Of a DNA stretch of 64,000 bases, positions 1 through 64,000 are shown piece by piece (the stretch's first letter is position 1; every line of letters begins with the position of its first letter). Origin of the DNA: Candidatus Parvarchaeota archaeon (GTDB lineage: Archaea > Nanobdellota > Nanobdellia > WJKC01); NCBI GenBank assembly GCA_030615175.1, contig JAUWZX010000001.1, positions 126,566-190,565 on the forward strand, written 5' to 3'. Both the position numbers and the translations under genes were made by a program. Below the pieces are notes generated by a model, which was given only the letters and a program-made list of their open reading frames with translations, ran no database searches and was not told the DNA's origin.

Positions 1-848
1 TAATGCTTTGCAAGTGCTTCAGCAAAAGTTGTTTTACCAGCCCCTGGACTTCCGCTAATAATTATTCCTGATGATTCTTCATTCAGTCTTTTAATTAATT
101 TTCCTGGCAGTTCATAATTGTTTAATTCCATTTCCTTTATTGGTTTCGTGGCAGTTATTTCCCATCCCTTGCTGAATGGCGGTCTCGTTATCACTATTCT
201 GTGTTTCCCTATCTGCACTATTGTGCTTCCTTTCCTGTCAATCTCTATGAATCCATGTTCAGCCAGCCTTGCCATTTCCATTACTTCTTTGGCGTACTTT
301 TTAATTTCTTCTCTTTTTAGTTTTCTCTTTCTTGCTTCAACAAAGTTCCATTCGCCTGGCAGGCCTCTTTTAGCCATTGGTTTTATTCCTTCCTTTAAGT
401 GAATGCTCATCGTGTCTTTTGTGAAGAATTTGTTTATGCTTAATTTCTTCTTTGCTTTTCTTAGGTCGTGATAAATTACTTTTACTCCAAAGGCTTCAGC
501 GCTTCGCGCCTGCACTAAGTCGCCTGTTATTAGTGTTGCTTCATTGTCGTGTGCCAGCTGCCTTATTAAGGCATCAATTTCTCCTTTTTTTGCATACCTG
601 ATTTGCGTTGCGTCAGGTCTTTCTCCAACAAAGTCAAGTTCTATTTTTTCTTTTTCACTTAATTCTCTTAACTTTTTAATTTCACTTAACCCTATCAATC
701 CAATTTCCTGTCCCGTGTTTGCTTGGTGCTCTAATTCGGCCATTACTGCTTTTGGGATTAATATTTTTCCTTTTATTTTTCCTTCTGCCGCTTGTTTTGA
801 CAGCAATTTTTCTATTATCACGCTCGTGTCAGGCAAATACTTATTCAT
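1..848 (-). CDS. PIN domain + ATPase (PilT/COG1855-like) protein, C-terminus truncated by window edge
   Basis: Not in the ORF track because it runs off the window. Reverse-strand translation starts MNKYLPDTSVIIEKLLSKQAAEGKIKGKILIPKAVMAELEHQANTG (PIN domain) and ends with Walker A ESSGIIISGSPGAGKTTFAEALAKH. Confidence 0.85.
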   Translation of the reverse strand, partial: MNKYLPDTSVIIEKLLSKQAAEGKIKGKILIPKAVMAELEHQANTGQEIGLIGLSEIKKLRELSEKEKIELDFVGERPDATQIRYAKKGEIDALIRQLAHDNEATLITGDLVQARSAEAFGVKVIYHDLRKAKKKLSINKFFTKDTMSIHLKEGIKPMAKRGLPGEWNFVEARKRKLKREEIKKYAKEVMEMARLAEHGFIEIDRKGSTIVQIGKHRIVITRPPFSKGWEITATKPIKEMELNNYELPGKLIKRLNEESSGIIISGSPGAGKTTFAEALAKH

Positions 849-881
849 AATTTAGAATTAATGTGCTTGCTTTTTAAACCT

Positions 882-1994
882 TTACCTTTCTATTTCTCCT
901 TTTATGAATTTCTCAACTAGTTTTTTTGCTTTATTATCACTCATTTGTATTGGAGGGGTTTTCATGAAGTAAGCTGATGGTGAGTGCAGGGCGCCGCCAA
1001 TGTTTCTTTCAAGTGCTAATTTAAGGCATCTTATGGCATCTATTGTCACGCCTCCTGAGTTTGGCGAGTCCTCTACTGACAGTCTTAGTTCCAGGTTCAT
1101 TGGCAGGCTTCCGAATAATTTCCCTTCCATTCTTATGAATGCTACTTTATTGTCTTTCTGCCATGCCACGTAATCGCTTGGTCCTATGTGAATGTTTTTT
1201 GGTGCTAATGGAATATCTAAGGATGACTGTACTGCTCCTGTTTTTGATATTTTTTTTGAAATTAGTCTTTTCCTGTTCAGCATATTTAGGAAGTCAGTGT
1301 TGCCTCCTGTATTAAGCTGGTATGTTCTTTCTAACTTGACTCCTCTGTTATTGAATAATTCTGCAAGGATTCTGTGGATTATTGTTGCTCCTAGCTGGCT
1401 TTTAACGTCATCTCCTATTATTGGAATCCCTTTTTCTTCAAACCTGTTGCTCCATTCCTTGTTGCTTGCAATGAATACTGGCATGCAGTTAAGCATTCCT
1501 ACTTTGGCTTCTAAGCAGCCTTCTGCGTAGAATTTTACTGCATTTTCTGACCCTACTGGAAGGTAGTTCAGGAATATTTCTGCTCCTGAATCCTTTAGTA
1601 TTTTTACTAATTCATGTTTTCTTAGTTCTTTTTCCTGTGATAATATGAATACTTCATCCTTGTCAAATACATCGTAATTTTTCATGTGTTCTGAGAAGCT
1701 GTCAAGAATTTTTCCCATGTGCACTTTCACTCCTTTTTCCGGCATGTTTTTGTAGAAGAATGTTGTGCAGTTTGGTTTGGCATATATTGCTTCTGAAATG
1801 TCTTTGCCAACTTTCCTTTCATCTGTGTCAAAGGCAGCCACTACTTCAATATCGCCTGGCTTGTATCCTCCGATATCATAATGCATTAATCCTATTACTT
1901 CGTCTTCTCCTTTGTTTTTATAGAATTCAATGCCTTGTATCAGGGCGCTCGCGCAATTCCCTATTCCGGCTACAGCAATTTTTATCCTTTTCAT
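882..1994 (-). CDS. ino1: myo-inositol-1-phosphate synthase
   Basis: IKIAVAGIGNCASALIQGIEFYK, LNYLPVGSENAVKFYAEGCLEA, GDDVKSQLGATIIHRILAELFNNRGV, LNTGGNTDFLNM motifs. Confidence 0.92.
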   Translation of the reverse strand: MKRIKIAVAGIGNCASALIQGIEFYKNKGEDEVIGLMHYDIGGYKPGDIEVVAAFDTDERKVGKDISEAIYAKPNCTTFFYKNMPEKGVKVHMGKILDSFSEHMKNYDVFDKDEVFILSQEKELRKHELVKILKDSGAEIFLNYLPVGSENAVKFYAEGCLEAKVGMLNCMPVFIASNKEWSNRFEEKGIPIIGDDVKSQLGATIIHRILAELFNNRGVKLERTYQLNTGGNTDFLNMLNRKRLISKKISKTGAVQSSLDIPLAPKNIHIGPSDYVAWQKDNKVAFIRMEGKLFGSLPMNLELRLSVEDSPNSGGVTIDAIRCLKLALERNIGGALHSPSAYFMKTPPIQMSDNKAKKLVEKFIKGEIER

Positions 1995-1995
1995 T

Positions 1996-2063
1996 TTTTA
2001 CACCTGTAAAACTTTAAGTAATATTATAAAGCACATGTATTTAAATCTTTTATACTTGTAAAA
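1996..2063. promoter_or_regulatory. Two 16-bp operator-like palindromes in a divergent promoter
   Basis: TTTTACACCTGTAAAA at 1996-2011 and TTTTATACTTGTAAAA at 2048-2063, 52 bp apart, between ino1 (-) and the PadR-like gene (+). Confidence 0.65.
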
Positions 2064-2069
2064 TATATT

Positions 2070-2375
2070 ATGGTTCAGCTGCCTTTAAACCGTCTTAAAG
2101 AGAAAATTGAAAAAGAGAACTTGTGGCTTTTTGTTCTTAGCAGTTTGTCTAAGAAGAGGAGATACGGCAACGAGCTCAGGGGCATTTTTAAAGAGAAGTT
2201 TGGTTTTTTAACAGGCACAATGACTGCGTATAAGGTTTTATATCTCTTAAAAATTGGCGGTTATGTTAAGTCAGAAAGGGAGGGTAAACTCATTTATTAT
2301 GAGATTACTGGCAAGGGGAGAAAGGAATTGATTAATGGCAGGAAAGTTTTAAAAAAGTATAGTGAAATAATTTAG
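2070..2375 (+). CDS. PadR-like winged-helix transcriptional regulator
   Basis: RRYGNELRGIFKEKFGFLTGTMTAYKVLYLLKIGGYVKSEREGKLIYYEITGKGRKEL resembles PadR/wHTH proteins. Confidence 0.7.
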   Translation: MVQLPLNRLKEKIEKENLWLFVLSSLSKKRRYGNELRGIFKEKFGFLTGTMTAYKVLYLLKIGGYVKSEREGKLIYYEITGKGRKELINGRKVLKKYSEII

Positions 2376-2381
2376 TATTCT

Positions 2382-3653
2382 TTAATTCTTAGGTTTTATT
2401 TTCTTCTTGCCTATATATTTCCATAGTGCTTTTGGTATGCTGATTGTGCCGTCATGGTTCTGGAAGTTTTCTATTATTGCAACTATTGTTCTGCCTGTTG
2501 CTATTGCAGTGCTGTTAATGGTGTGAATGCATTCTTTTTTGCCTTTCTCATTAAGGTATTTGATATTTAATCTTCTTGCCTGGTAGTCTGTGCAGTTGCT
2601 GCATGAAACAATTTCCCTATACTTGCCCTGCACTGGGAACCATGCTTCAAGGTCATATTTCTTGGCTGCAACAATGCCTAAATCCCCTGTGCAGATATTC
2701 ACTATTCTGTAAGGTATTTCTAGTGTTTGAAGTATTTCTTCAGCATTCTTTAATAAGTTTTCAAATATTCTCCAGCCATTTTCCGGTTTGCAGAACACGA
2801 ATTGTTCTACTTTATTGAATTGGTGCGTTCTGAATATTCCTTTAGTATCTTTGCCGTGCGCTCCTGCTTCTTTCCTGAAGCATGGGCTAATCCCTGCATA
2901 TTTTAGAGGCAGTTTTTTTCTGTTTATTACTTCATTCATGTGCATTGCCGCTATCGGGTGTTCGCTTGTAGCAATTAAGTATAAATCTTCGTCTTCAATT
3001 TTGTACATCATGTCTTTAAAGTCAGCTAAATCAGTTACTCCTTCGTATGGTTCCCTTCTCATCATTAGTGGGGGTTCTACTGGCATGAAACTTTTTTTAA
3101 CAAGGAAGTCAAGCGCGAATGCCTGTAATGCGTAATCAAGCAGTACTAAGTCTCCTTTTAGGTAGTAAAATCTTGCTCCTGAGACCTTGCTTGCTTTTTC
3201 AGTATCCCCTAAATCATATTCTTCTAGTATGTCAACATGGCTTTTGGGTTTGTAACCTTTTTTTATCCTGCCCCATTTCTTTATTTGTATATTGTCTTCG
3301 TCGTCTTTCCCGTAGGGAACTGATTCATGAATCAGGTTTGGCAGTTTCATTAATAATTTTTTGACTTCATCTTTTAATTTGTCCACTTCTTTCTCTGATT
3401 TATTGATTTCTTCATTTGTCTTGTGCATTTCCTTGATTTTCTTCTGTTTTTCCCTGCCTTTTAGTTTTGGAACTTCTCTTGAAACAATATTCCTTTTATG
3501 ATTTAATTGGTCAAGTTTTTTTAGTGAAGTCCTCCACTGCTTGTCCTTTCTTACTACTTCATCAACTTTTTTCAGCAATTCAGGGTTTTTCCGTTTTTTG
3601 TAATTGTTTTTAATTAGTTTTGGGTTGTCCCTGAATAATTTAATGTTAAGCAT
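2382..3653 (-). CDS. serS: seryl-tRNA synthetase
   Basis: MLNIKLFRDNPKLIKNNYKKR coiled-coil N-terminus, LIATSEHPIAAMHMNEVI, FRKEAGAHGKDTKGIFRTHQFNKVEQFVF class II motifs. Start placed at the internal Met of the track ORF (2382-3674). Confidence 0.93.
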   Translation of the reverse strand: MLNIKLFRDNPKLIKNNYKKRKNPELLKKVDEVVRKDKQWRTSLKKLDQLNHKRNIVSREVPKLKGREKQKKIKEMHKTNEEINKSEKEVDKLKDEVKKLLMKLPNLIHESVPYGKDDEDNIQIKKWGRIKKGYKPKSHVDILEEYDLGDTEKASKVSGARFYYLKGDLVLLDYALQAFALDFLVKKSFMPVEPPLMMRREPYEGVTDLADFKDMMYKIEDEDLYLIATSEHPIAAMHMNEVINRKKLPLKYAGISPCFRKEAGAHGKDTKGIFRTHQFNKVEQFVFCKPENGWRIFENLLKNAEEILQTLEIPYRIVNICTGDLGIVAAKKYDLEAWFPVQGKYREIVSCSNCTDYQARRLNIKYLNEKGKKECIHTINSTAIATGRTIVAIIENFQNHDGTISIPKALWKYIGKKKIKPKN

Positions 3654-3743
3654 TAAATCAGAATTATTCAGCATTGTTTTAAAAAATTATTCATTTTTTC
3701 ATTGGCAAAAGTTTTTTTATTAATACTTGCTTACCTTTTTTTA

Positions 3744-4412
3744 ATGAATTCACTCGTTATCCCTGCTTATAATGAGGAGAAGCGTGTTGAGAAGACAATT
3801 AAGTCCTTGCTGAAATTAAAAGGTTTTGAGTTAATATTTGTTGTTGACGGTGATGACAGGACTTCTAAGATTGTTTCTAAATACATGGAGGAGTATGATA
3901 ATATTCAATTAATCAGGCCTGTTGTGCGCAAGGGCAAGTGGGCGGCAATTATTCTCGGCTTCAGGAAGGCAAAGGGTGATTTTGTCGGCTTTGTTGACGC
4001 TGACCTGCCAATAGCTTTTAATGATATCATTAATGGTTTTGAACTCATAAAGTCAAGTGACATTGTTATTGGTTCAAGAACTGTTGGAGGGGCTAAAGTT
4101 AAGCGTGAATTCCTAAGGAGTGTTTACAGCAGATTATTTAATTTTTACGTCCGCGTTCTATACTGGCTTCCTTATGGTGACACTCAGTGTGGTTTCAAGG
4201 TTTTTAAGAAGCAAGTAATTAAGGAGTTAATTCCTAAGATTAAGACGAGGGGATGGGAGACTGATGTGGAAATACTTTTCACGGCGAGGAAGCATGGTTT
4301 TAAAGTGGCAGAGCAGCCAGTTGCGTGGCAGGAAGTTAAGGGCACAAAGCTTAAGGCAAGGGCAATGCTTATGATGATTATTAATTTATTCAAGTTGAGG
4401 TTTAGTTTATGA
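3744..4412 (+). CDS. family 2 glycosyltransferase (DPM1/dolichyl-phosphate glycosyltransferase-like)
   Basis: MNSLVIPAYNEEKRVEKTIKSLLK, GFVDADLPIAFND, GDTQCGFKVFKK. Start is the internal Met of the track ORF. Confidence 0.85.
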   Translation: MNSLVIPAYNEEKRVEKTIKSLLKLKGFELIFVVDGDDRTSKIVSKYMEEYDNIQLIRPVVRKGKWAAIILGFRKAKGDFVGFVDADLPIAFNDIINGFELIKSSDIVIGSRTVGGAKVKREFLRSVYSRLFNFYVRVLYWLPYGDTQCGFKVFKKQVIKELIPKIKTRGWETDVEILFTARKHGFKVAEQPVAWQEVKGTKLKARAMLMMIINLFKLRFSL

Positions 4413-5764
4413 AGTTAAAGGCTATTAAGAAGTATAAGTTCATTTTAATTCTTTACTTCCTTGCCTTAATTATTTTCATTATCCAGCATTCAACCGGATT
4501 GTCCTGGGATTTCTCTGCTTACGTGTTGAATGCTCGTTATTATTTATCAGGGTTCACTACTTATTTCGAGCCTTTAAGGCCTCCGCTGGCAAGCATGTTA
4601 TTAATCCTTTTAGGTGCCGGCACTTTATTTTCCGAGTATGTTTTCATTGTTTTCGTTTCACTTATTCATTTATTTTCCTGTTATAAGTTATGCAAGAATC
4701 ATGGTTTGGATTTGAATATTTTTTATGCAGTTTCATTAACTCCTTTTTTCCTGTCGCTTGGTTTTCTTGCAGGCACTGAACTTTTGTCATTAACAATGAT
4801 TCAGTTAATGTTTGCTTATTTTTATGATAAGAAGGCTGGATTATTTTTAGGGCTTGCAGCGCTTACTCGTTACACTAATATTTCTTATTTCATTACTTTA
4901 TTATTTAAGCGGAAGTTGAAGCCGGTAATTATTGCATTATTAATTGCTGCTTTAGTGGTTGTTCCTTGGTTATTATTTAACTGGGTTAAGTTCGGCGACC
5001 CTTTGTTCAGCATTCTTGACCAGTATGCTAATAATATTGGTTTGAGAGGTTATTTATGGAAGACTCCTTCTTTTTTGGAATTCATAGAGTTCTTTAATTA
5101 TACTTTATTACTGCTTCCTGTTGGCTTGTTTTTTGTTTTTAAGAAGCCCAGGAAGGTTTCAAGTATTGATTTAGTCATGTTATTCTCTCTTGTTTTTGAG
5201 ATTTATTCTTTTATCAGGATTCCGTTAAGAAGTTCTCGTTACTTGTTTGTTGCTGTCCTTCCTGTTTCTTATTTTATTACCAGGGTTTTGCAGGCCAGGA
5301 AGACTTGTTTAAGGACTGCTCCTGTGATTCTGCTCGTATTAAACTTAATCCTTCTTCCATTGTACTCACCGTACTTGAGTTTTGTCAGTTCTGATTATTA
5401 TACTCCTGCATTAGAGCTGGTTGGTGACTGCATGGTTACGAGTAATGCATGGGTTTACGTTAATTATTTAGGCGTTAGTGCAGAGCCTTACCCTCATCCT
5501 GACGCGATTAGTAACAGGATAAATGATGGTTACCGCATATTATTATTTAAGAATGTTGGCGAGCCTGAATACACTTTTGATGATTTATTCATGAGCCAGT
5601 TCAGTGTTCTGGAGAATACCAGCACTCATTACTTGCTTGGTGACTGGGAATTATGCAAAGACCCTTATGGTTATGATTTATCTTATCTTCAGGGAATGAA
5701 CAGGACTTACATGGAGGTGCATGGTTATGAATTATCGTACACAATTTTTGACTTATTTAAGTAA
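4409..5764 (+). CDS. polytopic membrane protein, GT-C (GT39/ArnT-like) glycosyltransferase
   Basis: Many hydrophobic segments, N-terminal TGLSWDFSAYVLNARYYLSG; overlaps the preceding GT2 gene by 4 bp. Confidence 0.6.
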   Translation: MKLKAIKKYKFILILYFLALIIFIIQHSTGLSWDFSAYVLNARYYLSGFTTYFEPLRPPLASMLLILLGAGTLFSEYVFIVFVSLIHLFSCYKLCKNHGLDLNIFYAVSLTPFFLSLGFLAGTELLSLTMIQLMFAYFYDKKAGLFLGLAALTRYTNISYFITLLFKRKLKPVIIALLIAALVVVPWLLFNWVKFGDPLFSILDQYANNIGLRGYLWKTPSFLEFIEFFNYTLLLLPVGLFFVFKKPRKVSSIDLVMLFSLVFEIYSFIRIPLRSSRYLFVAVLPVSYFITRVLQARKTCLRTAPVILLVLNLILLPLYSPYLSFVSSDYYTPALELVGDCMVTSNAWVYVNYLGVSAEPYPHPDAISNRINDGYRILLFKNVGEPEYTFDDLFMSQFSVLENTSTHYLLGDWELCKDPYGYDLSYLQGMNRTYMEVHGYELSYTIFDLFK

Positions 5765-6905
5765 GAATTTAACAGCAGTAATTTCTGTTTTAATAATTGT
5801 TCAGGTATTAATTCTCTTGTTATTCACTAGCATTGAGTTCTTGACTTATGATAAGGGGATTTGGTTTAATGTTGTTAATGGTATGAGGGAGGGGAGGATT
5901 CCTTACATCACTACTGATGAGTTCATTCTCGGTCCTTCAGAGTATCCTGTGTTGTTCACTTATTTCCTGCTGCCTTTCACTTTGCTTCCTGATAGTTTTT
6001 ATTATTTCAGTCTTGTTTTTGGTCTTGTTCAAGTTTTTTTCACTTTTTTAATAGTGCGTGTTTTGGTTTTGCTTTTTAATATGCGCAAGGAGGATTCTTC
6101 GAAAGTGCTGTTCTTGTTTTTATGTCCTGTTTTTTACTTAATGAGTTTGTCGCGTTTTGATTTAATGCCTGTCGGGTTATTATTGCTTAGTTATTATTAC
6201 GCGAGAAAGGGGAATCCTTATGCTTCAGGAGTTATTCTCGCTCTCGCGTCCACTCTTAAGTTATTCCCTTTAGTCTTTGTGCCATCATTCTTCCTTATTA
6301 AGAAACTTGATTATAAGAAGTTCCTGCTTGCCTTTTTACTTACTGCTTTCGCGATTTACATTCCAGTTTTCATTCTGCAGCCAGGGACTATTTTTTCCCC
6401 TCTTAGTTTTGTTGGTTCTGATTATCGTCCTGAGTCATTGTTCGGTTTTTTAGGTTTCATGAATTTAGCTGTTCCTTCCTGGGCTGCTAGTTTAATTAAG
6501 TATTCAATTATTGCTTTAGTTCTTATTCTTGCTTTTAAGAAAGTCAGGAGTGCTGTCGGGTTTGGGTTTTCACTTATTATTTTATTAATGGTTTCAAGTC
6601 CTTTATTTAGTCCTCAGTGGAATATCTGGATTGTTCCTTTATTATTACTTATTGGTGTTTGTCCGTTAATCATAATTGTTTTTGAAGTTATTACTTTCAT
6701 TGAGTTCCCTTTCATCTGGAGTAAGGTTGCGGGGTTGACTGGCTTCACTCATGAGCGCTTCTTTGAAGGAGGAGTGTACAGTATTTTATTCGTCCTGCTT
6801 AATATTGCGCGTTATGCTTTTCTTTATTATTTCTTTTACCGGGTTGTTAAGAAAGAAGGCGCTTCACTTAAGTTTCCTAAATTTTTATTAAGAAAGAAAA
6901 GTTAA
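5721..6905 (+). CDS. polytopic membrane protein, DUF2029/GT87-like mannosyltransferase
   Basis: Multi-TM protein with LALASTLKLFPLVFVPSFFL, typical of GT87-like proteins. Confidence 0.6.
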   Translation: MVMNYRTQFLTYLSKNLTAVISVLIIVQVLILLLFTSIEFLTYDKGIWFNVVNGMREGRIPYITTDEFILGPSEYPVLFTYFLLPFTLLPDSFYYFSLVFGLVQVFFTFLIVRVLVLLFNMRKEDSSKVLFLFLCPVFYLMSLSRFDLMPVGLLLLSYYYARKGNPYASGVILALASTLKLFPLVFVPSFFLIKKLDYKKFLLAFLLTAFAIYIPVFILQPGTIFSPLSFVGSDYRPESLFGFLGFMNLAVPSWAASLIKYSIIALVLILAFKKVRSAVGFGFSLIILLMVSSPLFSPQWNIWIVPLLLLIGVCPLIIIVFEVITFIEFPFIWSKVAGLTGFTHERFFEGGVYSILFVLLNIARYAFLYYFFYRVVKKEGASLKFPKFLLRKKS

Positions 6906-6915
6906 GAAGTAATTA

Positions 6916-7296
6916 ATGGATAATTTTACACTGATAGATTTAGATGATTTATTGGAAAATTATGATTTAGGACATAAGGCAAGGTTTATGAATGTTTGTT
7001 ATGATTCTGATGGGCTTAAAGGAGGAACTGCAATTATTAGATTATACATGAATTTTTATGGATATCCAGGCGTTCGTTATGCTAAAAATATTGTTAGCAA
7101 ATTTAATAAAAAAAAGAATAATAATTTTGAATTAAAATTTAATTCTAGTTTTCCTATCAATCTTGAAAGATGGAGTGAACCAGCTAATCCTAAACCCTGC
7201 TTTTATATTGAGAAAGTGCCACTGGATAAGGATGCTTGTGAGGAAGCAATATTAATAATGCTTAAGGCGCAGAGTAAATTGTTTAAGAAAATTTAA
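6916..7296 (+). CDS. hypothetical protein (126 aa)
   Basis: ORF with ATG start filling the gap between convergent genes; no family recognised. Confidence 0.5.
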   Translation: MDNFTLIDLDDLLENYDLGHKARFMNVCYDSDGLKGGTAIIRLYMNFYGYPGVRYAKNIVSKFNKKKNNNFELKFNSSFPINLERWSEPANPKPCFYIEKVPLDKDACEEAILIMLKAQSKLFKKI

Positions 7297-7844
7297 TCAT
7301 AATCCTTGTCTTTTGAAATTCTTGATGGCGTTGCAGTTGTCTGCCCTTGATACTTGCCTGAGTAAGGATTCTTGCAGGGATTTGATAATTTATGAAGTGT
7401 TAGTTTACAAATCTTCATTCTTGGATAAATCTTTACAGGCATTTTGCCGATATTGGCAACTTCAAGTGTTAACTTGCCTTTGAATCCTGCGTCAACCATT
7501 GCTGCTGTCTGAATGATTATTCCTAATCTGCCGAGGCTGCTTCTGCCGTCAAGATTTGCTGCTAAGTCGTTAGGCATTTCAATCCATTCATGAGTGGTTG
7601 CAAGAATGAATTCATTAGGGTGCAGTATAAAGAATTCACCGTCATTAATCACTTTTAATTCAGTGTAGTCTTCACTGTCATTTAACGGGTCTATGTGTGT
7701 TTTAGCAATGTGCTTGAAAATCCTGAATTCATTGCCAAGCCTTAAGTCAATGCTGTTAGGTCCTATTAATTTCCTGTCAAAAGGTTTTAAGACTAAACTC
7801 CTTTCATCAATTCGTTTTTCAATGTCATCGTCACATAAAATCAT
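7293..7844 (-). CDS. dcd: dCTP deaminase
   Basis: MILCDDDIEKRIDE, IGPNSIDLRLGNEFRIF, LDGRSSLGRLGIIIQTAAMVDAGFKGKLTLEVANIG, GKYQGQTTATPSR. Confidence 0.92.
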   Translation of the reverse strand: MILCDDDIEKRIDERSLVLKPFDRKLIGPNSIDLRLGNEFRIFKHIAKTHIDPLNDSEDYTELKVINDGEFFILHPNEFILATTHEWIEMPNDLAANLDGRSSLGRLGIIIQTAAMVDAGFKGKLTLEVANIGKMPVKIYPRMKICKLTLHKLSNPCKNPYSGKYQGQTTATPSRISKDKDYD

Positions 7845-8409
7845 TCAAAACACCTTTAATGTCTTCATGAACTTCCTTAATGCTTTTATCACCGTTTATT
7901 ATTATAAACCTCTTGCTTTTAAGCAGTAAATATTCATCCCTGACTTTTTTTAGCACTTCTTTCATTTCGTATTTATCTTTGCTTTTATTCCTGTTATTAA
8001 CCCTGTTAATTGCTGTTTTAACAGGCGCGTCCAGGTAAATCGTTAAGTTAGGTTTTGGAAAGCATTTATTCAGGTTAATAACCCATTCTTTGTTTAAGCC
8101 CATTGCTGTCTGGTAAGCAATGCTTGAATGAATGTACCTGTCGCATATAACTGTTAGTCCTTTCATTAAACTTGGCATTATCACTTTCTCAATGTGCAAT
8201 GCCCTGTCAGCAGCGAATAATATTGCATCAACCCATTGCTCTGTGTCCGGATTCTTCAAGTGCTCCTGTAGCACTTGGCTTGTCTCTAAGTCCTTTGTCG
8301 GTTCCTCAGTTACCTTAACCCTGATTCCTTTAGTATTTAACCATTTCTTCAGTAACTCTACCTGTGTTGTCTTGCCTGAACCGTCAATTCCTTCAAAAGT
8401 TATGAACAT
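7831..8409 (-). CDS. tmk: thymidylate kinase
   Basis: MFITFEGIDGSGKTTQVELLKKWL, EEPT, CDRYIHSSIAYQ. Confidence 0.94.
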   Translation of the reverse strand: MFITFEGIDGSGKTTQVELLKKWLNTKGIRVKVTEEPTKDLETSQVLQEHLKNPDTEQWVDAILFAADRALHIEKVIMPSLMKGLTVICDRYIHSSIAYQTAMGLNKEWVINLNKCFPKPNLTIYLDAPVKTAINRVNNRNKSKDKYEMKEVLKKVRDEYLLLKSKRFIIINGDKSIKEVHEDIKGVLNDFM

Positions 8410-8411
8410 AC

Positions 8412-9950
8412 TTATTCTATCATCCCTTCTTCTCTTAATAATTCTTCTACAGTGTCAAGGATATTATCATATATGTGCAGGCTTACTGCATAGTGCGTGT
8501 AACTTCCTACCTGAACTCCTAATTCATCAGCCATTAATTTCTGCAGTTTAGTGATTGCGTAAACATTGCTTGGGAAGCCGCCGTAAAGGTCTTGTGATTT
8601 GAACATGACATGGAAGTCTAGTCTGCCTTTATTAATTCTTGGCTGAACAGTTACTAAGCAGGGAGCGTGAGGCATGCGCTTTAAACTCAAGTCCTTGTAA
8701 GGCATCCAAGTGCACATCACGACTCTTCTGAGGGTTGGGTCTTTTTTTAATAACTTAACTGCTTCCCTGACTTGGTCAAACTTTATTAAGCCCTTATCCC
8801 CTGTTTTTAATAATTCTTCGTTGCTTGCAATGTTAGGAACTTCTGAGCGCGCAACGCTTTCAGGGTAATGCCTTAAGCGCGAGTAATAAGTGTAAACGAA
8901 TTCATTTTCTTTTTCAATACCTTTTCCTTCAATGAATTCCTTAGCATACTTATTTCTTGCCTCGTACTTAGGGGCTTTGGGGTTCATGACAGGCTCTGCC
9001 AGCGCATCCTTAACGTGAATGATTATTGGCAGGTCGAACGTGCGCGCATTGTACTTGCCTACTTCATATTTCTCTCCGTAAAGGTATGCCTGCGTTAATG
9101 CCTTAATCCAAGCATCACTCAAATTCTTTGCTTCAATAAAAGTTGTTTTTAAGTAATCTTTTTCCTTAACATCTTCAGTGTCTTCTTCATAATCTTTTGA
9201 ATCCTTAAGGCATAATTCTGCTTTTTTTAATTCACTGCCTAAGTAAAGTGCGTGATGCAGGTCAGATATCAGTCCTAATTTAATTATTTTCTTGTTAATC
9301 TCTAATGCTGTTTTCCCAATAATTACTGTATGTTCTTTTCCTTTCATGAAATGCTTTGCCACTATGTAGTTATTCTTTGTTTCAATTTTAAAGTAGCCAA
9401 GTTCATCTTCTTTCCATTCCACTTCTGTTCCTTGAGCATTAATCGCGCTTTTAAACGCGTTGCCTGATTTTTTTTCAATGTCAAGAACATAGTCTTCAAT
9501 GCTTTTTGTTTCAGGAAGGTCTTTTATTATTTTTATTATTTCTTCAGGGTTTTCTGAGTTAATCACCTTTATGTTCTGTATTTGCTTTCTGAACCTTTTT
9601 ATTAATTCATCATTAACTTTTAATTTAGGGTCATCGCCTGTTGCATTAGTAATTCTTTTATTTTCATCCACGCCCTTATTTACTAAATTCTTTAAAGCAT
9701 TGCCCACATTATGCCCTTTGCTTTCCTTGCCGCAAATAATTATATTCCTAACCCTGCCGTTGCTTATTAAGTTCTTAATCATCCTGTCAATGCCTACATT
9801 TTCAGTAACGCATGAGCCTATAACCGCTATTCTTTTGCAATCATTGAATTCAGCGTTATCAGGCAGTGAGAATGAAGCTCTAGTGACTACTGCAGTGTCC
9901 CCTTTAAGGTTTAATATTTTGTAAGAGCCTTTTATTGGAGGCCAGGTCAT
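8412..9950 (-). CDS. Three-part fusion: MtrA-like domain + DUF4346-like domain + C-terminal thymidylate synthase
   Basis: N-terminus WPPIKGSYKI..ENVGIDRMIKNLISNGRVRNIIICGKESKGHNVGNALKNL resembles tetrahydromethanopterin S-methyltransferase subunit A; middle GYFKIET..GLISDLHHALYLGSELKKAELCL resembles DUF4346; C-terminus RMPHAPCLVTVQ..FKSQDLYGGFPSNVYAI..YTHYAVSLHIYDN is thymidylate synthase. Confidence 0.82.
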   Translation of the reverse strand: MTWPPIKGSYKILNLKGDTAVVTRASFSLPDNAEFNDCKRIAVIGSCVTENVGIDRMIKNLISNGRVRNIIICGKESKGHNVGNALKNLVNKGVDENKRITNATGDDPKLKVNDELIKRFRKQIQNIKVINSENPEEIIKIIKDLPETKSIEDYVLDIEKKSGNAFKSAINAQGTEVEWKEDELGYFKIETKNNYIVAKHFMKGKEHTVIIGKTALEINKKIIKLGLISDLHHALYLGSELKKAELCLKDSKDYEEDTEDVKEKDYLKTTFIEAKNLSDAWIKALTQAYLYGEKYEVGKYNARTFDLPIIIHVKDALAEPVMNPKAPKYEARNKYAKEFIEGKGIEKENEFVYTYYSRLRHYPESVARSEVPNIASNEELLKTGDKGLIKFDQVREAVKLLKKDPTLRRVVMCTWMPYKDLSLKRMPHAPCLVTVQPRINKGRLDFHVMFKSQDLYGGFPSNVYAITKLQKLMADELGVQVGSYTHYAVSLHIYDNILDTVEELLREEGMIE

Positions 9951-10462
9951 ACTTGCGCTTCCTTCTCAGTTGAGGCGACTCTTCCGCCCTGCCACTGCCC
10001 CCTGTACATATTAGTTTCCCCTTTCACTTCAAGGAATTGAATGTGAGCCACTCTTGCCCCTAATTCAAACTTGAACGGCTTGTTTCCTGAATTCTTTAAT
10101 CCGAATACAAGCCCTCCTTTGTAGCCCGGGCTTGTTGCTGTTGCTATTAATATTACTCCGCACCTGTGAAGCGTGCTCCTTGGGAAAGTATACATTACTA
10201 AGTTTTTAGGGACATTAACTGATTCCATTGTCTTAATAGTTACGTACTCTTCTGGCATTAATGTGTAATCCTTGTCCTTGCCATGCTCTGCTACTAATTT
10301 AACATTGCTCGTGTCCCTTTCATTTACTCCCAGGAATCCTTCGCTTTCCAGTTTGTAAACTTTGCCTACCCTAATGTCAAAGCCTGCTCCTTCAGGATTT
10401 GCTTTTTCGCGTTCGCATAAGTTTTTAACAAAACCATTAATCTTGTCAACGCCCAGTATCAT
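9947..10462 (-). CDS. dUTPase / dCTP deaminase family protein
   Basis: GAGFDIRVGKVYKL, TFPRSTLHRCGVILIATATSPGYKGGLVFGLKN, ARVAHIQFLEV. Start placed at internal Met (track ORF extends to 10549). Confidence 0.8.
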   Translation of the reverse strand: MILGVDKINGFVKNLCEREKANPEGAGFDIRVGKVYKLESEGFLGVNERDTSNVKLVAEHGKDKDYTLMPEEYVTIKTMESVNVPKNLVMYTFPRSTLHRCGVILIATATSPGYKGGLVFGLKNSGNKPFKFELGARVAHIQFLEVKGETNMYRGQWQGGRVASTEKEAQV

Positions 10463-10547
10463 TGAATTTCTTGAGTTCTCTTCCACTTTAAAATTTTTCT
10501 CTTCCTCTTTTAAAATTTTATATATTCTGAGGTTCGTTAAAATAATC

Positions 10548-11075
10548 ATGAGATTATTTTTAGGAGCGCCTCTGCCAGTGGATATTAGAAAATTACTGGT
10601 TAGTCTTTATGAGTTATTTAATTCAGTTCCCTGCAAGTTAAAATTTGTTCCTTTTGAGAACCTTCACATTACCCTGCGCTTCCTTGGCGAGCAGTCCAGT
10701 GCCAAGGAAATTATTAATTCGCTTTCAGGAATTGATTTTAATTCATTTAATGCTTCTATTGAGAATTTCTCAGTCTTTCCAGGTCCTAAGTTCATCAGGA
10801 TTATTCATTCCCCGGTTACTCTTGGCAGCGGGGGATTTATTGAGTTGTATAAAAAAATTACTTCTTCATTAAATCTTAAGCCAGAGCGCTTCACTCCTCA
10901 CGCCACCATTGCGCGCGTTAAGGGTGAGTGCAGTCCAATTAATATTTTGTCAATAACTCATAACATCACTTTTAAGGAGGAATTCACTGCATCATCATTT
11001 AATCTTTACAAGAGCACTCTTACTCCTAAAGGACCAGTTTATGAAGTGCTTAAGGAGTTTAGACTTAAAACATAA
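10548..11075 (+). CDS. thpR: RNA 2',3'-cyclic phosphodiesterase
   Basis: MRLFLGAPLP, two HxT motifs: NLHITLRFLGE and FTPHATIARVK. Start placed at Met63 of the track ORF, downstream of TATA-like TTTTATATA. Confidence 0.9.
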   Translation: MRLFLGAPLPVDIRKLLVSLYELFNSVPCKLKFVPFENLHITLRFLGEQSSAKEIINSLSGIDFNSFNASIENFSVFPGPKFIRIIHSPVTLGSGGFIELYKKITSSLNLKPERFTPHATIARVKGECSPINILSITHNITFKEEFTASSFNLYKSTLTPKGPVYEVLKEFRLKT

Positions 11076-11112
11076 CATTTAAAATAAGATGCTTGCATAA
11101 CTTTTTTCTTAA

Positions 11113-13101
11113 ATGAAGCTAGTTATTTGCGAGAAACAGATGGCAGCTAAAAGGATTGCAGGCATTTTATCTAATAATTCATGTTCAGAGAAGAAGATTA
11201 ATAAAATTATTTATTATGACTGCGGTGACTTAAACGTTATAGGATTGTCAGGTCATGTTTTTAATATTGATTTCCCGGAAGAGTATTCTTCATGGAGTAA
11301 GGTGAAATTAAAAAAATTAGTTAAAGCAAATATTGATTACATTCCTGATAAGAAACCAATTATTAATGCTGTTAAGAAGCTGGCAAAAAAAGCTAAATTA
11401 GTTATTATCTCAACTGATTTTGATACTGAGGGGGAGAGTATTGGGCTTGAGGCTTATAATATTGTCAAGTCAGTTAAGGATGTGCCTGTTAAGCGCGCCC
11501 AGTTCTCAACCATTACAGAGGAGGATATTAATCATGCTTTCTCTAATCTTTTTGAACTTGACTTTAATCTTGCTCACTCTGCTGATGCGCGCAGGGAGAT
11601 TGACTTGATTTGGGGTGCTGTTCTCACGAGATTCATTAGTCTTGTAAGCCACAGGCTTGGCAATTATTTCCTAAGTGTGGGCAGGGTTCAGAGCCCTACC
11701 CTGAAATTAATTGTTGACAGAGAGAAGGAGCGTCTTGCTTTTAAGCCAGAGCCTTACTGGGAGATTCCTTTGAAGTTGAGCAAGGATGGGAGTAAATTTA
11801 TGGCTCATTATGTTGAGCAGAAAATCTTTGACAGGAAGCTGGTTCTTAAGTTGCTGGCTTTAAAGCCTAAGGAGGCAGTTGTTAAAAGTATTTCTAAGAG
11901 GAGGAGGACTATTAAGCCTCCTGTGCCTTTTAATACAACTGAATTCATCAGGGCTGCATCAAGGATTGGTTTATCTTCAATGAATTCTATGAGGATTGCT
12001 GAGTCACTTTACCTTAAGGGTTTAATTTCTTATCCAAGAACTAATAATCAGGTTTATCCTGAAAGCATTAAGCTTGAGAAGATTTTAGGTAAATTAAAGA
12101 ATAGCAGGTATCCTAAATTTATTGAATCTATTCTTTCAAAGCCTTTAAACCCGTCTAAGGGCAAGGAGTCAAAGGATCATCCTCCAATTCATCCTACTGG
12201 TGAATTGCCTGAAGGACTTGATAGTCAGGAGGAGAGGGTTTATGACCTTGTTTTAAGGCATTTTTTAGCAACCCTGATGCCTTCTTGTATTGAGGAATCG
12301 ACTAGGGTGTTGTTTGATGTCTCTTCTTATGATTTTGTGAGTAATGGGATGCGAATCATTTCTCCAGGCTTTAAAGCTGTGTTGAAGAATTTTAAGGAGA
12401 ACTTGATGCCTAAACTTGTTTTAGATGAGTCAGTGCCAATTATTAGGATGAATGAAGTTTCTAAGATGACTGAGCCTCCTAACCGTTATGGTCACGGTTC
12501 ACTTATTAAGTTAATGAATGATTTGGGGTTGGGGACTAAGGCAACCAGGCCTGGTATCATTTATAAGTTAATTTCAAGGTTTTATATTTCAAGGCAGGGA
12601 TTGATTCCAAGTCCGGTAGCGTTTGCTGTTGTTGATGCTTTGAGCAAGCATGCTCACAGGGTTGTTGACCCTAAGATGACTTCTGAGTTGGAAGATAATA
12701 TGGAGGCTATTGCTGATGCAGAGGTGACTAAGGAGAAAATTGTTAGTGCTTCGCGTGAGTTATTGCTTGACGTGCTTGATGAATTAATGTCTAAGGAGAA
12801 GGAGATTAGTACTCATATCAGGGATGCGATTAGGCAGTCTAAGATTGTTGGCAAGTGCTCTAAGTGCGGCAGTGATTTAGTTATCCGTGTTAGCAGGGCT
12901 TCTCATAAGCGTTTTGTCGGGTGCAGTGGTTACCCTGCTTGCCATAATTCCTGGCCTCTTCCGCAGTCCGGCGGAGTGCAGGTATTGCCTAATGTATGCA
13001 AGAAGTGCGGTATTCATAAGATGATTTTAATCCGCAAGAGCAAGCGGCCGTTCACTTTCTGCCCTAATCTTGAATGCCCTTCAAGGGATAAGGATTCATA
13101 G
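11113..13101 (+). CDS. topA: type IA DNA topoisomerase with C-terminal zinc ribbons
   Basis: LVICEKQMAAKRIAGIL, STDFDTEGESIGLEAY, SVGRVQSPTLKLIVDRE, GLISYPRTNNQVYP, CSKCGSDLVIR..CSGYPAC. Confidence 0.93.
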   Translation: MKLVICEKQMAAKRIAGILSNNSCSEKKINKIIYYDCGDLNVIGLSGHVFNIDFPEEYSSWSKVKLKKLVKANIDYIPDKKPIINAVKKLAKKAKLVIISTDFDTEGESIGLEAYNIVKSVKDVPVKRAQFSTITEEDINHAFSNLFELDFNLAHSADARREIDLIWGAVLTRFISLVSHRLGNYFLSVGRVQSPTLKLIVDREKERLAFKPEPYWEIPLKLSKDGSKFMAHYVEQKIFDRKLVLKLLALKPKEAVVKSISKRRRTIKPPVPFNTTEFIRAASRIGLSSMNSMRIAESLYLKGLISYPRTNNQVYPESIKLEKILGKLKNSRYPKFIESILSKPLNPSKGKESKDHPPIHPTGELPEGLDSQEERVYDLVLRHFLATLMPSCIEESTRVLFDVSSYDFVSNGMRIISPGFKAVLKNFKENLMPKLVLDESVPIIRMNEVSKMTEPPNRYGHGSLIKLMNDLGLGTKATRPGIIYKLISRFYISRQGLIPSPVAFAVVDALSKHAHRVVDPKMTSELEDNMEAIADAEVTKEKIVSASRELLLDVLDELMSKEKEISTHIRDAIRQSKIVGKCSKCGSDLVIRVSRASHKRFVGCSGYPACHNSWPLPQSGGVQVLPNVCKKCGIHKMILIRKSKRPFTFCPNLECPSRDKDS

Positions 13102-13992
13102 TTCTGTTGTTATGATTTTCTCATCATTTAGTAGTATTGTGTTCTCGTGCTGGCTTACAATGCCCCCTGTTTTCTCAATGAGCATTGGGTAAGCGTGCAG
13201 TATTCCTTCACCTGTGAGTAATCTGAGTGCCGGCTTGTATAATTTGAACTTTCGTGCAATCCATCGTTCAGCAAACGGCAGCGTATTGTATTCCCTTCTG
13301 ATGAATGTAAGTACTTTTCTGCTAATCATTGACCTCGTAGGCTTCTCGCTTACTAGGTTATAAATGAATGCCCGGCTTCCGTTTTTAACGTAGCCGTCGC
13401 CGTTAGTTGCGAATGGTTCAATAGCGAATAAAGGTTCTTCAAGTTTTTTCTTATCATAATTGTCGTAATTAGGTATTATGAATCCTCCATGCTGCTGGTA
13501 TTGCATTAATGGGTGTCCGCCGAGGTTGTATATTGGGTTAAATCCTTCTCCGCTTATTACTTCGTGGATGATTCTTCCAATTTCTCTTAACTCTATTCCT
13601 TTTCTTGCTGCTTTCTGAGCTTTTAGTAATGCTTTGTTGCTTGCCTCTATTAATTTCTTATACCTGTCACTGCTAATCTCTACTGTGTAGGCAGTGTCGC
13701 CAATCCAGCCGTTAATGTGAACTCCTAAGTCAATTTTTACTACATTGCCTTCACTGAATACTCTTTCATCATTAACTCTTGCAGTGTCATGCGCTGCGCA
13801 TTCATTAAGACTGATATTTACTGGGAATGCTGGTTTTGCTTTAAGCCTTATTATTTCATTTTCAACTTTATCAGCGAAGTCGCTTATTAGCACTCCTTCC
13901 TTAATCCATTTCCTGCTTGCATTCTTTACTCGTGCAGTGATTCTTCCGGCATTTAATGCATCCTTATAAGAACTTTTAATTCTTCCATTCAT
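13096..13992 (-). CDS. map: methionine aminopeptidase, type II
   Basis: NISLNECAAHDTARVNDERVFSEGNVVKIDLGVHINGWIGDTAYTV, NLGGHPLMQYQQHGG, FAIEPFATNGDGYV. Confidence 0.92.
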   Translation of the reverse strand: MNGRIKSSYKDALNAGRITARVKNASRKWIKEGVLISDFADKVENEIIRLKAKPAFPVNISLNECAAHDTARVNDERVFSEGNVVKIDLGVHINGWIGDTAYTVEISSDRYKKLIEASNKALLKAQKAARKGIELREIGRIIHEVISGEGFNPIYNLGGHPLMQYQQHGGFIIPNYDNYDKKKLEEPLFAIEPFATNGDGYVKNGSRAFIYNLVSEKPTRSMISRKVLTFIRREYNTLPFAERWIARKFKLYKPALRLLTGEGILHAYPMLIEKTGGIVSQHENTILLNDEKIITTEL

Positions 13993-14010
13993 TAGTGATT
14001 ATTAAGAAAG

Positions 14011-14097
14011 TAATTGCTTAATAATCTATTATAAGAGAATAATTGTTTAATCATTTATTATAAAATAATAATTGTTTAATAATTTATTATATTAGTG
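14011..14097. repeat. Three tandem 29-bp AT-rich repeats
   Basis: Units start at 14011, 14040 and 14069: TAATTGCTTAATAATCTATTATAAGAGAA / TAATTGTTTAATCATTTATTATAAAATAA / TAATTGTTTAATAATTTATTATATTAGTG. Confidence 0.85.
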
Positions 14098-14455
14098 AAA
14101 AATTCTTGTACAACCTTACAGTCCTGCTGTCATACGTGCTGTACTGCCCGATAAGTTTTAATTCATCACCTTTTGCGCGTGGGACTTTGTCCCAGCACCC
14201 CGAAAACTTTCTGTTTTCGTGGGCTTCATTCAGGTCTTCTTCCAAGCCGTGATAAGCAGTTACTTGTTTTCCAATAAGTTCCGGCCATTCATCTTTATCA
14301 TAGACTTCAACAATGTATTCAGTGTAATCTTCATACTTATTTATTGAAATCATTAGTTCGTCATTGATAATAAGTTCTGTTCTTTCATCTTCTTCAATTA
14401 ATTCACGTATAATCTTCGCTGCATTATGAATTAATGAGTAACGCAATTCTTCCAT
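14087..14455 (-). CDS. hypothetical protein (122 aa) carrying the 44-bp palindromic element
   Basis: Complete ORF MEELRYSLIHNAAKIIRELIEEDERTELIIN; no family recognised. Confidence 0.6.
   Translation of the reverse strand: MEELRYSLIHNAAKIIRELIEEDERTELIINDELMISINKYEDYTEYIVEVYDKDEWPELIGKQVTAYHGLEEDLNEAHENRKFSGCWDKVPRAKGDELKLIGQYSTYDSRTVRLYKNFSLI
14183..14226 (-). repeat. Copy A of 44-bp double-hairpin element
   Basis: On the minus strand AAGCCCACGAAAACAGAAAGTTTTCGGGGTGCTGGGACAAAGTC, identical to 16979-17022 on the plus strand; hairpins CGAAAAC-AGAAA-GTTTTCG and GGGAC-AAA-GTCCC. Confidence 0.93.
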
Positions 14456-14478
14456 GACTTAAGCTTTGATAGTATCTA

Positions 14479-16806
14479 TTATTTAAAGTATTCGCTTAAC
14501 TTTTTCTGTTCTTTTTCAACGCCCAGTAATTCCATTATCCTGCCGATTGCAGGTATTACTTGATGATTAATGTAGTATTCAGCATCGTACTCTAATTCTT
14601 CGTTCTTAACTTCAAAGACTGGTCTTGCCTTGTCCCTAATCCTGCCCTTGCCTTTAACCACTATGTATTCAATCATCATTCCAGGCTCTGCTTGATATCC
14701 TTTTTCTAATAGTCTTTTTGCAACTGCAACGTGTGGACCAATTACCTTGTATTCTTCTATTGGTCTTTTTAACTGAACCCTGATGATTAATTCATTAATG
14801 TCTGTTTGCCCTTTTTTTAATTCATTAATTATTTTTTTAATAATTCTTGCTGCTTTTTCTTTACTCTTATCCTTTAATAATGCATTGAATACTTTGATTT
14901 GTGTTTTTTTTGCAATGCCTGCCCAGTCGCCTCTGATTGACGCGAATCCTTTAATCATTAAGTTCCCTTCTTTGTCTATCAGGGCATACTTCTTCTTAGC
15001 TCCTCTTTCACCATCCTTTAATGATACGAATAAGCCTCTTTCAAAGAATCCTTCTAATTCTAATTCCATTTTATCAGGCAAGTCCTTATTCACTTTTTTA
15101 AGGAATTTCTTGACTCTTTTTTTATTCGTATTCGTGATAAATAATGAATCAGTGTCTGCATAAGCAACATTGAATCCTTTCTTTTCCGCTTTCCTTATTG
15201 TTTCCTTTATTGTATTCCGTCCTATCCCTGTTATTCTCTCAGCGCATTCATAGCAGTACCATCTCGCGTTTGGGAATCCAAGGTAGCCGTAAGCAGCGCT
15301 TAGAATGTCCTTTAATGCATTGCTTCTTGCAAGCAGTATTGGGTCCTTATTACTTTTTAATTGTTTCTTGATTTCAGTTCTCTTTTTTAGTATTTCATTA
15401 ACAACTTTTGGTATGAATCCTTGTTTTTTCTGGCAGAACTTGCTTTTGCAGCAATTGCAGTTAATAGTTGTCGGGCAGATATTGAATATAACTGTTATTG
15501 ATGGGTAGAGGCTTCTGAAGTCCAGTACCGCAATTTTCTTATAAATGCCTGGTTTTGGCTCGTAAACAAATCCTCCTTTAAATTTCTGCATCCTTCTTCG
15601 CTCGAATACTTTGTCCCTGCCAGGCTTGTTTGGTATTAACTGCTTCGCCTCTTTTGCCTTGCTCATTAAGTAATTCTCAACTAACTGCGAGCGGCTGCTC
15701 CTAGCAGTGTCATACAGTGTTTGCTGGCTCATCCTTGATAATTCAATTATTAATGGATTTAATTTTTTGAATAACTTATAAGTTATTCTGGCATCATTGA
15801 ATGAGTAATCAATTAATTCCTCAGTTTTCCCTGCATCCCATTGCTTGAAGAACTGTTCCCAGTCATTTTCTACTTTGCGTTCGCCTATTAATTCGAAAGC
15901 AACTGAGTTAAGGTCTAAAGTATTGGTTTTCAGTTTATTGCTTAGTATTCTTGAAACAAATTGGAATAAGTCAATATTCATTATTCCTTTAATTCTTGAA
16001 ACAGTTTTTGCCTGCCTCTTGATTATTTTAATGTTGGAGCCGTCAACACCCCAGTCCATTCTTATTCTGTATTTATTCATGCGCTCCCTTAAGTAAGGAA
16101 GGTCGAAGTTATCGCCATTGTAACTTATGATGATGTCTGGCTGTTCTTCTTTAATTATTCTTGAGAATTCCTTAAGCATTGATTCCTCATTTTTAAAAAC
16201 TCTTGTCCTGTCATCCCTGCACGGCTTTGTTAGTAATACTTCCTTGTGCCCTGCGCCGTATAAGCTAATCATTATTACTGGGTCTTTTTTAGGATTGCTT
16301 GTTCTTGCATTGCTTGAGTAAGTTTCAATATCAAATGCTAATGCCTTAGGTTTCCATTCGCTGTCATGCAGTACTTTTACTTCATTTCCAGTCACGCTTA
16401 ACTTGTCAGTTGGTCTTAGTCCTTTGTCAATCAGGAATCTCTTAACGTATTTTATGTCATTCTCTCTTTTTGCAAGCACGCCTTGAATTTCTCCTGCTTC
16501 CCTGCTGATTGAGTAAACTCCTGCTGGTTCATTAATCATTATTTTAAGACATGATACTTTTTTTCCATAGTCTAATAATTCATTTTCTTCAGTGATTCCA
16601 GTAACGTAATGATTTTGCGTTTTAATATTAATTATTTTTTCCTTAATCTCATCTTTTCTTTTCTCATCAATTACTGCGTAAAAGTATGGTGGAAAATTAG
16701 TTATTTGGGCTGTGATTTTCTTGCCATTGCTTGTTCCAAACAACCTTATGACTGGCTCGCCTTCAATCACGTAATCAATGTCCAGCAACCTGAATTTAAC
16801 TTCCAT
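14479..16806 (-). CDS. polB: family B DNA polymerase
   Basis: ALAFDIETYSS exonuclease motif, ISYNGDNFDLPYL, LDFRSLYPSITVIFNICPTTI, LKDILSAAYGYLGFPNARWYC, VAYADTDSLFI. Confidence 0.95.
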   Translation of the reverse strand: MEVKFRLLDIDYVIEGEPVIRLFGTSNGKKITAQITNFPPYFYAVIDEKRKDEIKEKIINIKTQNHYVTGITEENELLDYGKKVSCLKIMINEPAGVYSISREAGEIQGVLAKRENDIKYVKRFLIDKGLRPTDKLSVTGNEVKVLHDSEWKPKALAFDIETYSSNARTSNPKKDPVIMISLYGAGHKEVLLTKPCRDDRTRVFKNEESMLKEFSRIIKEEQPDIIISYNGDNFDLPYLRERMNKYRIRMDWGVDGSNIKIIKRQAKTVSRIKGIMNIDLFQFVSRILSNKLKTNTLDLNSVAFELIGERKVENDWEQFFKQWDAGKTEELIDYSFNDARITYKLFKKLNPLIIELSRMSQQTLYDTARSSRSQLVENYLMSKAKEAKQLIPNKPGRDKVFERRRMQKFKGGFVYEPKPGIYKKIAVLDFRSLYPSITVIFNICPTTINCNCCKSKFCQKKQGFIPKVVNEILKKRTEIKKQLKSNKDPILLARSNALKDILSAAYGYLGFPNARWYCYECAERITGIGRNTIKETIRKAEKKGFNVAYADTDSLFITNTNKKRVKKFLKKVNKDLPDKMELELEGFFERGLFVSLKDGERGAKKKYALIDKEGNLMIKGFASIRGDWAGIAKKTQIKVFNALLKDKSKEKAARIIKKIINELKKGQTDINELIIRVQLKRPIEEYKVIGPHVAVAKRLLEKGYQAEPGMMIEYIVVKGKGRIRDKARPVFEVKNEELEYDAEYYINHQVIPAIGRIMELLGVEKEQKKLSEYFK

Positions 16807-16849
16807 TACAATACTTTTTTAAGCAATTCTTTATTAAAAATCCTTTATT

Positions 16850-18865
16850 ATGAAGACAATCATTTCAAGCCTTGACTTAACTTGCATTGTCCGTGAACTT
16901 GCAGAACTTAGGGATGCTAAGGTTGAGAAGGTTTACCAGATTAATGATGAATTCATTTTTAAATTATACAAGGAGGGTAAGCCCACGAAAACAGAAAGTT
17001 TTCGGGGTGCTGGGACAAAGTCTCATGCACATTACATTTTAAGGGTTATTAATGGCAAACTCATTCACTTAACTCAGTACTTGAAGGAGAATCCTGAAGT
17101 TCCAAGCCACTTCTGCATGTACCTGCGCAAGTATTTGCATGGCGGCAGGATTGTAAGCATAACACAGCCAGGAATGGAGCGGATAGTTGAGGTCAGGATA
17201 AGGGCTGGGGCTTCCATTTACAGGCTTATTTTCGAGTTATTCTCTAAAGGTAATGTCATAGTTACTGATGATTCACATAAGATAAGGCAGGTGCTTAAAG
17301 TTAAGAGTTATGGTTCAAGGGAGTTGCGTCCTAACAGGCCTTATAATTATCCTCCATCCAAGTTTGATTTAAGTCATTTAAGCGTTTTATCCTTTAAGCG
17401 TGCAATCAAGGGCAGCAGGAAGGATAAGTTAGTCACTGCTTTAGCAGTTAACGTGGCATTGGGTGGTTCTTATGCTGAGGAAGTCTGCCTTAACTCCAAG
17501 ATTGATAAGGACAAGGATCCTAAAATGTTATCTGATGATGAAATTAATAAGTGTTATGAGCATCTTGTCTCGCTTGTTAAGAAAGTTAAGTATTTAGAGC
17601 TTAATCCCAGAGTAATACTTAAAGAGGGTATTCCAATTGATGTTGCTCCTTTCAAGTTAAAGATTTATGAGGATGCTGATTGCAAGGAGTTCCCTAATTT
17701 TAACATGGCTCTTGATTATTATTATGTTGCCAGCGAGAAAGCTTCTTTTGAGATGCGAAAGCAGGAAACCATTGCTTCGGAAAGGGCGCGGATTAAGCAT
17801 CAGGTTATGGGGCAGGAAACGCATTTAAAGGATATGAAGCGGGAGGCAGAGGCGTTGAGGGTGAAGGCGGAGTCCTTGAAGTCTAATCTTTATCTTGTGC
17901 AGTCAGTTCAGGAGTCATTATTGAATGCTAAGCGCGGCGGTTATTCATGGATTGATATTAGGGGAATGCTTAAGCGTGAGAAGGATTCAGGAAGTCCTGA
18001 AGCACTTCTTGTTAAGGATTTAAGCCCTGACACAATGTCCATGATTCTTGACATTAATGATGGATTAGAGGTTGGCTTGAGCGAGGACGTTGCTGAATTA
18101 ATGAATTCATTATTTGAGCGCGCTAAGAAATTAGAGTCAAAGTTTGAAGGAACTCTTAACGCTATTGGGGATTCGAAGAAGAAGCTGGATGATTTAAGTG
18201 TTTCAGATGTTTCTTTTGAGCGTAATGTTCCAAAGAAGGTTTTTCATAAGGCAAGTGAGTGGTATGCTCATTTTAAATGGTTTTATTCAAGCGAAGGATT
18301 CTTAGTTATTACTGGGCGTGATGCGCGTCAGAACGAAGAATTAATTAATAAGTACTTGGAGCCCAAGGACCTTGTCCTGCACGCTGATGTTCATGGCAGT
18401 CCTTTTACCATTATTCGTGACGGCAAGTCTTCTGGCGAGCCTACTCGTTTAGAGGCTGCGCAGTTCACTGCACTTCATTCAAGGGCTTGGGAGTTAAAGT
18501 CATCTATTGATGTTTATTATGTTAAGCCGCATCAGGTTAGCAAGCAGGTTCCTTCAGGCGAGTACATATCCACCGGAGCCTTCATGGTTACTGGTAAGAA
18601 GAGTTATGTGCGGAACGTATTATCAGAGTTATGTGTTGGCGTTGAGGAGTTAGGTGATTTTAATTACCGTTTAATTACTGGTCCAAAACCTGCTGTTGTT
18701 AAGAAATCCAGGCATTACTTAATACTCCATCCTGGTGATGATTCAAAGTCAGAGGTCATTAAGAAGGTTAGAGAGCATTTTAAGAATTATGGTTACAGCA
18801 TACCGACTGAGGAGTTGCAGAAGGCATTGCCGAGCAAGGGCTTCAAGGTGTATTCAATTGTTTAA
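16850..18865 (+). CDS. rqcH: archaeal RqcH/NFACT family protein
   Basis: SSLDLTCIVRELAELRDAKVEKVYQ, LRKYLHGGRIVSITQPGMERIVEV, C-terminal DLVLHADVHGSPFTIIRDG and AWELKSSIDVYYVKPHQVSK. Confidence 0.9.
   Translation: MKTIISSLDLTCIVRELAELRDAKVEKVYQINDEFIFKLYKEGKPTKTESFRGAGTKSHAHYILRVINGKLIHLTQYLKENPEVPSHFCMYLRKYLHGGRIVSITQPGMERIVEVRIRAGASIYRLIFELFSKGNVIVTDDSHKIRQVLKVKSYGSRELRPNRPYNYPPSKFDLSHLSVLSFKRAIKGSRKDKLVTALAVNVALGGSYAEEVCLNSKIDKDKDPKMLSDDEINKCYEHLVSLVKKVKYLELNPRVILKEGIPIDVAPFKLKIYEDADCKEFPNFNMALDYYYVASEKASFEMRKQETIASERARIKHQVMGQETHLKDMKREAEALRVKAESLKSNLYLVQSVQESLLNAKRGGYSWIDIRGMLKREKDSGSPEALLVKDLSPDTMSMILDINDGLEVGLSEDVAELMNSLFERAKKLESKFEGTLNAIGDSKKKLDDLSVSDVSFERNVPKKVFHKASEWYAHFKWFYSSEGFLVITGRDARQNEELINKYLEPKDLVLHADVHGSPFTIIRDGKSSGEPTRLEAAQFTALHSRAWELKSSIDVYYVKPHQVSKQVPSGEYISTGAFMVTGKKSYVRNVLSELCVGVEELGDFNYRLITGPKPAVVKKSRHYLILHPGDDSKSEVIKKVREHFKNYGYSIPTEELQKALPSKGFKVYSIV
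16979..17022 (+). repeat. Copy B of 44-bp double-hairpin element, inside rqcH
   Basis: AAGCCCACGAAAACAGAAAGTTTTCGGGGTGCTGGGACAAAGTC; exact inverted copy of 14183-14226. Confidence 0.93.
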
Positions 18866-19268
18866 GGAAGTTTCTTTCAAGACTGAGCGCAGGATTCAAG
18901 TTATTAATCTTGATTCAGAACTTGCGAATCTTGAACTTAGTGGTGATGGCTTACTGTTCGCTTTTACTCCTCACGCTACTGCTGCCTTGATTCTTAATGA
19001 GGCTGAATCAGGTCTTATGGAGGATTTTGAGGAATGGATTTCAAAGAATTTTAATGGTTCCTGGAGGCATGACAGGATTGATGATAATGCTTCCTCTCAC
19101 TTAGCGTCAGGAATGCTTGGTCAGTTCGTGTTAATGCCTGTTAAGAGTGGCAGGATTGTTCGAGGAATCTGGCAGAACTTATTATTTATTGAGTTAGATG
19201 GCCCTCGCAGCCAGCGCAGGGTTATTTTTAAGTTTTTACTGCAAAAAAAAAATAATAAGAAAAAATAA
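18858..19268 (+). CDS. YjbQ/UPF0047 family protein
   Basis: FTPHATAALILNEAESGLMEDFEEWI, HLASGMLGQFVLMPVKSGRIVRGIWQNLLFIELDGPR. Probable TTG start overlapping the rqcH stop. Confidence 0.82.
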   Translation: MFKEVSFKTERRIQVINLDSELANLELSGDGLLFAFTPHATAALILNEAESGLMEDFEEWISKNFNGSWRHDRIDDNASSHLASGMLGQFVLMPVKSGRIVRGIWQNLLFIELDGPRSQRRVIFKFLLQKKNNKKK

Positions 19269-19275
19269 ATGCTTT

Positions 19276-19449
19276 TTATAAGTCGTATTCTTTGATTGTT
19301 TTCCTGCCGTTTGCTTTAGCCCTTTTCGCTGCTTTTTCAATGATTCCAGCCACTTTAATATCAAGGGCGCCTAATACGCTGTCCGGAAGCCTCATGTTTA
19401 ATTTCTTTGCTTCTTCCTTATTTGCCTTTTTAGTTATTAACCTTGCCAT
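19276..19449 (-). CDS. small protein (57 aa), possibly histone-fold/DUF1931-like
   Basis: Below the track cutoff. Translation MARLITKKANKEEAKKLNMRLPDSVLGALDIKVAGIIEKAAKRAKANGRKTIKEYDL; the ending resembles archaeal histone-fold C-termini (AKHAGRKTVKxxD). Confidence 0.6.
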   Translation of the reverse strand: MARLITKKANKEEAKKLNMRLPDSVLGALDIKVAGIIEKAAKRAKANGRKTIKEYDL

Positions 19450-19527
19450 AACCCTAAAGTAATGTTTATGCCTGTTTTAAATGTTATTGAAAGAATTATA
19501 ATGGAAAAAGTTTTTAAGAGTGAGTTA

Positions 19528-19923
19528 TTAGTAGTAGACTTCTGTTTCTTCTTTTGGTTTTTGGGGTTTGAATAACTTGAATTCTTCACTTATTTTCTCT
19601 TCTTCAGGCGGCTTGCTTTCCATGAATTCTCCGAAACTGGTTGCTGGCTCTTCATCATGCTCCCAGGCAGTTTCTTTCGGTTCATTCATTAATCTTCTTA
19701 GCTTCTTGTCATGAATTCTTAATCCTTCATTAACCGCATCCCTTAATGCTCTTGCCTCGTCAGGGCTTAATTTAAAACCTGCTTTCGGGTATTCTTCTTC
19801 CCCAATTTTTATTAGGAATCTGCCTTCTCTAACCAGCCTTTCCTTTTCAGGTTCTTCTAATTCAATTCCTAACCAAGTATTCCTTCCCTGCCATTTATGC
19901 CTTTTATAAAATAATCTCATCAT
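19528..19923 (-). CDS. hypothetical protein (131 aa)
   Basis: Complete ORF, acidic/proline-rich C-terminal tail; no family recognised. Confidence 0.55.
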   Translation of the reverse strand: MMRLFYKRHKWQGRNTWLGIELEEPEKERLVREGRFLIKIGEEEYPKAGFKLSPDEARALRDAVNEGLRIHDKKLRRLMNEPKETAWEHDEEPATSFGEFMESKPPEEEKISEEFKLFKPQKPKEETEVYY

Positions 19924-19987
19924 CCTTATTTAAGATTATTTTACGTTATTAAAGTTTTTATTTGCGTAATTAATTATTATTATTTCA

Positions 19988-21211
19988 ATGAATTCAGTTA
20001 TCAGTAAGGCGCGTAAGTTAGTTATTCCAAGTAGGGGTGAGTCTGCTCGTTTTAACAGATTTGTTTCAGAGGTTGCTTCAATGCTTGTTAATGCTTTTTC
20101 TTCTTCAGGCTTGAATGTTGAAGTCGTTGTTGGAGGCAGTTTCTCGCGTGACACGTGGCTTCCAGGCGCTCATGATGCTGATTTATTCATCCGTTTTATG
20201 GATGAGCATGACTTAAAGTCTTTTTCAAAAGTAATTACTGCTGTCTTCCCTAAAGCTGTTAGGATTAAGGGTTCGCGTGATTACTTTAAGATTAATTATA
20301 ATGGTTTTGAGTTCGAATTCATTCCTGTTCTTAAGATTAACTCTCCTTTGGATGCTAAGAATTCAATGGATGCTTCATTTTTCCATATTGATTATGTTAG
20401 GTCAAGGCTTGTTAATACATTGCCTTTAGAGGTTCGTTTGCTTAAGTTATTCTCTAAAGTGCATGGCGTTTACGGTGCTGAATCCTATGTTTCAGGTTTT
20501 TCAGGTTATGTTCTTGAGTTATTAATAATTCATTATAAATCCTTTAAGAGGGTTGTTAAAGCGGTTGCTGGATTTAAGCAGGGCGCATTCATTGATTTAA
20601 TGAAGTATTATGATTCAAAGTCAAGTGCTTGCAAGGCTTTGGGCTTTAAGGCTGAATGTCCTTTAATCATTATTGACCCTGTTAATCCGCTGCGTAATGC
20701 TGCGAGGAGTGTTAGTTATCATAGTTTTTCTAAGCTGGTTTTTGCTGCAAGAAGGTTTTTAGATAAGCCAGGCATTTCATTTTTTAAGATTCCGGTAATG
20801 ACTAAGGATTCATTGCAGAGGCTTGCCAGTAAGAGAGGGCATTTCATTTTCTTTAAGAAGTTTGCTCCAACTCTTAGGAAGGATGCTTTTTTCTCAAAGT
20901 TATTGCATGAGCTTAAGAAGGTTGCAGGGATTCTGGAGTCACTTGACTTCTTTGTTTATGATTATGGTTTCCTTGAGTCAGGGCTTGTTTATTTTGAGGT
21001 TGTGAATTCAATTCTTCCTTCTGTTAAGAGGGTTGTTGGTCCAAGCGTTTACATTGATGGACATAATCTTAAGAGGTTTTTAAGCAAGAAGCGCAGGGTT
21101 ATTCATGGTCCTTATATTATGGATGGCCGGGTATGCTTTGATGTTAAGCGTGAAGCAGTTCATGTTAAACCATTGTTAATGAAGTTGTTAGCTGATATAT
21201 CCTTCTCTTAG
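19988..21211 (+). CDS. cca: archaeal-type CCA-adding tRNA nucleotidyltransferase
   Basis: VVVGGSFSRDTWLPGAHDADLFIRF nucleotidyltransferase signature; FSGYVLELLIIHY; DPVNPLRNAARSVS. Confidence 0.93.
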   Translation: MNSVISKARKLVIPSRGESARFNRFVSEVASMLVNAFSSSGLNVEVVVGGSFSRDTWLPGAHDADLFIRFMDEHDLKSFSKVITAVFPKAVRIKGSRDYFKINYNGFEFEFIPVLKINSPLDAKNSMDASFFHIDYVRSRLVNTLPLEVRLLKLFSKVHGVYGAESYVSGFSGYVLELLIIHYKSFKRVVKAVAGFKQGAFIDLMKYYDSKSSACKALGFKAECPLIIIDPVNPLRNAARSVSYHSFSKLVFAARRFLDKPGISFFKIPVMTKDSLQRLASKRGHFIFFKKFAPTLRKDAFFSKLLHELKKVAGILESLDFFVYDYGFLESGLVYFEVVNSILPSVKRVVGPSVYIDGHNLKRFLSKKRRVIHGPYIMDGRVCFDVKREAVHVKPLLMKLLADISFS

Positions 21212-21652
21212 TTCTTTTTTTCCTTTTTCACTCCATTTCTTAATGTATCTTGTTAAGTACTTTCTTACTATTGGTTTTAATTTCTTGTAGAATTCGTAGT
21301 TTTTACTTATTTGTTTTATTCTTTCCTCTTTGCTTATGTAGTTTGCCTTTATTGTTATCCAGTATTGAGTCATTATTTTCTTGTAAGTGTTGAATAATTC
21401 TTTTTTTTCTTTTCCAGTGAAGAATTTATGTTCTATAAGGCAGCAGTACTGTTGCGGGTGGAATATGCCTTCCAAGTCTAATTTAACTTTTAGTATTCTG
21501 TCCCACATCCTGCCGAGTACTTGACTTATTATTCCTGATGTTTCATTTAATTCAAAGTCAAATTCTTCTTCTAATTCTTTCAGGCTTGGCAGTCCGTACT
21601 TCTTTTTGTATTCATTATACTTCTTTACTGCTTTAATTCTTGATTCAGCCAT
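21188..21652 (-). CDS. hypothetical protein (154 aa)
   Basis: Complete ORF, convergent with cca (24-bp overlap). Confidence 0.5.
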   Translation of the reverse strand: MAESRIKAVKKYNEYKKKYGLPSLKELEEEFDFELNETSGIISQVLGRMWDRILKVKLDLEGIFHPQQYCCLIEHKFFTGKEKKELFNTYKKIMTQYWITIKANYISKEERIKQISKNYEFYKKLKPIVRKYLTRYIKKWSEKGKKELREGYIS

Positions 21653-21717
21653 TAAATTTTTGCGAATAATAATTCCTTTATAAACTTTTATAAGTTAATT
21701 CTTGGTAATTATTAGTC

Positions 21718-22245
21718 ATGCCTGGAGAGCAGGAGCAGTGTATTTTCTGCCTGATTAAGGATAAGAAGTCGCCGAGTTTTGCTGTTTATGAGGATGATTT
21801 TGTTATTTCAGTGCTTGACAGGGCTCCTGCAACTAAGGGTCATTTAATAGTTATTCCTAAAAGGCATGTTAGCGGGATTCATGAGTTAAGTGAGGAGGAG
21901 GTTTCAAAGTTATTCATTGCTTGTCAGAGAATTATTTTCGCCCAGTCTCAGGTGTTGGATTGTGAGGGAGTGAATCTTGTTTACTCAATGGGTTCTGGTG
22001 CTGGTCAGAGGAGTCCTCACATGATTGTTTACTTAATCCCTCGTTATAAGGATGACCAGGTGTCAATTGTTTGGAATCCGGCTAAGTTGACTGATGATGA
22101 TATGAAGGAAGTTTTTAATGCTTTAAGCCAGGTGTTAAAGGGTGCTGCAATGCCTGTGATTGCTGAGAAGGAGCCTGTAGTTATTGAGGAGAAGCCTAAG
22201 GAAGAGGAATTGATTGAGAAGAAGCCGAGAGTGCCTGATTATTGA
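21718..22245 (+). CDS. HIT family hydrolase
   Basis: CIFCLIKDKKSPSFAVYEDDFVISVLDRAPATKGHLIVIPKRHV; SGAGQRSPHMIVYLIPR. Confidence 0.9.
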   Translation: MPGEQEQCIFCLIKDKKSPSFAVYEDDFVISVLDRAPATKGHLIVIPKRHVSGIHELSEEEVSKLFIACQRIIFAQSQVLDCEGVNLVYSMGSGAGQRSPHMIVYLIPRYKDDQVSIVWNPAKLTDDDMKEVFNALSQVLKGAAMPVIAEKEPVVIEEKPKEEELIEKKPRVPDY

Positions 22246-23099
22246 AGCAGGTTAATTATTGTTTCCGCGTTTGACAGGCCGTAAGTGCTTAGTATTAGCA
22301 TTATATTGCCAATCATCATTGTTGCTATCAGCGTGATTAGTAGTGCTGGGACGTAAGCAATACCATCCTTTATTTTAACTGTCTTGATTTTCCCTTGCGC
22401 GTACCATTTCATTAATTGTTTGACTTCTTTTTTTGATAATCCTTCTTTTTTGGGCGTAATCTTTTTCCTTCCTATCTTTATTTCTTCCAGCAGCCAGTCC
22501 CCGTCCATTAATTCAGGTATTCTTGCATCTTTTTTAAAGCATTTTTTCTCAATTTCCTTGAATAACCTGCTCATTGAGCCAGTCATTACTGCAGCGCTTA
22601 GTAGTAATGCCATTAACAAGTTCATTACGTTGAACAGTATTATGCAGGTGATTACTCCGATTATCATCATTGCTTTGTCAAGTGCTTTAATCTTAATTTT
22701 TTCCTTGCTCATTAATCCTATGATGATTATTGCCGGCACTCCATAGAATCCTCCTATGAGTAATAAGTTTGCCAGGTAGTCAAGGAAGTAGGGTATTGTT
22801 TCACCCTGAAACCATGATATTAGTACTCCAAGGGCTGTTACTAGTTTAGTGTCTCCTCCACCCCACATGCCTGTTTTGTACATTGAGTAGCCGAAAATGA
22901 ATAGTATGGCTGTTGAAGGTATTGACCATATTGCTGTCATCCAATTATTTGTTTCAATTGCGTAGGCAATCCTTAGTATTATTGCTATTATTATGAATGA
23001 GTAATTAACGTAGTCAGGGATGTATTTCCATTTCATATCATATGCTGATGCTATTAAAAGCATTGCCAGTGCTGTTCCCAGAATGATTATTTCAATCAT
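22239..23099 (-). CDS. A24 family prepilin/preflagellin peptidase
   Basis: ASAYDMKWKYIPDYVNY and MWGGGDTKLVTALG catalytic Asp motifs; multi-TM. Confidence 0.88.
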   Translation of the reverse strand: MIEIIILGTALAMLLIASAYDMKWKYIPDYVNYSFIIIAIILRIAYAIETNNWMTAIWSIPSTAILFIFGYSMYKTGMWGGGDTKLVTALGVLISWFQGETIPYFLDYLANLLLIGGFYGVPAIIIIGLMSKEKIKIKALDKAMMIIGVITCIILFNVMNLLMALLLSAAVMTGSMSRLFKEIEKKCFKKDARIPELMDGDWLLEEIKIGRKKITPKKEGLSKKEVKQLMKWYAQGKIKTVKIKDGIAYVPALLITLIATMMIGNIMLILSTYGLSNAETIINLLQ

Positions 23100-23153
23100 T
23101 GTTATTTATTTATTAAGTAAGTTTTTAATTGTGTTGTGCTTTATCCTTTTTTC

Positions 23154-23891
23154 ATGTTATTCCTGGTTGGTCTTGGTTTGTCAGGTGTTAAGGATTTGTC
23201 GCTTAAGGCTTTTGATGTATTGAAGTCCTCTAATCATGTTTTCCTTGAGAATTATACTGGGGTGTTCAGGGATTTGAAGAGTCTTGAGTCCTTGATTAGT
23301 AAGTCTGTTCAGGTTCTTGCCCGTTCAGAGGTTGAGGAGAAGAAGGATTTCCTGGTTCTTGCCAGAAAACATAAGGTTGCCTTGCTTGTTCAGGGCGACC
23401 CATTATCAGCCACCACTCATATAGGGATTCTTCTTGAATGCGTTAAGAGGAAAGTTAAGTTTGAAGTTATTCATTCTTCTTCAGTGTTCACTGCTGTTGC
23501 CCGCACTGGTTTATCTCTTTATAAGTTCGGCAAGACTGCGAGCATTCCATTGCCTGAGCCTGGTTTTAATCCTTCATCTTTTTACAAAATCTTTGTTAGT
23601 AATCAGTTAATTGGAGCTCACACGCTTTTCCTGCTTGACTTAAAGCCTGACAGGGATAAGTATTTATCAATTCCTGAGGCTGTTAAGATTCTTAAGAAGC
23701 TTGATTCTAAAAAGTATGTTAATAAGTTTTTTGGCTGCGCCCGCCTCGGGTTTAAGGATGAATTAATTGTTTATGGTTCTGCCAGTAAATTAATGAAGGT
23801 TGACTGGGGCGCGCCTCCTTACTGCCTCGTAGTCCCTGCTGAACTGCACTTCATGGAGGAAGAGTTCTTAAAGCGTTTCTCCATTCCTTAG
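23154..23891 (+). CDS. dph5: diphthine synthase
   Basis: MLFLVGLGLSGVKDLSLKAFDVLKSSNHVFLENYTGV, GDPLSATTHIGILLE, FLLDLKPD. Start at internal Met of the track ORF. Confidence 0.92.
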   Translation: MLFLVGLGLSGVKDLSLKAFDVLKSSNHVFLENYTGVFRDLKSLESLISKSVQVLARSEVEEKKDFLVLARKHKVALLVQGDPLSATTHIGILLECVKRKVKFEVIHSSSVFTAVARTGLSLYKFGKTASIPLPEPGFNPSSFYKIFVSNQLIGAHTLFLLDLKPDRDKYLSIPEAVKILKKLDSKKYVNKFFGCARLGFKDELIVYGSASKLMKVDWGAPPYCLVVPAELHFMEEEFLKRFSIP

Positions 23892-24753
23892 CGTTAATTC
23901 TTGGCTTCTTCCTTGTCCAGTTGCTTGCCATGCTCATCGTGTATGCTCCGCAGTTCTTAATGCGCAGGCAGTCGCCTGCCTTGACTCTGGGCAAATTATG
24001 CTTTCCTATATTATCAATGTCTGTTGGTATTGGACCGCACACCCTGTAAACATGATTCTTCTTCTCATTTTCTTTCCCAATCACTTCTACTTCGTATTTT
24101 GACATGCTTAACTTGTTGAAGAAATTAATTCCTGTATCAATTATCACGTTCTTTCCTTTAATCATTAATATTCTTGTTTTTAATTCGCATGCATTCTCAA
24201 CTAATGCCCTGCCAGGTTCAATGATTAATTTTTTATCAGTCTTTTTTAGCAACTTGATTTTTTCTTCATTTATTCCTCCGCCTGCATCAATAATGCCTGC
24301 ACTAGTCTTATCTGCAAGCCTTAACGCTTTTTTTAAGTATTTTTTCCATTCGCTTGTTTTAGCCCTGCTTGAGTGGAATGAAATGCAGTCCCATTTACTT
24401 TTTAGTATTTCTTTTTCATTTAGTCCTATCTTGCTGTCTTTGAATAATTTCATTCTTGCTCCTCGAAGCCCCAGAACTTTCTGCTCTGCTGACTCAACAT
24501 TCTGCAAGCAGCACTTAAGCTGTTTAGTTATGAATCCGTTTATTATAATTTTCTCAAATCCAATCTTCTTTGCTATTTCATATTCATATTCTGAGCATAT
24601 TTCCACTGCACTGCCCTGTTCTTTTAGTGTTTTTAGTATTCTTTTATCATAATTTGCTTTCAAGGCGTAAGCAATAATTGCATTAGGCAATGCTTTCTTT
24701 AGTCTTTCATAGTTTTCCTTTACTTTTGATAAGTGAATTATTATTTCTGGCAT
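23851..24753 (-). CDS. compact fold-III PLP decarboxylase-like protein (DAP/ornithine decarboxylase-like)
   Basis: IIAYALKANYDKRILKTLKEQGSAVEICSEYEYEIAKKIG (PLP Lys), IIDAGGGINEE, EPGRALVENA, CGPIPTDIDNIG..GDCLRIKNCGAYTMSMAS. Confidence 0.8.
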   Translation of the reverse strand: MPEIIIHLSKVKENYERLKKALPNAIIAYALKANYDKRILKTLKEQGSAVEICSEYEYEIAKKIGFEKIIINGFITKQLKCCLQNVESAEQKVLGLRGARMKLFKDSKIGLNEKEILKSKWDCISFHSSRAKTSEWKKYLKKALRLADKTSAGIIDAGGGINEEKIKLLKKTDKKLIIEPGRALVENACELKTRILMIKGKNVIIDTGINFFNKLSMSKYEVEVIGKENEKKNHVYRVCGPIPTDIDNIGKHNLPRVKAGDCLRIKNCGAYTMSMASNWTRKKPRINAKEWRNALRTLPP

Positions 24754-25568
24754 AATACATCAACTACCACGTGCCATTTTTTTGGTCCGTAACTCTTTAC
24801 TAGTTGCGTGTTCATTAATTCGCATTTATATCCCTGCTTTACTCCTTTTTGTTTTACTGTTTCAAATAATTCATCAGCGTTCTCCTTGCTCTTTATTCCT
24901 TCATAATGAATGACTCCTTTCTTTTTTAAGCACTTGAAGGCTGTTTCTAAAAACTCTTTAGGTTCAGGCAGGCAGCCCATGATTATCCTGTCCGCTTTCT
25001 CGCATTCAAGTGCAAGTTCTTTAGAGTTCCCCAATAATGCTTTAACATTGTCTAGTCTGTTAATCTTAATATTCTCAATTAAGTAATGAAATGCTGCAGG
25101 GTTCTTTTCAATGGCGTAAATAATTCTTGGGCCATTCATTGCCATAAGAATTGTGAAATATCCTATTCCTGCGAAGAAGTCTATTATGACTTCACCCTGC
25201 TGAACAAGGCTTGCAAGCCTTTTGCGTTCGTTAATGTTGCCTTTAGCCCACATTACTTTAGTCACGTCGAGTTTGAATTGGGCTTTGTGCTCGTGATGAA
25301 TTGTTTCAGTGCTTCCTCCCCATGCCTTCCTTATTTGCGGTTCCCTGAACTCGCCTTTAATTCCTCCTTCCTTAATGCAGATTGTTTTTGCGTATGGTGC
25401 TAATTCATGAACTGCTTTGACAATTAATTCTTCATGTTTTCTTAAATCGTCTTTAATATTGAGTATTATTATGTTCCCTATCATCTGGTAACCGCTTGGA
25501 AGCAGGTTTAATTCATCTTCATTTAATCCTTTTTTTAATTTCTTTTTTAACTCGTCTTTTAATGTCAT
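24741..25568 (-). CDS. Trm5/Taw2-like SAM-dependent tRNA-modifying enzyme (Taw2 favoured)
   Basis: GEFREPQIRKAWGGSTETIHHEHKAQFKLDVTKVMWAKGNINERKRLASLV, DFFAGIGYFTILMA, C-terminal VKSYGPKKWHVVVDV. Confidence 0.78.
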   Translation of the reverse strand: MTLKDELKKKLKKGLNEDELNLLPSGYQMIGNIIILNIKDDLRKHEELIVKAVHELAPYAKTICIKEGGIKGEFREPQIRKAWGGSTETIHHEHKAQFKLDVTKVMWAKGNINERKRLASLVQQGEVIIDFFAGIGYFTILMAMNGPRIIYAIEKNPAAFHYLIENIKINRLDNVKALLGNSKELALECEKADRIIMGCLPEPKEFLETAFKCLKKKGVIHYEGIKSKENADELFETVKQKGVKQGYKCELMNTQLVKSYGPKKWHVVVDVLCQK

Positions 25569-25894
25569 GGGATTTTCTCAAACATATCCATTAATACAAA
25601 CCCATCCTTCATTATTTCATCTTTATTTATTTCAGGATGATTATCTAATACTTCTTCTATGTCTTTATACCCGCCAGTATATTTGTAAATGAAGTTGGCG
25701 TAAACATCGTTAAGTGTTACTTCTCCGATATTTATTCTTATCTTAGTTTTCTTCATGTAATCATAGTATTTTTTAAATCCGCTCTTTCCTATTTCTTTTA
25801 ATTCATAGAAGAATTCAATAATTTCATCTTCTTTTGCTCCAAGTGATACTGCATAATTTAGTACTACTTGGTCAATTAATTTTTTACTTTTCAT
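25565..25894 (-). CDS. hypothetical protein (109 aa) between two tRNA-modification genes
   Basis: Complete ORF overlapping both neighbours by 4 bp. Confidence 0.6.
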   Translation of the reverse strand: MKSKKLIDQVVLNYAVSLGAKEDEIIEFFYELKEIGKSGFKKYYDYMKKTKIRINIGEVTLNDVYANFIYKYTGGYKDIEEVLDNHPEINKDEIMKDGFVLMDMFEKIP

Positions 25895-26595
25895 ACTTTC
25901 ATTAACTCAAGGCAGTAATGTGCTTTGCCTGGGGCGTACTCAGTTACTTTGCGTTTATTGAGCAGTATTAATCCTTTGTAATTAATTTCATTCATTCTTT
26001 TATCGGTTATGTAGAAGTAAATTATTCCTCCTTTCTTCACTTTCTTTATTGCAGTGTTAAGTGTTTTCTGATTATTCTGTCTTGGAGCGTTCATTATTAT
26101 TTTATCAGCAATTGGCAGTTTCTTTGTTATTTCAAGCGCGTCGCCTTCGTACGCGATTATGTTTTTCACTTTATTAAGTTTAATATTCTCTAACAAATAC
26201 TTTACTGCTTTTGGGTTATGGTCTATTGCAAGGACTTTTAATGCTTTCTTGGCAATTGGTATTGCGTAGGGCCCGACTCCTGAAAACATGTCAATAACAA
26301 TGTCATTTTTCATTGCTTGATTAATTACTCTCTTCCTTTCTGTTTGCAGTCTTGGGCTGAAGTAAGTTTTGTTTAAGTCAATCTTGAATCTGTAATTGTT
26401 CTCTTTGTGTATTGTTTCAGTGGTCTTCTCACCTATCACGTGTTTTACTTTCTTTATCCTGTATGAACTTCTTACTTTTCCACTTCTCTTTACTACTGTT
26501 TTCACGTTCTTGTTTTTTAGTATTTCTTTTGCTGTTTTCTTGGATGCTTTTTCCTTTATTACTGCTATGCTTCCTATTATTTCGAATGTTGTCAT
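25891..26595 (-). CDS. Trm5-like tRNA (guanine37-N1)-methyltransferase
   Basis: TTFEIIGSIAVIK, TETIHKENNYRFKIDLNKTYFSPRLQTERKRV, DMFSGVGPYAIPIA, MNAPRQ. Start at internal Met. Confidence 0.8.
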   Translation of the reverse strand: MTTFEIIGSIAVIKEKASKKTAKEILKNKNVKTVVKRSGKVRSSYRIKKVKHVIGEKTTETIHKENNYRFKIDLNKTYFSPRLQTERKRVINQAMKNDIVIDMFSGVGPYAIPIAKKALKVLAIDHNPKAVKYLLENIKLNKVKNIIAYEGDALEITKKLPIADKIIMNAPRQNNQKTLNTAIKKVKKGGIIYFYITDKRMNEINYKGLILLNKRKVTEYAPGKAHYCLELMKV

Positions 26596-26963
26596 TTTTT
26601 CATGCTCTTGCTTACGAATAATACTCCAATAATTATTGTTATGATACCTATTATTCTTATAGCACTTATTGTTTCGCCTAGGAATTGCCATCCAAAGTAT
26701 GTTACTATGCCGTAGCCTGAGGCTACGAATGGGTATGCGAATGATAATTCAACTTTGCTTAATGCCATAAGCCAGGTGATTGTTGAGATGAAATAAAGCA
26801 GCAATCCAAGGAAGACCATTGGAGTGAATAAGAGCGTGGCTATGCCTATAACGCTTACATCTATTCCTCCTAACGAGTTTACTCCTAACTTTAAGAATAA
26901 TTGCCCGAATGCGCCCATTATAACGCTTGCAATTATTAGTGTTAATGCTTTTTTTGATTTCAT
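26592..26963 (-). CDS. SMR/EamA-like small transporter subunit
   Basis: Four TM segments; ALSKVELSFAYPFVASGYGIVTYFGWQFLGE. Confidence 0.78.
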   Translation of the reverse strand: MKSKKALTLIIASVIMGAFGQLFLKLGVNSLGGIDVSVIGIATLLFTPMVFLGLLLYFISTITWLMALSKVELSFAYPFVASGYGIVTYFGWQFLGETISAIRIIGIITIIIGVLFVSKSMKK

Positions 26964-27316
26964 GAGAATCCCACCATTATTATTCCTGTTATGATTATTG
27001 CAATTCCCATTAACCTGTTCCTTGTTATCTTTTCATTTAGGAATTTCCAGCTTAGGAATGTGACTAGGGCGTAGCCTGCTGCAAAGAAAGGGTACGCGAA
27101 TGATAGTTCTGCATTGCTTAGTGCGTAAAGGTAAATGACTGCTGAGCCGAAGTAAAGTATTAATCCCATCATTATTTTAGGTGTTAAGAACAGGTTGAAT
27201 AATCCTTTGATGCTGAATTTTTTAAGTTTGCCTTTTAATCCTTTTTTGTACAGTATCTGCCCTATTGAGTTTAGCGTCACGCTTAGTAATAATAATCCTA
27301 TTATGAGTATTACCAT
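26960..27316 (-). CDS. SMR/EamA-like small transporter subunit, paralogue of neighbour
   Basis: Four TM segments; ALSNAELSFAYPFFAAGYALVTFLSWKFLNE, clearly homologous to the adjacent gene. Confidence 0.78.
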   Translation of the reverse strand: MVILIIGLLLLSVTLNSIGQILYKKGLKGKLKKFSIKGLFNLFLTPKIMMGLILYFGSAVIYLYALSNAELSFAYPFFAAGYALVTFLSWKFLNEKITRNRLMGIAIIITGIIMVGFS

Positions 27317-27409
27317 TACAACTTAGGAAGACGAGGCGGATTTATAATGATTATTACTTATTAATAATTCCTTAACCCTTTTAAATTAATTATTTGTAAA
27401 AATTCATTA

Positions 27410-28477
27410 ATGAAGGTTTTAATTACTGGTGGTGCCGGTTTCTTGGGCAGCCACTTGGTTGAGCATTACTTGAATAAAGGGCATGAAGTTTACTGCATTG
27501 ACCATTTGGGCAGCGGCAGCAAGTCTAATATGGAATTATTTGAAACTAATGGGAATTACCACTTCTTTGAGCATGATGTTTCAAAACCCCTGCCTTCAAG
27601 TATTCCAAGAGTTGACTTAATTCTTCACTTTGCTTCACGCGCAAGCCCTCCTGATTACCAGGCATACCCTTTTGATACTATTAGTGCGAACACGATTGGA
27701 ACTGAGAATTTATTACAGAGAGCTCTTAAAGACGGCTCCCGTCTTGTTTATGCAAGCACTAGCGAGATTTATGGCAATCCTCCAAGAGAGGTTGAAATTA
27801 ATGACAAGACGTATAAGTTAATACCTTCTCCTGAATGCTTTTTAGGGTTAGTTAATAGTTTTGGCGTGCGCGCTTGTTATGATGAGAGCAAGCGTGCTGG
27901 CGAGGCGTGGGTTTTTGAGTATATAAGGAAAGGGGTTGATGCCCGCGTCGTCAGGATATTCAATACGTTTGGTCCTCGCATGAGGGTTGATGATGGCAGG
28001 GTTGTAACTAACTTCATTAAGCAGGCGATTCATAATAAACCATTAACTATTTATGGTGCTGGCGGGCAGATGAGAAGTTACTGTTATGTTGATGACTTAA
28101 TTAATGGTATTGTAAGGGTTGCTTCATTCGAGTTTGACGATGAATTTGAAAAGAAATTAAGCAGGTATGTTATGGGGAATCAGTTAAAATATCCTGGTGA
28201 TTACTTATTTGATTTCCATAATGAATTAAAGCTTAAACGCGTTTTTAATGTGGGTAATAATATTGAGCATAAGAGCGTTATAGAACTTGCTGACTTAATT
28301 GTTTCATTAACTGGCTCAAAGTCTGAATTAGAATTTCATGAATTGCCAGAGGATGACCCTGTTGACAGGGTTCCTGACACTACTAAGATTAGGTACTTGC
28401 TTGGCTACAAACCCAAGACAACTCTTAGAGAGGGGCTTGAGAGGACAATTAATCACTTTAAGGAAAAAATGAAATGA
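27410..28477 (+). CDS. NAD-dependent epimerase/dehydratase (UDP-glucuronate decarboxylase-like)
   Basis: MKVLITGGAGFLGSHLVEHYL, YASTSEIYGNP, YDESKRAGEAW, RIFNTFGPRMRVDDGRVV. Confidence 0.85.
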   Translation: MKVLITGGAGFLGSHLVEHYLNKGHEVYCIDHLGSGSKSNMELFETNGNYHFFEHDVSKPLPSSIPRVDLILHFASRASPPDYQAYPFDTISANTIGTENLLQRALKDGSRLVYASTSEIYGNPPREVEINDKTYKLIPSPECFLGLVNSFGVRACYDESKRAGEAWVFEYIRKGVDARVVRIFNTFGPRMRVDDGRVVTNFIKQAIHNKPLTIYGAGGQMRSYCYVDDLINGIVRVASFEFDDEFEKKLSRYVMGNQLKYPGDYLFDFHNELKLKRVFNVGNNIEHKSVIELADLIVSLTGSKSELEFHELPEDDPVDRVPDTTKIRYLLGYKPKTTLREGLERTINHFKEKMK

Positions 28478-29937
28478 ATGTTGTTGTCATTGGCACTGGT
28501 TATGTTGGTCATGCTATTGCTTGTTTGGCTGAGAAAGGGCATGATATTACTTTAATGGATATTGATGATAGTAAAGTTAGGATGATTAATGGCGGTGGTC
28601 CTGTAATTGTTGAAGAAGGTCTTGATGAAATAATTGAGCATGGAGTTAAGAATGATTTGATAAGGGCTTGCTTGGTTGATGATGGGCTTGAATACTTTAA
28701 GAGGGCTGATGTCATTTATGTTGCAGTAGGCACTCCTTGCAAGCCTGATGGCTGTATTGACTTGTCGCAGATTAATAGTGTTGCTGAATCCTTGGGTGGA
28801 ATCCTTAAATTTTTTGATAATAGTCCTGTGATTGCTGTTAAGAGTACTGTTCTGCCAGGCACTACTGATGTTTTCGGTTCTTTAATTGAAGAGTGTTCTG
28901 GTTTGAGGAGGGGTAGGGATTTTTATCTTGTTATGAATCCTGAATTCCTTCGTGAGGGGTGCGCTGTTAATGATTTCTTAAAGCCTGACAGCGTTGTTTT
29001 TGGCGGTGATGAGCCGGGCGTCTGTGTTTTGAGGGAGCTTTACTCATGGGCTGATGACAGGATTCATGTTGTTTCTAATATCAGGACTGCTGAGTCAGTT
29101 AAGTATTTTAAGAATGCCTTGCTTGCTACTAAGATTCATTTGGCTAATCAGTTAGCTAATCAGTGCGAGGAGGTTGGTGTTGATTATTATGATGTGAAGC
29201 CTTTTCTTGAGGTGATGGGTGGTGTTGCTCCTAGTTTTTTCCGTAATGGTCCTGGTTTTGGTGGCAGTTGTTTTCCTAAGGATGTTTCTGCTATTAATGA
29301 GCTTGTTAAGTCTTCTCTTCTCAGTGAAGTCTTGGAGTTGAATGAGTTGCAGGCTTTGCGCGTTATTGATTATTCAAGGAGTGCTGGTTATTCTCCGGAG
29401 AATAAGAGGGTGTGTGTTTATGGTTTGGCTTTTAAGCCTTTTACTGGTGATGTCAGGGAGTCTCCTGCTTTGAAATTGATTAAAGTGCTTCATGATAAGT
29501 GTGAATTAACTGTTTATGACCCTGAGGATGAGGCGGTTATTAATGCTAAGAGGGAATTGAATGGCTTGAATGTTAATTATGCCTGTAACTTTAATGAGGC
29601 TGTTTCCTCTTCTGTGCTTCATTATGTCTTGACTGACTGGCCTGTTTTTAAGTGTTTGAAGGATGTTCCTGGGACTGTGTTCTTTACTCACCGGCTTGTG
29701 GAGCCTGATGTTAGTAATTATAAGTATTGTCTTGGCAGTCCATTAGAGAGAGCGGTTGATTATGAGGCAAGGCTTGGAGTGTTTGTTGATTTTGCTGAGA
29801 GAAAGGTTATTAGTGCCAGGAGAGAGTTTGCGCGTGATTTCGAGCAGTACTTTAATTCTATTGGAGTCAGGTTTGAGGAAGTTGTGAGCGTTGTTTGTAT
29901 GGATAATCGTTTAAGTCCTGGTTATCTTCTTGACTAA
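28474..29937 (+). CDS. UDP-glucose/GDP-mannose 6-dehydrogenase family, C-terminally extended
   Basis: MNVVVIGTGYVGHAIACLAEKGHDITLMDIDD, NPEFLREGCAVNDFLKPDSVVFGG, NGPGFGGSCFPKDVSAI, CVYGLAFKPFTGDVRESPAL. Confidence 0.92.
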   Translation: MNVVVIGTGYVGHAIACLAEKGHDITLMDIDDSKVRMINGGGPVIVEEGLDEIIEHGVKNDLIRACLVDDGLEYFKRADVIYVAVGTPCKPDGCIDLSQINSVAESLGGILKFFDNSPVIAVKSTVLPGTTDVFGSLIEECSGLRRGRDFYLVMNPEFLREGCAVNDFLKPDSVVFGGDEPGVCVLRELYSWADDRIHVVSNIRTAESVKYFKNALLATKIHLANQLANQCEEVGVDYYDVKPFLEVMGGVAPSFFRNGPGFGGSCFPKDVSAINELVKSSLLSEVLELNELQALRVIDYSRSAGYSPENKRVCVYGLAFKPFTGDVRESPALKLIKVLHDKCELTVYDPEDEAVINAKRELNGLNVNYACNFNEAVSSSVLHYVLTDWPVFKCLKDVPGTVFFTHRLVEPDVSNYKYCLGSPLERAVDYEARLGVFVDFAERKVISARREFARDFEQYFNSIGVRFEEVVSVVCMDNRLSPGYLLD

Positions 29938-30741
29938 TGCCACATCTTCTTTTGTGTGGACGTTAACCCATTCGCCTGAAACAGGGTAGCCGTGCATTAG
30001 TCCTTGCTTTGCCAGTTTTGGGAAAACGTTTTCCTGAAGACTCCAATTAATTTTTCCTGGCGGTATGTAGTCAAATATTTTTTCACTCATGAATCCAACG
30101 AAAGTGTTGGCCAGGAATGTTTTAGGATTGTCAGGTTTTTCATAGTATTCAATTATTTTTTCTCCGCTCATTTCAACTATTCCTTTATTAAAAGGGAAGC
30201 TTGTCTGCGCGTGAATGCCGAAGGTGCATACTGAATTATTTTTTTTGTGGAATTCATAAATCTTTTTTAAGTCAAAATTAAAGAAGTGGTCTGCTAGTAG
30301 TATTAGGAAGTCGCTTTTTATTTCGTTTTTAATTAATTCAAGTGTTTTGGCGGTTCCAAGGCTTTCTTTTTCTTCAACGTAATTAATTGTTGCGTCAATT
30401 TTCTTGCCAGTGCCTAATGTTTCGTAAATTTTTGACAGCACTTCCTGTCTTCCAATGATGTAGAAGTTATGGAATCCTGCTTCCTTTGCCTTGAGTATTG
30501 TGTCTTCTATTAATGTTCTTCTTCCTACTTTTATTAGTGGCCTTATCGTGTTTAATCCTTTTACAATCATTGGTTTAGGGTCTCCTCCTGCAAGTATTAC
30601 TGCGTTCTTCATGCTGGAAACGTATTCTCTTAGTATCCGTTCAACCGCGTCGCTTCTTGAGCGCACGAATAATCCGTCAACTAATCCATCAATCTTTTTA
30701 AGTAATTCTTTGTTAATGCTTAGTGAGATGCGTGCTTTCAT
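29911..30741 (-). CDS. Ribbon-helix-helix domain fused to a degenerate sugar-phosphate nucleotidyltransferase domain
   Basis: N-terminus MKARISLSINKELLKKIDGLVDGLFVRSRSDAVERILREYV is RHH-like; then NAVILAGGDPKPMIVKGLNTIRPLIKV, YVEEKESLGTAKTLELI, LLADHFFNFDL are NTase-like. Confidence 0.85.
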   Translation of the reverse strand: MKARISLSINKELLKKIDGLVDGLFVRSRSDAVERILREYVSSMKNAVILAGGDPKPMIVKGLNTIRPLIKVGRRTLIEDTILKAKEAGFHNFYIIGRQEVLSKIYETLGTGKKIDATINYVEEKESLGTAKTLELIKNEIKSDFLILLADHFFNFDLKKIYEFHKKNNSVCTFGIHAQTSFPFNKGIVEMSGEKIIEYYEKPDNPKTFLANTFVGFMSEKIFDYIPPGKINWSLQENVFPKLAKQGLMHGYPVSGEWVNVHTKEDVALVKKITRT

Positions 30742-30750
30742 TTTATTAAG

Positions 30751-30841
30751 TAATACGCTTTTATTACTTTTTAATACTTTTGGTAATAAAGTTAATACTC
30801 AGGTATTACTTTTTAATACTTTCATTACTCTTAATAAATAC
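30751..30841. promoter_or_regulatory. 21-bp phased operator-like array (TAATAC x4)
   Basis: TAATAC begins at 30751, 30772, 30793 and 30814, exactly 21 bp apart; TATTAC at 30762 and 30804 with its reverse complement GTAATA at 30783; degenerate TAAATAC at 30835; 18-bp direct repeat ATTACTTTTTAATACTTT at 30763-30780 and 30805-30822. Confidence 0.8.
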
Positions 30842-30862
30842 TTTTTGTTCAATCTTTTTTAA

Positions 30863-31810
30863 ATGAATGAAGATGTTTCTAGGCAGGTAGTTACTCCTTC
30901 TGTTAGCAAAGGTCCGAGCAGGTTTCCTATTGTTTCTAGGTCGGTAGTTATTCCTGCTGCTGGCAAGGGTTCGCGTATGCTTCCTATTACTGCTATTGTT
31001 CCTAAGGAGGGGACTTTTGTTTTGACTAAGATTAATGGTCATTACAGGAATGATTTTCTTGTTAATCATGTTCTTAATTCCTGTATTGATTGCGGGTTGC
31101 TTGATGTTGTTATTATTGCTGGTTATCAGAAGGGTAGTTTGCAGGATATTGTTTGTATGGTTGGTCCTGAGGAGACTCGTGATGCTGAGTTCGTTGTTCA
31201 GAATCAGAGTTTTGGTTGGGGTTTAGGCAAGGCTGTTGAGGCTGCTGAGAAGGCTGTTAAGCATTATGCTGGTGATGATTTTGTTGTCTGGCTTGGTGAT
31301 AATATTTTTGATAATACTGATTCAATTAAGGATATGATTTATTCTGTTGATGATTATTTTGCCAAGATTCTTGTTTTAAAGACTGATAGGCCTAGTTTTT
31401 ATGGTGTTGTTAAGTTTGACAGTGATTTTAATGGTTCTCATGGTTTAATCACTGATATTTTTGAGAAGCCTGATGTTAATGAGAGGGCTCCTTATGCTGT
31501 TGATGGTTTTTATTATGGTGTTGCTGGTGTTTACGTTTTCAGTAAGAAGATTTTTGATTATTTGAAGCGGGTTGAGCCTGGCAAGGGCGGTGAGTTTCAG
31601 TTAACTGATGCTATTAAGCTTGGTATTGATTGCGGTGAGAGGGTTTGCTGTTATGTTCATGATGGTGAGCGTTATGATTTCGGCACTTGGGTTGATTATA
31701 ATACTTATCAGGCCAGGTTCTGGTCTGAGGTTTATAGTGAGCCTGTATTATTGGACAAGCTTAATGAGGACCAGATGAATTTGATGTTAAAGTTAAAGAG
31801 TGATTTTTAA
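30863..31810 (+). CDS. sugar-1-phosphate nucleotidyltransferase (GalU/UGPase-like) with duplicated N-terminal motif
   Basis: VVIPAAGKGSRMLPITAIVPKEG, VVWLGDNIFDNTD, FEKPDVNERAPYAVDGFYYGVAGVYVF. Confidence 0.88.
   Translation: MNEDVSRQVVTPSVSKGPSRFPIVSRSVVIPAAGKGSRMLPITAIVPKEGTFVLTKINGHYRNDFLVNHVLNSCIDCGLLDVVIIAGYQKGSLQDIVCMVGPEETRDAEFVVQNQSFGWGLGKAVEAAEKAVKHYAGDDFVVWLGDNIFDNTDSIKDMIYSVDDYFAKILVLKTDRPSFYGVVKFDSDFNGSHGLITDIFEKPDVNERAPYAVDGFYYGVAGVYVFSKKIFDYLKRVEPGKGGEFQLTDAIKLGIDCGERVCCYVHDGERYDFGTWVDYNTYQARFWSEVYSEPVLLDKLNEDQMNLMLKLKSDF
30875..30988 (+). repeat. In-frame 57-bp tandem duplication (19 aa) inside the NTase gene
   Basis: 30875-30931 and 30932-30988 match at 45 of 57 positions by hand alignment; peptides VSRQVVTPSVSKGPSRFPI and VSRSVVIPAAGKGSRMLPI. 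Confidence 0.88.
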
Positions 31811-32911
31811 GTGAGGGCTTTGGTTACTGGTGGATTAGGATTCATCGGCTCTTTCATTGTTGATGAGTTAGTTAGGAATAAGCATTCTGTGCGCGTGCTT
31901 GATAATTTAGAGCCTCAGGTTCATGCAGGTAAACTGCCTGACTACACTAATCCTGAGGCTGAAGTTATTATTGGCAGTGTTTGTGATTCAAGTGTCTGGT
32001 CCAGAGTGCTTGAGGATGTTGAAGTCATTTTTCATCAGGCTGCGATGGTTGGCATGGGGCAGTCACAGTACTTGATTAATAAGTATGTTGACGTTAACGT
32101 GACTGGTACTGCTAAAATGCTTGATTACTTAGCTAATCATGAGCATAATGTTAAGAAATTGCTTGTTGCTGCAAGTATGTCCTCTTATGGTGAGGGTTTG
32201 TGTAAGTGTTCTAAGTGTGGTTTGGTTGAGCCTCCAATGAGGAGCAATGAACAAATAAATGATAAGAAGTGGGAGTTGCGTTGCCCGACCTGCAACTCCC
32301 AGTTATCATCAATGCCCACGCCTGAGACCAAGAGGCTTGACAGCAGTGCTGTTTATTCTTTAACTAAGAAGTATCAGGAGGAGATGTGTTTGTCTTTTGG
32401 CAAAACGTATGGTATTCCTGTTGTCAGTATGCGTTACTTTAATGCTTATGGTCCTAGGCAGTCATTGTCTAATCCTTATACTGGTGTTGCTGCTTTATTC
32501 ACTAGCAGGTTGAAGAATGGTAATACTCCTTTAGTTTTTGAGGATGGATTGCAGAATCGTGATTTCATTCATGTTGAGGATGTTGCCTGCGCTAATGTTT
32601 TCTTAATGAATCATAATATTAGTGGTGAGGCATTTAATATTGGTACTGGTAATACTGTTTCAATTCTTGACTTGGCTAGGAAACTGGCTCAAGGATTGGG
32701 AGTTGACATTGAGCCTAGAGTTTTAAATCAAGGCAGGCCTGGTGATGTGCGTTACTGTTATGCTGATAATTCTAAATTAAGCAGTCTTGGCTTTTCTTTT
32801 AAGTATCCTGAACTTGATATTGATACACTTATTGACTGGAGCAAGGCGGCTGTAGCAGTTGATAAAAGCGAAAAAGCTTTAAATGAAATGAAGCAAAGAG
32901 GATTATTATGA
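31811..32911 (+). CDS. NAD-dependent epimerase with Cys4 insert (dTDP-L-rhamnose 4-epimerase-like)
   Basis: GTG start; MRALVTGGLGFIGSFIVDEL; YGEGLCKCSKCGLVEPP..WELRCPTCNSQ; YSLTKKYQEE; NAYGPRQSLSNPYTG. Confidence 0.82.
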   Translation: MRALVTGGLGFIGSFIVDELVRNKHSVRVLDNLEPQVHAGKLPDYTNPEAEVIIGSVCDSSVWSRVLEDVEVIFHQAAMVGMGQSQYLINKYVDVNVTGTAKMLDYLANHEHNVKKLLVAASMSSYGEGLCKCSKCGLVEPPMRSNEQINDKKWELRCPTCNSQLSSMPTPETKRLDSSAVYSLTKKYQEEMCLSFGKTYGIPVVSMRYFNAYGPRQSLSNPYTGVAALFTSRLKNGNTPLVFEDGLQNRDFIHVEDVACANVFLMNHNISGEAFNIGTGNTVSILDLARKLAQGLGVDIEPRVLNQGRPGDVRYCYADNSKLSSLGFSFKYPELDIDTLIDWSKAAVAVDKSEKALNEMKQRGLL

Positions 32912-33990
32912 GAATATTAATTGTTGGCGGTGACGGGTTCGTTGCTTTTCATAATACTAAATACTTATTAGAGAGAGGGATTGCTGATGAAATAATATTG
33001 CTTGACAATCAGTCAAGGGCTGGTGGCAGGAATATTAGTTACTTGCAGACAGAGTTTGGCGAGGATAAAGTTATTAATGTTAAGGCTGATATCCGCGACC
33101 TTAGTGAAATAATTCCTTACTTTAAGGATGTTGACCGCGTTTACCATACAGCGGCGCAAGTAACCATGACTAAGAGTTTAGAAAACCCTGTATGGGATTA
33201 TGGAATTAATAGTACTGGGACAATAAATGTTTTGGAAGCAGTTAGGCTTAAGTGTTCTGATGCGCCAGTAATTTACTGTTCAACTAATAAGGTTTACGGC
33301 GACATTATCAAGGTTGATGCTCATAGGAAATTTAATAATAGTGACTACGTTGTGAGGAATAATAAGTATACTTATTCTGATGAGTTAATTGAAGGCATTA
33401 CTGAAAATGGCTTTCATGTTGGACCTGAAGCAGCTAATTGTCCTTACGGCACTTCTAAAATGATGGGTGAATTGTCTATGAGGAATTACTTTGATTCTTA
33501 TGGCATTAAGACTGTTAGGGCGCGCATGAGTTGTATTTATGGGACTCACCAGTACGGGTGCGAGGATCAAGGCTGGCTTTCATGGTTTACTATTAGAACA
33601 CTTCTTGATGAACCAATAACTATTTTTGGTGATGGCATGCAGGTGCGTGATGTTTTATACGGCAGCGACCATGCAAGAGCTTTTGATTTAATGGCGGCAA
33701 CGCCTAAGTGTTATGGCGGGGCGTTTAATCTTGGTGGAGGTCATGATAATACTTTATCACTTCTTGAATTATTGGATTTGATTGAGCAATTCACTGGCAA
33801 GCGAACAGACATTAAGTACTCTGACTGGCGCCACGGCGACCAAAGAGTGTATATTAGTGACATTATGAAATTGAAGGAATATACTGGCTGGGAGCCTGAA
33901 GTTTCTGTTCATGATGGTGTTAAGAAATTAATTGACTGGACTGCTGGTAATATTAAGGAAATCAAGAAAGTCATTTCTGAGTCTTCTTAA
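32908..33990 (+). CDS. NAD-dependent epimerase (CDP-paratose/tyvelose 2-epimerase-like)
   Basis: MRILIVGGDGFVAFHNTKYLLERG, YCSTNKVYGD, PYGTSKMMGEL, RMSCIYGTHQYGCEDQGWLSWF. Confidence 0.8.
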   Translation: MRILIVGGDGFVAFHNTKYLLERGIADEIILLDNQSRAGGRNISYLQTEFGEDKVINVKADIRDLSEIIPYFKDVDRVYHTAAQVTMTKSLENPVWDYGINSTGTINVLEAVRLKCSDAPVIYCSTNKVYGDIIKVDAHRKFNNSDYVVRNNKYTYSDELIEGITENGFHVGPEAANCPYGTSKMMGELSMRNYFDSYGIKTVRARMSCIYGTHQYGCEDQGWLSWFTIRTLLDEPITIFGDGMQVRDVLYGSDHARAFDLMAATPKCYGGAFNLGGGHDNTLSLLELLDLIEQFTGKRTDIKYSDWRHGDQRVYISDIMKLKEYTGWEPEVSVHDGVKKLIDWTAGNIKEIKKVISESS

Positions 33991-34684
33991 GATACAATTT
34001 GTATAGTTTCCATAAGCGCTTTAAGTATTTTATTCCTCCTTTGATTATGCCGCCGAATTTGGGTTTTCCTTTCTTCCTTCTGTACCAGTTATTCGGTATT
34101 TCAGTGAATTTATAGCCTTTAATCCATGCTTTTAATGGTACTTCTATTGTTATGTCAAATCCTTGTGATTCAAATTCTTCTTTCTTTATTACTTCTTTCT
34201 TGTACATCTTGAATGCATTGGATATGTCTTTGTATGGCATTTTGAACATGAATGCTAGTAAGTTATTGAATGCCCTGTTAGCGAGTAATTTCGTTATTGG
34301 GTAGCCGGTTACTTTTGATTTCTTTGTGAACCGGTTTCCTGTTATCACGTCGTAGCCTTGTTTTGCTTTTCTTAGCATTTTCACTAAGTCTTTTGGGTCG
34401 TCTGATGAGTCTGCCATTACTAATGCTATGTAGTCGCCTGTTGCTTTCTTGTAGCCTGCTTTTACTGCTTTCCCAAATCCTCTTTCGCCTTTCCTGTGAA
34501 CTGTTTTAATCCTTTTATCGTTTCTTGCCAGTTCATTAATTATTTTTCCTGTATTGTCAGTTGAGCAGTCATTAACCAGTATTAATTCGTAGTTTTCATT
34601 CTTTAATGCTTTGCTTACTGATTTTGCGCATTTCTTAATATTTCCTTCTTCATTATTCCCTGGGATAACAACTGATAGTTTCAT
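33971..34684 (-). CDS. family 2 glycosyltransferase (DPM1-like)
   Basis: MKLSVVIPGNNEEGNI, LVNDCSTDNT, VMADSSDDPKDLVKML. Confidence 0.88.
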   Translation of the reverse strand: MKLSVVIPGNNEEGNIKKCAKSVSKALKNENYELILVNDCSTDNTGKIINELARNDKRIKTVHRKGERGFGKAVKAGYKKATGDYIALVMADSSDDPKDLVKMLRKAKQGYDVITGNRFTKKSKVTGYPITKLLANRAFNNLLAFMFKMPYKDISNAFKMYKKEVIKKEEFESQGFDITIEVPLKAWIKGYKFTEIPNNWYRRKKGKPKFGGIIKGGIKYLKRLWKLYKLYLKKTQK

Positions 34685-34743
34685 GGTGCTATCTTTGATT
34701 TAGGAAATGTTTATAAAATTAGCGAATAATAAAATTCTTTGAT

Positions 34744-35412
34744 ATGTTTAGTTTAATAATCCCTACGTATAATGAGGCTGAGAATATTGTTCCTTTACTT
34801 GATAGTGTTACTGCTATTCTTGAAGGGCTTGATTTTGAAGTAATTGTTGTTGATGATTATTCTCCTGATGAAACATACAAGAAGGTTGGTGAGTATCATG
34901 ATAGGGATTCGCGTGTTCGCTGTATTGTGCGCAAGTCAGATAAGGGTTTATCGTCGGCTGTTATTGCTGGTTTTAAGCGGGCTCGCGGTGATATTCTTGG
35001 AGTGATGGATGCTGATTTATCTCATAATCCTAGGATTCTTCCTAAACTCATTAATGGTGTTAATGATGGTTTTGACTTGGCTGTCGGTGTTCGCAGTGCT
35101 GTTGAGGGCTGGGGTGTTAAGCGTAAGTTGATTAGTAAGGGTGCTAAATTGCTTGCTAGATTGCTTGCTGGCGTTAAGTTGTCTGACCCGATGAGCGGTT
35201 ACTTCGTGCTTAAGCGTTCTGTTTTCGAGCGCGTTAAGGATGAGCTTAACCCTATTGGTTATAAAATTTTCTTGGAGATTTACGCGCGGGCCAGGCCTGT
35301 TAAAGTTTTTGAGGTTCCTTTCGTGTTCTCTGACCGCGTTGCCGGCGAGTCAAAGCTTGATTCAGGCGTCATGCTTGAGTACTTGAAGCAGTTATTCAGT
35401 TTGAGAACTTAG
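34744..35412 (+). CDS. family 2 glycosyltransferase (DPM1-like)
   Basis: FSLIIPTYNEAENIVPLL, VVDDYSPDET, GVMDADLSHNPRILPKLI, LSDPMSGYFVLKR. Confidence 0.9.
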   Translation: MFSLIIPTYNEAENIVPLLDSVTAILEGLDFEVIVVDDYSPDETYKKVGEYHDRDSRVRCIVRKSDKGLSSAVIAGFKRARGDILGVMDADLSHNPRILPKLINGVNDGFDLAVGVRSAVEGWGVKRKLISKGAKLLARLLAGVKLSDPMSGYFVLKRSVFERVKDELNPIGYKIFLEIYARARPVKVFEVPFVFSDRVAGESKLDSGVMLEYLKQLFSLRT

Positions 35413-36966
35413 TTACTTTGCGAGCACTCCTACTTCTTCATTTTCATAAATTATTGAATAATTATACACCTCTAAATATATGTTAACATAATTAATCACG
35501 TCTTGCGTTCCAACATTATTAACTACTATGTAATTATAATTTAATAATTCATCATATAAGGTACCATCATGGAAGAATTTGGATGATGAATTCTCGTTAG
35601 CAACCACATGTTTTTTGTAAGTGAAGCATTTCCATTCATTGAAGCCGAGGAATGCATCGGAGTTAAGGAAGTAAATTGTTTCATTTTCAGGAATGTTTTC
35701 CCTAAGCCATAGTATAGCCTCGTATCGTTGATTATTCATTATTAAAGGTTTATTGTCAATAAATGATTGAATGTTTGTTATATCAATAATTAATATCATG
35801 ATTATTGCCCCCATAATCATTAAGTTTTTAATTATGCGCCGGGCTTTTACTTTTAATAATAGCATTAAACCTATTACTCCTGCAATGCTGAGTAATTGAG
35901 GTGTCTGGAATAACACTCTTCGGGGATAGCTTGAGAGTCCAATGAATTGCAGTAAGTAAAATATTGTTGGTCCTGAAAAGAAGAATAATAAGTTATTACC
36001 TGCTTTATTCTTTTTATAGATTTTATAAATTAATTGTATTAAAAAGATGATTGATAAAATTTTCAAAGGAAGTGAGATGTGATTATAAACTTCAACACCC
36101 CAACTATCGTGAGGAAAGTAAGTTTTTAGTAAATTAATGTCAAATAAAGCGGTTATTGGTGGAGAGGGTTCGTACCCGAGGTTTTGTTTAAAAATAAGTT
36201 TAAAGAATCTTATTAAGTAAATTGTTGATAATCCAAGTGATAAAATTATGCAGAGTATTACTTGTTTAAAATTAAATCTCTTCTTATACCAGAATTTATT
36301 TATTAAATAATAAATTATTAATCCAATTATGTAAACCCCAAAATATACTATGTAAGAATTGATTATTGCCCACAGCAGAAATGTAAGTATTAGGAGATTC
36401 TTTTTATTATTATTATTATTCAGTAACTTATGAGTGTATATTATTAGTAAGGGGTAAATAGTTATTGCTAAGCCATGCATGAATGCGCCTACTGCTATGC
36501 TAAAACTGTCTGCTGGATTTATTGCGTAAATTAATGATGCGATTAATGCTGTTTTCTTATTTTTTAAAAAATAATTAACAAAATAGTATATTGTGAAAAT
36601 ACCTAATGAGTAAAATAATGCTCCGCTAACCCATCCAACATTAATATCTTTAACAAATGGTGATATTAGTAAGTCTCCAAGAATGTATGATAATGGGGGG
36701 TTCATTTGGAACCACCAAACACGGTCATTAATTGATTCGCCGCTTAAATACCAATTCGGGATTGGTATAAAGTCAAGGTAAAATAATGAATTAAAATTTT
36801 CTAATGTGTTAAGAATGCTTAATGTGTGGCCAGCGTAGTCATGAAATATTTGCGGGTACCCGTTAAATAGTATGTAACTTAATCTCATGGAAAAAGCAAG
36901 GATAAATAGAGATACAAGTAGAGAGAAAGTTATTACATATTTCTTTCTAAACTTATGTATTATCAT
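35413..36966 (-). CDS. polytopic membrane protein, GT-C-like
   Basis: 517 aa multi-TM; GYPQIFHDYAGHTLSILNTLENF, NPPLSYILGDLLISP, short C-terminal soluble domain. Confidence 0.6.
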   Translation of the reverse strand: MIIHKFRKKYVITFSLLVSLFILAFSMRLSYILFNGYPQIFHDYAGHTLSILNTLENFNSLFYLDFIPIPNWYLSGESINDRVWWFQMNPPLSYILGDLLISPFVKDINVGWVSGALFYSLGIFTIYYFVNYFLKNKKTALIASLIYAINPADSFSIAVGAFMHGLAITIYPLLIIYTHKLLNNNNNKKNLLILTFLLWAIINSYIVYFGVYIIGLIIYYLINKFWYKKRFNFKQVILCIILSLGLSTIYLIRFFKLIFKQNLGYEPSPPITALFDINLLKTYFPHDSWGVEVYNHISLPLKILSIIFLIQLIYKIYKKNKAGNNLLFFFSGPTIFYLLQFIGLSSYPRRVLFQTPQLLSIAGVIGLMLLLKVKARRIIKNLMIMGAIIMILIIDITNIQSFIDNKPLIMNNQRYEAILWLRENIPENETIYFLNSDAFLGFNEWKCFTYKKHVVANENSSSKFFHDGTLYDELLNYNYIVVNNVGTQDVINYVNIYLEVYNYSIIYENEEVGVLAK

Positions 36967-37023
36967 AAAGCACTACTTCTTTTAGCTTCTTTAAATTTAA
37001 AATTCTTTGTCATGCTTGAGAAC

Positions 37024-38172
37024 TTAATGTGCTTCAATGCCTAGTTGTTCTGGGTGTTGTTTGAAGTATTCAACGCCTTCTTTTATTATCTGCGTTACTG
37101 GTCTTGTCGGTGACCATCCTACTTCTTTTCTTATTTTTTCATTGTTCCCTATTAGTAATGGCACTTCGCTTGGCCTCATCCTCTCTGAGTCTATCATTAT
37201 TTCAGCTTTAATATTCATTAATTGTTTTGTGAGTTGAGCGTAGTCAGCTATGCTTATTCCTTTGCCAGAGCATACATTGTATGGTTCTGCCTTTCTTCCT
37301 TTTTCAGCGCATAGTATGTAAGCGTTAACCGTGTCCTTGACGTGCGTGAAGTCCCTTATCGCGTTAGGGTTGCCTATTATTATTTCTTTTCTTAGTCCTT
37401 TCATTATTTCAACTGCTTGCCTGTGTATTACGCTTGTTACGAATTGTATTCCTCTTCTTGGTCCTTCATGATTGAATCCTCGTGTTATGATGCTTGGCAT
37501 TTTGTAGGAGCTCCAGTAGAGCCATGCTATTTGTTCTGTTGCGCATTTGGTTATTCCGTAAATGCTTCTTGGTCTGAACGGGTTCTTCTTTAAGTTTTCT
37601 ACTACCGGGACTTCTGATGGGTCTACTAGTCCGTATTCTTCGCTTGAGCATGCTACTTGTATTGTTTCTAGATTATTATTCACTCTTCTTGCTGCTTCGA
37701 AGATATTGATTGTTCCTTCTATGTTGTTGTGTGCTACTCTTGCTGGTTCCCTGAAGCTTGTTGGCACGAATGATTCTGCTGCTAGGTGGAATACATTGTG
37801 TGGTTTTATTTCTTCGAATACTTTTAGTATTCTTTCAGGGCTTGTTATGTCTGCTTCGTGCAGTGTTATTTTGTTTCTTATGTGTTCAATATTCCTGTGT
37901 ATTGGGACTGCGTGTCTTCTGATTGTTCCGTGCACTTCGCATCCTAGTTCTATTAGTCCTTCTGCTAGGTGGCTTCCAGCGAATCCGCTGATTCCTGTTA
38001 TTAGCACTCTTTTTCCTTGCCAGTGTTCTTTGCTTGGCTTTGCGCTCTCTCTTTCCTCGAATTCTTTTAAGTATTCTTTTATTTTTTCTGGTTTGATTAT
38101 GAATCCTTTGCTTTCTAATTCCTTTACTCTTGGATTTTCCTTTATTACTTCGCTTAATTTGAGTAGTTTCAT
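37024..38172 (-). CDS. GDP-mannose 4,6-dehydratase-like NAD-dependent epimerase/dehydratase
   Basis: KRVLITGISGFAGSHLAEGLIELGCEVHGTIRR, FHLAAESFVPTSFREPARVAHNNIEGT, RSIYGITKCATEQI, ITRGFNHEGPRRG; ~50-aa N-terminal extension. Confidence 0.85.
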   Translation of the reverse strand: MKLLKLSEVIKENPRVKELESKGFIIKPEKIKEYLKEFEERESAKPSKEHWQGKRVLITGISGFAGSHLAEGLIELGCEVHGTIRRHAVPIHRNIEHIRNKITLHEADITSPERILKVFEEIKPHNVFHLAAESFVPTSFREPARVAHNNIEGTINIFEAARRVNNNLETIQVACSSEEYGLVDPSEVPVVENLKKNPFRPRSIYGITKCATEQIAWLYWSSYKMPSIITRGFNHEGPRRGIQFVTSVIHRQAVEIMKGLRKEIIIGNPNAIRDFTHVKDTVNAYILCAEKGRKAEPYNVCSGKGISIADYAQLTKQLMNIKAEIMIDSERMRPSEVPLLIGNNEKIRKEVGWSPTRPVTQIIKEGVEYFKQHPEQLGIEAH

Positions 38173-38263
38173 TTAATTTCACGAGTTATTAGGTGATATT
38201 TAATAATTTCTATTCTTGTTTGCATCCTAATCTTTTTTAAGTCATTCTTCTTCTCTTTTTTCT

Positions 38264-39496
38264 ATGCGTTACTTTAAGAGGACTCTTGTTGTTTTCATTA
38301 GTACTGCACTTTGCTTTTTATTTTCTTACCTTTTTCACTTTGTTCTTGGCAGGTTGCTTGGTCCTGAAGAGTATGGTCTTTTTGGTGTTGCCTTGAACAT
38401 GGTTTGGATTGTTGGTATTCCTGGCGTGGCAATTACTACTAGTCTTGTTAAGTATGCTTCAGAGTTCAAGGCGTTAAAGGAGTTTGGCAAGTTAAAGAGT
38501 CTTTTCTTGAGTTTTATTTGTTTTCAGTTAATATTTAATTTAGGTTTCATGTTGTTTTTTATTGGTTTTCGTTTCTTCTTAAGTGAGTCATTGGGTGGTG
38601 GTTTGGCTGATTTATTAATTGCTGCTGCTATTAGTCTGCCTTTTGCAGGTATTGCCAGTATTGTGTTAAATTATTTGCAGGGGATTCAAAGAATTTACTC
38701 TTTTTCCTTGGTTAATGCTTCATCAACCCTTTTTAAATTAATAATTGGGACTTTGCTTGTTCTTGCTGGTTTCGGTGCTTTCGGTGCTTTAACCAGTCTT
38801 ATTTTTTCAAGTATTGGTGTTATTATTTTAGGGTTTGTTTTCATTATTCCTGATTTGCGTGTTAAAGTTGAGAGGATTAATTATTCTCGTATCTTAAAGT
38901 TTGGTTTGCCTGTTTTATTCACTAATCTTTTTATTAATCTTATTTTATATTTTGATTTATTTTTTGTTAAGGTTTATCTTGGTGCTGCCAGTGCTGGTTA
39001 TTATGAGGCTGCGGTTGTTCTTTCTAGGGCTTTCCTGATGAGTTCTGCTGTTCTTGCTGTTTTCTTTCCTGAGTTTGCTAAGAATAAGGCATTGAAGAAT
39101 TTGAAGAAGCTTCGTTCTAATCTTAAGTGGGCTTTATTCTATACTAGTGGTATTTGTGTAGTTGGGTTGTTTGCTTATTTTTTATTCCCCTCCTTTATTA
39201 TTGAATTAACTTACTCTTCTGAATTCCTTCCTGCTGTTCCTTTGTTAATGGTTCTTGCTGTTGGTTATACTTTTTATTCGTTGTTTAATGTTGTATTATT
39301 TGCTCTTTGGAGTCTTGAGGAGCATAAAATTGTTGGAATGTTTGGGTTAACATTATTCATTTTTGATTTAGTGTTATTATCATTCTTTGTTCCAACGATT
39401 GGTGCAATTGCTGCTGCTTGGATTACAACTATTTTAATGATTGTTCTGTTTGTTTTCTCATGCTTGCTTGTTTTTGTTAAAATTCTTAGGAAATAA
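38264..39496 (+). CDS. polysaccharide flippase (Wzx/PST, MOP superfamily)
   Basis: Multi-TM; HFVLGRLLGPEEYGLFGVALNMVWIVGIPGVAITTSLVKYASE. Confidence 0.85.
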   Translation: MRYFKRTLVVFISTALCFLFSYLFHFVLGRLLGPEEYGLFGVALNMVWIVGIPGVAITTSLVKYASEFKALKEFGKLKSLFLSFICFQLIFNLGFMLFFIGFRFFLSESLGGGLADLLIAAAISLPFAGIASIVLNYLQGIQRIYSFSLVNASSTLFKLIIGTLLVLAGFGAFGALTSLIFSSIGVIILGFVFIIPDLRVKVERINYSRILKFGLPVLFTNLFINLILYFDLFFVKVYLGAASAGYYEAAVVLSRAFLMSSAVLAVFFPEFAKNKALKNLKKLRSNLKWALFYTSGICVVGLFAYFLFPSFIIELTYSSEFLPAVPLLMVLAVGYTFYSLFNVVLFALWSLEEHKIVGMFGLTLFIFDLVLLSFFVPTIGAIAAAWITTILMIVLFVFSCLLVFVKILRK

Positions 39497-39500
39497 TACT

Positions 39501-40013
39501 TTATTTAGCTCCAAATTTTATTAATTCATTTACTATGTAGGCATCTATTTTATGTCCATGGTGGAAAATAATTTTACCCGGCTTTATTAACTCAGTGATA
39601 ATTTTATCCGCTGCCTCATCAAGAGTAATTAATTCCATCACGCCGTAAGGTTTTATTATTCTTTCTTTAAACTTTTGGCACGGGCCTTTCCCAATTATTG
39701 TCGGAAACTTGATTATTTTATAATCAGAATGATGTTCCATGATGTAAGATTCTGCCATTATTTTGTATTTAAGATAAGGACTTTCATTTTCAGAAAGAGT
39801 CGAAGTGAATATGACTTTTTTATCTTTATTATTTGACACAAATTCAGTAAAATCATCATAGCATTTTCTTTGAGTTTCTTCAGACTTATCATCTATATTC
39901 CAAGTATGATAAATTAATACATCTTTGTTTATTTGAGGCAGTTTATCCATTTGAGACAATTTTTCTTCTAATTTAGTTCCCATTTGCCCCCTGCCATTAA
40001 TCAATTTAATCAT
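39501..40013 (-). CDS. short NAD(P)-binding SDR-like protein (170 aa)
   Basis: N-terminal MIKLINGRGQMGTKL, VIFTSTLSENESPYLKYKIMAESYI resembles an atypical short SDR/RmlD-like fold. Confidence 0.5.
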   Translation of the reverse strand: MIKLINGRGQMGTKLEEKLSQMDKLPQINKDVLIYHTWNIDDKSEETQRKCYDDFTEFVSNNKDKKVIFTSTLSENESPYLKYKIMAESYIMEHHSDYKIIKFPTIIGKGPCQKFKERIIKPYGVMELITLDEAADKIITELIKPGKIIFHHGHKIDAYIVNELIKFGAK

Positions 40014-40903
40014 ACAAAGTCAATGTCCTCTATTTCTCTTAACTTGCTTATAAACTTATTAATCTCATGATTCTTGCAGCATATTTGGCATTCTGGAACT
40101 ACTTTAACAGATTCTGGTGCATTTGACATTATCTCAATAATAGAATCCTTATAGATGTTCCCTAAATTAAAATTCTTGTTTCCTTTATGGTAAGCGCAGA
40201 CATCAATGTCACCGTTTTGCCAGATAAATGGTACGAAGTGATAGCCTTCGCATAATCCATATGCCTTGTCTTTCTTTGCTTCTTTAAATTTATAATCAGT
40301 TAATAATAACAAGTTATCTTTAACCTCTATAGGTTTGATGAAAGTTTTTTCTCCATCTCCTTTTAATGCAGGTCTTACTTGGACGTAATCTAATTTATAT
40401 TTGTGCGCTATTTTTAATGCATTTTTTACTTCTTCTTCATCTCCTAAATAATTTATGCATAATCCAAATGTTTTACATTCTCTAAGTTTATTGAAGTTAT
40501 CTACATTCCAATCATTATTTGTTTTGCTAACTCTTACCCATTCAAAGTTTTTAGGACTATAATCTATTTTAGCTAATGCATTTGTAAACAGTCCTTGTTT
40601 TATTCCTTGTTTATTGCAGTAATCAGAAACTTCTTTGAATTTAGAGTAAAGCGTTGGTTCTCCGCCGCCAGTCCAGCTTATCGCCTTTGTTCCCATACTC
40701 TTAAGTTCGTCCATTAATCTTAATACTACTTTATATTCTAGTTCTTCATTGTCTCTATTATCACGGTAAAAACACCATGGACAGCTTGCATTGCACTTTC
40801 CTGTTAAACTTATTTCTACATTGATTGGTGCAACAAAGTTTCTATTTAAATATTCACTTAATTCTTTGTGCAATGCCAATTTAAAAGCTGGTGCAAATCT
40901 CAT
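40010..40903 (-). CDS. radical SAM protein
   Basis: ISLTGKCNASCPWCFYRD (CX3CX2C), AISWTGGGEPTLY, C-terminal Cys-rich CQICCKNHE. Confidence 0.88.
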   Translation of the reverse strand: MRFAPAFKLALHKELSEYLNRNFVAPINVEISLTGKCNASCPWCFYRDNRDNEELEYKVVLRLMDELKSMGTKAISWTGGGEPTLYSKFKEVSDYCNKQGIKQGLFTNALAKIDYSPKNFEWVRVSKTNNDWNVDNFNKLRECKTFGLCINYLGDEEEVKNALKIAHKYKLDYVQVRPALKGDGEKTFIKPIEVKDNLLLLTDYKFKEAKKDKAYGLCEGYHFVPFIWQNGDIDVCAYHKGNKNFNLGNIYKDSIIEIMSNAPESVKVVPECQICCKNHEINKFISKLREIEDIDFV

Positions 40904-41014
40904 TAAATTACCTCACGCATTTAAGACTACTTTACCAGTATAATACTATTTATATTTTGTGTTAACCTTTTTAAGTAAATCGCCTTTATATTGTTTATTT
41001 TTATAGTCTAAAAA

Positions 41015-41042
41015 AGGCAAATTTATAAATAACTATTTGCCT
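41015..41042. promoter_or_regulatory. Inverted repeat enclosing a TATA-like box upstream of the 41-49 kb cluster
   Basis: AGGCAAAT (41015-41022) - TTATAAATAACT - ATTTGCCT (41035-41042), 12 bp before the ATG at 41054. Confidence 0.55.
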
Positions 41043-41053
41043 GTTTTAATTTA

Positions 41054-41779
41054 ATGGAAGGTTTAAGTGTAATAATGCCTGCTTATAATGAAGCAGAAAG
41101 AGTTATTAATTCTCTCCGCGAGTCTATTAAGATTTTTAAGTCCATTAAAATGCCTTTTGAAGTCATTGTTATAAATGATGGTTCAAAGGATAATACTGCT
41201 AAATTAGTTCGCAAGTTTTCAAAGAAAAATAAAAGTGTAAAACTTGTTTCTTACCGTAAGAATAAAGGCAAAGGTTATGCCTTGCGTCATGCATTTAAGT
41301 ATACTAAGATGGATTTAATTACTTTTATTGATGCTGATTTAGAATTGCATCCTGAGCAGTTAAGGAATTTCCTGAAAATTATGGGAAAAAATAATTGTGA
41401 TGTTGTTATTGGTAGCAAGCGTCACCCAGACTCAAAGCTTTATTATCCTTGGCATCGTAAGTTTTTATCTTATAGTTATTATTTATTAAATAGAGTTCTT
41501 TTTGGTCTTCCTTTAAAGGATACCCAGGCGGGTCTTAAATTATTCAAAAAAAAAGTATTGGATGATGTTTTCCCAAGAATTGTTATTAAGGGCTATGCGT
41601 TTGATTTAGAAATACTTGTCTTAGCACACAAACTTGGTTATAAAATTATTGAGGCTCCAATAAAACTTGATTTTAAACGTTCAGCAAGTCGCATTAAATT
41701 AAAACAAATTAAGGACATAGCGCTTGATACTGCCGGAATTTTTTATAGATTATACATTTTGAAGTATTATGATAGGTGA
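41054..41779 (+). CDS. family 2 glycosyltransferase (DPM1-like)
   Basis: LSVIMPAYNEAERVINSLRE, VINDGSKDNT, FIDADLELHPEQL. Confidence 0.9.
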   Translation: MEGLSVIMPAYNEAERVINSLRESIKIFKSIKMPFEVIVINDGSKDNTAKLVRKFSKKNKSVKLVSYRKNKGKGYALRHAFKYTKMDLITFIDADLELHPEQLRNFLKIMGKNNCDVVIGSKRHPDSKLYYPWHRKFLSYSYYLLNRVLFGLPLKDTQAGLKLFKKKVLDDVFPRIVIKGYAFDLEILVLAHKLGYKIIEAPIKLDFKRSASRIKLKQIKDIALDTAGIFYRLYILKYYDR

Positions 41780-41784
41780 TTTAA

Positions 41785-42720
41785 TTGAAGTTTTCAATAA
41801 TTATTCCATGCAAAGAAGATTCAGATTACTTGCGCGAGTGTATAAAGAATATTAAGAAAATGAATTTCAAGAACCACGAAGTGATTGTTATCCCTAATAA
41901 GAAAATTTATCTTAAAGGCGTTAAAGTTATCCCATTATCTGCTGGGCCTGCTGAGAAGCGTGACTTAGGTGCTGAAAAAGCAAGGGGTGAATACTTAGCT
42001 TTTATAGATGATGACGCTTATCCTCATAAATACTGGCTAAAGAACGCATTAAAATACTTGAAAGGAAAAGTTGTTGCACTAGGAGGTCCTCAAATAACTC
42101 CTGAAAGTGATTCATTACTGCAGAAAGCATCTGGTCAGGTTCTCTCTTCACGACTTGTTGGAGGCTTACGAGCTCGTTATGAGAGTTTAAGCAAGTCTTT
42201 TTTCATTGATGACTGGCCTACTGTTAATTTCATTATCAAACGTAGTGTTTTCTTAAAACTCGGCGGGTTTGACACTCATTATTATCCTGGAGAAGATACT
42301 AAATTATGTCTTGACTTAATTAATTCAGGTTATAGAATTAGTTATGCTCCTGACTGCATTGTTTATCATCACAGGCGCTTTTTATTCAAGCCGCATATTA
42401 AACAGATTTCTAATTATGGCTTACATAGAGGATTTTTTGTTAAGAAATTCCCTAAAACAAGTTTTAAAATTACTTACTTTGCTCCTTCATTATTAGTTAT
42501 TGGTTTGTTTTTAGGGTTAATACTATCATTTTTTTCAAGTACTTTCTTAGCAATTTACTTACTAGCGTTAGCATCTTATTTTTTAATTTGTTTTCTTGCA
42601 TCTTTGAACACAAAGAATTTAAAATTAACCTTTTTAACAACTTTAGGAATAATTACAACACATTTATTCTACGGCATTAACTTTATTAGAGGATTATTAG
42701 TTGGAGGTTTATTAAGATGA
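41785..42720 (+). CDS. family 2 glycosyltransferase with C-terminal TM segments
   Basis: TTG start; FSIIIPCKEDSDYLRECI, LAFIDDDAYPHKYWLKNAL, GGFDTHYYPGEDTKLCLDLI. Confidence 0.85.
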   Translation: MKFSIIIPCKEDSDYLRECIKNIKKMNFKNHEVIVIPNKKIYLKGVKVIPLSAGPAEKRDLGAEKARGEYLAFIDDDAYPHKYWLKNALKYLKGKVVALGGPQITPESDSLLQKASGQVLSSRLVGGLRARYESLSKSFFIDDWPTVNFIIKRSVFLKLGGFDTHYYPGEDTKLCLDLINSGYRISYAPDCIVYHHRRFLFKPHIKQISNYGLHRGFFVKKFPKTSFKITYFAPSLLVIGLFLGLILSFFSSTFLAIYLLALASYFLICFLASLNTKNLKLTFLTTLGIITTHLFYGINFIRGLLVGGLLR

Positions 42721-44168
42721 AAGTGTTAATCACAGCACCTCCATTAAAGGGTCCAGGAATGCCTCAGTTAGGTCAGAATAGGCAATTCCAGTGGTTTGAT
42801 AATTGCTCTGCCATTTACCCAGTTGTTCCTGCTTACGCAGCAACAATGCTTAAACAGGTAGGTTACAATGTTCACTGGCTTGATGCAATTGTTGAAGGCA
42901 AGTCTTATGCAGAGTTTAAGTCTTATTTTAAGAAGTTAAGCCCCGACTTAACTACTTTTGAAACAAAAACTCCTGTTATTGAACAGCACTGGAAAATAAT
43001 TGATAACTTAAAAAAGATTAATCCAAAATGTAAGGTAGTCTTGTTCGGCGACCACGTTACCGCAATCCCTAAAGAATCATTTAAGCACTCAAAAGTTGAT
43101 TACGTCTTAACTGGTGGTGATTACGATTTTTTACTAGTTAATCTTTGTAATCATTTGTCAAGAAAGGAAAAACTTGAACCAGGGATTTATTACAGGAAAG
43201 GAAGAAGGATTTTATCAACCGGCAAGTTCAAACTTAATCACAACTTAAATTCACTACCATTTATTAACAGGGAGTTAACTAAGTGGGAGAATTATGCTTA
43301 TGACAATGGAAACTACAGGAGTCTGCCTGGAACTTATACAATGGCTGGCCGTGACTGCTGGTGGCATAAATGTACTTTTTGTTCATGGCCAACTCTTTAC
43401 CCGCGCTTTAGGGTAAGGAAGCCAGAACTTCTTGTTGAGGAGATTAAGCACTTGGTTAATAATTACGGAGTCCGCGAAGTTATGGATGACACTGGAACCT
43501 TTCCTGTTGGTCTCTGGCTTAAAAAATTCTGCAAATTAATGATTAAATCAGGATTGAATAGGAAAGTGCGTATTAATTGTAATATGCGCTTTGGCAAATT
43601 AAAACAAGAGGATTATAAGTTAATGCGCAAGGCAGGTTTCCGCTTTTTGTTATTTGGTCTTGAGAGTGCTAATCAGAAGACACTTAATAGATTGAATAAG
43701 GGTATTAAAGTTAATGACATAATTAGTGGCTGTGAGTGGGCTAAGAAAGCAGGATTGAACCCTCACATTACTTGTATGATTGGTTATCCATGGGAGTCGT
43801 ATAAAGATGCGGAGAATACTATTTCACTTGCTAAGAAATTATTTAATAATGGTTGGGTTGACACTCTTCAAGCAACTATTGTAATACCCTATCCGGGCGC
43901 TCCTTTATATAAAGAGTGCAAAAAGAAGGATTTATTGGTGTACAATGGCTATTCTCAGTGGAAATACTATGACATGCGCAGAAATGTTATGAAATCCGAA
44001 TTAAGCGAGGAACAGATTAAAGCATTTACTCGCGAGTTATACAAAGCATTCTTTTCACTAAGGTATGTGATTAGAAAGTTTTTAGAGATTAGAGGAATTG
44101 ATGATATTAAATTCATTATGCGGGGAGTTAAGCAAGTATTCAAGCACTTAACTGATTTTGGAGGTTAA
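42717..44168 (+). CDS. B12-binding-type radical SAM protein with CX4CX2C motif
   Basis: N-terminal B12-binding-like fold; TMAGRDCWWHKCTFCSWPTLYPRFRVRKPELLVEEI; FLLFGLESANQKTLNRLNKG. Confidence 0.85.
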   Translation: MKVLITAPPLKGPGMPQLGQNRQFQWFDNCSAIYPVVPAYAATMLKQVGYNVHWLDAIVEGKSYAEFKSYFKKLSPDLTTFETKTPVIEQHWKIIDNLKKINPKCKVVLFGDHVTAIPKESFKHSKVDYVLTGGDYDFLLVNLCNHLSRKEKLEPGIYYRKGRRILSTGKFKLNHNLNSLPFINRELTKWENYAYDNGNYRSLPGTYTMAGRDCWWHKCTFCSWPTLYPRFRVRKPELLVEEIKHLVNNYGVREVMDDTGTFPVGLWLKKFCKLMIKSGLNRKVRINCNMRFGKLKQEDYKLMRKAGFRFLLFGLESANQKTLNRLNKGIKVNDIISGCEWAKKAGLNPHITCMIGYPWESYKDAENTISLAKKLFNNGWVDTLQATIVIPYPGAPLYKECKKKDLLVYNGYSQWKYYDMRRNVMKSELSEEQIKAFTRELYKAFFSLRYVIRKFLEIRGIDDIKFIMRGVKQVFKHLTDFGG

Positions 44169-44170
44169 AA

Positions 44171-44977
44171 ATGAATCTATTAGTGTCTGTTATAATAACT
44201 ACAAAAAATGAGGAAAGAAATATTATTAATTGTCTTAAATCAATTAAGAAGCAGTCTTATAAAAATATTGAAATCATTGTTGTTGATAATAATTCAACTG
44301 ATAAGACTAAGCAATTTACAAGGAAATTCACTAAAAAAGTATATAATAAAGGGCCTGAGCGCTCTGCGCAGAGGAATTATGGTGTGAGTAAATCCAAAGG
44401 GTCATGGATTCTTTACTTGGATGCTGATATGATATTATCACGCAATGTAGTTAAGGACTGCGTTAATAACATAAAAACAAGAATTGTAGGAATGTATCTT
44501 CCTGAGATTATTATTGGCGATTCTTATTGGTCTAAAGTTAGGCGTTTTGAGCGTTCTTTTTATGATGGAACAGTAATTGACTGCGTCCGTTTTGTTAGAA
44601 AATCAGTTTTCAATAAGATTGGAGGTTTTGATTTAAACTTAACAGGACCTGAGGACTGGGATTTCGATAAGAAGGTAAGGAATGAGGGTGGTGTTCTTCT
44701 TGTTAATGAGCCATTGTATCATAATGAGTCAGAATTTAATATTAGTAATTACTTATGTAAAAAGGCTTATTATTCTAATACAATGAATGTTTATGTTAAG
44801 AAGTGGGGTCCTGATGATGGGGACATTAGGAGGCAATTAGGTGCTTATTATCGTTTATTTAAAGTTTTTGTTGAGGATGGTAAGTGGAGGAGATTATTAA
44901 GGAATCCATTACTTGCTTTAGGTATGTATTATCTGAAGTTTAGAGTAGGATTTAATTATTGGAGGAGTAAGAAATGA
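44171..44977 (+). CDS. family 2 glycosyltransferase
   Basis: LVSVIITTKNEERNIINCLKSIKKQSYKNIEIIVVDNNSTDKT, LYLDADM. Confidence 0.9.
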   Translation: MNLLVSVIITTKNEERNIINCLKSIKKQSYKNIEIIVVDNNSTDKTKQFTRKFTKKVYNKGPERSAQRNYGVSKSKGSWILYLDADMILSRNVVKDCVNNIKTRIVGMYLPEIIIGDSYWSKVRRFERSFYDGTVIDCVRFVRKSVFNKIGGFDLNLTGPEDWDFDKKVRNEGGVLLVNEPLYHNESEFNISNYLCKKAYYSNTMNVYVKKWGPDDGDIRRQLGAYYRLFKVFVEDGKWRRLLRNPLLALGMYYLKFRVGFNYWRSKK

Positions 44978-46110
44978 GTTTTAAAAGCAAGTCTTATGTT
45001 ATTGTAAGTCACACTTTTGTTGAAGGCAGTTCCCAAGTTCTATTGAAATTTTTAAATAAGCATAAAAGTAATTCAGTTGCTTTTATTGGACACCCATTAA
45101 ACTACGCGCCTGACGTTGCAAACTTTTATGAGTATTATTCTAAAGGCAGGAAGATTAAATTAAGGAAATTCTTAAATGTTAAACTACCTGAGAAATTATC
45201 TTATTTTAAGGATTTTTTCATGACTTTTATTTCTTTTAGTTTCTTGAAAAAGCGTTTTGATATTTACTTTGGTTATGATGCTCTTAATGCATTTGCTGGC
45301 TTAATCCTTCGCAGAATTGGACTTGTCAAGCAAGTTGTTTTTTACACAATTGATTACTTCCCTCAGCGCTTTAACAGTAAATTTTTTAATTGGCTTTATC
45401 ATAAAATTGATTCTTATTGTGCTGAGAAGTCTGATTTTGTTTGGAATCTTAGCAGCAATATTGGAAAAGCGAGGAAAAAGAAAGGAGTTAAGAAGAAACC
45501 ATTAGTTGTCCCTGTTGGTATTGAAATTCATAAAATAAATGTAAGAAAGTATGACAAGCATCACTTAATATACGTTGGGGGTCTTGAATGGTATTACGGT
45601 GTTCAATTAGTAATCCAAGGCATGCCAAAGTTGTTGAAGAAATTCCCAAAACTTTATTTAACAATAATAGGTCCTCCTTCAGCAGTAGGTTATGATAAGG
45701 AATTAAAAAAAATGGTTAAAGAATTAAGTCTTGAAAGCAAGGTTAAGTTTTTAGGAAGCATTACTAATCAAAAGAAGCTTAATTCAATTCTTTCAAAAGC
45801 AGGCATTGGTCTTGCCTTGTATTTACCTGATGATAAAGGATGGAAAAAGTATACTGATGTTACTAAACCAAAGACCTACCTTGCTGCTGGACTGCCAGTA
45901 TTAATAACTAGTTACTTAAGTATAAGTAAGGAGATTAGTGATTCAAATTTAGGCATTGTAGTAAAGCCAAATCTATCAGGAGTCATTAATGGAATTGAGA
46001 AATTCTTTAATAGTGATGTTGAGCAATTAAATAAAAATGTTTTAGAATTCAGGGAGAATTATGATTATAACAAAATTTTTAATAAAAATTTGCAAAGGTG
46101 TTTTGATTAA
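44974..46110 (+). CDS. family 4 glycosyltransferase
   Basis: VVPVGIEIHKINVRKYDKHHLIYVGGLEWYYGVQLVIQGMPKL; KPKTYLAAGLPVLIT. Confidence 0.82.
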   Translation: MSFKSKSYVIVSHTFVEGSSQVLLKFLNKHKSNSVAFIGHPLNYAPDVANFYEYYSKGRKIKLRKFLNVKLPEKLSYFKDFFMTFISFSFLKKRFDIYFGYDALNAFAGLILRRIGLVKQVVFYTIDYFPQRFNSKFFNWLYHKIDSYCAEKSDFVWNLSSNIGKARKKKGVKKKPLVVPVGIEIHKINVRKYDKHHLIYVGGLEWYYGVQLVIQGMPKLLKKFPKLYLTIIGPPSAVGYDKELKKMVKELSLESKVKFLGSITNQKKLNSILSKAGIGLALYLPDDKGWKKYTDVTKPKTYLAAGLPVLITSYLSISKEISDSNLGIVVKPNLSGVINGIEKFFNSDVEQLNKNVLEFRENYDYNKIFNKNLQRCFD

Positions 46111-47273
46111 TGGATATATTATTTTTAAATCATAACCAGAAAGGGTATGGCACTTATTATAGATGTTATCATTTAGGCAGGGAATTATCATTGATGAGAC
46201 ATAAAGTTACTTTATTATGTGCCAGTAAGAAAAACTGGGATTTAAGAATAAGAAAACATAAGATTAACAAGAATTTTACTATAATCACTTTTCCAAGATT
46301 AAGATTTCATAAGTGGCATACTGGTCAGACATTAAGGACTTTTCTCTACTCTATTTATGCATTTTTTTCAAAAGCAGATATTGTTCATGGTTTTGCAAGT
46401 GCTTTACCAGTTACAGTAATACCTGGCATATTATGGAAGGTAATAAGGAAGAAGCCGTTACTATTTGATTGGGATGACGTTTGGTCTGGAGGATTTGCTG
46501 ATTATCATAATTCTATTTCAAGGAGAATACTTTCTTTTTTTGAAATGAATGCGCCAAAGTATTGTGATGGATTAACTGTTACTACTGATTTTACTTACAA
46601 TCTTGCTAAGAAATTTGGTTATGAAAATAAGACTTGCAAAGTGCCTAATGGTTGTAATGTTAGGGGTATAAAGTATATTACTAAGCAGGTTGCAAGGAAG
46701 AAATTAAAAATTAAAAGCAACGAAAAAATCATTGTTTCAATGGGGCATACTTATTTTAAAAGCATGGAGTTATTGCTTAAATCTTTTAAATTATCTTTAA
46801 AGAGCATTCCTGACTTAAAATTATACCTTGTTGGCAAATTTGATGAATCAAAAATTGATGAAAAATTATTTAAGAGAATATCAAACAATGTTGTAATTGT
46901 TGGTGAGGTTACATATAGTAAAGTTATGGATTACTTGTTTTCTTCTGATGTATTAGCTCTTCCAATGGAGAATACTTCAATTGACAAGGGCAGGTGGCCA
47001 GTGCGATTAGGCGATTATCTTGTTGCAGGAACTCCAATAGTTAGTAATGCTGTTGGAGAAGTAAAGTTAATACTGGAGTCCTATAATTGTGGATTAACTT
47101 CTAATCCAAATGATATTAAAAATTTTTCCAGTAATATTATTAAATTATTTAATGACAATAAGTTAGGGGGAGGGATAAGGGGGAGCGCGGTTAAGTTGTC
47201 AAGAGGGGAATTTTCTTGGAAAAACATTGCAAAAAAATTAAGTAAAATATATGGGGAAGTGATACAAAAATGA
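46110..47273 (+). CDS. family 4 glycosyltransferase
   Basis: ILFLNHNQKGYGTYYRCYHLGREL, VPNGCNVRGIKYI, PVRLGDYLVAGTPIVSNAVGEV. Confidence 0.88.
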   Translation: MDILFLNHNQKGYGTYYRCYHLGRELSLMRHKVTLLCASKKNWDLRIRKHKINKNFTIITFPRLRFHKWHTGQTLRTFLYSIYAFFSKADIVHGFASALPVTVIPGILWKVIRKKPLLFDWDDVWSGGFADYHNSISRRILSFFEMNAPKYCDGLTVTTDFTYNLAKKFGYENKTCKVPNGCNVRGIKYITKQVARKKLKIKSNEKIIVSMGHTYFKSMELLLKSFKLSLKSIPDLKLYLVGKFDESKIDEKLFKRISNNVVIVGEVTYSKVMDYLFSSDVLALPMENTSIDKGRWPVRLGDYLVAGTPIVSNAVGEVKLILESYNCGLTSNPNDIKNFSSNIIKLFNDNKLGGGIRGSAVKLSRGEFSWKNIAKKLSKIYGEVIQK

Positions 47274-48463
47274 GGATATTAATTGCTGCAATGGGGCACT
47301 CGCCAATGGATTTTGAGAATGTTGATTACAGGCCTAGAAACGGTGGCGAGATAAAACTTATTGAAAGTATAAAAGTTTGGAGCAGGAACAACAAGATTAC
47401 TATTTACTGCCCAGAAGCAACAAAGAAGATTTATGGTAAAATTGGATTAAAGGTTGATTACATAACCTTGGATAAGAAATATAATAATTCGTTTCTTGGC
47501 TTATCCTGTATTTTTTTAAAAAGGATTATTGGTTCCCTTTCTAAAAAAATTAATGGAAATGATTTTGATTTAATTTTATCAAGCTCTGATTTTTTATTTG
47601 ATGTAATCCCTTCAGTTTTATTAAAGAAAGGGAATCCTAATCTTAAGTTAGTAAGTGGTATTTACCTTATTGCTCCAGGCATTTTTAAGAATTTTAAAAA
47701 TTATTATACAAATAAGAGGTCATTTCCAAAATTCAGAAACTTATTATATTACTTAAATCAGAGAATGAGTTTTTACTTATTGAAAAAACATGCTGATAAA
47801 GTAATGGTTTTAAATAATTTTGACAAGAAATCATTAATTAAGAAAGGCTTTGATTCAAATAAAATTTTTATTACGAGTATGGGAGTTAATCTTAATTATA
47901 TTAAAAAAATAAAGCCTTCAAAAACAAAGTATGATGGCTGTTTTATTGGCAGATTACACCCGCAGAAAGGGATTTTTGATTTAATAGAAATCTGGGGAAT
48001 TATCCGCAATAAATACCTTGATTTCAGGCTTTCTTTAATAGGAGGAGGTTCTAAACATTGGTTTAACAGGATTAAAAAAGAGATTAAAAATAAGAAATTA
48101 AATAATAACATTAATGTTCTTGGATTCCTTAAAGGGGAGGAGATATTCTCAATTTTAAAGTCATCAAGGGTTTGCTTATTCCCAAGCACTTATGAAAGCT
48201 GGGGTCAAGTTATTGTAGAAGCCATGGCTTGCGGGGTGCCTGTGGTGTCCTATAATCTTCCCTTTTTTAAGCATGTATTTGGTGATGCAATAATAAATGT
48301 CAAGATGGGATATAAAAAAGCTTTTGCAAATAAATTCTTGGAATTAGTGAAAGATAAAGGTTATTATAAAAAGCAACGCAAGAAGGCATTATTAATATCA
48401 AAAAAGTATGACTGGAATTTAGTTGCAAATAAGGAATTAAGTTTAATGAGGTCAGTTATATGA
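47270..48463 (+). CDS. family 4 glycosyltransferase
   Basis: RNGGEIKLIESIKVWSR, GCFIGRLHPQKGIFDLIEIW, LFPSTYESWGQVIVEAMACGVPVVSY. Confidence 0.9.
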   Translation: MRILIAAMGHSPMDFENVDYRPRNGGEIKLIESIKVWSRNNKITIYCPEATKKIYGKIGLKVDYITLDKKYNNSFLGLSCIFLKRIIGSLSKKINGNDFDLILSSSDFLFDVIPSVLLKKGNPNLKLVSGIYLIAPGIFKNFKNYYTNKRSFPKFRNLLYYLNQRMSFYLLKKHADKVMVLNNFDKKSLIKKGFDSNKIFITSMGVNLNYIKKIKPSKTKYDGCFIGRLHPQKGIFDLIEIWGIIRNKYLDFRLSLIGGGSKHWFNRIKKEIKNKKLNNNINVLGFLKGEEIFSILKSSRVCLFPSTYESWGQVIVEAMACGVPVVSYNLPFFKHVFGDAIINVKMGYKKAFANKFLELVKDKGYYKKQRKKALLISKKYDWNLVANKELSLMRSVI

Positions 48464-49257
48464 GACTGCCTAAAGAGTTAAGGAATGTTCATTCAAGAGT
48501 GAAGGAGCATTTTTATCCTGAATTATACAGTTACCGCATGCAGTATTATAAGGATTTAATTCTTTCAGGGCTTAAAGGCAGGAAAATTTTAGAGATTGGT
48601 TGCGGCAGCGGATGGTTAACTAGGAACATGGTAAAGAAAGGTTATGATGTGCATGTAATTGATGTTTCTAGAAAATCTATAAAAGAAGTGTTGTTTAGTT
48701 CAAAAATAGCTAGGTTTAATTTTAATTTTGTTCAGGGTAATGCTTTAAAATTACCTTTTAAGGATAATTTATTTGATTCTGTTTTAATGGTTGGCGTTTT
48801 AGAGCACATTGCTGATTACATGAAGTCCTTGAAGGAAATTAACCGCGTTCTTAAAAAAGAAGGAAGATTTATTTGCGGCGTGCCTAATATTTACACTTAT
48901 GGTATTTTCTATGATAAGATTATTTCCCCTCTATTTGATAAGACTTCATTAGGTTATGATGTTCAATTATCAAAGTATATGAAGCCTTTAGGCCTGTCAA
49001 GACCACATGAACATACTGATGACCATATAGTCCGGTTTTCAATTAGGAAATTTAAGAGATCATTATTAAATTCTAAGTTTAAATTAAAAGATATTTCTAA
49101 CATAGAGTTCATTAGTTCTTTTGTTTCAACTTTCTTTTGTGGGTTATTAAAAGTTAAAAGAAAGAGGCTTATGCCTTTTGAAAAACTTGACATTTTCCTT
49201 GCAAAACATTTTCCTTTATCATTTGGTTGCGGCTGGATTTCTGTATGTGAAAAATAA
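48460..49257 (+). CDS. class I SAM-dependent methyltransferase
   Basis: KILEIGCGSGWLTRNMVKKGYDVHVIDVS, VLMVGVLEHIADYMKSLKEINRVLKKEGRF. Confidence 0.9.
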   Translation: MRLPKELRNVHSRVKEHFYPELYSYRMQYYKDLILSGLKGRKILEIGCGSGWLTRNMVKKGYDVHVIDVSRKSIKEVLFSSKIARFNFNFVQGNALKLPFKDNLFDSVLMVGVLEHIADYMKSLKEINRVLKKEGRFICGVPNIYTYGIFYDKIISPLFDKTSLGYDVQLSKYMKPLGLSRPHEHTDDHIVRFSIRKFKRSLLNSKFKLKDISNIEFISSFVSTFFCGLLKVKRKRLMPFEKLDIFLAKHFPLSFGCGWISVCEK

Positions 49258-49260
49258 ATT

Positions 49261-50847
49261 TTATTTCTTTTTTCTGCCTTCATATAAAATTTGAGGAGTG
49301 AATCTTCCTTGTTTTAGCATTGCTATTTTAACTTTAACCCCGCTTTTAATTAATTTTAGAACATATTTTAAGTCATCTAATGAACGTATCTTTTCAACAA
49401 CCTTTAATGGATTCATAAGGCTTTTAATTCTTTTACTCCAGAAGAGGTTTGTATATTCTGTTTGGATGTTCTGTAATTGTTTTTTTGTAAATCTTTCCGT
49501 GTCACATCCATTCTGTGATAATGCTGCTCCTAAATTAGATAAGTCACTTTCACTTATTTTACCTAATTTCATGAACTTGTCAAAATTAACTAAGCCCTCT
49601 TTTTTGAAATCTTCATACATTTTTGTTCCTGGAAAAGGCATGGCTAGATAAAATAATGCAAAATCAGTTTCTGATTCAATTGCGAACTTAAGTGTTTTAT
49701 TCATTTCTTTTTTTGTTTCATATGGAAATCCTATGATGAATGTGCATACAGTCCATAGTCCTGCTTTATTGCAATGTTTTATAACTCTTTTTGCCTGACT
49801 TAAGTCATGCAACTTGTTGATGTACTTTCTGGTAGTTCTTGAACCGGATTCTATACCAAAAGTTATGCGATAACAGCCCGCCTTTTTCATTTTTTTAATG
49901 GTTTCATTATCAAGTGACCAGTGGCTTGTTCCATTAGGTGTTGTCCATTTAATTTTTATTTTTCTTTTTAAAAGTTCATTGCAGATTTTATTTGTTCTTT
50001 TTTTGCTTAACGTCATGTTGTCGTCAATGAATGAAACTTCATTAATTTTATAGTCATTAATTAGTTGTTCAATTTCGTCAACAACGTATTTTGCTTTATG
50101 TGTTCTCCACGTATGACCCCAGACAGAATGAATAGAACAGAAAACGCAGTTTCCAGGACAGCCTCTTGAAGTTATCACTTGAGTTGATGGAGGGGCCATT
50201 ATGTACCTGTTGGATGTGTATTTAAAATATTTTTTCATAGGAAGTAAGTCCCTTGCTGGGAAAGGAATTGTATCCAAGTCTTTAATTAATGGTCTTGGCT
50301 TGTTAATTATAATCTTTTTATTTTTTTTATACCCAATACTGAGGATTTCTTTAGGATTAAATTTTCCGCAACTTAGTGATTTTACTATCTCATTAAATGT
50401 TACTTCACCTTCTCCATAAACAACCAAGTCCAGATTTTTATCCTTTAATAAGAATCTTGGGAATATTGAGGCATGAGCCCCACCCATAACTGTTAAAATA
50501 TTTTTATCTACTTCTTTTGCTAGTCTTGCAACACTGTGAGCGTCTCTGGCATACGCGGTGTACATTGAATTAATCCCAATAATATTTGGATTATACTTTT
50601 TAATTTCTTGTTTAATTTGCTTTTCATTTAAGCCGTATTTAATCCAGTTTTTACCCTTTTGAACATTTTCGATTCCCTCTGTTAATGCATCAATTATTTT
50701 AACTTCTGAAGTTTTTTCTTTTCTTAAGTATGATGCTATGTATGCCAGTCCTAATGGGGGATTAGTTGCTGGTTGTGATAAATCTTCTCCATATATAGTC
50801 ATTGATGGAAACATTAATAATGTTTTAACATCTTTCATAAATTTCAC
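49261..50847 (-). CDS. B12-binding domain radical SAM protein
   Basis: NPPLGLAYIASYLRK, GGAHASIFPRFLL, VITSRGCPGNCVFCSIHSVWGHTWR, GIESGSRTTRKYI. Confidence 0.92.
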   Translation of the reverse strand: MKFMKDVKTLLMFPSMTIYGEDLSQPATNPPLGLAYIASYLRKEKTSEVKIIDALTEGIENVQKGKNWIKYGLNEKQIKQEIKKYNPNIIGINSMYTAYARDAHSVARLAKEVDKNILTVMGGAHASIFPRFLLKDKNLDLVVYGEGEVTFNEIVKSLSCGKFNPKEILSIGYKKNKKIIINKPRPLIKDLDTIPFPARDLLPMKKYFKYTSNRYIMAPPSTQVITSRGCPGNCVFCSIHSVWGHTWRTHKAKYVVDEIEQLINDYKINEVSFIDDNMTLSKKRTNKICNELLKRKIKIKWTTPNGTSHWSLDNETIKKMKKAGCYRITFGIESGSRTTRKYINKLHDLSQAKRVIKHCNKAGLWTVCTFIIGFPYETKKEMNKTLKFAIESETDFALFYLAMPFPGTKMYEDFKKEGLVNFDKFMKLGKISESDLSNLGAALSQNGCDTERFTKKQLQNIQTEYTNLFWSKRIKSLMNPLKVVEKIRSLDDLKYVLKLIKSGVKVKIAMLKQGRFTPQILYEGRKKK

Positions 50848-53800
50848 TTATGGTTTCTTTCTTTTATAAATAATTCCATTATTAATATTAATAAGCTTCC
50901 AACAATTATTGTTATTAATAGTATACTTAAACCTATTGAATAATAAATTTGATCTTCAAAATAAATCTTGAATTCTCCTGTTTTATTTACATAAAAACTG
51001 TTGCCGCTAATTGATATTTGTTTATTAAAATCCGCATTACTTATCCATCCATCATGGAAATTCTGGTTAAATATTAAATACCCTATTTTATTTGTTGAAA
51101 ATTCGAATTCAGTATTAGATAATTCCTGATATGGAATTGTATATATCTCATCATCATTATCAAGCAAGCCGAATACGTCAACATAACAATCCCCATCTGA
51201 AGTAAAATTAATGTTATTCATTCCCTTTTTAATATGGAATTCTGTTTCTCTTAACTCATAATTTCCACCAACATCATAATCTTGATTATTAACTTTTAAT
51301 TTTGAGTTGTTACATCTCGCTCTAAAAATTAATCTTTTAACAGAATCACAACTAGCGTAAAAATTATAATTTAAAGGTGCTCTGGCGGTGTAGTGATTGC
51401 TTGCATTAATATCTTTAATTTTTGGGTTGAAAAATTCCCCTTCATTTACGAATAATTCGTCTAATTCATTTTTGAATTCATAGTTTTTTGGCAAAAACAC
51501 TATTTCAAACACAGCATTTTCGCCTTCTTCGCTTTTGATTGTTATGTTGTTAAAATCATTTAAAGTTATGTCAAATAATTTTTCCCATACTAAACCTTTT
51601 TCTTTATCAGTTTTTGTAATTATCTCTTTATTAAAATCATTAATTTTAATTTCTACTAAACTAGACTGGTAACCCTTGTAAATTAAAGTATAAACAGTAT
51701 ATTCTCCTTGATTAATCTCGAATTCTTTAGTGATTGAACTATTAGTCAGACTGAACATGCCATTACCTTGTTTCGGGTATGATGAATAATAGTAATTAAA
51801 TGGCCAGTGATAATTAATATTAGCCCATTCAGTGAGTGGGTCTAAATTACTTAAAACAAGTTTCCCCGGGAGTATTTTATAACCATCATTTAATTTTGAA
51901 AATTGGTATGTTATGTTGTCATTATTAATTACAATTAACTTAGTGTTTTCATTATTTTGTTTAAAATCATTTAATAATATTGCCTTATTATGAATATTAA
52001 AGTTTAAGTAATCAAGACTAATTAATCCGTTTAAATATCCTGAAAGTAAGTAAGCGTTTCTTGTTTGATATATCATTTTTGGCGTTATGTTTATTTCAAA
52101 AACATTAAATGTATCAAATAAGTCTAATTTATTTAAACCATCTTGGCTAGCTAAAAATGAATCTAACTCTGGTTTTTTATTAACTTGTAGCCATGGTACT
52201 GCGCTTTTTGAAGTAAAGTTATAGTCAAAAGGGTAGTAATAAAATTCATCATAATCTGGCACAATTACATATTTTACGTTCGCGATTTTTAGTAGATTAT
52301 GAATGTTTCTTGTTCTTAGCTCGTCTTGGTTATAAATTATTGAGAAAATAAATCTTGAAGGATTATTAATTACAAAGAATGAACTTAAAAATTCTGGCTT
52401 TGGTGAATAAAGTGTAGTAAATTCAGTGAGGTGCTTAGTTTTTTCTCCAACATATGTTGCATACGTTGATGGCAAATACGTTACTCTGAAAAATCCATCT
52501 TGATTTAATAACCAATTATATAGTTGATAATCTTCAGGCTCATAATCCACAATTCTTAAGCACAAAGGCTGGTCAGTATACATTTGATGTTGATTTAAAT
52601 TAAATGTTACAAACGGCCATGAATAATATATTATTGGAGAAATAATTAATAATATATAAAAAGCATTAATCAATTTTGAATTTTTGAATTTAAGAATTTT
52701 CCTAAAAAACACATTAGAAATTTTTCTGATTTTCTTATTATTAACAGAATAACCAACCAGCAATGCAATACTTATTGACATAATTGGATTAAACCGATTT
52801 GGATTAGAAAAAGTGTTAAAAACCATTCCTAAATTATTTAGCAAGAAATTATAAAAGATGGTTCCAAAAATAGTATTGACCCCACTGATTAATATTATGC
52901 CTGTTAAAAACAAAATAAAGAACAAATAAAATTTCTTATCTAGTTTTCCAAGTAGATTTAACATAATCAGGATTAATGTTAGTGCTGAAAAAGCTTTTAT
53001 ATAAAATGGGGATGGAAACACGAATTCAGGACCCAAGCCAGTCTCCGAAATAAAGTTAAGAGAACCTATTATTGGAGTGCTTCTGTCTTCTAAGTATAGA
53101 CGTCTAATAGAAGTTTCTTCCTCAAACGCGCCACCTCTATATTTAATCCCTCCACTTAAAGTGTTTATAAATGGCAGAATCCAAAAAGAGTTCATAAGAG
53201 AGAAAATTATTATTATTATTGTGCTCGTATAAATAGGTTTCATATTTTTGTAATTAAGTAGTTCATATAAACTGAAAATAAATAATAATATTAATGATAC
53301 TACTAATAGCATTGGATGTATTGAGGATAAAGTAAACAGAAATCCTGCAATGATACTGTTTTTTATTAATTTTTCTTCATTTGCTTTTAAAAAAAAGATT
53401 ATGAATAAAGGGATTACTGAGTAACCAAACGCGATTGGCAGATGCCCTGCAACAAAGCGGGAATAAATAACAGGCGAGTACATGTAAATAATTGCTGATA
53501 AAAAACTAGCTTTATTATTTAATTTAAACTTTTTACTTAAGTAATACATTGAAACCCCAGATAATAATAATGTTGCAATCATTGAAAATTTAATTAAAAT
53601 ACTTGCTTCAACGAAATTAAATAAAAGGATTATCCACCAAAAAAATGCTGTGGGGGTAAGTGCCCACTTGGAACCCATACCATAATCTGAATTCCAAATC
53701 TGAAAATATGAACTGGCTTTATTTGTTATTTGTTCATTAAACGGCGGGGAATCCCAGTCCCATGTGCAGCAAACAACTCCTTGAGTTAGTAGGCTGGGTA

Positions 53801-53861
53801 ATAATGGCCATATAGATAATATAAATAAGATGGTTAGTGCATGAGAGTTTTTTATTTTCAT
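50844..53861 (-). CDS. large membrane protein (1005 aa), YfhO/GT-C-like with extracytoplasmic domain
   Basis: Multi-TM N-terminus, long central soluble region, C-terminal GYLIFNQNFHDGWISN near a final TM segment. Confidence 0.65.
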   Translation of the reverse strand: MKIKNSHALTILFILSIWPLLPSLLTQGVVCCTWDWDSPPFNEQITNKASSYFQIWNSDYGMGSKWALTPTAFFWWIILLFNFVEASILIKFSMIATLLLSGVSMYYLSKKFKLNNKASFLSAIIYMYSPVIYSRFVAGHLPIAFGYSVIPLFIIFFLKANEEKLIKNSIIAGFLFTLSSIHPMLLVVSLILLFIFSLYELLNYKNMKPIYTSTIIIIIFSLMNSFWILPFINTLSGGIKYRGGAFEEETSIRRLYLEDRSTPIIGSLNFISETGLGPEFVFPSPFYIKAFSALTLILIMLNLLGKLDKKFYLFFILFLTGIILISGVNTIFGTIFYNFLLNNLGMVFNTFSNPNRFNPIMSISIALLVGYSVNNKKIRKISNVFFRKILKFKNSKLINAFYILLIISPIIYYSWPFVTFNLNQHQMYTDQPLCLRIVDYEPEDYQLYNWLLNQDGFFRVTYLPSTYATYVGEKTKHLTEFTTLYSPKPEFLSSFFVINNPSRFIFSIIYNQDELRTRNIHNLLKIANVKYVIVPDYDEFYYYPFDYNFTSKSAVPWLQVNKKPELDSFLASQDGLNKLDLFDTFNVFEINITPKMIYQTRNAYLLSGYLNGLISLDYLNFNIHNKAILLNDFKQNNENTKLIVINNDNITYQFSKLNDGYKILPGKLVLSNLDPLTEWANINYHWPFNYYYSSYPKQGNGMFSLTNSSITKEFEINQGEYTVYTLIYKGYQSSLVEIKINDFNKEIITKTDKEKGLVWEKLFDITLNDFNNITIKSEEGENAVFEIVFLPKNYEFKNELDELFVNEGEFFNPKIKDINASNHYTARAPLNYNFYASCDSVKRLIFRARCNNSKLKVNNQDYDVGGNYELRETEFHIKKGMNNINFTSDGDCYVDVFGLLDNDDEIYTIPYQELSNTEFEFSTNKIGYLIFNQNFHDGWISNADFNKQISISGNSFYVNKTGEFKIYFEDQIYYSIGLSILLITIIVGSLLILIMELFIKERNHK

Positions 53862-53910
53862 TATACAACAGCAACTGTTTCTTTTTTTAATATGTTTGGA
53901 TAAGAATTCA

Positions 53911-56253
53911 TTAAAGACTTGTTACATTGAACTCTAATTTCGAGAGCTTTAATTTTACATCTTCATTTACTCCAAGATAAATTGGTTTATCAGAATCTGC
54001 ATAAACTTGAAATTTTAGTGTTACTTGTGTTAAGTTCAAATCCTTTAAAGTTAGCAGCGCATCTTTTAAAGAAATATGCTCCCCACGCACATCTACATGA
54101 CCTCCTCCAACAATAGTGCATTCGTCAATTAAATTAGAATTATTAAATACTAATATTTTTACAAAACTTTTATTGTAAGGAACACAGGTTATAACATTTA
54201 ATGAAATTTCTTTAATAACACTATTATCTTTTGATTTTAAAAAGTATTCTATCTCACCTAATTCTCTGTCCATTGTTGGGAACAAGTAACCATCATACTC
54301 TAGTTTTCGTAATGAAATATTGCTGAAACTATTACTATTTATTAGAAGAGCGGGTCCATTGAGTTCTAAACTCCAATTCCCTTCAGTTACAGGGATTTCT
54401 ATTTTTCTATTAGTCCTGCTTGCCTTGTAAACATTAAAATTTCCGAATCTGAAGATGTCAGAGAACACTCTTTTTTCAGACAAGTCATCAGTATTATTAT
54501 AATATATTTCATATGAAACATCTTGACCTTCCCATTTAAACCATCCCTTTATCCATACTAGAGCGTTTCCTGATTCTTTTTTGTAAGTGACAATGGTATA
54601 ACCTGAATCACTTTTTTCTTCTGGCTTGAAGACTAACCAGTATTGTTCTGAAGTGTTTAAATTATTTAGGTTTAAGTAGATTTTATTAATACTACTTTCA
54701 ATTGGTTTGAATGATTTATTATGGACTATTTCTCCTGAAGGTTTGTTATTTAAATCTCTATGGATTTCCAGGGTTAGGTTATAATCTGGGGTTTTATGAC
54801 TTTTACTGAATCTTATTTCAATTAATGATATGCTTGGATTTGTTAGATTTATTGGCTGTGCAATGATGGAACCAAAATTAGTACATCCTAAACTATTGGC
54901 TTGTGAGATGTTTTGATTAATTGGCTGAAAGTTCCTCATTATTTCATAGAAATCTCCAGAATTAGGTATAATAAACCACAAAGTTCCGTTCTTATCTAAA
55001 TTTCCAGTTGGTTGATTAATCATTTCCTTTAATCGTTCACTTGAATACCATTCAACTATTTCTTTTAAGCTTCCATCATTAATACTGATTGCGTCATTTT
55101 CCTTAACATTTTCTTCTAAGAACTCTGCCATAAATTGTTCATGTCTTACCCAATGGACTGTGCCTCCCAAATACGCAGAAGTTGCTGGTATTAAAATATA
55201 ATTTAAAATATAAATTAATAAGACTGAGTAAATTAATATATTAATTGCATTTACAAGCGTTCCCTTTTTTTGAAGTAATTTAATATTCGGCAATCTGATG
55301 TTGCTTAATGTTATTGAAATTAATGTAATGCATAGGGGCAATAAGAATAGAAAGTATCGGAAATCTCCAGAATAAAAATTGTAATTAGTAGTATATAATA
55401 TAATTAAAGGAATGAAAAGGAGCAGGTATAATGCAAATTTTCTGTATTCTTTTTTAATAATTAATATCCCAATTGGAATGAAAAGTAAAATGGAAAAGAA
55501 GAAATCATAATCTCTAAAATAAACATTGAAGAATTCAAGAAAATTTATTGAAGACTGCGAGTCTATATTGTACCTAATACTAAGTGCTGATATGTAGTTT
55601 GGTATCCATGGAAGGAAAAAAAGCGCGATTATGAAGAAATTTATTAGCATTTTTTTAAACTTTATTTTCTTAAATAAGTAAAAAATGATGAAGACCAGGA
55701 ACTCTGTTAAAACAAGTAAAGCAAACCATGAGTGAGTGTATAATCCTAGTACATTACTTATTATGAAGTACTTATTGTCATTTTTCCCCTTTTTCCTGTA
55801 TAGGATTTTAAAGAAAAAATGATAAGACAGAATTGAGAGAAGCGTGAATAAGGTGTACATTTTAAAAAATTTTGAGTACAAGATGAAGTAAGGTAATATC
55901 ATTAACAATGTTGCAGAAAGTAATGCTGTTGCTCTGTTGTTTATGCTGAGATTAAAAAAGTAAATCGCGATTATTGATAGTAATCCGAATGTTAATGGAA
56001 TTAATCTTATTATGAAATCAGAGTTATAATTTATTACTATTGGGTGAGAGATTAAATAAAATAAAGGGGGATTTGTTTTAATTGAGTATAAGTGATTAAT
56101 TATTTCTAAGGGAGCTTTTCTTGAAACGTAAGTGGTGTATACTTCGTCCCAGTAAAGGGTTTTTGCATCAAGATTATAAACAAGTATATTAAACCCAATA
56201 ATTACTAGTGCTGAGCAGATTATTAAATCAATTTTTTTAATTTTAAACACCAT
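53911..56253 (-). CDS. GT39-like membrane glycosyltransferase with C-terminal soluble domain (780 aa)
   Basis: ALVIIGFNILVYNLDAKTLYWDEVYTTYVSRKAPLEIINHLYSIKTNPPLFYLISHPI is PMT/GT39-like. Confidence 0.75.
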   Translation of the reverse strand: MVFKIKKIDLIICSALVIIGFNILVYNLDAKTLYWDEVYTTYVSRKAPLEIINHLYSIKTNPPLFYLISHPIVINYNSDFIIRLIPLTFGLLSIIAIYFFNLSINNRATALLSATLLMILPYFILYSKFFKMYTLFTLLSILSYHFFFKILYRKKGKNDNKYFIISNVLGLYTHSWFALLVLTEFLVFIIFYLFKKIKFKKMLINFFIIALFFLPWIPNYISALSIRYNIDSQSSINFLEFFNVYFRDYDFFFSILLFIPIGILIIKKEYRKFALYLLLFIPLIILYTTNYNFYSGDFRYFLFLLPLCITLISITLSNIRLPNIKLLQKKGTLVNAINILIYSVLLIYILNYILIPATSAYLGGTVHWVRHEQFMAEFLEENVKENDAISINDGSLKEIVEWYSSERLKEMINQPTGNLDKNGTLWFIIPNSGDFYEIMRNFQPINQNISQANSLGCTNFGSIIAQPINLTNPSISLIEIRFSKSHKTPDYNLTLEIHRDLNNKPSGEIVHNKSFKPIESSINKIYLNLNNLNTSEQYWLVFKPEEKSDSGYTIVTYKKESGNALVWIKGWFKWEGQDVSYEIYYNNTDDLSEKRVFSDIFRFGNFNVYKASRTNRKIEIPVTEGNWSLELNGPALLINSNSFSNISLRKLEYDGYLFPTMDRELGEIEYFLKSKDNSVIKEISLNVITCVPYNKSFVKILVFNNSNLIDECTIVGGGHVDVRGEHISLKDALLTLKDLNLTQVTLKFQVYADSDKPIYLGVNEDVKLKLSKLEFNVTSL

Positions 56254-56301
56254 TTTGTAATCTGTTTATGTGAAGTTATTTATTAAATTTTTTGCCTAAA
56301 G

Positions 56302-56336
56302 GATGTTTAAAATCATAATATTTATTAATAAACATC
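56302..56336. promoter_or_regulatory. Inverted repeat enclosing a TATA-like box
   Basis: GATGTTTA (56302-56309) and TAAACATC (56329-56336) flank AT-rich ATATTTATTA; ATG at 56354. Confidence 0.45.
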
Positions 56337-56353
56337 TTTATTAATCTAACATA

Positions 56354-57268
56354 ATGATTTCAGTTGTTCTGCCTGTGTATAATGAAGAGAAGAATGTTAG
56401 AATATTTGTTAAGGATATATTAAGGGTTTTTTCAAAGAATAAAATTAAGGGTGAAATAATAATTGTTGATGACGGCTCTACTGATAATTCATTAAAGGTG
56501 ATTAAAAAATTGGCTGATCATAAACTTGTGAGGTTTTACCAAAACAAGGTTAATATGGGCAAGTCATTCGCGTTAAAGAAGGGTTTCATCCATGCAAAAG
56601 GGGACATAGTCTTTATGATTGATGTGGACTTGCAGCACAGTGCTGAGGATATACCTAAATTCATTAAGAAAATAAGGGAGGGTTATGATGTTGTTAATGG
56701 GTGGAGAAGATATAGGAAGGATGGAAATTCTAAAAGAGTTCCTTCAAGAATATATAATTCTTTAACAAAGAGATTATTTAATTTGAATGTTCATGATTTT
56801 AATTGCGGTTTCAAAGCGTTCAAGCGTGAAGTTATTGAGCAATTATCAATGATGTCTGGTGAGCATAGATTTATTATCCCTCTTGCCAGGAAAGTAGGTT
56901 TTAATGTTGGCGAGCTTGAAGTTAAACACTTTCCAAGAAAGTATGGAAGATCAAAATATAATTATAAAAGGATTTTTGGGGGCATGCTTGATTTAATAAC
57001 TTTAAGAGTGAGGTTTATATTGGGTAATAAGCCTATGAAGATTTTTGCAGGAGTTGGTGGTTTACTATTATTTTTGGGCTTTTTATTGGGGTTTCACATA
57101 TTTTATATTAAATATTTACTGGGTCAGGACTTGGGAGCTGGGAGACCAATAGTTATTCTTGATGTATTATTATTGATATCTGGCGTACAATTATTCTTTT
57201 TTGGTTTCGTATTTGACAGCATTAATGAATTAAAACAGAGTATTAATGATAGGGTGTTTAAGAAGTGA
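56354..57268 (+). CDS. family 2 glycosyltransferase with two C-terminal TM segments (DPM1/ArnC-like)
   Basis: ISVVLPVYNEEKNVRIFV, VDDGSTDNSL, MIDVDLQHSAEDI, FNCGFKAFKREV. Confidence 0.92.
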   Translation: MISVVLPVYNEEKNVRIFVKDILRVFSKNKIKGEIIIVDDGSTDNSLKVIKKLADHKLVRFYQNKVNMGKSFALKKGFIHAKGDIVFMIDVDLQHSAEDIPKFIKKIREGYDVVNGWRRYRKDGNSKRVPSRIYNSLTKRLFNLNVHDFNCGFKAFKREVIEQLSMMSGEHRFIIPLARKVGFNVGELEVKHFPRKYGRSKYNYKRIFGGMLDLITLRVRFILGNKPMKIFAGVGGLLLFLGFLLGFHIFYIKYLLGQDLGAGRPIVILDVLLLISGVQLFFFGFVFDSINELKQSINDRVFKK

Positions 57269-58716
57269 GAGTTCTTACTTTAGTCCCTCCAAGTAGTCAG
57301 ACCAAAAATGTAGTCAGGGATTTAGTTTACGGGTGCTGGTGCAAGGGCAAGAGAATAGCCAAAACAAAGTTTCCTCCAATTTACTTGTTGTTGATTTCAA
57401 CAATATTAAAAAATGAAGGTCACAAAGTCACTTTGATTGATGCGGCTTCAGAGGGAATAAGTATTGAAGAGCTTAAGAAGATTGTTTTGAAAAAAAGAAT
57501 TGAGGCTGTTATAATGTTAACTGCAACAATGACTTTTAATGAGGACGTAAGTATTCTTTCAGAACTTAAAAAAAGCAATCCAGCGATGTTTACAATACTT
57601 TATGGTCAACATGTTACTTCATTTCCTAAACAAAGTCTTAAAAATGAGGCTGTTGATTTTATAGTTAAAAAAGAACCTGATTATATTATTAGAAATTTGA
57701 TTAATTCTCTTGATAATAATAGGTCTTTTAAGAATATTAAAGGTATTGGATTTAAACAAAATAGGAAAATTATAGTCAATAGAGATGCACCTTTTATTAA
57801 AAATCTTGACGAACTCCCTTTTCCTGACAGAACAATATGTCCTGATGTTGAATATTTTAATCCATTAGCAAAAAGAGATCCTTATACAACCGTAATTACT
57901 TCAAGAGGTTGTTCAGGTAAGTGCACTTTCTGCACTTCTCCATATTTTTACGGCGGTGTTTACAGGTTTAGAAGCGCTGAGAATGTTGTTGAAGAACTTA
58001 AATTAATTGCTTCACAAGGGTATAAGGAGGTTTTGTTCAGGGACGAAACTTTCACAGTTCATAGAAAAAGGACTAAGAAGATTTGTAATTTAATAATAAA
58101 AAATAAACTTGATTTAACTTGGGTGTGTAATGCGCGGGTGGGAACAATTGACAAGGAAACAATGAAGTTAATGAAGAAGGCGGGTTGTCATAAATTAAAA
58201 TTTGGTGTTGAGTCAGGAAGCCAGAAGATACTTGATAATATTCAGAAAGGAATTAGATTAGAATGGATTATGAAAAACTTTATGGATGCTTATAAAGTTG
58301 GTTTGGACACGCATGCTCATTTAATACTTGGTGCTCCTGGAGAGACTAAAGAAACAATTAATCAAACTATTGATTTTATTAAGAAATTAAAGGCAGATAC
58401 AGTTACTGTTGGAATATTAACTCCTTACCCTGGTTCAAAATTATTTGATGAAATAGCGCGTATGGACAAGAGCATTCTAAAGAACTGCACTAGTCATGAT
58501 TTAAGCAAGTTGCATACTAAAAGTTTTTACAATGAATTGATATGTGATTTGAGTAAGGAATTCCTTGAGAAGTCAGTAAAAAGGGTTTACAAGAGTTTTT
58601 ATTTAAGATTATGGTATATCTTATGGAAGCTTAAGAAAATAAATTCATTTGAAGAATTTAAAACAGTTTTACGTGCTGGCATTACAACGATATTGTTTAG
58701 TGTGAGTGGTGATTAA
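57265..58716 (+). CDS. B12-binding domain radical SAM protein
   Basis: VITSRGCSGKCTFCTSPYFYGGVYRFRSAENVVEEL, FGVESGSQKILDNIQKGI. Confidence 0.92.
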   Translation: MRVLTLVPPSSQTKNVVRDLVYGCWCKGKRIAKTKFPPIYLLLISTILKNEGHKVTLIDAASEGISIEELKKIVLKKRIEAVIMLTATMTFNEDVSILSELKKSNPAMFTILYGQHVTSFPKQSLKNEAVDFIVKKEPDYIIRNLINSLDNNRSFKNIKGIGFKQNRKIIVNRDAPFIKNLDELPFPDRTICPDVEYFNPLAKRDPYTTVITSRGCSGKCTFCTSPYFYGGVYRFRSAENVVEELKLIASQGYKEVLFRDETFTVHRKRTKKICNLIIKNKLDLTWVCNARVGTIDKETMKLMKKAGCHKLKFGVESGSQKILDNIQKGIRLEWIMKNFMDAYKVGLDTHAHLILGAPGETKETINQTIDFIKKLKADTVTVGILTPYPGSKLFDEIARMDKSILKNCTSHDLSKLHTKSFYNELICDLSKEFLEKSVKRVYKSFYLRLWYILWKLKKINSFEEFKTVLRAGITTILFSVSGD

Positions 58717-59368
58717 TATTAAATCCTTAAATAAGTTATACTATAAAGAAAGGTATTTTAAACAAAGTAATTGTGTTAAAGAATATGTCAAAAAAAGAAG
58801 GAAATTTCTTAATAAGGGAAACATCGTTCTTGATTTTTGTTGCGGTCAAGGGTTATTCTTATCGGAGCTTAAAAAGAAGTCAAATTTTGTTGTAGGTATT
58901 GACATTTCTATTGACCAGATTAAGCGTATTAAAAAAGAAAGAAATCTTTTCCTTATTGTTGCTGATGGGGAGCAATTACCTTTTAAAAAAGAATCTTTTG
59001 ATTTTATTCTCTGTAATGCAGCATTGCATCACTTCGAAAACGTTAATTTAGGTATTTCAGAGGTATCAAGAGTTTGTAATCCAAAAGGAAGAATCACGTT
59101 AATTGAGCCTAATCGCGTAAATATATTAATATTCTTATTAGGGTTGAAAAAAAGAGTCGAAAGGAATAGTTTAAAACTTAATAAAAAAAAGATTGTTTCA
59201 CAACTTAATGATTTTAAAGTGAGTTCTTCAAGGATTTGGAGTCTTGTTTACCCTTCTATGAATTTTAATTCAGGGTTCATTAAATTATTATTAACTGCTG
59301 AATTAATTTTTGAGAAATTATTTAATTATTTTGGAACACACTTAGTTGTTAAAGGTGTTAAAAAATGA
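58706..59368 (+). CDS. class I SAM-dependent methyltransferase
   Basis: IVLDFCCGQGLFLSELKKKSNFVVGIDIS, FILCNAALHHFENVNLGISEVSRV. Confidence 0.88.
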   Translation: MVINIKSLNKLYYKERYFKQSNCVKEYVKKRRKFLNKGNIVLDFCCGQGLFLSELKKKSNFVVGIDISIDQIKRIKKERNLFLIVADGEQLPFKKESFDFILCNAALHHFENVNLGISEVSRVCNPKGRITLIEPNRVNILIFLLGLKKRVERNSLKLNKKKIVSQLNDFKVSSSRIWSLVYPSMNFNSGFIKLLLTAELIFEKLFNYFGTHLVVKGVKK

Positions 59369-60774
59369 AGGTTTTGCTTGTTAATCCTCCTTGGAGCGAA
59401 GTTTATGGCAGGTATAAGCCTGCGGCCAGAGTAGGGGTTATGAATCCCCCTTTAGGGTTGTGTTACTTATCAAGTGTTGCTAAGGACGCTGGCTTTAATG
59501 TTGACATCCTTGATGCTGAGGTAGAAGTAATGAATGAAGAACAAGTAGCAAATTACGCAATTAAGAAAAAATATGATGCTGTTGGCATTACTGCCACAAC
59601 CCCTCTTTTTCATAAGGCAAACAAGATTGCAGAATTAATTAAAAAGAAGAATAAGAGTATTGTAACAATAATTGGTGGACCTCACGTAACCTTAATGCCT
59701 CACCTGATTAAGAATTCATATTTTGATTATGGTATTGTTGGTGAAGGAGAAATAACTTTTCCAGAATTATTGAAATCAATTAAAAAAAGGGTGAAGAACC
59801 CAAGAACCAGGGGTATTGTTTATAGGGAAAATAAAAAAATTATCAAGACAAAACCACGTGAATTGATTAAAAACCTTGACAGCCTTCCTTTCCCTGACAG
59901 GGAGTCCTTGAATTTGGATAAGTATAAATGGAGTGTTCCTAAAAAAGGAATTATGAGATTTACAACAATTTTAGGCAGTAGGGGTTGCCCTTTTAAGTGT
60001 ATTTTTTGCTCAACTAATGCAATTTTTGGTAGGAAATTCAGGCTTAGGTCTGCGGAAAATATATTTGATGAGCTAAAGCAGTTGGTTGATGAATTTAATA
60101 TTAGGCATTTTCTCATGATTGATGATACACTAACTGTTTCAAGAAAGCGCATGATGGAATTAAGCAGGTTAATAGTAAGGAATAAGTTAGATATTACTTG
60201 GGAGGGATGGACCAGGGCAAATTTAGTGGATAAAGTTTTATTAAGGACTATGAAAAGGGCAGGCTTTAACAGTATATCATTTGGTATTGAATCAGGAGAC
60301 CCTAAAATATTGAAAGTTATTAAGAAAGGGGTTGATTTAAAATCTGTTGATAAGGCTTATAAGATTGCTAAGAGTTTAGGCATTGAAACTCGCTGTTCAG
60401 TAATGATTGGTCATCCTTTTGAGACAAGAGAGTCTGCTATGCGCACTTTGAATTTTATTAAGAATTTAAAATATTGTGACCAAGCTAGAATTAATATTTC
60501 AACTCCTTATCCTGGAACCAAGTTATATGACATGGCTTTAAAAGGAGAGGGAGGCATTAAACTTTATACTAAGGAGTTTTCAAAGTACAGGCGTTATGGT
60601 AATGCTGTTATTAGTGTTAATGATTTATCGAGGGAGGACTTAATTAAAATGCAGAAAAAGGGTATTAGGATGTTTTATCTTTCATCTCCAAGGAGAATAT
60701 GGTATAATCTTAGGAGGGCTGGCTTAAAGGCAGCTATTAATAATTCGATTGCTTTTGCTAAGAGTTTTTTTTAA
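59365..60774 (+). CDS. B12-binding domain radical SAM protein
   Basis: MNPPLGLCYLSSVAKDAGFNVDILDAE, IIGGPHVTLMPHLI, ILGSRGCPFKCIFCSTNAIFGRKFRLRSAENIFDEL. Confidence 0.93.
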   Translation: MKVLLVNPPWSEVYGRYKPAARVGVMNPPLGLCYLSSVAKDAGFNVDILDAEVEVMNEEQVANYAIKKKYDAVGITATTPLFHKANKIAELIKKKNKSIVTIIGGPHVTLMPHLIKNSYFDYGIVGEGEITFPELLKSIKKRVKNPRTRGIVYRENKKIIKTKPRELIKNLDSLPFPDRESLNLDKYKWSVPKKGIMRFTTILGSRGCPFKCIFCSTNAIFGRKFRLRSAENIFDELKQLVDEFNIRHFLMIDDTLTVSRKRMMELSRLIVRNKLDITWEGWTRANLVDKVLLRTMKRAGFNSISFGIESGDPKILKVIKKGVDLKSVDKAYKIAKSLGIETRCSVMIGHPFETRESAMRTLNFIKNLKYCDQARINISTPYPGTKLYDMALKGEGGIKLYTKEFSKYRRYGNAVISVNDLSREDLIKMQKKGIRMFYLSSPRRIWYNLRRAGLKAAINNSIAFAKSFF

Positions 60775-61124
60775 ATCGTTGTACTATAAATTCCTATTAC
60801 TGAAATGTTCTTTGATGTGTAAATGGTTTTTTCAGGCACGGCATTTGTATGCAATTCAAAAAATAATGAATTATTTTCATACTGTGAACGGGTTACCGGT
60901 ACTCCAGGAAGTGATTTATTAGGACTATCTAATGAAAATATATATATTATATTATTAAATTCTTTTAATTTACTAGTTTCAAAACTTGATAAATTACTGA
61001 TTGAACTAAATCTTGTGTAATTATAGTCCTCCAGATAGTAAAGGAAGGTTGATTTAAGCTCTCTAAAAGTAATACTAAGTCCTCTTTCTTTCAATGTTTT
61101 AACATAATCACTTAACTCACTCAT
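60771..61124 (-). CDS. hypothetical protein (117 aa)
   Basis: Complete ORF overlapping the stop of the upstream large membrane-protein gene by 8 bp. Confidence 0.5.
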   Translation of the reverse strand: MSELSDYVKTLKERGLSITFRELKSTFLYYLEDYNYTRFSSISNLSSFETSKLKEFNNIIYIFSLDSPNKSLPGVPVTRSQYENNSLFFELHTNAVPEKTIYTSKNISVIGIYSTTI

Positions 61125-64000
61125 TTTTAATCAACTTGTATATCATTATTCCAATTAAAATATAAATTATTATGTTTCCAAATAAGTTTGAAATTAATAA
61201 AGAAGCATCACCAATTGTGGTGTGGGGCACAATTGAATAAATTGTTAAGAATAGTCCGCCAAGAAATAAAAATAATATTGATAATAATATTAAAATCCCA
61301 ATCCAACCAAATTCTTTCTTAACATTTTTAATAATCGCTTTAGATTTTTTAATACAAAATGCATAATTTTGATGCTCTTTAAAATCAATTGATTTGATGT
61401 AAATAATAAATAATAACAAAATAATTACTAGTGAAATAGTGAGGGTTATAAAAGAAATAAGCAACCCAATTGAGTATGTATCTGCCTTAGTAAAAACTAA
61501 TTGAAAATTGTTAGAGTCATTCAAGAGATAAGCCTGTGCAAAGCTGTTAGCAATTAATGGGCTTGAATCATTAAGCATCCATGAAGGATGATATGTTTCT
61601 GAGAAAACCAAGTAGCCAGGGTTGCTAAATTCATAAGTAATATTCACATGGGAGGAATCAATTCTTTCGTAAAAGACAGAGTTATTTAACAGCTCTTTAA
61701 AATCTGAAACAGCGACTAATAAATCATTAATTCCTGATTCATTAAACTCGAAAATGAAATCATTAATGCCATTATGCAGAAAGGAAGAGTTTATGTTAAC
61801 CCATTCAGAATCGCGCCTTAGAAAAATAGAGTAATCCCCTTGTTTAGGGATAAATAGTGACTGGTTAATGAATGAACTGTTAAGAAAGCATCCATTGCTT
61901 GAATTAAAATTCATTTCAGGATTAAAGAATTTAACTGACTTAATCCTGAATTCATAATAACCAGGCTCCGCGTTCTTTCCTATTTTTTTATGCACACGAA
62001 TGCCTAACTTTGTTAAATTAAGAGCTGAAGCATTGTTGTCTATTACTGCTTGTTTTAGATTATAAATATAACTATTATAGTCACTGGATGTATACACACT
62101 CCATCCTACATCAATTATTTTTTCATCATCAGTAGTAAAGGCGACTTCAATGGTTTGGATTTCAGGATTGTTAACAGCACTTATAACTTCAAGGTAAGGG
62201 TAATCAAGTAGGCTGACATTAATTGACTTGAAAACAACTGCAAATTCGTCGACAGATGCATTGTTAAAGAAATAAGTAGAGAAGTTGCCTTCAATATATT
62301 CCTTATTGAATGTGCCTTTTAAATCACACTTATCACCACAACCATGTAAATTGACGCCAACACCTTCAAAACTAAAAACTTTTTCAGGTATGTCGCAGGA
62401 TATTTCTCCAAGTTCTGAGTAAGAAATAATTGACTTACTTGATGAGTAATTAATGAATTCAGAGTAAGCATTATTAAAGACATTAACAGGCACTAAGGCA
62501 ATTCTTGAAATGATGTTCTCACCGCTAAGAGGAGTGATTGTTAGATTAGAGTCAGAACTTATAAGGATTTTATCCCAAGTGAATCTTTCCGAAGGATTAA
62601 TAATGTGTTCAGTTCCATTAAAGTTAATAATGATGCCATCTGTGGATAAGTATTTAATTAGCAAATAAGAATCTTTAGTAGTTGAGATGGGGAATGAGAT
62701 AGATTTGTTAGACAATGTAAATATGGAGTCCTCAAGTCCTTGCGAGTAGTAAGTGTTATACCACCACCAGCCAAAGTCATAACCATACAATGGAGTCCAG
62801 GACTTTCGCGCATCACCAGACGTGACGAATGAAGCAGGGTCAAACTTATACTCGTCATGAATTAATGAAATAACAAAGTCTAAATATTCTTCATTAACAA
62901 GCAAGTAATCAACATTAAAATTAGGCTCTTGAGCAGCAAAAAAGAAGGCAGGCTTGGAATAATTAAGCAAGTCATTAATATAAGAAAAAGAAACAAGTGA
63001 TGATAATCCTCCAGAAGCAAGAAATGATGAATCAACAGCATAAACGCGTGGCAGGAAAGCAAGGTTGTCATAATAGTTAATGAATGTGCACTTAGTTAAG
63101 TTTAGATCTGCCTGATTACTTAATACTAAATTAATCCAATCATTATTAAATGATAATGACTGAGGGAAGTCTCCCATATAAGAATGATTAGGGAAATCAG
63201 AGTAAAAGTCAAAGCGCTCGTAAATATTGCGGACACCGGCGAGTCCCAAAATAAAGCCGAGGTGGTTAGTTATTGGCTCGTGCAGTAAGTTAATGACAAA
63301 AGCAGTGAATTTATGACGGGGTTCTGATGAATAAATTATTTGGTCAAATGTGTCTTTGGGGCTGAAAGCAACGATTGGGTCAATACCAACATAAGTGTAA
63401 TTCTTGTATTTAATTGGTTGAGTTAAAGGGGTATATAAGACTCTGTAATCACTAAGGTCCTTATCAAGTGACTCGGCTAAATGAATCAATGTCCTGTCAA
63501 AGTCAACGACTTGAACCCTGCCAGCAAAGTCTCCAGTGAAGAAAGGGAAACTAATAATTAATATTAAGCCAAGAGTTAATGGAGCAATGAATAATTTATA
63601 CCTTCTGAAGTAATTAATAACATGAGAGTAAGATAAAAGGAATGTCAGGCAGAAACCGAAAGCAGTTAGGAACATTAAATGATAAACTTCACGAAATAAG
63701 AAATTAAAAGGCATATTCTCATAAATGAATCCAAAAGGAGGGCTAATCCCTGTAGAAATAATAAGTCCTAGAATCCAGATAGTTAAAGCAAAATAATATA
63801 CTCTATCTTTTTTGAAGATTAAGCGTGCAAGAGCTGTTAGAATAATTATTAAGAATGAGAACCCCCAGACATAGAGATTGCTTGTTTCAAGCAGTGAGAA
63901 CATGAAGTGGCGGTACCCAATAAGGAATAATGATTCAGTAAGTGATGGGCTTAATTCAGAAATCCATTCAGTGCTTGTTCCGCCAGCATGACTAACAACG
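61117..64000 (-). CDS. large YfhO/GT-C-like membrane protein, N-terminus beyond the window
   Basis: The track starts it at 63903, but the reading frame stays open to the window edge (..VVSHAGGTSTEWISELSPSLTESLFLIGYRHFMFSLLETSN). C-terminal GYLVFSETYHPSWML parallels the 50844-53861 protein. Confidence 0.65.
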   Translation of the reverse strand, partial: VVSHAGGTSTEWISELSPSLTESLFLIGYRHFMFSLLETSNLYVWGFSFLIIILTALARLIFKKDRVYYFALTIWILGLIISTGISPPFGFIYENMPFNFLFREVYHLMFLTAFGFCLTFLLSYSHVINYFRRYKLFIAPLTLGLILIISFPFFTGDFAGRVQVVDFDRTLIHLAESLDKDLSDYRVLYTPLTQPIKYKNYTYVGIDPIVAFSPKDTFDQIIYSSEPRHKFTAFVINLLHEPITNHLGFILGLAGVRNIYERFDFYSDFPNHSYMGDFPQSLSFNNDWINLVLSNQADLNLTKCTFINYYDNLAFLPRVYAVDSSFLASGGLSSLVSFSYINDLLNYSKPAFFFAAQEPNFNVDYLLVNEEYLDFVISLIHDEYKFDPASFVTSGDARKSWTPLYGYDFGWWWYNTYYSQGLEDSIFTLSNKSISFPISTTKDSYLLIKYLSTDGIIINFNGTEHIINPSERFTWDKILISSDSNLTITPLSGENIISRIALVPVNVFNNAYSEFINYSSSKSIISYSELGEISCDIPEKVFSFEGVGVNLHGCGDKCDLKGTFNKEYIEGNFSTYFFNNASVDEFAVVFKSINVSLLDYPYLEVISAVNNPEIQTIEVAFTTDDEKIIDVGWSVYTSSDYNSYIYNLKQAVIDNNASALNLTKLGIRVHKKIGKNAEPGYYEFRIKSVKFFNPEMNFNSSNGCFLNSSFINQSLFIPKQGDYSIFLRRDSEWVNINSSFLHNGINDFIFEFNESGINDLLVAVSDFKELLNNSVFYERIDSSHVNITYEFSNPGYLVFSETYHPSWMLNDSSPLIANSFAQAYLLNDSNNFQLVFTKADTYSIGLLISFITLTISLVIILLLFIIYIKSIDFKEHQNYAFCIKKSKAIIKNVKKEFGWIGILILLSILFLFLGGLFLTIYSIVPHTTIGDASLLISNLFGNIIIYILIGIMIYKLIKNE

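Follow-up and report, generated by a model that had tools for sequence, protein, structure and literature searches.

Which role is served by a protein that carries a DNA-binding domain in front of an apparently inactive enzyme is the question raised by one gene in the window, by which we mean the whole 64,000-nucleotide stretch of a Candidatus Parvarchaeota archaeon contig that was analysed here by computation alone. Its product, referred to below as the window protein, had been described in a first-pass annotation as a ribbon-helix-helix (RHH) domain fused to a nucleotidyltransferase (NTase) without its catalytic loop, and as a candidate repressor that senses a sugar nucleotide. The features discussed are collected in Table 1.

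Table 1. Location of the window gene, its domains, predicted operator elements and neighbouring genes.
Feature	Position in window	Strand	Basis or remarks
RHH-pseudonucleotidyltransferase gene, proposed regulator	29911..30741	-	ORF, 276 aa; Pfam; AlphaFold
RHH DNA-binding domain, residues 4-41	30619..30732	-	Pfam RHH_1 PF01402
NTase fold, residues 47-260, inferred to sense the ligand	29962..30603	-	Pfam NTP_transferase PF00483; fold matches
Site of the missing catalytic loop, residues 52-67	30541..30588	-	Column conservation, 86 intact vs 38 lost-loop proteins
Predicted proximal operator core, GTAATA-N5-GTATTAC	30750..30767	-	8 nt upstream of ATG; sole site in source genome
Predicted operator array	30750..30828	.	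GTATTA at -78, -57, -36 and -15, GTAATA at -68 and -26 from ATG
17-bp palindrome, GTATTAC-TTT-TTAATAC	30803..30819	.	Best genome match to GTATTAC-N3-GTAATAC
GalU-like UTP-glucose-1-phosphate uridylyltransferase gene, presumed target	30863..31810	+	121 bp from regulator start
UDP-glucose/nucleotide-sugar 6-dehydrogenase (UGDH) gene, pathway gene	28474..29937	+	TIGR03026, 309 bits vs cut-off 190
NAD-dependent epimerase/dehydratase gene, pathway gene	27410..28477	+	PF01370, E 7e-44
Two nucleotide-sugar epimerase/dehydratase genes, downstream of GalU-like gene	31811..33990	+	PF01370

Domain architecture and predicted fold

The coordinates, strand and sequence given in the first-pass annotation for the open reading frame proved to be exact, and both of the domains that it had assigned were recovered by Pfam: the N-terminal residues match RHH_1 above the cut-off (E 1.6e-5; 25.1 bits compared to a cut-off of 20.5), whilst residues 47-260 match the NTP_transferase family (E 2.5e-19). 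The AlphaFold monomer model of the window protein (mean pLDDT 90.8, pTM 0.83) exhibits an extended N-terminal segment followed by two RHH helices (residues 11-18 and 29-40) and then an NTase fold of the RmlA/GMPP type, with the only weak region being the would-be catalytic loop (pLDDT about 61). The top PDB match of this model is a glucose-1-phosphate thymidylyltransferase (3hl3; TM 0.74, E 5e-19), with RmlA, GMPPA/GMPPB and MurU amongst the further structural matches. The source genome encodes only two proteins that exceed the RHH_1 cut-off, namely the window protein and a catalytically intact paralogue. The NCBIfam models for NikR give 14-18 bits on the window protein, restricted to residues 3-45, compared to cut-offs of 83-111; neither this cut-off nor the requirement for the C-terminal metal-binding domain of NikR is met, and no Pfam match to the PRODH/P5CDH catalytic domains was found in the window protein. 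An internal start at Met44, which the first-pass annotation had named as a finding that would refute its reading, can be excluded: the RHH segment is present in all lost-loop homologues that were read, and the predicted operator lies upstream of Met1.

Loss of the catalytic site

Where intact enzymes exhibit the motif GGxGTRLxPxTxExPK, residues 52-67 of the window protein read GGDPKPMIVKGLNTIR. The loop columns G, T, R, P, T, P and K are 94-100% conserved among 86 intact RHH-NTases and none of them is kept in the 38 proteins of the lost-loop clade, so that the missing GxGTR loop remarked upon in the first-pass annotation is a property of the window protein and its lost-loop relatives alike. 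All loop counts quoted here compare these 38 rows of the lost-loop clade with the 86 intact rows, given that the automatic intact/lost labels misplaced a few diverged rows (e.g. L077, L086, L198 and L199). The accompanying statement that the lysine of the PKP motif is not conserved holds only in part: the lysine is indeed gone, but it has not simply been lost, with arginine found at this position in 32 of the 38 proteins. To these observations we can add that the second metal-binding aspartate is missing throughout the clade, as Asp occupies position 260 in 57 of the 86 intact proteins and in 0 of the 38 lost-loop proteins (Asn in the window protein). Other elements of the active site persist: the first metal-binding residue Asp151 in the window protein and in 36/38 lost-loop proteins, the base-loop residue Gly129 in the 28 lost-loop proteins from genera other than g15 and the sugar-phosphate residue Lys202 in 25/38 lost-loop proteins. 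The roles of positions 129, 151, 202 and 260 in base, metal and sugar-phosphate binding are here assumed to be those established for RmlA-type enzymes. Taken from the sequence, the absence of the NTP loop and of the second metal-binding aspartate supports the prediction that catalysis has been lost in the window protein.

The residues that do persist need to be weighed against this prediction, since Asp151, Gly129 and often Lys202, together with the conserved arginine in place of the PKP lysine, could also belong to a bifunctional enzyme that still transfers a nucleotidyl group, albeit with another substrate, and that represses its own promoter. PutA provides a precedent for such an RHH-enzyme autorepressor (PMC5293562), and most members of the family (86 rows) retain the full catalytic loop. 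We nevertheless consider this explanation unlikely for the window protein, as the G, T, R, P, T and P positions of the loop and the second metal-binding aspartate have all been lost in its clade, and an intact NTase gene adjoins in the window as well as in many of the other neighbourhoods.

In pairs of lost-loop genes for which dS could be estimated, dN/dS was 0.04-0.13 over the NTase part and 0-0.15 over the RHH part. Both domains of the lost-loop clade are under purifying selection, and the dead NTase domain is therefore kept for a function. The loss of catalytic motifs would also be expected from a decaying pseudogene or a sequencing artefact; dN/dS values far below 1 in both domains exclude decay, and with full-length open frames across many families and a conserved operator, practically nothing remains in favour of this explanation.

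Distribution and phylogeny of RHH-NTases

The first-pass annotation had proposed searching related genomes for the same architecture, and such a search recovered 134 non-redundant RHH-NTase fusions, mostly from DPANN archaea with a few from Patescibacteria. NTase matches were found in 75 of 95 class relatives and in 228 of 285 phylum genomes, with well over a hundred of these matches beginning at or near residue 1. The RHH-NTase records stem from Parvarchaeota, Nanoarchaeota, Woesearchaeota, Altiarchaeota, Aenigmatarchaeota, Micrarchaeota, Diapherotrites, Njordarchaeum and Berkelbacteria/Patescibacteria. Genomes belonging to one family cannot be counted as independent, some records derive from incomplete bins and some record names are possibly mis-binned; RHH-NTases titled as Aminicenantes bacterium (L138) and Methanosarcinales (L152) cluster with those of Woesearchaeota/Nanoarchaeota in the tree, and are probably mis-binned contigs or titles.

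In the tree of all 134 proteins, the 38 lost-loop proteins including the window protein form one clade (SH-aLRT 95), within which the window protein belongs to a subclade of seven members (SH-aLRT 98) that are 40-49% identical to it (the window clade); a few further losses of the loop occur elsewhere. The catalytic loop is kept in about 86 of the 134 fusions. Such catalytically intact RHH-NTases, one of which is encoded in the source genome, were missed by the first-pass annotation. The intact paralogue in the source genome (L002:1453-2286, minus strand) carries an GGKGTRLRPITYEIPKPM loop, its nearest named record is a Parvarchaeota MAG at 83% identity, and we regard it as a candidate for a bifunctional enzyme-repressor that follows the logic of PutA.

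Genes adjoining several intact members were also inspected. Downstream of the intact gene on L002 lie an LbH-type sugar NTase and then a PMM-like gene, and similar operons recur in relatives. Intact RHH-NTases from Woesearchaeota (L163, L175, L193) are divergent from an apparent fructose-1,6-bisphosphatase gene, with L175 carrying a GTATTACTTTATCATAC site, and those from Altiarchaeota (L135, L139, L140, L153, L160, L174) are divergent from an apparent RNA 3'-phosphate cyclase gene; both of these neighbours were named by eye.

A predicted operator at the window gene and in its clade

The 121-bp intergenic region that separates the regulator gene from the GalU-like gene contains nine half-site matches, and the four GTATTA half-sites upstream of the window gene are spaced by exactly 21 bp. 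Dinucleotide shuffles of this region (2000 in total) gave a mean of 0.64 half-sites and a maximum of 5, whilst elsewhere in the window no 121-bp segment contains more than 4 matches. The palindrome GTATTAC-N3-GTAATAC was first encountered in front of intact RHH-NTase genes of other genomes; when the 1.0-Mb source genome was searched by pattern, its best match, with one mismatch, was the palindrome found within the array. The pattern GTAATA-N5-GTATTAC occurs exactly once per genome in 7/7 sampled genomes of the window clade, in each case directly before the start of the regulator gene, and a search of 285 genomes using this pattern alone led to an eighth member of the clade (G304). As there is one site per clade genome and each is located at the gene, we propose it as the operator of the window clade. 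The kind of operator expected of an RHH protein, specific and made up of repeated or palindromic half-sites, is thus present, conserved and unique in each clade genome, although binding data are not available. The pattern cannot serve as a specific site across the phylum, since around a dozen of the sampled genomes, in which no window-clade gene is known, carry a background site with no shared theme.

For a held-out test, the palindrome was generalised to RTATKAY-N3-RTMATAY with at least 13 of 14 positions matching. It was found upstream of 24 of 102 newly fetched RHH-NTases compared to 5 of 588 control ORFs (p 6e-17), with several of the 5 control matches belonging to nucleotide-sugar genes or to genes that are themselves arranged divergently with an RHH-NTase gene. 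As sequences within families are related, the Fisher p-values imply more independent events than there are, and some of the held-out records duplicate contigs from genomes that had already been analysed. GTATTAC-N3-GTAATAC was rejected as a general code of the family: it accounts for some members only, and is found at phosphoglycerate kinase promoters as well. The latter are exact matches at the starts of phosphoglycerate kinase genes in two relatives (L096:4031-4047 in G018; L098:4020-4036 in G004), possibly representing another regulon of an RHH protein. A weak operator-like sequence upstream of the epimerase-UGDH pair in the window (TTATTACTTATTAATAA, positions 27351-27367) was likewise discarded, as it contains three mismatches and about 2.9 such matches are expected in the window.

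The operators adjoin TATA-like AT-rich elements, which, together with the palindromes at the phosphoglycerate kinase promoters, leaves room for the explanation that the repeats are core promoter elements or are bound by another transcription factor, with the RHH-pseudoNTase acting in some other manner. We hold this to be very unlikely: the sites are present in single copy per genome and track the RHH-NTase gene family, and the sole two RHH_1 proteins above the cut-off in the source genome are its two RHH-NTases.

Operators of the sister clade and paired paralogues

The sister lost-loop clade exhibits a different predicted operator, CTTACC-N-TTATCCTAC, located between two TATA-like elements. 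In 285 genomes this operator (CTTACCNTTATCCTAC) occurs 23 times and never more than once per genome: 21 of these sites precede RHH-NTase genes by no more than about 320 nt, mostly divergent from UGDH, whilst the remaining 2 lie 31-45 nt upstream of UGDH in genomes where the lost-loop gene is on another contig. The site therefore tracks both genes, target and regulator. The sequence ATCCTACNNNRTAGGAT was found at 3 sites in 95 genomes, all of them at lost-loop genes, and some operators of the RHH-NTase family contain GTATGA/TCATAC half-sites. No clear operator was found for the lost-loop genes of genus g15 (family f14); the divergent neighbour of these ten genes (e.g. at L052, L054 and L056) is mostly a proteasome beta-subunit gene.

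Lost-loop and intact paralogues co-occur, and in three genomes they are encoded in tandem. This co-occurrence could indicate that the dead NTase pairs with an active one (GalU-like or its own paralogue) and inhibits it allosterically, with the RHH domain serving mainly for dimerisation. Non-catalytic GMPPA, which binds GDP-mannose and inhibits GMPPB, offers a model for such a subunit (PMC11228364), and GMPPA/GMPPB are amongst the top fold matches of the window protein. In the tandem genomes, however, a TCCTAC-type operator stands before the lost-loop gene and a GTATTAC-type operator before its intact partner, pointing to separate DNA-binding species, and an inhibitory subunit would leave unexplained both the dedicated operators and the sites at UGDH when the lost-loop gene is on another contig. 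An allosteric subunit of this type is thus improbable in our assessment.

Neighbouring genes and presumed targets

The order of genes in the window is epimerase-UGDH, the regulator on the opposite strand, the GalU-like gene and two epimerases. For the product of the GalU-like gene, GalU is the best NCBIfam model (E 7.4e-35), albeit below the equivalog cut-off. The product of the epimerase gene preceding UGDH is possibly UDP-glucuronate decarboxylase-like, and its homologues are found in UGDH-NTase-epimerase operons that adjoin lost-loop genes. Across the lost-loop clade, the divergent neighbours are UGDH (13 cases), epimerases like that preceding UGDH in the window, RmlC-like and RmlB/GMD-like genes and the GalU-like gene of the window, with UGDH being the conserved divergent partner of the sister-clade regulators. 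By a BLAST criterion, 20/36 lost-loop genes outside one genus have a nucleotide-sugar gene as divergent neighbour compared to 4/86 intact genes (p 1e-9, kinship uncorrected). Within the window clade the divergent genes vary, being GalU-like in the window and RmlC-like or RmlB-like elsewhere, and synteny therefore does not fix the ligand.

Proposed function and evolution

The first-pass proposal of a DNA-binding regulator of nucleotide-sugar synthesis is borne out by the single-copy operators, shared by several genera, at regulator genes and nucleotide-sugar operons and by the conserved neighbours, with the reservation that no binding was measured. We regard it as probable that the window protein is a pathway-specific one-component repressor, with an RHH domain that binds operators in the divergent promoter region and a dead NTase domain that senses a nucleotide sugar. 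The parts of this reading differ in their support: DNA targeting by lost-loop RHH-NTases is strongly supported, if only by comparative genomics, whilst ligand binding by the NTase domain, repression rather than activation and the direction of the ligand effect are inferred. The RHH domains would dimerise and bind GTATTA/GTAATA half-sites spaced by 10-11 and 21 bp, and the regulator would repress both its own gene and the divergent GalU-like gene; repression of both promoters would agree with the gene arrangement, in which the protein has its own operator and a divergent pathway operon, with the operator beside or downstream of TATA-like elements. The C-terminal domain would descend from a sugar-1-phosphate nucleotidyltransferase and, without the NTP-binding loop and the second metal-binding aspartate, would no longer perform catalysis but would probably still bind one of the pathway's nucleotide sugars, the candidates being UDP-glucose, UDP-glucuronate or a UDP-pentose. 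Coupling of the nucleotide-sugar level to DNA binding would place nucleotide-sugar synthesis under end-product control, with the ligand as a co-repressor being a more likely guess than the ligand as an inducer.

On the level of the family, we lean towards a widespread and undescribed group of DPANN regulators, in which a sugar-nucleotide pyrophosphorylase first acquired an RHH domain, becoming enzyme and repressor at once, and a copy from an ancient duplication later gave up catalysis and turned into a pure nucleotide-sugar sensor, with operator codes and pathways (UDP-glucuronate, GalU-linked, rhamnose-like) that differ between subclades. The ancestral role may have been dual, as the intact paralogues show that the RHH domain is compatible with catalysis.

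Relation to known regulators and significance

NikR also combines an N-terminal RHH domain with a ligand domain, and the operator of E. coli NikR, GTATGA-N16-TCATAC (PMC7055735), shares its half-sites with some operators of the RHH-NTase family. NikR differs in sensing nickel by a metal-binding domain where the window protein has an NTase fold, and the operators of the window family are compact (a palindrome with a 3-bp centre) or tandem at 10-11 and 21 bp. PutA, in which an N-terminal RHH domain is joined to proline dehydrogenase/P5C dehydrogenase and represses its own regulon (PMC5293562), is resembled in its logic by the intact RHH-NTases; the window protein, in contrast, lacks the catalytic loop, has a different enzyme fold, is archaeal and acts, as we propose, on a divergent pathway operon. 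GMPPA, the GMPPB paralogue without catalytic activity, is likewise a pseudo-NTase with this fold; it binds a nucleotide sugar and exerts feedback control (PMC11228364), and its structures are close fold matches. GMPPA controls enzyme activity by complex formation, whereas the window protein is equipped with a domain for DNA binding and has a conserved predicted operator. RmlA, GalU, MurU and GMPP share fold and Pfam family with the window protein, which differs from them in the absence of the GxGTR loop, the PK lysine and the second metal-binding aspartate and in the presence of the RHH domain. No description of an RHH-NTase fusion was found in the open-access literature searched (subscription papers were not covered), and within that scope we rate these proteins as a new regulator family within a known kind, that of one-component, enzyme-derived regulators.

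Very little is known of metabolic control in DPANN archaea, and the RHH-NTase family brings together a regulator, a predicted operator and candidate target genes in one package. It also presents an evolutionary series that leads from an active enzyme via an enzyme with a DNA-binding domain to a dead-enzyme sensor. With operators and candidate ligands named, the family is directly testable and, if our reading is true, would lend itself naturally to the development of nucleotide-sugar biosensors.
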